A stretch of 27,702 nt of DNA from a virus, in the IMG/VR virus record IMGVR_UViG_3300048050_000113, positions 1 to 27,702 of that record. The stretch is one strand, 5' to 3'. The position numbers and the translations under genes are program-made. The notes beneath the pieces are model-generated. The model ran no database searches. It saw only the letters and a list, made by a program, of their open reading frames with translations, and was not told where the DNA came from. Of the stretch, positions 1-27,702 are shown piece by piece. Position 1 is the first letter of the stretch; every line of letters begins with the position of its first letter.

Positions 1-1386
1 ATGCGTAGGTTCAAGTTATTCTTGCGAAAAGGTGTTTTTTACGTCCAATTGTTGAATCCCCAAACAGGCACCTACCTTACCGCGAAATCGACTGGTAAGG
101 TGAATCGTGACGAAGCCGCTGGTGTGGTTTCTGATTGGCTCAAGAATGGTATCCCGGATAAGAAGATAAATGGCAAGAAATCTGTTGAAGACGCACTTGC
201 ACTACAATCTGTATTAGCTAACCTTCATGTTCTTCCCCTGAGTACTGATGATGTCCAGAAGATCACCGACATCTTGAAATCCAGGCATCTGCTAGACAGC
301 GCTATTGTGACTTCGGCTGCTAGTTCCCAAGGATTGATAGAATACCTAACCGCATTCTGGGACTTTGACACGTCGCCTTATATCAAAGAAAAGCTCCTCC
401 ATGGACAGAAGATTGGCCGGATGAGGGCAATCGACTCAAGCAGAACGGCTAAATACTGGAAGCTTTTTTTTGGTGATCAGAAGAGGATAGGGGAGGTAAC
501 CCGATCCGATTTGCGGGACTTCTCGCTCTGGCTTGCCGAGTACAAGGTAGTCTCGAAGAAGAAGCCGCCCAAGGGAGTCACGGGGCAACAGGAGAAGGAC
601 TTCTTCACCTCCTCCATGCCTGAGAAGGAGAAGTACCTTTCGGCGGGTACGATCAACAAGGTGATGCTGGCGGGAACGCTCCCTTTGAAATGGGCAGCCT
701 ACCACAATGAGATACCGACCGATCCCGGCAAGGGGCTCATGAAGTTCTCGGGAACGCCGAAGGCGAGGGGCATACTCACGGAGAAGGAGGCTATAGCCCT
801 CTTTGAAGTAGAATGGAAGGAAGAACGCTCAAAGATCGCTTCCATGCTGAGTATGAGTACCGGGCTTAGGGCTGGCGAGGTGCTTGCTTTACACCTGTGC
901 GACGTTGGGACTGATAGGCTGTATGTAAATCATTCCTGGTCCTGGTCCGACGGGCTGAAATGTACCAAGACGGGCAAGGTTCGTGTTGTCCCCCTGCTTC
1001 CGTCTCTTCGGGACAAATTGATCAAGCTGGCCGAGGCGAATCCTCATGGTAAGGATGGCTTCATTTTCTTTGGATTGGTGCCTGATAAGCCCATGGATAC
1101 CCATTTCCTTCTTGATGGCTTGAAAGAAGCTCTGGCGAAGATCGGCATCACCGAGGAAATACGAGCAAAGCGAAACATTGTTTTTCATTCTTGGAGACAT
1201 TACTTTGCTACCAAGATGCGGGGCAAGCTTGATGCCAACACAGTAAAGCGGGCCACAGGGCATTCCACTGAGACCATGCTGGAACATTACGCCGAACATG
1301 AGCGAGAGGAAGACCTGGATAGCCTGTATTCAACCGCCGATGAAGTTTTTGGGAACATCATTCCCTTTGAGAAAAGAACCGCATAA
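1..1386 (+). CDS. int: Phage-type tyrosine recombinase (integrase)
   Basis: This 461-residue protein should catalyse site-specific integration and excision of the phage. The catalytic set is visible: Arg290 in TGLRAGEV, a probable Lys323 in KTGKVRVVPL, His396 and Arg399 in HSWRH, His421 in GHSTETM and the nucleophile Tyr430 in EHYAEH. Residues 1-60 look like a short arm-binding or AP2-like N-terminal domain, and about 105-250 the core-binding domain. The gene faces away from the late operon and stands at the window edge, as expected for an integrase next to an attachment site, which would lie before base 1. It is longer than typical IntI proteins and I see no reason to call it an integron integrase, although an attC site occurs elsewhere in the window. 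The start is the first base of the window, so an upstream start cannot be excluded. Confidence 0.95.
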   Translation: MRRFKLFLRKGVFYVQLLNPQTGTYLTAKSTGKVNRDEAAGVVSDWLKNGIPDKKINGKKSVEDALALQSVLANLHVLPLSTDDVQKITDILKSRHLLDSAIVTSAASSQGLIEYLTAFWDFDTSPYIKEKLLHGQKIGRMRAIDSSRTAKYWKLFFGDQKRIGEVTRSDLRDFSLWLAEYKVVSKKKPPKGVTGQQEKDFFTSSMPEKEKYLSAGTINKVMLAGTLPLKWAAYHNEIPTDPGKGLMKFSGTPKARGILTEKEAIALFEVEWKEERSKIASMLSMSTGLRAGEVLALHLCDVGTDRLYVNHSWSWSDGLKCTKTGKVRVVPLLPSLRDKLIKLAEANPHGKDGFIFFGLVPDKPMDTHFLLDGLKEALAKIGITEEIRAKRNIVFHSWRHYFATKMRGKLDANTVKRATGHSTETMLEHYAEHEREEDLDSLYSTADEVFGNIIPFEKRTA

Positions 1387-1410
1387 GGAATAGCGATCAA
1401 GGGGGAGAAA

Positions 1411-1430
1411 ATACTTTCAAAAGTATCTTT
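1411..1430. repeat. Short hairpin after the integrase gene
   Basis: ATACTT and AAGTAT form a perfect 6-bp stem around a TCAA loop, followed by CTTT. It lies 25 bases after the integrase stop. The U-tract is too short for a convincing terminator, so it is listed only as a structure. Confidence 0.3.
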
Positions 1431-1511
1431 GCATCTCCTCCTTTGTACTTTATTATTCGCAGTGTCTTTCAATGACCTTCACGGTCAGTTCCAACCAAGA
1501 TTAGGGTTGAA

Positions 1512-1739
1512 GTGCTAGAGAGCCGATTGATTCCGGCTTTGGCAAAGGAAGGCAAGACATTGCGAATACCTCACGATACAGCAGTAGTTGAAGGCATCCA
1601 CAAGCAGATTGATAATCTTCTTGCCTGGGCTCCTGAGTATGGTGCGATTGAACTCACGATCTGTTTCCATGATGGGAAAATAGCCAAGACAGAAGAACGG
1701 CGAATAGTGACAATGCTTCTATCTAAGGAATTTCCTTGA
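1512..1739 (+). CDS. Small conserved-looking protein, faint DUF2292/YezD resemblance
   Basis: A 75-residue ORF starts at a GTG and follows the integrase by 125 bases on the same strand. The C-terminal half (YGAIELTICFHDGKIAKTEE) resembles the short DUF2292/YezD pattern in which a strand, a DGK turn and a second charged strand follow a helix. The family has no firm function and the resemblance is by eye only. There is no signal peptide or membrane segment. The frame is open upstream to about 1476, so a non-AUG start a few codons earlier is possible. A hairpin followed by a T-run lies directly after the stop, which suggests this is the last gene of the integrase transcript. Confidence 0.55.
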   Translation: MLESRLIPALAKEGKTLRIPHDTAVVEGIHKQIDNLLAWAPEYGAIELTICFHDGKIAKTEERRIVTMLLSKEFP

Positions 1740-1777
1740 GAACAGAGAATTGTTCTGGGGATACAATCCTTTTTTTA
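1739..1777 (+). terminator. Candidate rho-independent terminator after the small + strand gene
   Basis: AGAACA (1739-1744) pairs with TGTTCT (1751-1756). A second short stem, GGAT/ATCC, is followed directly by a seven-T run at 1770-1776. It would separate the + strand integrase unit from the convergent - strand gene ending at 1800. The stems are short, hence the modest confidence. Confidence 0.4.
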
Positions 1778-1799
1778 TTTGCGCTTGGTTATGAATGCC

Positions 1800-2669
1800 T
1801 TATTGGAACCAACTAAAGTCATCTCCAAACCTTGATCCAAGCATAGATGTATATCCAATTTCTACGTTTTCATTTTGAAAAGTAGCATTAACTTGTAAAT
1901 GTACCCATATCTTCTTATCGGTATTAAAATTAATTGATTTAATAGATACACAAATTTCATTCATGAAAGATTCAACTTCTGATGCTCGATAGGTATTTTC
2001 ATGTAAGAATTTAGTTGTTCCATCAAAAACAAGGGTCACTGTAATTTCATCATTGATTGTAACATCTAATTCAAATTGGTTGCCTAATAATGATGTTTGT
2101 ACTAATTTTATTATTGAATTTTTTAATTCATTCTTTTCTGATTCCTTTTTCTTTTCCTCTTCCAACTTATCTAAATCAACTAATTCAATTTTAGGAATTT
2201 CTTGAATTTCTGGTTCTTGGGTAATGGTTGATTGATCATTGTTTTCACTTACCGCGTTTTCACCATCTTTAGTTGCATCAATGCCTTTTTGTAATTCTTG
2301 ATTAATTTTGTCAATATCTTCTTTCTTTTTCTGGATTACGTTTGCTTCTTCTTTGCTTCTGTCAACATTAAAAATTCTTTTTAACACTATTTCTTGATCA
2401 CCGCCTATTTGACCGACAATATTTGTCACTTCCCATCCATATTTCCCAAGTTTATCTAAATTATCTTGTATATTTGTTGCCTCTTCAGCGGAAGCAAAAT
2501 CAATTTCTGGATAGGCAAGAAGCTTCTGTGGCTCAGAAAAATATGCTTTCCCTAAACAAATCACAAGATACTCCCATTGAATATTACCTTGAGTTAAAAT
2601 TGAGGTTGTTTGGGCGGAAAGGGAACTGGCAATAAATACTACAAAGACTATAAATGCAAATCTTTTCAT
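1800..2669 (-). CDS. Secreted DUF4177-like protein, AT-rich cargo gene (moron)
   Basis: A 289-residue protein with a clear signal peptide: Lys2-Arg3, a hydrophobic core at about 4-17 and a probable cleavage after SLSA at residue 19. The first exported domain (about 31-98) has the DUF4177 pattern: WEY at 32-34, LGKYGWEV around 74-81 and an LKR end at 96-98. A Glu/Lys/Gln-rich stretch (about 103-185) is probably coiled or disordered. A second alpha/beta domain (about 186-289) is not recognised. AAGAGG lies seven bases before the ATG. The gene is much more AT-rich than the late genes and has its own upstream promoter candidate. That makes it a probable lysogenic-conversion gene, expressed from the prophage and acting in the periplasm or at the cell surface. 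DUF4177 has no established biochemical function. Confidence 0.75.
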   Translation of the reverse strand: MKRFAFIVFVVFIASSLSAQTTSILTQGNIQWEYLVICLGKAYFSEPQKLLAYPEIDFASAEEATNIQDNLDKLGKYGWEVTNIVGQIGGDQEIVLKRIFNVDRSKEEANVIQKKKEDIDKINQELQKGIDATKDGENAVSENNDQSTITQEPEIQEIPKIELVDLDKLEEEKKKESEKNELKNSIIKLVQTSLLGNQFELDVTINDEITVTLVFDGTTKFLHENTYRASEVESFMNEICVSIKSINFNTDKKIWVHLQVNATFQNENVEIGYTSMLGSRFGDDFSWFQ

Positions 2670-2806
2670 TTTTAACCTCTTCTAATAGTTATTAAAAAAA
2701 CTCTTATTAATATATGAAGGCATCTAGCTAATCATTAAGTACTTCAATTTCAACGTTGCTTTGTTAAAGGAGTAATCCATATTTTATCATGCTGTTCTAT
2801 AGCAAT

Positions 2807-2818
2807 TTAGTTAACTAA
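2807..2818. repeat. 12-bp perfect palindrome downstream of the cargo-gene promoter
   Basis: TTAGTTAACTAA is perfectly self-complementary. It would fall roughly 15-26 bases downstream of the transcription start expected from the extended -10 at 2840-2848, so it could be an operator. The region is AT-rich and such palindromes can arise by chance. Confidence 0.3.
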
Positions 2819-2839
2819 TATAGAATACCTCTTTATCCA

Positions 2840-2848
2840 ATTATACCA
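2840..2848 (-). promoter_or_regulatory. Extended -10 promoter candidate for the DUF4177-like gene
   Basis: Read on the - strand this is TGG followed by TATAAT, an extended -10 with a perfect hexamer. The -35 region 17 bases upstream is poor, which is tolerated by extended -10 promoters. It lies about 170 bases before the ATG at 2669 and beyond the end of the lysis genes, so the cargo gene could be transcribed independently of the late operon. Confidence 0.45.
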
Positions 2849-2897
2849 TACTAAATTAAATAAAGTGGAATTATTAGAATGAATGCTAAACTAGATA

Positions 2898-3341
2898 TTA
2901 ATTAAATCGAATAAAAATTGAGGCAATGCTACTTATTAATCCTATAATAGCCAATTTTTTCCAGAAATGTGTCTCTTGCGATAGTATGTCGAGCTTTAGG
3001 ATTATACTCCTAATAATATTGTCTAAGTTGCTCAAAGATTTCTCTAAGGACTCTAACTGCTGCGAGAGCTCGTTCACGCTCTTCTGCAATTCGAGTGATT
3101 TCTGGTAGAGTTCGGGCAAGCTTATCGACAAGCTCTCCACTGGCTCGCCTTGTGCTATCAAGCTCTCTTCGATAATCGTCAGCGATTCGTCGGCTAGCGT
3201 CCAAAGCTCTGATTGCGTCCTGGTAGGCGACTCGCTGCTTTCCGAGGGCTGGGTTGAAGAATCCAAAGGCCGCGCCTCCCCCCAACAAGGCACCGAAAAT
3301 GAAAGCAACAGCATAACTACGGAGGCTACTTTTCGCCACAT
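2898..3341 (-). CDS. Spanin-like membrane protein in the outer frame of a nested pair
   Basis: A 147-residue frame contains the whole of the 109-residue gene at 3010-3339 in another frame. It has an N-terminal signal-like segment (residues 4-18) ending at Cys19, a Leu-spaced coiled-coil region (about 72-120) and a C-terminal hydrophobic helix (about 128-144). A lipidated N-terminus plus a C-terminal inner-membrane helix is the architecture of a unimolecular spanin, which fuses inner and outer membranes in the last step of lysis. The lipobox, with Pro before the Cys, is not canonical, so ordinary secretion is possible. AGGAG lies five bases before the ATG. The last 112 bases extend beyond the inner gene and still encode a good membrane helix, which argues that this frame is not an accident. 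The alternative is a chance open frame. Confidence 0.5.
   Translation of the reverse strand: MWRKVASVVMLLLSFSVPCWGEARPLDSSTQPSESSESPTRTQSELWTLADESLTIIEESLIAQGEPVESLSISLPELYQKSLELQKSVNELSQQLESLEKSLSNLDNIIRSIILKLDILSQETHFWKKLAIIGLISSIASIFIRFN
3010..3339 (-). CDS. Rz-like inner-membrane spanin candidate, embedded gene
   Basis: A 109-residue protein with an N-terminal membrane helix (about 8-27, Gly/Ala-rich) followed by a long charged coiled coil, the form of an Rz-type i-spanin. It starts at a GTG that overlaps the ATG of the 147-residue frame (the sequence ATGTG carries both starts), and both can use the same AGGAG. It also overlaps the last codons of the holin candidate ending at 3326, so all three - strand frames are coding for about 14 bases. 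Position after the endolysin and holin supports a lysis role. I cannot tell from sequence alone whether this frame, the outer frame or both are translated. The regular Arg/Glu/Leu pattern makes this the slightly better bet. Confidence 0.6.
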   Translation of the reverse strand: MAKSSLRSYAVAFIFGALLGGGAAFGFFNPALGKQRVAYQDAIRALDASRRIADDYRRELDSTRRASGELVDKLARTLPEITRIAEERERALAAVRVLREIFEQLRQYY

Positions 3342-3562
3342 CTGGGCTCCTCGTCCAATTCAGGGCGATAGAACCGCCCTTTCAGTGCGTTATCAGCCAC
3401 ATTCCCGCTTATATAGCCCACCGTGGCAAAGGCTATGGCGTATACGATTGGCCCTCCAACCGCTTCAAGAGTTGTCGGTGAGCTATAGAGAGTGACAAGG
3501 TAGAGCCCTGTAAGGATCACGATCCCCGTTCTCCATGAATCCCCTTTCTTGACTGTCTTCAT
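3326..3562 (-). CDS. Two-helix membrane protein, holin candidate
   Basis: A 78-residue protein starting at an ATG that overlaps the endolysin stop in an ATGA, with AGGAG eight bases upstream. A longer open frame upstream (to 3685) lies entirely within the endolysin gene and is dismissed. Two hydrophobic segments (about 11-27 and 34-53) are joined by a short polar turn, and the C-terminus is charged. Small size, two transmembrane helices and position between the endolysin and the spanin-like genes fit a class II holin that would release the signal-less endolysin. No sequence family is recognised, so the call rests on architecture and context. Confidence 0.6.
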   Translation of the reverse strand: MKTVKKGDSWRTGIVILTGLYLVTLYSSPTTLEAVGGPIVYAIAFATVGYISGNVADNALKGRFYRPELDEEPRCGEK

Positions 3563-4044
3563 GCGGCTAGCTCCTGGAAGTGGGGACAATCCTTGTTCCC
3601 CTTCCAGCGGGAACCAGGCTCGATGTTGTGCTTCACCGCGATCTCGCCCATGATGTCCCACCCCGGCCAGGAAGGAGGAGCCCACCAGTAATTGACTCCA
3701 TCTAGAGACGGGGCAACGTCAATTGCCAGGCCTTCCAGGTGCTTGCTCTTCAAAGTCCATGTGTTCGGAGTGAGGGCTTCCTTTGCGCTGATCGCGTAAA
3801 GCCCCGCGCGGCGGTACATCATTTGGACGAATTCAACCGCCATGATGGGGTATTCAGCGGCAGCATACTTGGCAAGGAGCCGTGAGCCGTAGGCAAGTTG
3901 CACATCGGGAACGCGAAGCGTCTCAACGGTTAGGAAGCAGAGAACGCCAAGCACCATCAACCGGGGATCGCTGTTGAGGTCATTCAGGAAGTTCCTGGCT
4001 TTTGACCGGAAAGGTTCGCGGAGGTCGTCGAGTGATTTACTCAT
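3559..4044 (-). CDS. M15-family zinc peptidase, phage endolysin
   Basis: A 161-residue cytoplasmic-type enzyme that probably cleaves peptide cross-links of peptidoglycan during lysis. The M15 signature is clear: His102 and Asp109 in SKHLEGLAIDV and His155 in DCPHFQ are the expected zinc ligands, of the VanY/T5-endolysin type. The exact bond cut cannot be read from sequence. There is no signal peptide, so it should depend on a holin. The ATG at 4044 was chosen over a TTG two codons upstream because it overlaps the previous stop (TGATG) and has GAGAGG a few bases upstream. An extra helical N-terminal stretch of roughly 75 residues precedes the catalytic part. The next gene overlaps by an ATGA. 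Confidence 0.88.
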   Translation of the reverse strand: MSKSLDDLREPFRSKARNFLNDLNSDPRLMVLGVLCFLTVETLRVPDVQLAYGSRLLAKYAAAEYPIMAVEFVQMMYRRAGLYAISAKEALTPNTWTLKSKHLEGLAIDVAPSLDGVNYWWAPPSWPGWDIMGEIAVKHNIEPGSRWKGNKDCPHFQELAA

Positions 4045-4346
4045 CAGCAAGCCCTCTCGTCGATCTTGCGGGTCAGGTCGTTGAGCGCCGCCAGGATATG
4101 CTTCACGTCCGTCTTTATCTCCGCTGAATCCACTTCGTTGCGTTGAACCTTCACCATGAGATCCACGATCTTGGCATTGGCTTCAGCGAGGTCGGTCTTC
4201 AGTTGTTCGTGTTCCCTCCGGTGTACGCCCTCCTTCACCTCCGCCTCCTTCTCGGTGATTCTTCGATCGTAGCCAAACTTCATGTATGCCAGGATGAACC
4301 CCGCTATCCCGGCAAGCGCCGCCAGCATTGGAATGGTTATGGTCAT
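4044..4346 (-). CDS. Single-span membrane protein with coiled coil, lysis cassette
   Basis: A 100-residue protein with one N-terminal hydrophobic segment (about 3-22), a basic stretch, and a long charged helix predicted by eye to be a coiled coil (about 30-95). It overlaps the upstream gene by ATGA and the endolysin start by TGATG, so all three are probably co-translated. Candidates are a second holin or antiholin, or a membrane anchor acting with the endolysin. The shape also recalls haemolysin XhlA-like phage proteins, but with the membrane segment at the other end. No family is claimed. Confidence 0.6.
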   Translation of the reverse strand: MTITIPMLAALAGIAGFILAYMKFGYDRRITEKEAEVKEGVHRREHEQLKTDLAEANAKIVDLMVKVQRNEVDSAEIKTDVKHILAALNDLTRKIDERAC

Positions 4347-4675
4347 GCTTGGCCCCTGAGTGTGCTTATTCTGACCCTAGCGGTGGCTCGGGCCTCGGAA
4401 ATCTCAACCGAGATGGGAACGCCTGTTTCTGCGAATCTCGTAACGTACCAATCCGTCTCCGCCAGGTATGCTTGAAGCGCCTCGATTTCCCTCTCTGCCT
4501 TTTCCGCCTCGGTGAGTTCGGGTTTAGGAAGGATGGTCTCGCCACTTTCCGAGAGGTGCGCCTGAAGTTCTTCCCACTGCAGCAGGGTGTCGATCCTGTT
4601 GAAGCAGTACGGCAGCCCGTCGAGAATTCCGATAATCGCGTCGTCATCGACTCGGTAAAAAGGTCCTTGCACCAT
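4343..4675 (-). CDS. Tail-fibre assembly-like small protein
   Basis: A 110-residue protein located directly after the last fibre gene. The C-terminal half has the alternating charged-helix pattern of phage fibre-assembly chaperones: an EIEALQAYLAETDWYV segment, then a short turn and an Arg/Ala-rich helix ending ARVRISTLRG. The ATG at 4675 was preferred to a TTG at 4690 because GAGAGA lies at a proper distance before it and it clears the upstream stop by 11 bases. Proteins of this kind help fold or trimerise the fibre made from the gene just upstream. Assignment is by pattern and position only. Confidence 0.55.
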   Translation of the reverse strand: MVQGPFYRVDDDAIIGILDGLPYCFNRIDTLLQWEELQAHLSESGETILPKPELTEAEKAEREIEALQAYLAETDWYVTRFAETGVPISVEISEARATARVRISTLRGQA

Positions 4676-4686
4676 GACTGTCTCTC

Positions 4687-5961
4687 TCAAATCCGAATGG
4701 CCTGGTAGTTCGAGTACGGAGCTGTCCCGCCAGCCGCAATCGTCATGCCGTTGCCGTTATACGCCTGTACGACGAGCCAGGTGCCACGCGAAGGCAACGC
4801 CCCGCTTGATGAGGACCAGTACATCTCCCCGATGCAGCTTGAGTTTGTGGAAGCCCGGAGCATGTACGCGACTTTCGCGTTGCTCTCGGAATAATCTAGG
4901 ATGCTGCCCGTCGATTGGTACTTCAGGGTATGATCGCCCCATGCGTGAACGGTCCCCGCGAACGTTGCCCGAAGCGTCCAGGAACCCGCTGAAACGCAGT
5001 TGTAGAAAATGACATTGGCTTCACTGGTCGTATTGATGACGAGCATGAAGTCATCGACGGCGGGAGAGGTTGCAGATGCCCCGGACCACATCGTTATCCT
5101 CGTGTGCTCGATCTTGATGTGGTCGCCCTTGATCGTCCCGCCCGAAGTTAGCGTTCCAGAGATAGCCGCGTTGACGAATACAGCCCCATACGCCTTGATG
5201 ACCTGGTTCAAGGCATCGAGCATGAAGCCAGCGGTAGGGACTCCACCCGTCTCTGCGTAGTTGGCCGACTTGAGCCAGCCGGAGGCCGCGAGGACGACCT
5301 GGGCGACGAAGAGGAAATTGGCAAGGATCGTCTCGAAGCTCGTTGACCCTATGGCGTAGTCGGTCGATGTTCCATATCCCTGACGCACGGCATCGAGGAT
5401 GTAGATGAAGCAGCGCGTCACCTGGTCTTTCGTCGGACTGGACAGCTTCGACCAGCTTGAGCCTGAATACTGATACACGCCCCGGTTGCTGTCCGAGGAA
5501 TAGAGAACGGCAAGGTCGCCAGAAATCATGCCCGTGATCGAGGCCATCGCGGAGAAGGCATAGAGTCCAAGGCAGCGGGGCGCATCCTGGCCGCTTGCTC
5601 CCGGATTGCCTGTCAAACCCTGCTTCATTTTCGAGAGCGAAAACCGTTTCGTGATCGTGGCAAAGCCTGACCTTGCGGCTGTGAAATCAACATAGCCTGT
5701 ATCCGAAGTCATCCCTGAAACCGTGTAGGTGTAGGTCGAGAGCATCCCCGTGATTCCGCTCGAAGGCGTGGCCGTAACCGTGTACAGGTTTGTTATGTCC
5801 ACCCCGGCAAGGAGAATGAGGAAGGTGCTTATGGCTCCGCTCAAATTGGGGCTTGAGCCATCCGAATTGCTCGGGACGGGATGGGCCTCATTGGAGATCA
5901 ATGCCTGGGGAGAATCGTTCTGATCGAAAAGCGTGATCTGCCCTACTCCAATGACGCCCAT
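4687..5961 (-). CDS. Tail fibre / receptor-binding protein with short collagen-like stretch
   Basis: A 424-residue protein. Residues 1-17 carry a motif (GQITLFDQND) shared with the neighbouring 450-residue protein, probably a common virion-attachment anchor. A Gly-X-Y stretch of four triplets occurs at about 115-126. It is followed by a hydrophobic helical region (about 180-250) and a Ser/Thr/Gly-rich beta C-terminus (about 280-424) that probably forms the tip. The last position among the structural genes, just before a fibre-assembly-like protein, is typical of the host-recognition fibre. AGGGGAT precedes the ATG. No enzymatic motif was seen. Confidence 0.7.
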   Translation of the reverse strand: MGVIGVGQITLFDQNDSPQALISNEAHPVPSNSDGSSPNLSGAISTFLILLAGVDITNLYTVTATPSSGITGMLSTYTYTVSGMTSDTGYVDFTAARSGFATITKRFSLSKMKQGLTGNPGASGQDAPRCLGLYAFSAMASITGMISGDLAVLYSSDSNRGVYQYSGSSWSKLSSPTKDQVTRCFIYILDAVRQGYGTSTDYAIGSTSFETILANFLFVAQVVLAASGWLKSANYAETGGVPTAGFMLDALNQVIKAYGAVFVNAAISGTLTSGGTIKGDHIKIEHTRITMWSGASATSPAVDDFMLVINTTSEANVIFYNCVSAGSWTLRATFAGTVHAWGDHTLKYQSTGSILDYSESNAKVAYMLRASTNSSCIGEMYWSSSSGALPSRGTWLVVQAYNGNGMTIAAGGTAPYSNYQAIRI

Positions 5962-5974
5962 GCGCTATCCCCTA

Positions 5975-7327
5975 TCAGGCGGCTAGCGGATTGTCCGCAT
6001 CGACATAGACGACGCCCTGGCCGTCAATATCGTCGCCCGTGACCGCGCAGGTGTTCACGCCTGTGGTCGTCTTCTGCCCTGCCGTCGCGCCGTTGTTCGT
6101 ATAGAGCCAGAGCTTTCCGCTTGCGAACTGATTGAGCGTGGGGACATCGGTGGAGAAGCCATTCAGGGGCGCACGCAGATTGAGGACGGTCGTGGTCGAA
6201 CCGGACCCGATCTCGTAGGACTTGATCGTGAGGCCGTCGGAGGTGATGAGCCGGACCACATCCCCCGCGACGGGCGCGGAGGCGAGAGCAACACTGATCG
6301 TCACCGTCCCCGTGATGCTCGCTGTATTGGCCGTGACTGCCTTGGCTGCGGAGGTCCTAGCGGTGTCGATGAACCCGGACTTCGCGCCTGAGCGGTCATA
6401 GACCTTCCAAGTGAACGTGTAGGCGCTGATGTCCGCGACCTTGGAATTCCCGTACCACACTTCGGGGGTGAGCGTCTTCGAACCGTTGCCGTTCTGGAAC
6501 ACCTGGCCGTTTGAGGCGTAGACCCTGACATCGTAGGGGTCGGAGATGTCGTAAATCTGGAAGTACGCTGAGTAGATGTTCCCGTCATTGTCCTTCGCCT
6601 GAAGCATGAAAAGGCCTATGTCGGCAACGGCGTCCTCGCGGACGACGATCGATTTGACATCCGCCCAGGTTCCATCGGCGGGGGCGGTCGCGGCTCCCCC
6701 CGCAGTCGTCTTGAACGTGATCTTGCTCCCGGTTACGTCGGCGTGGTTGGCGTCAAACTGATCCGCGACTGCGTAGGGCGACTTGAACCACTTGTAGGTG
6801 ACGCCAGTGTCGTCGATCCCTGCCGCCCGCATGAGATTGGCGGTGACGGTTGCAGTGTTCTTCGTTCCCGAAGGAGCGTTCTCGATGACCATCTGGCCCG
6901 AGACAAGAACGTAGACGGCGTTCGTCCCGGCTTTCAGGCAGGAGATTGTAATCATGGCGTTCACGTGGGTGACGAGGCTCGTCACGGGATCGGTGTAGTC
7001 GCCTTCGAAATAGACGTTGTAGGACGGGCTGGAATCGCTGACGTTCGTAGTCTTCGAGATGGTGGAAACGTTCGTTCCAAGATCGGAGCCACCGAGCGTA
7101 GTCCCCCATTTCCTGTTCGTGAGGACGCTCGACTTGTCCACGCCATTCACATACACGTAGGCGGTGAGGACATTCGCTCCCGAAGTGTAGTCCGGGTTGT
7201 AGGAGGTGGTCGATTCATCCTTGGTATAGACCTGGGAAAGGCCTTTCGATGCAGAGATGAACGAGGTTACGGGAGCCGCGTCATTGTGGTCGTAAAGGGT
7301 GATCTGCCCCGTGCTGATTACTGCCAT
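5975..7327 (-). CDS. Tail appendage protein with Ig-like repeats
   Basis: A 450-residue beta-rich protein with an N-terminal GQITLYDHND anchor paralogous to that of the next gene. Two Ig-like or fibronectin-like modules can be seen: about 130-262, including a VTYKWFK strand, and about 265-315, with SNGQVFQNGNGSKTLTPEV then TFTWKVYD. The second resembles a module in the upstream 391-residue protein. The C-terminal part (about 330-450) is Thr/Ala/Gly-rich. AGGAGT lies just before the ATG, and the gene follows the previous stop by nine bases. Likely a structural arm or fibre of the short tail. Confidence 0.65.
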   Translation of the reverse strand: MAVISTGQITLYDHNDAAPVTSFISASKGLSQVYTKDESTTSYNPDYTSGANVLTAYVYVNGVDKSSVLTNRKWGTTLGGSDLGTNVSTISKTTNVSDSSPSYNVYFEGDYTDPVTSLVTHVNAMITISCLKAGTNAVYVLVSGQMVIENAPSGTKNTATVTANLMRAAGIDDTGVTYKWFKSPYAVADQFDANHADVTGSKITFKTTAGGAATAPADGTWADVKSIVVREDAVADIGLFMLQAKDNDGNIYSAYFQIYDISDPYDVRVYASNGQVFQNGNGSKTLTPEVWYGNSKVADISAYTFTWKVYDRSGAKSGFIDTARTSAAKAVTANTASITGTVTISVALASAPVAGDVVRLITSDGLTIKSYEIGSGSTTTVLNLRAPLNGFSTDVPTLNQFASGKLWLYTNNGATAGQKTTTGVNTCAVTGDDIDGQGVVYVDADNPLAA

Positions 7328-7336
7328 GATGTACTC

Positions 7337-8512
7337 CTATTCGAGGATTTCCAGGGTATAGGTTGCCCTGGCGTAGATCGTGTCCGTCGTGACTTCCACG
7401 GTTCGGTATCCCGAGGCATGGTTTATGTTCCAGGTGGCGTCGTCATTCGGTGCCGTCAGTGGATAGAACGACGCTCTACTCCACCTGAAGGATGAGTCAG
7501 GCAGCGTCGCGGTGATCTCAACGCCATTCCTGAATATGCGAGGCGTCAGGGTGGTCGCCGTTGACTGGCCGGGCCTGAACTTGTCGCCGTTCGATGATTG
7601 GATGTCGGTGACGAGGTTCGGCTTGATGTACCATATCCAGTCGGTGGCAAGGCCTTCGCCTTCTGCCCGCACGATGGTCGAGCGGAAAAGGGCTCCGTCC
7701 GACACCCAGAAATCATCGACCGAGTAGGGACCAAGCGGACGATCGCCGTAGAAGAACCTGGATATGGTGTCGGTGGTCGGGTATTCAACACCGTCTTCCT
7801 GGAACATCTTCCCGCGAACCTTCAGGGTGGCTTCGCTCTCGTCCCACTGAGCGCCGGAAAAGCCTGAATCGTAGCGGCCAATGACGACATCCCCTTCCTG
7901 GTCCCCATCGACGAGGACCTTGAGAACGTCGCGGTAGGAAGAAGTGAGGCTGTCCCATCTGCGGACCCTGAGCGCGTGTTCCCCATCGGGGAATATCTCA
8001 AGCTTCGATCGCTCTCCGTCCACGGTCGCATAACGCCCGCCTGTGGCGTTAAGCTTCTGTGCGGGGTCGTAGCCGTCCTCGAAAGTGGTGGATGCTCCAA
8101 TGTAGATAGGGTCTCGAACGACGACGCGCATGAGGCTTCCCACATCGTTGGTCTGAAGGCCCCCGAGGTGCCGCGCCCCGGTCACGGGGTTCTTGGAGTA
8201 GTACTGCCCCGGGTCAAGGACCGGAGCCACCCGTTCGACCGTGATCTTCCCCGCGATGCTCAGGTAGACGAAATAGCCGCTTGAAGGCCGCTTCGCCACT
8301 TCCCAGAAATCGCTTGTAATAGCCTGTTCCTTGGTGACGGTGACGAGAGCGCCGCGAATGGAGGCTACGCCTGGGGAGAGGTAGGCGATGTTGTTGCGGA
8401 TCGAGAGTTCGAGGCCGAAGATGTAGCCGGGAGGGAGCCCTGTGACGGCGGACTCCTGCCGCCGTGAAGCTTCCTCCTGCTTGATCCTCTGGACGTCGGA
8501 TAGCGTCCTCAC
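7337..8512 (-). CDS. Tail fibre / baseplate-like structural protein
   Basis: A 391-residue protein whose GTG start overlaps the stop of the 1281-residue gene in a GTGA. The N-terminal half (about 20-135) looks like phage proteins that list boundary values of fibres, with beta strands and a GYFVYLSIAGKITVERV run. Around residue 261 the motif GPYSVDDFWVSDGALFRS is a signature seen in many tail-fibre proteins. Residues about 301-390 form an Ig-like module similar to residues 265-315 of the 450-residue neighbour. I infer it joins the tail hub to the appendages. Confidence 0.6.
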   Translation of the reverse strand: MRTLSDVQRIKQEEASRRQESAVTGLPPGYIFGLELSIRNNIAYLSPGVASIRGALVTVTKEQAITSDFWEVAKRPSSGYFVYLSIAGKITVERVAPVLDPGQYYSKNPVTGARHLGGLQTNDVGSLMRVVVRDPIYIGASTTFEDGYDPAQKLNATGGRYATVDGERSKLEIFPDGEHALRVRRWDSLTSSYRDVLKVLVDGDQEGDVVIGRYDSGFSGAQWDESEATLKVRGKMFQEDGVEYPTTDTISRFFYGDRPLGPYSVDDFWVSDGALFRSTIVRAEGEGLATDWIWYIKPNLVTDIQSSNGDKFRPGQSTATTLTPRIFRNGVEITATLPDSSFRWSRASFYPLTAPNDDATWNINHASGYRTVEVTTDTIYARATYTLEILE

Positions 8513-11500
8513 AGTAGCCCAAGCCTCCTGTATGTCTTCTCCATTTGTTTCCTGCTCTTCAAGGACCTGGACTTGTAGCCGAGCGTCTTCTTCTCGGCCT
8601 TGTTCTTCTCGTCGAGCGCGGAGTAATACATGCCTTGCGCCCGCTTGTACCGCTCTTCCCGTTCATCCACTGTCGTTCCGCGAATGCCCGCATAGAAAGA
8701 GAGGGCGTTCCACAAAGCCCGTGTCTTGTCGGCCCTTGTAGTTTGCGCCCCTACTTCTGCGATCAACTCATCAGTGTTGAGTGATATTACATTTGTAATA
8801 CTTTTCGGACCAGAAAGCAAGCGGTCTATGGTTCTGATTTGGGGGGCCAATGCCCTGATCGTCTCAAGAATGTCCGAGTCAACCATCAAGCGACCATTCT
8901 CCCCGCGCTCTGTTGCTTTGTCTCCGAAGAGGCGCAGCACCGAATCGGTTACGGCCAACGCCATGTCTTCCGCTTTGCCGGAAGTCTCCTTCTTCGTCTT
9001 GTCGCGGTCGTCCTTCTTCACGTAGTCGTACAGCGACAGGCCCGCCTTCAGGAAAGGATGGGCCGAATCGATCATGGTGTTCATGAACGAATCGAAGCTG
9101 TTCCCGATTGTCTCCTTCAGCGTTGAGCCGCCCCGGAAGGGGAGCTTGTTGAGGTCGTTTATCGGAAGCTGCGGGTACAGGAATATGAGGTTGTCATCAC
9201 CGTCCCGGCCCACGGGGACCGCCCCTTCGTCCCGCTGGTAGCTCGGCATTTTGGACATGTCCACGGACGTGTCCTTGAAGCTCCTGATAAGCTTCTGGGG
9301 GAGCGCCATCGTCGGCCAGTTCTCCACGGCGACGATCTGCCCCACCTGATTGGCGATGTTTCGCCTGAGCCAGGTGTAGAAGGGGAAGACCTTCTTCATC
9401 TTGTCCTTCTCGAAAGCCGTCAAATCCTCGTAGTCGATGAACCACTTTTTCGTTTCGTTCTTGGCATATTCGAGCATCGTGGGGGATATATCCTCTCCCT
9501 CCTTCATCATCTTCTTGGCCCCAATCAGGAAGGAGTCCATCTTGGCGAAGCTCTCGATGTGCGATCCAACATCCCGCGAGGCTTTCCCGATGGTGTCCAT
9601 GACGCCTTTCTTGCCTGTACCGAGCAGGTCCACGACCGCTTCCTTAGTGTCCCTTCCTCCAAAGGTCATCGATATGATGCCTTTCTTACGGGCGTACTCA
9701 GCGAGTTCCCCGAGGGTGTGGCTGCCATAGGTCTTACTCAAGGCTGATCGCAATACTTCCTCTGACATCCCCAAGCGTTCCGCCGCAGCCTTCACCCCGT
9801 TCAGGCTCGTAAGCGTCGCTATCGCGGCATCCTTCGCGGCGTCGGCGTCGATGGCGTCCATGCCGTGCTGCTGGAACAGCGTCGCCGTGTTCGAGTAGAA
9901 GTTGCGCAGGTGGAAGCCGGGATTGGAGGTCACGGTGGTCTTCCAGAGGTGGGTGTAGCCAGAGAAGACGTTCTGCAATGCCTGGATGTCCGGGTCGTTC
10001 GAGGAGAACTTGATGGTCCTGTCGATGAGGGAAGCCACGTTCTCGTCGAAGAGGTAGCCTTGAAAATACGGGTCGTCCACGATCTCAAGGCTCATGAGAC
10101 GGGCGTACTCATCCGAGCCGAGCTTGCCCTGCATCGCGCGGCCTTCCTGACGGGCCGCTTTCAACGCTTCCCCGGATTCGTTCGAGAACGCGATGAAGCC
10201 GTCCCCTTGCGTGTGCGCACGCGAGAAGGGGTCCACATGCTGGCTTGGAACCGTCACCTCGTCGATCCTGATACCGAAGGGCTTGAACGCCTCGATCATG
10301 TCCACGCGCTTTGAAAGCCTGTAATGCTGGATGACGCGGGAAGCAAGGATCTCATCGAGGTTCATGTTCGTGCTGGTTGCGTTGTCCTTGAAGAGCTGCG
10401 CGATCTGCTCATCCGGCATGTCCACGATGTCCCGCAACGCCGTCGTCTGTTCTGCGATCGACTGATAGAGCCCTTTCTTCTTGGTCTTCGTAAAGGCTTG
10501 CGCCTCGGTGCCGATCTTTCTTCCGGGACCCACGGGCTTGGGGCTTCCTCCTTGCGAGACGAAGGTGAGGTAGTCGGGAAGCTCGCGTATGTCGTTCGAG
10601 TAGCCGAGGGCGGCCCATACGTCCTCGGACTCTTTCAGCTTTCCAAAGACGCTCCCGACTTCCGCATTGAGCTTGGCAAGCGTATCGAGGCTTTCATCGG
10701 TGACATCGATCGACTTGCCCGTGGTCGCGGCTACCTTGTCGGCGGTGGCCCGGATGAAGGTCTTGAAATCCATGCCTGAGTATTTCTGCTTCTGCCCAAT
10801 CTTCTCCTTGAGGCTCTTCAGGTAGACGTACTCAAGCTTGTCCTCATCGGAAAAGGACGATAGGCGCTCCTGGATGCCCTTCACGGAATCCTGGATGGAA
10901 TACTCCATCATCTCGGAAGCGTCGCGCTCCTTGATCTTCAGCATCGTCTCATAGGGGTTCGAGAACCCCAAAAGCCTCCTAACGCGGCCTATCGGGGAAT
11001 TGTTCATGAGAGACCACCAGGCGTCGGAGTACGTGGTTCCCTTCCCGGTCAACGGGACCTTCTTGTTGCCGATGGCGGTCTTGAAGGCGTCCCACTGCTT
11101 TGCCGCGTTGTTGAAGCCTTCGTGCGTCCCTGAATTCAGTTCCTTCCTGAAGAGCTTGAACGAGGACTCCCCCGAGTGGTCGAGCCCCAGAAGCGGGTTC
11201 TCCCATTCGGCAAGGTTCACCTTAGAAAACAGGTCCGAGTTTTCGAGGTGGGACAGAAGGCCCTTGTCCCCGGCGAAAAGTTCCCGGATCGCGGGATTCT
11301 TCACGCCCGCTAGGATGTCGGCGTCCCCGCGCAGCTTCGCCCTGACGACTTCGGAGGCTGCGTTGCGGATCGCGTCCCCATTCTCACTGAGGAAGGCGCG
11401 TTTCCCTTGCGTCTTCGCGATGAGCGCGTTCCGCAGGGCTTCCGATTCGTTGCCGACGACGGTTGAAAGGCTCCTCTCGGTTCCCGATCCCTTAATGCCC

Positions 11501-12354
11501 TTGTAGCGGGAATAGTCGCCCTTCGCGGCAAGTTCATCGACCCTTTTTCCTAGAGCGCTGTCGTAGCTGTCGGCCCATCCTTTTATGCGGGAATCGACAA
11601 GCTCCTGTTGCGGGTTGAATGGCTTGTTGTCGAGGGTCTTGAGAAAATCCGCTTTCAGTTCGTCCTTTCCCTTGCGAAGCGCTTCCTTGTAGTAGGCTGT
11701 GTATTCCTTGGCGAAGGTGCCGTCCTTCGCCCATTTGCGGGCATATTCCAGGGCTTCCGAGGACTTGCCCGCATCCTGAAGCTTCTTGAGGAACGACGGC
11801 TCGAAGCCTTCACGGAAGAGCTTCGTATCGACGATGGGGTTTGCCGCCCGGGCGACCATGCTCAGTTCCGCGCTGGATTGGGCCGCAGCTTTCGCGGCAT
11901 CGGTAGCGCCGAAGCTGATGTAGTTGGTAGGATCGAGCGCGATGTCGGCCAACGTTCCCGTCGCCCACCTGAAGGCCTTGTCCCCGAAGCCGCCAGAACC
12001 GCCCTTGACGCCTCCTGTGCCGAACATTCCCTGGTAGCCTGAATCGTTTTCATCCCCCCAGAAGACTTGTCTGAAACTCTTTTCCCCTTCAGGCGTGAAG
12101 CTCTTGAAGAGGTCCCCGATGTATTCCGAGAAGGGCACCTGCCTTCCCTGGATGGCCTGCATGACATTCTCGGTCGTGTTCGCCGTCATGTTGTTTCCGA
12201 CCGAAAGGAGGTTCAGCGCCCATTCAAGCGGGGTATGCCGCTTCTCGTCCTCCTCGCGCTTCTGCCTCGACCATTCGACATAAGCTTGCGTTTCCGGGGT
12301 GATGCTGGATTTCTTTCGACCATAGAGCTTGCTTCGGTATTCCTGCGGCGTCAT
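8509..12354 (-). CDS. Very large internal virion / ejection-type protein with LPD38-like motif
   Basis: The largest gene in the window, encoding 1281 residues, mostly helical and charged. A segment at about 988-1003 (VFPFYTWLRRNIANQV) matches the pattern of the large polyvalent-protein domain LPD38 found in giant phage proteins. An upstream segment (about 790-870, including SNPGFHLRNFYSN) also recalls those proteins. In short-tailed phages such proteins are carried in the capsid and ejected ahead of the DNA to build a conduit through the envelope. There is no tape-measure gene, and the neighbours (88, 699 and 438 residues) are also helical, so together they may be the ejection set. CAGGA precedes the ATG and the 3' end is coupled to the next gene. 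Confidence 0.6.
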   Translation of the reverse strand: MTPQEYRSKLYGRKKSSITPETQAYVEWSRQKREEDEKRHTPLEWALNLLSVGNNMTANTTENVMQAIQGRQVPFSEYIGDLFKSFTPEGEKSFRQVFWGDENDSGYQGMFGTGGVKGGSGGFGDKAFRWATGTLADIALDPTNYISFGATDAAKAAAQSSAELSMVARAANPIVDTKLFREGFEPSFLKKLQDAGKSSEALEYARKWAKDGTFAKEYTAYYKEALRKGKDELKADFLKTLDNKPFNPQQELVDSRIKGWADSYDSALGKRVDELAAKGDYSRYKGIKGSGTERSLSTVVGNESEALRNALIAKTQGKRAFLSENGDAIRNAASEVVRAKLRGDADILAGVKNPAIRELFAGDKGLLSHLENSDLFSKVNLAEWENPLLGLDHSGESSFKLFRKELNSGTHEGFNNAAKQWDAFKTAIGNKKVPLTGKGTTYSDAWWSLMNNSPIGRVRRLLGFSNPYETMLKIKERDASEMMEYSIQDSVKGIQERLSSFSDEDKLEYVYLKSLKEKIGQKQKYSGMDFKTFIRATADKVAATTGKSIDVTDESLDTLAKLNAEVGSVFGKLKESEDVWAALGYSNDIRELPDYLTFVSQGGSPKPVGPGRKIGTEAQAFTKTKKKGLYQSIAEQTTALRDIVDMPDEQIAQLFKDNATSTNMNLDEILASRVIQHYRLSKRVDMIEAFKPFGIRIDEVTVPSQHVDPFSRAHTQGDGFIAFSNESGEALKAARQEGRAMQGKLGSDEYARLMSLEIVDDPYFQGYLFDENVASLIDRTIKFSSNDPDIQALQNVFSGYTHLWKTTVTSNPGFHLRNFYSNTATLFQQHGMDAIDADAAKDAAIATLTSLNGVKAAAERLGMSEEVLRSALSKTYGSHTLGELAEYARKKGIISMTFGGRDTKEAVVDLLGTGKKGVMDTIGKASRDVGSHIESFAKMDSFLIGAKKMMKEGEDISPTMLEYAKNETKKWFIDYEDLTAFEKDKMKKVFPFYTWLRRNIANQVGQIVAVENWPTMALPQKLIRSFKDTSVDMSKMPSYQRDEGAVPVGRDGDDNLIFLYPQLPINDLNKLPFRGGSTLKETIGNSFDSFMNTMIDSAHPFLKAGLSLYDYVKKDDRDKTKKETSGKAEDMALAVTDSVLRLFGDKATERGENGRLMVDSDILETIRALAPQIRTIDRLLSGPKSITNVISLNTDELIAEVGAQTTRADKTRALWNALSFYAGIRGTTVDEREERYKRAQGMYYSALDEKNKAEKKTLGYKSRSLKSRKQMEKTYRRLGLL

Positions 12355-12363
12355 GCGGTCCTG

Positions 12364-14463
12364 CTATTTCTTGCCCTTGGGGCGTGTCTCAAGCCTGTAG
12401 CCGCCTATGCCATTCGGCACGATCCTCCCTTCGGTCCCGTCGCCGTTATCGACCCATGCTTCAGGGGATTTCATGAGGTTGCTAGCTCCCTGGCCGATTG
12501 AAAAGGAAAGCCCGCCCGCTTGCGGCATACCGGGGGGAGAGCCGGGAACATACTCGTGTGTTCCGGGAGAATTCCCTGTGGGGGAACCTGCGGCAAGGCT
12601 ATTCGGCTGGATGGTGTTCAAGGCCCGGCGCGCAACGTCGGCTGCTTCCGTATACCCTTTTCCTTCGAAGAAGCCGAGATCGCTTTGAAGCGTCTTTGCC
12701 GCTTCGGTGTTGATCTCAAGCTGCGTCGGCTCCTTCTTGCCGATGCTCAGCAAGTTCTCCCGCGCGTTCGTCTGCGCGATGCCCAGGGCGACCGACGGCG
12801 TGGAATAGCCCTGCAGGATCGAGGATTCCTTTTCCTGCGTGTATCTCGTCTGCAAAGCCGCGATGTCCGCCGACTTGTTGATGTTCGCGACCGAAAGGGA
12901 ATTCTGGTTGTTCGCCTTGTTGATCGCGGAATCGATCGCGCCTTTCTCTCGAATCTGGTCAATTGCGGCGGCCTGGTCGTCATCCTGAAGCGAAGCCTTG
13001 TAGCCGTACTCCGCTTCAAGCTGCAGCATCGTATTGGCGTGGCTGGTCTTCGCGAGCTCTAGCTGCTGCTCGAATCTCCGCACATCCGTTTCTTTGGCGT
13101 CGCCGGACTGGTAGAGCGCCATCACCATGTCGTAATCGGCCTTGGCCTTGGCAAGGGCTTGTTCTGCCGCAGTCTGCATGCCGACGATCTCTTTCTGCGT
13201 GTCAGCGTCGAACTTCTTCCCTGACATGTCGAAGTCGTGAAGTATTTGGTCCCGGCGCGTCTGGTAATCGTACCCTGCGGAATCCCTTGCGATTCCGAGG
13301 TTGTTCTTGAGGGTTTCAAGCTCCTTCGTCGCGTCCGTCTGCTTTGAAAGGAGGCTTACATCGTAGCCGTATTTCTGGGCGTTCTCCTCGCTTCGCTTCC
13401 GGTATTCCAGTTCCACAAGTTGCTTCTGGCTTTCGGTCTTCGCGTCCTCTAGGGCGATGTCGCGTGCAAGGTCGAGCTGCGATTGCGCTTGTGCAATCTG
13501 CATGGCGTTCTTCGTATTCGTCCCCGCAAGCGCGGTCGCGTACTCGTTCGTCTTCTCTGCGGCCTTCGCCTCAAGGTCGGCTGAGTAGGACAGCTCACCC
13601 TTCTTGAGCTGCGAGCCAAGCTGCGCGAAGGCCGTCTGGAAGTCCTGAGACGATGTGCGTTCCGAGGTCTGCCATGCCTGGGAGGCGATCTGCCGCGCCA
13701 TTTGCTGGTCGATGCCGTACCTGGTCAGTTCCCGCTCAAGGGCTTGCGCCTTGTCCGACTCCTGGGACGCGAGGACACCTGAGTAGATCGTCTTCCACAT
13801 GTCCTGGTCGATGCCCATCTGTGCCAATGTTTTCTGGGCGGAGGTGGAAAGGTCCTGCATCGCCGTCTCGTGGGCTTCCCCCGCGACGCGCTCAGAGGTG
13901 TTCCAGGTCCGGGTCTTCTGGCTTTCCTCTGCCTGCCACAAGCGCTGCGCAAGGCTTTCCGCCGTAGTCGCGTCGATGCCCATCTGCGAAAGGAGGATTT
14001 GCGTTTGCCTGTTGCGCTCGCCCTCATCCAGGTCCTTGGTCGCCTTGTAGATGGTCATCCACTTGTTCGAGTCGATGTTGGCGTTGGAAAGAAGCATCTG
14101 GGTTTCGCGGTCGAACCCTGCCATGAAGTTTTCATGCTCCATCCGGGCCTTGTCCTGGGTCATCGCGTTTTCATGCGTGACCCCGGCTATTTCGACGGCA
14201 TTCTTCTGCTTGACGCCTTCCATCTCCTTGGACCGTTCGAAGGCGAGGCTTTCCCGTTCCGGCTGAAGCTTCAGGGTGTCGTAGGCGTCGAATCCGGCCT
14301 TTGCGAGGTTGCCCACGGCTCCCACCGCCCCGAGGACGTCGTTGAATCCGTTCTGGCGCTTCTGCATCGCAAGCTTCTCTTTCTCAAGCTCGTCCTCTTT
14401 CTTCTTCTGCCGAGCGCCGATGAGAAGTTGCAATGAAGCGTTGTTTGAGTCGAAAAGTCCCAT
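12364..14463 (-). CDS. Coiled-coil internal virion protein with duplicated 88-residue unit
   Basis: A 699-residue protein rich in Ala, Gln, Glu and Lys, almost entirely helical. Two motifs alternate: NIDSNKWMTIY and GIDQDMWKTIY (about residues 129 and 217), and GIDATTAESLAQRLWQAEES and GIDQQMARQIASQAWQTSER (about 162 and 250). Each pair is 88 residues apart, which shows a tandem duplication. The C-terminal 80 residues are Gly/Pro-rich and end in a basic tail. The ATG at 14463 is preferred over a GTG one codon earlier because GAGG is better spaced. Position among other helical virion proteins suggests an ejection protein; no family is recognised. Confidence 0.55.
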   Translation of the reverse strand: MGLFDSNNASLQLLIGARQKKKEDELEKEKLAMQKRQNGFNDVLGAVGAVGNLAKAGFDAYDTLKLQPERESLAFERSKEMEGVKQKNAVEIAGVTHENAMTQDKARMEHENFMAGFDRETQMLLSNANIDSNKWMTIYKATKDLDEGERNRQTQILLSQMGIDATTAESLAQRLWQAEESQKTRTWNTSERVAGEAHETAMQDLSTSAQKTLAQMGIDQDMWKTIYSGVLASQESDKAQALERELTRYGIDQQMARQIASQAWQTSERTSSQDFQTAFAQLGSQLKKGELSYSADLEAKAAEKTNEYATALAGTNTKNAMQIAQAQSQLDLARDIALEDAKTESQKQLVELEYRKRSEENAQKYGYDVSLLSKQTDATKELETLKNNLGIARDSAGYDYQTRRDQILHDFDMSGKKFDADTQKEIVGMQTAAEQALAKAKADYDMVMALYQSGDAKETDVRRFEQQLELAKTSHANTMLQLEAEYGYKASLQDDDQAAAIDQIREKGAIDSAINKANNQNSLSVANINKSADIAALQTRYTQEKESSILQGYSTPSVALGIAQTNARENLLSIGKKEPTQLEINTEAAKTLQSDLGFFEGKGYTEAADVARRALNTIQPNSLAAGSPTGNSPGTHEYVPGSPPGMPQAGGLSFSIGQGASNLMKSPEAWVDNGDGTEGRIVPNGIGGYRLETRPKGKK

Positions 14464-14470
14464 CACTCCC

Positions 14471-14737
14471 TCACTTGAAAAGGCCGACGATCGTCCCGAG
14501 AACTCCGAGCCCCGCGCCGATGACCTGCCCTCCGGGGATGACGGCGGCGAGGCCTCCTAAAGCGCCCAACGTTGACGCGAATCCTCCCACCGCTGCCTTG
14601 TCCTTGGTCTCTTGCGCCGTCTGCCTGGCTGTCGCGTCCTTTCTCGACTGGACGAGCGAATCCTGGCTTGAGGCGAGGGAGCCGAAGAGATCGGATGAAT
14701 CCTGTCCGGCTGTGAAGCTGTTTCCGAAAAGCGACAC
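14471..14737 (-). CDS. Small virion protein with Gly-rich hydrophobic C-terminus
   Basis: An 88-residue protein starting at GTG, five bases after the preceding stop. The first half is polar (Ser/Gln/Lys/Thr) and the second half (about 49-88) is a Gly/Ala/Val/Ile-rich hydrophobic run that could insert in a membrane. That is reminiscent of small ejected proteins of podoviruses. GAGGA lies about nine bases upstream. Flanked on both sides by helical internal-virion candidates; the function is inferred from that alone. Confidence 0.5.
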   Translation of the reverse strand: MSLFGNSFTAGQDSSDLFGSLASSQDSLVQSRKDATARQTAQETKDKAAVGGFASTLGALGGLAAVIPGGQVIGAGLGVLGTIVGLFK

Positions 14738-14741
14738 GGTT

Positions 14742-16058
14742 TTAGTCCTCCTCGTCCTGGCTTGTGACTAGGGTTTCCTGCGTCAGGATCGCGTCAAGCA
14801 AGTTCTTGATGGGCGCAACTTGCTGGTTCGCGAGGTCGATCCATTTCTGGTAGGCGTCCTTGTCCTTTGCGGTTTGCGCATTGATCTGTGAGTAGATGAT
14901 GTCCGCCAGCTGCGTGAGGTTTTGGATCTCCGAGCTGTCGCGGGAGGCTATCTGGGTGAGGGTGGATGCGGTCGCCTGGAAGGAGTTGTACCGTTCGGCC
15001 CGCAGTCCGTCCTCGTACTCCTGCATGCTGATTCGGCCCTGCTCAAGAAGGCCGTAGTATTCCTCGGCCTTGTTCTCGTAGTTCTTCTCCTTGCGGGCCA
15101 TGTCCGCGTTCATGAGTTCCACGTCTTTCTGGGTCCGCAGGTCGCTTATCTTGCTGCGCACTTCATCGGCTGAAGCCAGGTACGCCATCGTGGAGCCCGT
15201 CGAAGCCCGCACTGAGTCGAGCGTGCGCTGCGCCGAGGAGGTTTCCTGGGCGATTGCCTTATCGTTGGCGCGTTGGTACAAGGCCCGTTCTTCATCCGAA
15301 AGGCCATCCTGTCCTGAAATCCCCGAATTCACGCTGCCAGCTAGCCCTTCGATCGTGCCTTGGTAGTCGCCGCCCATGAGCTTGTCCAGGCGGTCATATC
15401 CTGATTGGGTGTCCGCTTCCGTGATGCCGCCTGAAACCTTGGCTTGCGCGTCCTGCATCGCGGAAAGGGCGCTCACATAATCCGTGCTCTGGCCGTTTGA
15501 AAGGCTTGCGAGTTTCGCGGTGATCCCGGAGTTCTGTTCCTCAAGGGCGGTGGTGTCCCCGTACTTCTGGATGAGCTGGCCTGTGGTCTTGTCGTAGATT
15601 CCAGGCTCCCGACCGCTTGCATCCCCCGGAAGGACTGTTTCGTAGCGCATCTCGCCTGAGCCGTTCTGCATGGCCTGTTTCAGCTCAGCTACAACGGCGT
15701 CCACCTGGTCTGGATCGGAGAAGTCGATGTCTTCCAGCTTCAGGGCTGTGGGGTTCGACTTGATGATGGTAAGGAGTTCGGCGGTGGTCTTCTTCGGCTG
15801 CCCGTTCGGCAATTTTCCCGTCGTCGTGGTGCTTGTGGTCGTAGCGCCCGTGGAGAACCCGCCTTCGGCTACGGATTCTGGCGTTCCGGGCTCCCGTTCT
15901 GGCACGGTTTTTGTCTCTTCCGGCAAAAGCCCATTACCCAAGCTGGACGGCGTGAACGTGAAATCGCTGTCAGAGAGCGTCTTGTCCGTCGAGAGGGCGT
16001 CCCCGGTGAGCGCGTCGAGGGGATCAAGCCCGAAGTCACTGGCACGTCGTTTAGCCAC
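14742..16058 (-). CDS. Helical internal virion protein candidate
   Basis: A 438-residue protein. Residues 1-95 are polar and low-complexity, including a run of Ser/Thr around 73-80, and are probably disordered. Residues about 95-170 form a small mixed domain. From about 175 to the end the protein is charged and helical, with probable coiled coil around 255-400. Its GTG start overlaps the stop of the 607-residue gene (TAGTG), so translation is coupled. No family is recognised; position between the nozzle-like protein and the other helical proteins suggests a virion-internal role. Confidence 0.5.
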   Translation of the reverse strand: MAKRRASDFGLDPLDALTGDALSTDKTLSDSDFTFTPSSLGNGLLPEETKTVPEREPGTPESVAEGGFSTGATTTSTTTTGKLPNGQPKKTTAELLTIIKSNPTALKLEDIDFSDPDQVDAVVAELKQAMQNGSGEMRYETVLPGDASGREPGIYDKTTGQLIQKYGDTTALEEQNSGITAKLASLSNGQSTDYVSALSAMQDAQAKVSGGITEADTQSGYDRLDKLMGGDYQGTIEGLAGSVNSGISGQDGLSDEERALYQRANDKAIAQETSSAQRTLDSVRASTGSTMAYLASADEVRSKISDLRTQKDVELMNADMARKEKNYENKAEEYYGLLEQGRISMQEYEDGLRAERYNSFQATASTLTQIASRDSSEIQNLTQLADIIYSQINAQTAKDKDAYQKWIDLANQQVAPIKNLLDAILTQETLVTSQDEED

Positions 16059-17881
16059 TAGAACGTCCCTCCCTTCAGGTCGAGCGCGAAGCCGAGGACT
16101 CCGGCTTCCGTGGATGAATATGAGGCAAGGCGAATGGCGAGGGTCTTCCCGTCCATGTCGTAGGGGATGCTCACGAAGCCTTCGAAGTTGCTTTCAGGAA
16201 TCCAGGCGATGTACACCCTTGTCCTGTCGGCTATGAACTGAACAAGGAATTCCGGCTCTGCGTCGCCATGGAACATCCCCAAAGGCCTGAACCTGAAGAA
16301 TCGCTTCTGCTGCCCTGGATAGCCGAAATCCATATCCTTGGTGCGGATATCAAGGGCGATCGGACTTCCCGCGTCGGTGGTTCCCGAGAAGAGGGTGTAG
16401 AGCGATCCACCCTTCCATCCGACAGTCTCAAGAAGGTCGTTTCTTGAGCCGAGGCCGGGAAAGGCATGGTTTGTGAATTTGAAGGAGGAGACGAGAAAAG
16501 CCCCGGCAGAGTTTCGCCGCAGGGTGGCGGGAGCCATGAGATAGGCGGAATTGGACCCTTGGAGGAAGTACCTGCCTTCCCGGTCCTTCGCGGCAACGCA
16601 TGAGCCAAGCTTCCCTGCAAGCTCCGTCGCGATATGGCCCGAGACCACCGCCGTGGTCGATCCGTCGTACAGGATGACGCTCTCGCCCGAGACGAACATG
16701 ACTTCGCTCTCAAGGCAGACGACCGAATCAGGCTTGTCCGTCCCGGTGTCGGCAATTCTTGTCACGGTGGGCGAGTTGAGCGAGTTGCCGGAGAAGCCAT
16801 AGAGGGCGTGTTCCTTGAAGACGAGCATCGAATCCTTGAAGTTGACGATCCGTTTGATGCCTTCGCCGCCCTCGACGAAGATTTCCACGTCGTCCCCGCG
16901 CCAGCCTGTGATCGCGTCGGCAGGGGAGAAATTGACGACGTTCCCCGCAGCGAGGCAGAGCATGGATCGGTAGACCGCTGCGTCCGTGGGGTTCTCGTTG
17001 CCCGTGATCTGCCGCAAGTACTGGGTGTGTTGTATGGATTCTATACTGCCGGAAGGCGGTTCACCTTCTATGAGAAGGCAAACCTCGACGGCGTACTGGT
17101 TCTGGAACTTGGCCTCAAGCGGGAAGGGCGTGAAGGTTATGTCCGTTCCCTCGAACTCAAGATCGAACTCGATGACGATTCTTGTTCCGAGGGTGAGCAC
17201 CCGAGGCGTCACCGTCTTCCAGCCTGCCGCGCAGGAATGCCGCACCGTGGCTGAGGTGATATGGCCTGTGACGCTTTTTATCTCGATGCGGTTGAAGACA
17301 AGATCGGAGGCGATGTAGAACCCCTGGCCGGATGCGGGGGCGAGGACCCAGGAGCCTTCTTGAACCGCCAGGGTGTCGTCGGTGTAGACGCCGCCAGCTA
17401 CGCGCCCTGCGTTCCAGTCGTAATACTCGCGCGTGCGCACGTCGAGGGCTTCGATAGATGTCTCGGAATGCGTTCCATCTTTGTACTGAACGATCGCGGC
17501 ACGGGACTTTCCGCTTCTGCCCACAATGACGATGAGCCCCGAGTATTCGAGCATCCGCACCGCCGTTTCCTGCGCCGAAACGATGGAAAGGGGCAGGGTG
17601 AGGTACGATGCGCCATTCGCGATGTGAAGAAAGACGGACCCCGAGCCGTTCTTTGCGACGATGTAATCCCGCATGGCCCCCGAAATGCTTGAGCGCAGGA
17701 AACCCAGGATCGTCTCGCCTTCGAAGGTGTGGGTTAACGTGTAGCCCCTTCTCATGCAGAGGCCATCCTTCCAGTAGCAGTTCTCGGCCACGGAAAGGTC
17801 GGAGTCCGCCATGAAGGAGGAGGGCGTATCGGTGTGAAACCCACCCGAGAAGTCCAGGTAGGTCTTTACGGTTCCGGGCAT
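16058..17881 (-). CDS. Tail nozzle / DNA-stabilisation-like protein
   Basis: A 607-residue beta-rich protein directly after the head-tail adaptor. The N-terminus carries the pattern typical of phage nozzle and stopper proteins of short-tailed phages: a FSGGFHTDTP start followed by NCYWKDGLCMRRGYT (about 33-48), comparable in position and style to T7 gp12-like and P22 gp10-like proteins. Repeated strands with Gly-Asp turns suggest a beta-propeller-like fold. It would close the portal channel and form the tail tube. GGAAGG precedes the ATG, which follows the adaptor stop by two bases. Confidence 0.6.
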   Translation of the reverse strand: MPGTVKTYLDFSGGFHTDTPSSFMADSDLSVAENCYWKDGLCMRRGYTLTHTFEGETILGFLRSSISGAMRDYIVAKNGSGSVFLHIANGASYLTLPLSIVSAQETAVRMLEYSGLIVIVGRSGKSRAAIVQYKDGTHSETSIEALDVRTREYYDWNAGRVAGGVYTDDTLAVQEGSWVLAPASGQGFYIASDLVFNRIEIKSVTGHITSATVRHSCAAGWKTVTPRVLTLGTRIVIEFDLEFEGTDITFTPFPLEAKFQNQYAVEVCLLIEGEPPSGSIESIQHTQYLRQITGNENPTDAAVYRSMLCLAAGNVVNFSPADAITGWRGDDVEIFVEGGEGIKRIVNFKDSMLVFKEHALYGFSGNSLNSPTVTRIADTGTDKPDSVVCLESEVMFVSGESVILYDGSTTAVVSGHIATELAGKLGSCVAAKDREGRYFLQGSNSAYLMAPATLRRNSAGAFLVSSFKFTNHAFPGLGSRNDLLETVGWKGGSLYTLFSGTTDAGSPIALDIRTKDMDFGYPGQQKRFFRFRPLGMFHGDAEPEFLVQFIADRTRVYIAWIPESNFEGFVSIPYDMDGKTLAIRLASYSSTEAGVLGFALDLKGGTF

Positions 17882-17883
17882 GA

Positions 17884-18453
17884 CTACCTTCCGAAAATGG
17901 ACGGGTTGGCGTTTGCCTCGTCGATGGTGTACCGCTGGATTTCATTGCGGTAATTGGCGAGGGACCGGGTGGCTTCGTCGTACTCGAAGTTCTCTTCCGA
18001 AAGCTTCGAAGCGGCGAGGTAGACCAAGGCAAGGTGAGCCTTTTCAGGCAATTCCGGGACATCTGTATCGCTTTCAAGCTCTCGTGGAAAACGGTCGTAG
18101 ATCATCCGGCAGGTGAGGCTGGGGGAGGGGCACCTTCTATCAAAAAGGATTTTGCCTGCCGATAGAAAGTATCTGGAAGGAGTCCCTTCGACATCCGAAT
18201 CCGCGAGAATGGCAAGCGTTCCCCGCTTCAGCTCATTCCGGCCAATGAAAAGGTTGTGAAGGGAAAAGAAATGCTCCGGGGTTGCGACATAGTTGCCCGT
18301 TATGAGTGCTTCCGCTGTCTCGGTTATCCCCCCTGCGTCAACGACGAACTGCCGCATTGCCTCGTTGAGCCAATCGGCCACCACGTCATCGCTGACGGAT
18401 GCGCCTGTACGTGAAAGCCGCCGCGCCTTCTCGATCATGCCTTTTCGCGTCAT
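17884..18453 (-). CDS. Head-tail adaptor (connector) protein
   Basis: A 189-residue, largely helical protein. The DDVVADWLNEAMRQFVVDAG segment near the N-terminus and the C-terminal LPEKAHLALVYLAASKLSEE helix, followed by an Arg/Asn-rich helix, fit the adaptor proteins that dock below the portal in podoviruses (gp4 or tail-tube-A type). The start overlaps the previous stop by ATGA, and the nozzle-like gene follows after two bases. The order capsid, adaptor, nozzle matches other short-tailed phages. Confidence 0.65.
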   Translation of the reverse strand: MTRKGMIEKARRLSRTGASVSDDVVADWLNEAMRQFVVDAGGITETAEALITGNYVATPEHFFSLHNLFIGRNELKRGTLAILADSDVEGTPSRYFLSAGKILFDRRCPSPSLTCRMIYDRFPRELESDTDVPELPEKAHLALVYLAASKLSEENFEYDEATRSLANYRNEIQRYTIDEANANPSIFGR

Positions 18454-18863
18454 GCAGCATCCTTTCTGACCATGACAGGGAAGAGCATCGCCCTGTCAGG
18501 ACCGACGACATACCCGAAAGCGTTCTCGGGGCGATACGGGGAATCCACTTCGATCACGTTGCCGCTTCCCTCCTTGAGCCATGCGTTTTCCCTTCCATTG
18601 GAAGGGATGGGGCTTACGAAGCCACCGATCTGTATTGTCCTTTCCTGGCCTTCGCTCATGGCTTGGGGGACCCATCCAACGTAGAACTCAGGCATTTCCG
18701 TCTCGAACGGCACGGCGACGAAGCCTGTTGCTGCGAATGTGACCTTGAAGAAGCTGCATTGGGGAATGTAGGCGGCTGCCCTAGCCGTCAAGAAAACGGA
18801 CCCGTCCGCGCCGTAGAGAAGAGCAAACCAGGGTGCGGAACCATTGCGGACGAGTCCGGTCAT
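18450..18863 (-). CDS. Unrecognised small structural protein between capsid and adaptor
   Basis: A 137-residue beta-rich protein with no signal peptide or membrane helix, starting five bases after the major capsid stop and coupled to the adaptor gene by ATGA. The position would suit a capsid decoration protein or a head-completion factor. The middle of the protein, with several Phe/Val strands, looks like a compact beta sandwich. No motif supports a firmer call. Confidence 0.5.
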   Translation of the reverse strand: MTGLVRNGSAPWFALLYGADGSVFLTARAAAYIPQCSFFKVTFAATGFVAVPFETEMPEFYVGWVPQAMSEGQERTIQIGGFVSPIPSNGRENAWLKEGSGNVIEVDSPYRPENAFGYVVGPDRAMLFPVMVRKDAA

Positions 18864-18868
18864 TACGC

Positions 18869-20035
18869 TTACGCCGCCTTCTCGATTCCAGTGAGGCCGT
18901 TGAAGGCGAATGAGGTATGGCGATACCTCATGACGGTGTTCCCCGAGAACGACATCTTCTTGACGAGGTTGTTGGGGTAGTTCTCAAGGGGAGCCCAATC
19001 GTCCGTCTTGAAGTTGAAGTCCGGGTGAATCTGGAACTCGAAGGCGTTCATGTCCAGGCCGAAGAGGTATCCTGCGGGGCAGAAGGGGTCGGCAAGGATC
19101 GTGGTGCCTTCGAAGGTCACGTTGGTGAAGCCCATGTCGGCGGTTTCCTTGTCCGTGGTCCCCTCGTACTTGGTCGCAAGCCAGATCTTCTCCTTGAGCG
19201 TGGCAAGGATGTCCTCGGTGGTGAGGAGGAACTTGGGCTTCTTGCCGCCAAAGGTGGAAGCAACTATCGCCTTGTAGAGCGACTTCTTTCCTTTCGTCGT
19301 GTCGTCGGAATACAGGTCGAGGACGGTCCAGGAGTCCACGTACTTCCAGTGGACGGTGCTGTCGGTGATGTTGCTCCCGGTTCCGGCGGGGCCGCCCGAG
19401 GATGCCGAAGTTCCCGCCTGAATGCACTGGTACTTGTTGATGCCCTTCATGACGACATCCCCGAGCGCGTAGACGGTGGAAGCGACCCAGGCCGCAGCCG
19501 CGATGCCCCCGTAGACCTTCGACCGCCAGTTGGGGGCGTCGGCGGGGTCGATCCCGGCGTACTTCCGGTCGGAGACGAGGAAGGTGAGGGGCGAGATCAT
19601 GTCCAGGCAGGACTCGTTGTAGGTGGCGGTGGAGTAGAGGTCCTTCGCCATCTTGTCCTCGTAGTCCTCCTGAAGCTCCACGTATTTGTCTTTGAGCAAG
19701 GAAACGATCTGTGCTTCGCCCACGTTCTCGACGCGCTCCTGCCAATTGATCTGCGTGGACCCGAAGTAGTACTTCCACGCGGACTTGGCGGCGGTGCGGC
19801 TGTCCCCCACGCCGTAGGTCACGGGAGCGGCGGGATCGACGCCCTTCACCGCGCCGTTGCCGGACATGGCCGTGTACCGGATGGGCCACTGGATGTGGGT
19901 GCCGCCCTTCACCTTCACTTGGTTCCCCTTCTTGAGCTTCTTGAAGAAGGGGCAATTGTCATAGGCGATGTTGATAAGCGCCTTCTCGAAATACTGGCGG
20001 CTTACGGCATTCGCCTGGGAAATCTCAAGCGCCAT
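18869..20035 (-). CDS. Major capsid protein with inserted carbohydrate-binding-like module
   Basis: A 388-residue protein with the order and composition of HK97-fold capsid subunits: a helical N-terminal arm, a strand-rich core (VKGGTHIQWPIRYTAM around 43-57) and a C-terminal part with LLTTEDILATLKEKIW and a late RYRHTSFAF strand. The strongest ribosome binding site of the block (AAAGGAGAG) precedes the ATG, fitting an abundant product. Residues about 182-236 read as a separate module: Trp183, a VYALGD turn, KYQC, GTSASSGGP and HWKYV. That pattern resembles small CBM5/12-type carbohydrate-binding domains found on phage proteins. It probably projects from the capsid surface. It lies after the scaffold gene, as usual. 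Confidence 0.85.
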   Translation of the reverse strand: MALEISQANAVSRQYFEKALINIAYDNCPFFKKLKKGNQVKVKGGTHIQWPIRYTAMSGNGAVKGVDPAAPVTYGVGDSRTAAKSAWKYYFGSTQINWQERVENVGEAQIVSLLKDKYVELQEDYEDKMAKDLYSTATYNESCLDMISPLTFLVSDRKYAGIDPADAPNWRSKVYGGIAAAAWVASTVYALGDVVMKGINKYQCIQAGTSASSGGPAGTGSNITDSTVHWKYVDSWTVLDLYSDDTTKGKKSLYKAIVASTFGGKKPKFLLTTEDILATLKEKIWLATKYEGTTDKETADMGFTNVTFEGTTILADPFCPAGYLFGLDMNAFEFQIHPDFNFKTDDWAPLENYPNNLVKKMSFSGNTVMRYRHTSFAFNGLTGIEKAA

Positions 20036-20056
20036 TCACGCTCTCCTTTGTTCGTT

Positions 20057-20887
20057 CTAGTGCAAGCCAGCGAGTGCGGCTTGCTCGGCCTCATCCATGC
20101 TCTTGTAGGAGCCGGGGGCTTTCGGTGCGGGACCGTTGCCGGGAAGGACGCGGGCCGAGCCCTTCGCCTGAATCCGGTCAACGATTTTCTTTTCGACTTC
20201 AAGGGGGTTGGGAGCGCCACGGCCCTTGATCGAGTGGTAGAGGAGGTCAAGAATCGCCTCCGAGTCGCCTTCCGAGAGCACTTTCAGCGCGTCCTCGATT
20301 GAGGGCTCGTCGAAATCCTCGTACTTGGCCTTGAAGGAGTCGTACAGCTTGCGCTTCGCCTCCTCCTGCTCGCGGTTTTTCTTCCAGCCTTCCATTTCAG
20401 AAAGCTTCTTCTCTAGCTCGGCGTACTTCTCGTCCGCATACTGCCTGGCTCCATCCAAGGCCCCTCTCGGGGAAGGCCCGTTCTTCACGGCTTCCTGAAG
20501 CTGGCGGTAGATGTCCGGGTTGTTGCGAAGGAACTGGTTGTACTTGTCGAACTTCGACGATTCTTCCTGACGCTTGGTGTCCCATTCGGCTTTCTGCCTC
20601 TCGTGCTCTTCCCGGACCTTCGCGATCTCCGCGGTCTTCCGGGTGTAGTCCGAGCGCATCATGCCCATGTTCTTCCAGTCTTTCAGGAATTCGTCCCTGG
20701 TTCGGTAGGACTTCCGCACGCCCTTCTCGTCGTCAAGGTCGAGGAATGTACCTGGGTCTGCTTGTCCCGCCTGCGCGGGGGCCTGGTCAGCTTGTCCGAG
20801 GTTCGAGCTGGCGGTTGCCGTGTCGGCCATCTGGCCGGGGTTGCCGCCCTCCGCGCCGTCGGGGCTGAAAGAGGTACTAGTCTCCAT
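20057..20887 (-). CDS. Capsid scaffolding protein
   Basis: A 276-residue protein. The N-terminal 50 residues are polar and disordered-looking (Gly/Ala/Gln/Asp). About 55-85 is a small charged domain, and about 85-190 is a strongly charged Lys/Glu coiled coil. The C-terminus is again flexible, ending in a short acidic helix. Its position just upstream of the major capsid gene and its composition are typical of scaffolds that guide procapsid assembly and then leave. No protease gene is visible nearby. Confidence 0.75.
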   Translation of the reverse strand: METSTSFSPDGAEGGNPGQMADTATASSNLGQADQAPAQAGQADPGTFLDLDDEKGVRKSYRTRDEFLKDWKNMGMMRSDYTRKTAEIAKVREEHERQKAEWDTKRQEESSKFDKYNQFLRNNPDIYRQLQEAVKNGPSPRGALDGARQYADEKYAELEKKLSEMEGWKKNREQEEAKRKLYDSFKAKYEDFDEPSIEDALKVLSEGDSEAILDLLYHSIKGRGAPNPLEVEKKIVDRIQAKGSARVLPGNGPAPKAPGSYKSMDEAEQAALAGLH

Positions 20888-20891
20888 AAGC

Positions 20892-21248
20892 TTATCTGCC
20901 TCCCAAATTCATGAGTTCATCGAGCGATCCGCCCGATGCGGGAGCGCTTCCAGGTGCGCTCATCTTCGCGGCTACGGGATCGGTCATGGGACCGGAGCCT
21001 GCGATCGCCTTCATCTTGTTCAAGGGATTAGCCTTCTGTGTCTCCCGCTGGATCATGTCCGAAAGCTGCGTGACAGGGCCTTCCACATCGACGCCGAGGC
21101 CTGAGAAGAGTTCCCGGACGGTCATATCCTTGCGGAGCATGCCCTTCTCGGCCATGAGAAAGGCATCCTGGGGATTCATGATGGAAAGGTTCTCGTCCAT
21201 CGACTGGCCGATATCCTTCTGGGGAGCTGCTTGCATGTCGGGCATCAT
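20892..21248 (-). CDS. Small protein between portal and scaffold
   Basis: A 118-residue protein, Met- and Ala-rich, with a helical centre (MAEKGMLRKDMTVRELFSGL) and a Gly/Ser/Pro-rich tail. The ATG at 21248, four bases after the portal stop, was preferred. A longer open frame upstream reads antisense-like, Arg-rich sequence inside the portal gene and is not credible. No good ribosome binding site is close, so it may depend on re-initiation after the portal. Possibly a minor head protein or scaffold partner; no family recognised. Confidence 0.55.
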   Translation of the reverse strand: MMPDMQAAPQKDIGQSMDENLSIMNPQDAFLMAEKGMLRKDMTVRELFSGLGVDVEGPVTQLSDMIQRETQKANPLNKMKAIAGSGPMTDPVAAKMSAPGSAPASGGSLDELMNLGGR

Positions 21249-21252
21249 GGGG

Positions 21253-23106
21253 CTAGGCAACCTGCGCCTCCTGCACTTGCTGGTCTGAAAGGTCATTGAG
21301 AAGTCCCTGCACCATCGCCTTGTCCTGGGGCGCTTGTGGGTTTCCTGCGCCGCCTGATTGCGACATCGCCATCTGTTCTTCCTTCTTTCGCTGCTCGGCA
21401 AGCCGGGCGAGAATCTTGTCGGTTCCGGGAACGCGCAAGGTCTCAAGGACCGCCTGGGCATCGACGATCTTCATTTCCGCGAGGCGCAGCATGAGATTTG
21501 CCAAGGACTGGCGATCCAGGGGGAGCGTGGAGTTGGTCTGAATCTCGATGTTGAAGTCGAAATAGACCTCATCCGTTTCTGCGATCGCATCGATGAGCTT
21601 TTCATAGTCCTCGATGTCCTGCTTCTCGTCCTCGGAGAGGTCGTCCTGCATGAGGCCTTCAGGGGTTTGCGGCTTCATAGCTTCCTTGAGGAAGCTCGCC
21701 TGGTTCGAGATCACCCCGTACTGAACATCGTCGTCCTTGCGGATATAGAAGTTCCTCGGCTCCGTGTAGAACTGCATCATGAGTTCGACGATGAGGGTGG
21801 CAAGCCGCTTGATACTGGATTCCAGGTTCCGCACCCGCTGGCGCGTCCTTGTATAGGAGGATTCAAGAAGCATCGACATCTCGGTTGCCGTCTGCCGCTG
21901 CCGCTTTCCCGTGACGCCCTTCGTCACGTCGGTGACGCCGGACACTTCCTCGATGAGCTGTGGCAGGGTGGACATGATCTGCGTGATCACCGGGGGAAGG
22001 TCGGGAACATCGAGGGGCGCGACGACATCCTTGGCAAAGCCCGCCTTCGACATTAGAACCTGGTCGCCCTTCTGGATCGCTTCCTTCACCTGCTCAGTCG
22101 TGATCCCCGCCGATTCGTCAACGACAATGTTCCGCTTGGTATACTTACGGGCATGCTCGACGATCTGCTGAAGCCGGACGTTGAATTCGCGGTTAAGGTT
22201 CTCGATCTGGTCCGGCTCCCCGATCCCCCAGAATTGATGCGGCACCTTGTAGTCGTGCAGGGCCACATAGGGAGGTCTTCCGTGCTTGAAGGGGGAAGGG
22301 CGGTCGTCAAGGAGGATAGCGTTCCCGCCCGTGAAGGTGAGTATCCTTCCATTGGGGTACTTTGCCTTCTTCACCTTCTTCGATTCGGTGACATCGCGGC
22401 CTTCAGGGTTCTTCCCGGCGTACTGCTCCTCTATCGCATCCTCGGTCTCGGTATCCTTTAACCAGATTTCATAGACAAGAATGTAGTCACCGATCAAATC
22501 ATGCTCGGCAAGGCGATCCTGCTTCTGGTCATGCTCGGTCGCGTACTCCTCCGGCGTGATGTTCTTTTCGGCCTTTGGATAGAAGCGCTTTACATCCTCG
22601 ACGGGCATGAGTTTGCGCATCCCGCACCAGGAAGCGTTCCAGGGATCGTCATAGCCGGGAGCGATAACAAAATCGAAGGGGTCAACGATGTCGATAGCGA
22701 TGTCCCCGAGACCATTGGCCGCGTCGGGATCGAAGTAGACCTTGAAGAGCGCCGTTCCGTGGATGAGCGAGTCGTAGACCGCATCGAGGAGCTTTTCATC
22801 CATCCTCGTCATTTCCCACACGAACTTCAGGGCGTCGTTGTAGAGGTCAGCAACCCGCTGGAAGAAGTAGCGTCGTGGCAGGACCGTCCAGATAGGCCTG
22901 TTATCCGTGAGAAGCGGGGCGGTGGTTTGGATCGTGGAGAAGATGAAGTTGCAGAAGACCCTCGAATCCTCCGGCAACAGCTCGGTTTCGTTCCACCACT
23001 TCCCGGTGAACTCCTTGATGAACCGCTGCCACTTTTTGCGGCGTTTCTCATGCTCAGGAGAGCCATAGGAGGCATCCACAGCGTCTTTCAGTTCGGAGAA
23101 GGTCAT
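21253..23106 (-). CDS. Portal protein
   Basis: A 617-residue protein of the length of podovirus portals. It forms the dodecameric ring at one capsid vertex through which DNA enters and leaves. The RPPYVALHDYKVPHQFWGIG stretch around residues 285-304, followed by ENLNREFNVRLQQIVEHARK, is the recognisable portal core: a strand, a FxGxG-like loop, then a long helix. A TDVTKGVTGKRQRQTATEMS segment also fits portals of this class. The C-terminus (about 505-617) is acidic, then helical. Its start overlaps the zinc-ribbon stop (TAATG). It stands between the terminase and scaffold, as expected. Confidence 0.85.
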   Translation of the reverse strand: MTFSELKDAVDASYGSPEHEKRRKKWQRFIKEFTGKWWNETELLPEDSRVFCNFIFSTIQTTAPLLTDNRPIWTVLPRRYFFQRVADLYNDALKFVWEMTRMDEKLLDAVYDSLIHGTALFKVYFDPDAANGLGDIAIDIVDPFDFVIAPGYDDPWNASWCGMRKLMPVEDVKRFYPKAEKNITPEEYATEHDQKQDRLAEHDLIGDYILVYEIWLKDTETEDAIEEQYAGKNPEGRDVTESKKVKKAKYPNGRILTFTGGNAILLDDRPSPFKHGRPPYVALHDYKVPHQFWGIGEPDQIENLNREFNVRLQQIVEHARKYTKRNIVVDESAGITTEQVKEAIQKGDQVLMSKAGFAKDVVAPLDVPDLPPVITQIMSTLPQLIEEVSGVTDVTKGVTGKRQRQTATEMSMLLESSYTRTRQRVRNLESSIKRLATLIVELMMQFYTEPRNFYIRKDDDVQYGVISNQASFLKEAMKPQTPEGLMQDDLSEDEKQDIEDYEKLIDAIAETDEVYFDFNIEIQTNSTLPLDRQSLANLMLRLAEMKIVDAQAVLETLRVPGTDKILARLAEQRKKEEQMAMSQSGGAGNPQAPQDKAMVQGLLNDLSDQQVQEAQVA

Positions 23107-23354
23107 TACGCCGCCTTTATGATGCCGTTCTCGGCCATGTAGCGCTCTCGGGCTCTCTGGCTCTCGAAGTTCTCGCCTGTATAGGGATCATGCCCTGCCC
23201 TGAACGAGACCCGAATGGAGGGAGAGGAGTAGAGTCGGCGCATTTTTCCCTCGCATCCTGGACAAAACAGTTCAGTTTCGTGGATTTTTTGAGGCTCTTC
23301 GAAGACGACATGCAGTGAATCGCACACATCGCACTTGAATTCGTAGGTGATCAC
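23106..23354 (-). CDS. FmdB-like zinc-ribbon protein
   Basis: An 82-residue protein. MITYEFKCDVCDS at the start and FCPGCEG at 30-36 place Cys8, Cys11, Cys31 and Cys34 as a four-cysteine zinc site, the form of the FmdB-type putative regulatory zinc ribbon. The tail is basic and polar. It starts at GTG, overlapping the previous stop in a GTGA, and ends by overlapping the portal start (TAATG). It is therefore fully embedded in the packaging operon. It could be a late regulator or a small factor of head assembly; FmdB family members have no firm biochemical role. Confidence 0.75.
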   Translation of the reverse strand: MITYEFKCDVCDSLHVVFEEPQKIHETELFCPGCEGKMRRLYSSPSIRVSFRAGHDPYTGENFESQRARERYMAENGIIKAA

Positions 23355-23533
23355 CGCATGCTCCCATACGCGCCTGTCCTGAAGTCCTGCATGGCCGTTC
23401 CGTCCGTTCTCCTCGATCCAGAGACATACTTTGGTGCCTTCTTGATGCGCTCCTCCATGGCGATGAGCCTGTCCAGGTAGTTTTCCGGGAGGCTTGAAAG
23501 GGAGGCCTGTGCCACCTGTCCATCGCTACGCAA
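23351..23533 (-). CDS. Tiny coupled ORF between terminase and zinc ribbon
   Basis: A 60-residue ORF with a helical SSLPENYLDRLIAMEERIKK segment and a polar, Gly/Arg-rich tail. The TTG at 23533 is chosen because GGAGG lies nine bases upstream, inside the end of the terminase gene. A GTG at 23515 would give 54 residues. The stop overlaps the next start in a GTGA. It fills the only gap in the operon here and the composition is protein-like, so I regard it as real. No function can be assigned. Confidence 0.5.
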   Translation of the reverse strand: MRSDGQVAQASLSSLPENYLDRLIAMEERIKKAPKYVSGSRRTDGTAMQDFRTGAYGSMR

Positions 23534-25088
23534 CAAATTTCGCCTCCCATGCCGACGCAAGCCGTTTCTTGAACATTCCAAAGAGGGAATCAGGCCGATA
23601 CGCCGCTTGCCTGAGCGCGTCGCCCGATGTCCCGCCTGCGAATTCCGTTATGATCTGGACCATCATCGTGAGCGCGTCCACGAGATCGTCATGTTCTCCC
23701 TTGGGGAAGAACTCCATTTGGAGGAGTAAGTCGGTGAGCGATTCGTGGATGAACACCCTGCCAGTGCGGACGACGCCGCCCAGGACGCGGTTGATCTTGT
23801 CTTCTTTGGACATTGATCGCGGTGCGTCGATCTGTTCCAGCTTGAACCGCAACCTCTTACCCGTGATCGTCTCGTACTCGCGTCTCTTGATATCCAGGAG
23901 GTATTGAATCCCCGCTTGCAGTCCCAGCTCGATTCCTACGACCTTTGGGCGGTACTGGACGATGAGCCTGATTAACTCGTCCACCATCTTGTCGGGCTTC
24001 AGGTGGATCTTCTTGGCCTCGACCACGTACAGAAAGCCTTCCGAATTGACCGCCCCGATGATCACGCCCGTATCGTCCGAGTAGCTTTCTGCGGTAGCCG
24101 CAGGGTCCACCGTCATGTAATAGGCATGCTCGCCCGGAGCGAGGACCGCGAAGGTCGGCTGTGGGGGAGGGAAGATTTGATCGTCCCTCGGCACGGGGTT
24201 GTTGTCATACTGACAGGAGTACTCATAGGCACCCTGGCGCTGCTTGATCTTGGCGAGCATCGAGAGGGTGAAGAAACGGTAGATCGGCTTCCCGCCCTCG
24301 ACCGCGCGGCGAATATAGACCCGATCCTTGTACCAGCCTTCCCTCATGACGGTCCCGTAGATGTCCGAGAAGTGATACCGGGTGCCTATCATCAGCTCGA
24401 AGCCTTCCGGGTCCTTGATGGACTGGATATACGAATACCAGTCCCGAACCTTCCTGATCTGCTCAGGCGTCGAGCATGACTGCTCATTGATGATGTCGTC
24501 CATGATGATGACGTCGTAATGGCGTCCTACGATCGTGGCTCCAACACCCCAGGCTTCAACCTGATTTTCCTGGGGAATCCTGCCCCATTCAGCCGAGCGG
24601 AAAACGGTAAGCTCATTGGCGACTGACCGCTTCCAGTTCACGAACCGCTTCCCTGGCTCGGGGATTCGGTCGGGGAACAGGCGCATGAGCATGGACGTGC
24701 AGAATAGTTGCTTGATCTCCCCAAGTTGCGATTCAACGAGGCTCGAAGTGCGGGAGAACAGCCCTATTCGGATATTGGGATTTTGCAGGATGAGCTGGAC
24801 GATCTTCACCTTCGTCCAGGCAGACTTCATATGTCCGCGAGGTATCAGGATAAGCGTGTCGTCGTTCCGCTCCATGATGCCGGAGAGCCATCCGTGCAGC
24901 ACAGGATCGAGGCGTGGACGACCTCCATCCTCGATCTTGTCCATGCCAAGAATCACGGCACCCAGAAAGTACAGGTCGGTGAGAGCCTTCCATTGCAGGT
25001 ACAGCTCCGCCGCTAACTCCTCCTTCCCTGTCTTCTCAAAGAACTCTCGGTACTTCCGCTTCTCAGCGGGAGTTCGAACGTACTCCAT
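23526..25088 (-). CDS. terL: Terminase large subunit
   Basis: A 520-residue DNA-packaging motor that translocates DNA into the procapsid and cuts it. The ATPase part has a deviant Walker A (IPRGHMKSAW, Lys88), a Walker B VIIMDD (Asp197/Asp198) and a GTRYHF coupling motif at 235-240. The nuclease part has Asp328 in MTVDPA, Glu387 in VGIELG and Asp467/468/471 in GEHDDLVDAL, the expected RNase H-like metal ligands. GGAG lies five bases before the ATG. Unusually it is separated from the small subunit by about 2 kb of accessory genes and a 408-base leader, instead of following directly. Confidence 0.93.
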   Translation of the reverse strand: MEYVRTPAEKRKYREFFEKTGKEELAAELYLQWKALTDLYFLGAVILGMDKIEDGGRPRLDPVLHGWLSGIMERNDDTLILIPRGHMKSAWTKVKIVQLILQNPNIRIGLFSRTSSLVESQLGEIKQLFCTSMLMRLFPDRIPEPGKRFVNWKRSVANELTVFRSAEWGRIPQENQVEAWGVGATIVGRHYDVIIMDDIINEQSCSTPEQIRKVRDWYSYIQSIKDPEGFELMIGTRYHFSDIYGTVMREGWYKDRVYIRRAVEGGKPIYRFFTLSMLAKIKQRQGAYEYSCQYDNNPVPRDDQIFPPPQPTFAVLAPGEHAYYMTVDPAATAESYSDDTGVIIGAVNSEGFLYVVEAKKIHLKPDKMVDELIRLIVQYRPKVVGIELGLQAGIQYLLDIKRREYETITGKRLRFKLEQIDAPRSMSKEDKINRVLGGVVRTGRVFIHESLTDLLLQMEFFPKGEHDDLVDALTMMVQIITEFAGGTSGDALRQAAYRPDSLFGMFKKRLASAWEAKFVA

Positions 25089-25153
25089 TCGTCTCCGATG
25101 TGATACATAACATCACAGATGTATACACCACCCCCTTGAGCATGGAGACAGAT

Positions 25154-25181
25154 GACCCGAGTAACTTCTGTTACTCAGGTC
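25154..25181. repeat. 12-bp hairpin with one mismatch in the terL leader
   Basis: GACCCGAGTAAC and GTTACTCAGGTC pair around a TTCT loop with a single C/A mismatch. No T-run follows on either strand, so a simple terminator is unlikely. It could be an operator, an RNA regulatory stem or a recognition site for terminase. Confidence 0.6.
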
Positions 25182-25322
25182 TTCTCTCGGTTTGTCAAGT
25201 TGATTCTGTCTGTCTCACTTTCCGTAGTCGTGCGAGCGCTAGCGAAGCCCTCTGGAGACGGAGGAAAGTGGTCTCGTCTCATCTCTTCTGTGTTGGTATA
25301 CACACACAAATGTGTTTATCCC

Positions 25323-25357
25323 TATATATAAGAGCGTGAAAACGAAAACCGTGTCAA
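25323..25357 (-). promoter_or_regulatory. Promoter candidate for the late operon
   Basis: On the - strand a perfect TTGACA (25352-25357) is followed after 20-21 bases by TTATAT/TATATA (25323-25331). The spacing is longer than the usual 17, as in promoters that need an activator. It would start a transcript about 230 bases before the terL ATG. Confidence 0.35.
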
Positions 25358-25496
25358 GATACTTTTGAAATGTTTGAACCCAAACCAGAGGTGTAAATAG
25401 CCTGTAAGCTAGAGCAATTGAGATGATTATGCTTTCAGGATTTATCAGTGATAGTCAGAAAGGTCTTAAACAGATCATGCTTGTCGTGCTTAATTA

Positions 25497-25730
25497 TTAA
25501 ATAATTTTGACTCGGTGAAGTTCATCCCGAGTCCAGGTTGCACCTTCCGATGAAACTGATAGGGTGTCCATTAACGAGAAGGTATCTTCCAACCATTGAT
25601 CTTTTGGGGAAAGAACGGCTTGTTCTACTAGCTTGCGAACCATGTCATTGAAGGATATATTATGCTTTCGGGCATATTCCCGACCAGCTTTGAGAAGATT
25701 TTCATCCATGGACAGCGTGATGTTCTTCAT
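25497..25730 (-). CDS. Orphan ribbon-helix-helix antitoxin (DUF6364-like)
   Basis: A 77-residue protein. MKNITLSMDENLLKAGREYA is the strand-helix start of a ribbon-helix-helix DNA-binding domain, and HNISFNDMVRKLVEQA gives the second helix. The C-terminal part (about 43-77), with a WTRDEL motif, resembles the toxin-binding tail of DUF6364/VapB-type antitoxins, which normally precede a VapC PIN toxin. No toxin gene follows; the next - strand gene is terL after a long leader. The ATG at 25730 is preferred to an upstream start because a -10 palindrome overlaps the longer frame and GGGG lies before this ATG. It probably represses itself and could neutralise a host toxin. Confidence 0.7.
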   Translation of the reverse strand: MKNITLSMDENLLKAGREYARKHNISFNDMVRKLVEQAVLSPKDQWLEDTFSLMDTLSVSSEGATWTRDELHRVKII

Positions 25731-25746
25731 ATAAGACCCCATTAAT

Positions 25747-25775
25747 AGTATAGGTATACTCATCCAAAAACTCAA
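25747..25775 (-). promoter_or_regulatory. Promoter with overlapping palindromic operator for the antitoxin gene
   Basis: On the - strand TTGAGT (25770-25775), a 17-base spacer and TATACT (25747-25752) form a good promoter. The -10 is half of an inverted repeat, AGTATA-CC-TATACT (25747-25760). A palindrome over the -10 is the usual binding site of self-repressing ribbon-helix-helix antitoxins. Transcription would begin about ten bases before the ATG. Confidence 0.55.
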
Positions 25776-25880
25776 ATCTTTTATTCTGGAAAGTATGTGA
25801 GTTCCGTTTCAACTATGGAACACCTGTGAATCAACTGAAGATTCTACGAAAGTGGTGTGGGACCTAGAAGTTTATCTACG

Positions 25881-26162
25881 TCAGGCCCAAATATTATTAC
25901 TATTTTTCTTTTCATGATTTATATTTATTTGACTATTTTCATAATCACTTTTTGTATTTGATGGTACACCACATATAGCTATTAACCCGAATACTCCAAA
26001 CAAGAAACATATCCAAAACCATGCAATTGTTGAATATCCTTTCTTTTTTGCAACCCAACGACCTAATAATGCTGTTGAAAATGTATAAATTAGAAATACT
26101 ATTATAATTATTAAGCCAAAACCTGCTACAATTAAATCGTAAAGCCACAATGTATTATTCAT
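25881..26162 (-). CDS. Small two-helix membrane protein in the accessory island
   Basis: A 93-residue AT-rich gene. Two hydrophobic segments (about 8-33 and 43-65) flank a basic loop (GRWVAKKKGYS), and the C-terminus is polar and Asn-rich. A very good AGGAGGGAGAG precedes the ATG. The second half (WFWICFLFGVFGLIAI) resembles small bacterial membrane proteins of unknown function. If the integron cassette next to it is removed, this gene would follow the terminase small subunit by only 17 bases, so it was probably the original next gene. Position suggests a superinfection-exclusion or accessory membrane role, without direct proof. Confidence 0.6.
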   Translation of the reverse strand: MNNTLWLYDLIVAGFGLIIIIVFLIYTFSTALLGRWVAKKKGYSTIAWFWICFLFGVFGLIAICGVPSNTKSDYENSQININHEKKNSNNIWA

Positions 26163-26228
26163 ATTTCTCTCCCTCCTCTTCAGGAATTCTTATTAGCAAT
26201 TTCTATTCTATAATGCGCATTAGCATCC

Positions 26229-26294
26229 ACCTGACATTCACTTAACCTTCAAATCCGTGCCAAAGGATTTGCAAGGTTGAAGCGGTTGTTAGAT
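26229..26294 (-). other. Integron attC recombination site
   Basis: Read on the - strand, the site starts with the inverse core ATCTAAC (26288-26294), followed by a spacer AACCGC. The first arm is TTCAACCTTGCAAATCC (26265-26281), the loop is TTTGGCAC, and the second arm is GGATTTGAAGGTTAA. A GTGAAT spacer and GTCAGGT (26229-26235) close the site. The arms pair over all 15 bases of the second arm and leave exactly two single extra bases (C and G) in the first arm, matching the extrahelical bases that give attC its strand polarity. The right core differs from GTTRRRY at one base, because in an inserted cassette its last six bases belong to the target DNA. The orientation, with the inverse core next to the gene, is that of a cassette. 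Confidence 0.85.
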
Positions 26295-27124
26295 TTCTCC
26301 TAATTTAATACTATATGTATTTTTTCTTGCATTAATGCTGCTTCATATAAGCTATGATTTTCAGAGTTAGCCAAATTTTGTAAGGTTATATCTTTATAAA
26401 TTCCAAGGATTTTATCTATTATATCAAGATAATTTTCAGATAGATTTTTGTTAAATTTAAATATTATCAAAAGCACCAATTCTGACTCAGTCAAAGAATA
26501 TCTTAAAAGAGTATAATACTTTTCCTTTTCTCCATTTTCATATACATTTGTTTCAATACTTTTAGCCAAAACAACAATATAGTTGAATAACCCAATATAA
26601 TTAAGAATTAATACTTTTTCTCTAATTACTATTGTACTAATTACATCTATATGCCGTTTTTTGTAATCTTCAACAATATTATAAATATCTCTCTTTAATA
26701 CTTGAAATCCATCATTACTATTTTCTTTAAATGTCGAAACAATAGAATATCGTTGAATTAAATTATCATTAAATGACTGTTCAAATCTTTGAAGTGATAT
26801 ATTTTTAATTTGTGTATTAGAATCTTCATTCTGATTTCTAATTGTTATTAAGATTAAAATAATAGACAATAAGCTTAGCAAAGGGCCAACAACACCACCA
26901 TAATACCCTCCAAAATTCCCCCAATCATCTGCATATAATGAATACTTGCCATCAAATGTATTTTTATAAATTACAAATGGTACTACTATTACAATAAGCG
27001 CAATTACTAAAACTAACTTGATTATAATATTAAATTTTTTAATGCAACAAAATTTCCCTTTAATGAATATAAGTATATCTTTAAGTTTATTCATTTTTCT
27101 TCCTTACGCGAAGCGACAATCTAA
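26235..27124 (-). mobile_element. Integron gene cassette inserted in the terminase small-subunit gene
   Basis: The 890-base segment runs from the T after G27125 to G26235 and carries one gene in the orientation gene then attC, five bases apart. Its left end is TTAGAT, completing a GTTAGAT core with the G of the target. In the excised circle this core would be perfectly complementary to the ATCTAAC inverse core, as expected for the two ends of one cassette. Removing it restores the terminase frame for 17 further codons. The GC content is far lower than that of the phage late genes. No IntI gene is seen, so it must have been supplied by the host. Confidence 0.8.
26300..27094 (-). CDS. putAbiC-like membrane protein (putative phage abortive-infection or exclusion protein), cassette gene
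   Basis: A 264-residue, very AT-rich gene. Two membrane helices (about 22-43 and 68-87) flank a short loop with DDWGNFGGYYGGVVGP (56-71), the pattern of the putative phage abortive-infection family PF16872: Trp/Phe-Gly, then Gly-Gly and Pro at the second helix. A FEQSFND motif (104-110) begins a helical cytoplasmic domain to the end, as in that family. Members are thought to block phage infection, but the mechanism is not known. AAGGAAG precedes the ATG. The stop is five bases before an attC site. In this prophage the product would probably act in the lysogen against other phages. Assignment is by motif; a search of PF16872 would decide. Confidence 0.65.
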   Translation of the reverse strand: MNKLKDILIFIKGKFCCIKKFNIIIKLVLVIALIVIVVPFVIYKNTFDGKYSLYADDWGNFGGYYGGVVGPLLSLLSIILILITIRNQNEDSNTQIKNISLQRFEQSFNDNLIQRYSIVSTFKENSNDGFQVLKRDIYNIVEDYKKRHIDVISTIVIREKVLILNYIGLFNYIVVLAKSIETNVYENGEKEKYYTLLRYSLTESELVLLIIFKFNKNLSENYLDIIDKILGIYKDITLQNLANSENHSLYEAALMQEKIHIVLN

Positions 27125-27702
27125 CAATGATTAGAATGCTCTGGATAACTCTCTACGTCAATACTATTTGCTTCCTTGATCTTCCTACCCTTTGCCCTAT
27201 CCCTGGCTTCCTTCATGACCTCTTTCAAGATGATGCGGTGTTCATCACGCTCCTTGTCCGAGGACTTCTTCTGATCGGTGTAGGTGCCATCCATGCGGTT
27301 CAGGAGATCCACTGCTTTGATGATGTCCGAGAAGGTAGGGCCTGACTTCACCACCTCAACAAGTTCACCTTCAGCGTTGAACCGCTCCGTAGTCCTGGAC
27401 ATCTTCTGGGTGATCAGTTCAATGAGGATGGACGACCTGTGTTCCTTGCCCATCCCGCGCTCTTCCAGGATACGTTCTATCTCATTCCTGATGCGGTCCT
27501 GGCGCATGAGCTTGTAGGATTGCTTGTGGGCTGTGTTGTAGGTGACATTCATAGCCGACTCAGCAGAACCCAAAGCCTTGCCGAAGTTCGGGGAAGCGGG
27601 GTCGGTGATCTCGACAACGAAACGCGCTGCACGTTCATCAAAGTTGCCTTTACTGGCTTCCGGTGTCGCTCCCACTATGCTTTCTCCCTTTTCACAATCC
27701 AT
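27121..27702 (-). CDS. terS: Terminase small subunit, 3' end altered by a cassette insertion
   Basis: A 193-residue protein that recognises the packaging start on phage DNA and recruits the large subunit. Residues about 28-85 have the helix-turn-helix pattern of terminase small subunits: FVVEITD, NVTYNTAHKQSYKLMR and IRNEIERILEERGM. A central helical part and a Lys/Arg-rich tail (about 150-185) follow. The last codon (TGT) and the TAG stop straddle the GTTAGAT core of the cassette. Without the cassette the frame would continue for 17 codons starting QVDANAHYRIE and end at TGA (26180-26182), giving 210 residues. The start coincides with the window edge, so an upstream start is not excluded. 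Confidence 0.75.
   Translation of the reverse strand: MDCEKGESIVGATPEASKGNFDERAARFVVEITDPASPNFGKALGSAESAMNVTYNTAHKQSYKLMRQDRIRNEIERILEERGMGKEHRSSILIELITQKMSRTTERFNAEGELVEVVKSGPTFSDIIKAVDLLNRMDGTYTDQKKSSDKERDEHRIILKEVMKEARDRAKGRKIKEANSIDVESYPEHSNHC

Follow-up and report, generated by a model that had tools for sequence, protein, structure and literature searches.

A probable Spirochaetales integron cassette in the variable interval between the terminase genes of a temperate phage

The DNA analysed here, called the window throughout, is one entire viral record of 27,702 nucleotides (IMGVR_UViG_3300048050_000113). Towards its right-hand end the genes are arranged on the minus strand in the order terminase small subunit (TerS), integron gene cassette, an open reading frame of 93 aa, a ribbon-helix-helix type open reading frame and terminase large subunit (TerL). 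TerS (27121-27702, 193 aa) matched the Pfam family Terminase_2 with an E-value of 0.0032, which is below the cut-off, and it is conserved in seven loci from relatives. TerL (23526-25088) was recognised by Terminase_6C (E 3.6e-7), and the ribbon-helix-helix type frame (25497-25775), which belongs to the phage backbone, is 89% identical in the relative L001. The GC content of the insert region is 25-32%, as compared with about 57% in the phage backbone. At the other end of the window, on the plus strand, a tyrosine integrase of phage type, distinct from the integron integrase IntI, is encoded at 1-1386. Beside it, at 1800-2669, lies a second AT-rich island (about 29% GC) with a minus-strand open reading frame of 289 aa and no attC.

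The cassette occupies positions 26235-27124 on the minus strand (890 bp), with the crossover point G^TT (the caret marking the crossover) at each end. Read downwards from 27125, the first base of the start core GTTAGAT, the sequence runs G^TTAGATTGTCGCTTCGCG and continues with one open reading frame of 264 aa (27094-26300), the five bases GAGAA after the stop codon TAG (26300-26302), and an attC site (26294-26229). Behind G^TTAGATTGT the cassette start contains a hairpin, CGCTTCGCG (27107-27115), which resembles the starts of spirochaete cassettes, and against a profile of host cassette starts it ranked 2 of 55,378 window positions (p 3.6e-5). The features of an integron gene cassette are thus present: a single open reading frame pointing at the attC, a start of the form G^TTRRRY and an attC start of the form RYYYAAC. 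In the excised circle R'' and R' would be ATCTAAC and GTTAGAT, complementary throughout, and the fold obtained for its bottom strand is the canonical attC hairpin (-14.5 kcal/mol for the circle attC).

An earlier note, made from the letters alone, had described a complete cassette of 890 bases with the attC five bases after the gene stop and with end cores perfectly complementary in the circle, and all of this was confirmed. The two single extra bases that it assigned to one arm of the attC were also found, while its pairing of 15 bp has to be corrected, the fold containing about 18 pairs. The same note had placed the insertion inside a terminase gene. This was not the case, since the cassette starts at the TerS stop codon, ahead of TerL, and neither terminase gene is interrupted. 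The stop codon TAG of TerS (27121-27123) falls inside the TTAGAT core of the cassette, and the protein ends in SNHC, at the same point as in the relative L003; the TTAG of the core supplies the stop codon and the TerS protein therefore stays intact.

The attC (minus strand, 26229-26294, 66 bp) shows the expected hairpin, composed of R'' (ATCTAAC, 26288-26294), the L''/L' arms and R' (GTCAGGT, 26229-26235), with two extrahelical bases, a single C and a single G, both in the 5' arm. Its bottom-strand fold with the two extrahelical bases is like that of host and class 1 attCs. For the linear form, the bottom-strand value was -10.7 kcal/mol as against a shuffle mean of -5.3, and 14 of 1000 shuffles were equally low. 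A home-made attC scanner, based on the R''/R' cores and paired arms, put this site at the top of the window with a score of 29.3; the maxima were 28.3 in 60 shuffles of the whole window and 27.9 in 600 shuffled strands of the region.

The covariance-model search proposed in the earlier note was carried out with a model (R1) built from 19 attCs of genomes of the host order, Spirochaetales, from which phage sequences were deliberately left out. Seven of the 19 training attCs were long and had their inner loops shortened before model building, and one of them, on contig C13 of genome G288, sits on a contig that IMG/VR lists as viral too. A mixed attC alignment was left unused because the stem registers differ between attC types. 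The model found one attC in the window and matched it strongly (53.9 bits); the E-values, 1.4e-11 over the 303 kb of the window and its relatives and 1.3e-12 for the window alone with filters off, are rough because the calibration was short. The range for host attCs of the same type is 52-76 bits and for other spirochaete types 25-42 bits, and the aadA attC reaches 36 bits. Since the attC of the window falls within the same-type host range and above aadA, it resembles one spirochaete family more closely than it does a generic attC. The attC pattern is present in 21 of the 294 genomes of the host order, and a reversed control pattern gave zero matches. An Rfam scan of the window gave no match. 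An exact 16-mer of the attC had 34 matches in viral contigs, which is about the chance expectation by our own estimate, and in five of these contigs the model identified attCs.

No integron integrase was found above the TIGR02249 cut-off in the window or in its 12 relatives. The only matches were weak and partial to the model, in frames of 450 aa near the record ends, the best reaching 17.6 bits against 265. The locus is therefore a lone cassette in a phage late operon, in a window without IntI, just as the earlier note had it. A complete integron, with IntI next to attI, is absent, and a CALIN would comprise at least two attCs without IntI; strictly, this is a single attC without integrase.

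The product of the cassette gene (26300-27094, 264 aa) is a predicted membrane protein that is distantly AbiC-like, as judged from Pfam, PHROG and its spirochaete homologues. The match to Pfam putAbiC (E 0.025, 15.5 bits) stays under the gathering score of 22, by which the protein is not assigned to the AbiC-like abortive infection proteins, and phrog_8999, a family of unknown function, was matched with an E-value of 9.4e-16. Two spirochaete homologues have the DWGNFG..GP motifs in common with it. The N-terminal DWGNFG motif is presumably frequent in AbiC-like proteins and is taken as a lead only. Relatives of the protein were not found in plasmids, phages or viral contigs, and the AlphaFold model was poor (pLDDT 49). 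A role in defence or superinfection would be a guess.

The host is probably a spirochaete of the order Spirochaetales, since the tRNA next to a related prophage occurs exactly in nine GTDB genomes, all of them labelled spirochaetes. The record of this prophage (G010) starts with the tRNA gene (CAT anticodon), from which a 74-mer was matched. In one of the nine, a Spirochaetales genome, a phage integrase 48% identical to that of the window is located just after the tRNA. IntI exceeded the cut-off in two of the nine genomes and in 67 of the 294 genomes of the order. In G013, one of the nine, intI is followed by an attI-like G^TT site, a first cassette and, where the contig stops, a truncated attC of the window's family. 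Searched against 394 genomes of this order, TerL gave distant matches only and no close prophage, the TerL alignment against genome contigs gave no relative, and no cell holding both this phage and IntI was seen. The attC of the window belongs to the attC family of the chromosomal integrons of Spirochaetales, which supports the proposal of the earlier note that cassettes have a route between integrons and phages.

In Treponema integrons intI is transcribed towards attI (Wu et al. 2013, PMC3607928), and the arrays found in the host order are located downstream of intI in the same arrangement. Such integrons are present in 67 of the 294 genomes of the order to which G013 belongs; the 2013 paper knew Treponema alone.

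The 12 relatives, L001-L012, all keep TerL at 92-99% protein identity, and in the interval before TerL all of them have AT-rich cargo different from that of the window; in the records that also hold TerS, the whole TerS-TerL interval is replaced. The left junction of the window, TCTAATCATT followed by G^TTAGA (27120-27135), has a weakly attI-like inverted core and is identical in L003, where AATCATTG is joined to TTAGATTGTC and a different cassette lies behind. The left half, TCTAATCATT^G (27126-27135), is weakly attI-like; for the 13 bases left of the crossover the likeness gave p 0.0085 against all 17 host attI sites and p 0.0011 against the seven closest of them. At the right junction GTCAGGTGGATGC (26223-26235) ranked 9 of 55,378 for the host cassette-start profile (p 1.6e-4) and is therefore probably what erosion has left of the start of an older cassette; a free alignment of this second start with those of host cassettes did not reach significance. 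The membrane protein frame of 93 aa (25881-26162) may be the older cassette's gene; downstream of it, no attC was found.

The relatives carry other attC-bearing material in the interval. L003 and L002 each have a UDG-like gene with a long spirochaete-type attC behind it (26 bits, E 0.001), and in L003 this is the cassette that begins at the shared left junction. The attC of L003 has no R'' box, and after it a second cassette begins, terminated by the 5' half of an attC (score 46, a value that none of the shuffles reached). L001 shows the end of a different gene together with a decayed attC, 66 bases of which align with that of the window at a score of 66, as against a shuffle maximum of 37; the covariance model did not recognise it (6.3 bits). 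An attC considered in L004 was not significant and was dropped. For a refutation the earlier note had required both the lack of an attC match by covariance model and the lack of an empty site in related phages. The match was strong, as described above; the empty site (27125 joined to 26234) was not found among the relatives spanning the locus.

Cargo genes of opposite orientation were observed between the two terminase genes of relatives at L007:4242-5372, L008:1-638 and L001:287-1716 (NHL-repeat and other apparently exported proteins), which indicates that the site takes ordinary cargo too.

Taken together, it is likely that a genuine cassette of the Spirochaetales pool lies in a temperate spirochaete phage, at a variable cargo site between TerS and TerL, with insertion by a host IntI as the most probable route. 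The source would be the Spirochaetales integron pool and the carrier a temperate phage lacking IntI. A host IntI would have recombined the folded bottom strand of the cassette attC with the G^TT site at the TerS stop codon, the cassette would thereby have been placed in front of the older, now eroded one, and its gene may be read along with the late operon. We infer that IntI performed the insertion in the host cell, that it uses the site repeatedly and that the cassette should still be excisable. Since a related phage has a different cassette at the same left joint, such phages probably pick up cassettes by means of the host enzyme, and they could carry them between cells. Points against this explanation are the R' sequence GTCAGGT, which departs from GTTRRRY, the weakness of the attI likeness, the outcome of the searches for an empty site, for a close prophage and for a cell with both phage and IntI, none of which was seen, the L001 attC that the model did not recognise, and the training attC of G288 on a contig listed as viral.

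It is also possible, with a clearly lower probability, that a host integron or a different phage first took up the cassette, which then came into the present phage through homologous or illegitimate recombination at a hot spot for cargo, without IntI acting here. The interval contains unrelated cargo without attC in L005, L007, L010, L011 and L012 and two antisense genes in L001. Several relatives with attC-free cargo at the same place point to a general cargo site, into which phage-phage recombination could have brought the cassette, and recombination at repeated GTTRRRY motifs was proposed by Qi et al. 2023 (PMC9892861). However, both cassette ends lie exactly at G^TT points and the different cassette of L003 begins at the same base, which speaks against this alternative.

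The earlier note regarded the target as a secondary site, in effect a non-classical attG site without special history that was used in a single event, and this we consider rather improbable. GTCAGGT does agree with the core in six of seven positions, as was claimed, and insertion of cassettes at attG sites in genomes has been reported by Loot et al. 2024, as cited in PMC11023631 and PMC12444791. The notion of a chance site fits poorly with the other cassette at the identical left junction of L003, with the cassette-start-like right half and with the weakly attI-like left half. A chance hairpin next to a phage accessory gene is ruled out by the covariance-model result on the window, since AT-rich DNA does yield many weak scanner matches but here 53.9 bits with a host-trained model coincide with a matching start core and hairpin.

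The attC pattern was also found in 14 other viral records at 16 loci (two records twice; L190-L205, G408-G420). The covariance model confirmed attCs in all 14, and TIGR02249 matched in none. TerL was found in ten distinct records, after the near-identical G414 and G419 had been merged, and in seven of the ten the nearest attC lies at most 3.2 kb from TerL, as compared with 2.3 expected (p 0.002, which is optimistic because the 3.2-kb limit was chosen after the distances had been seen). This is a hint that phages preferentially carry such cassettes near terminase genes. One of these records is contig C13 of the spirochaete genome G288, as judged from equal length and an identical attC position, and G288 has a chromosomal IntI. 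A more far-reaching proposal, which we put forward tentatively and hold to be doubtful, is that some phages keep an attI-like capture site by the terminase genes, load and exchange cassettes via host IntI in trans and shuttle them between cells. If true, phages with a terminase capture site would act as integrons without integrase.

Phages with integrons and with 17 CALINs were described by Qi et al. 2023 (PMC9892861), who also showed recombination of phage attCs with IntI1. The present locus is similar to those CALINs in that attC-bearing cassettes lie in phage genomes without IntI, and the inverted GTTRRRY motifs at one CALIN boundary are counted as a further likeness. The published CALINs have at least two predicted attCs, whereas here one intact attC is accompanied by a probable older cassette start, and here the carriers are probably phages of spirochaetes, among whose relatives a single site linked to the terminase genes holds different cassettes. 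The attC family, the cassette-start hairpin and the attC length (63-68 bp in Treponema) are shared with the chromosomal integrons of Treponema (Wu et al. 2013, PMC3607928), which differ from the present case, a phage with neither IntI nor an intI-linked attI nor a long array. As in the attG insertions of Loot et al. 2024, cited in the two papers named above, the cassette is attached at a site of the G^TT type that is not part of an integron; the difference lies in one fixed place common to two phages, with different cassettes and a weak attI likeness. Cassettes and CALINs in phages are thus already published, and we found no description of spirochaete phages, of a fixed terminase-linked junction with different cassettes or of the terminase association.

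Little is known of how sedentary chromosomal integrons pass their cassettes from cell to cell, and the locus would provide a concrete, testable case of cassette movement between spirochaete integrons and a temperate phage. As a minor observation, the relative phage G003 (L024:6332-8360) carries a C5 cytosine methylase adjoining a DUF4928 gene, perhaps a restriction-modification pair.
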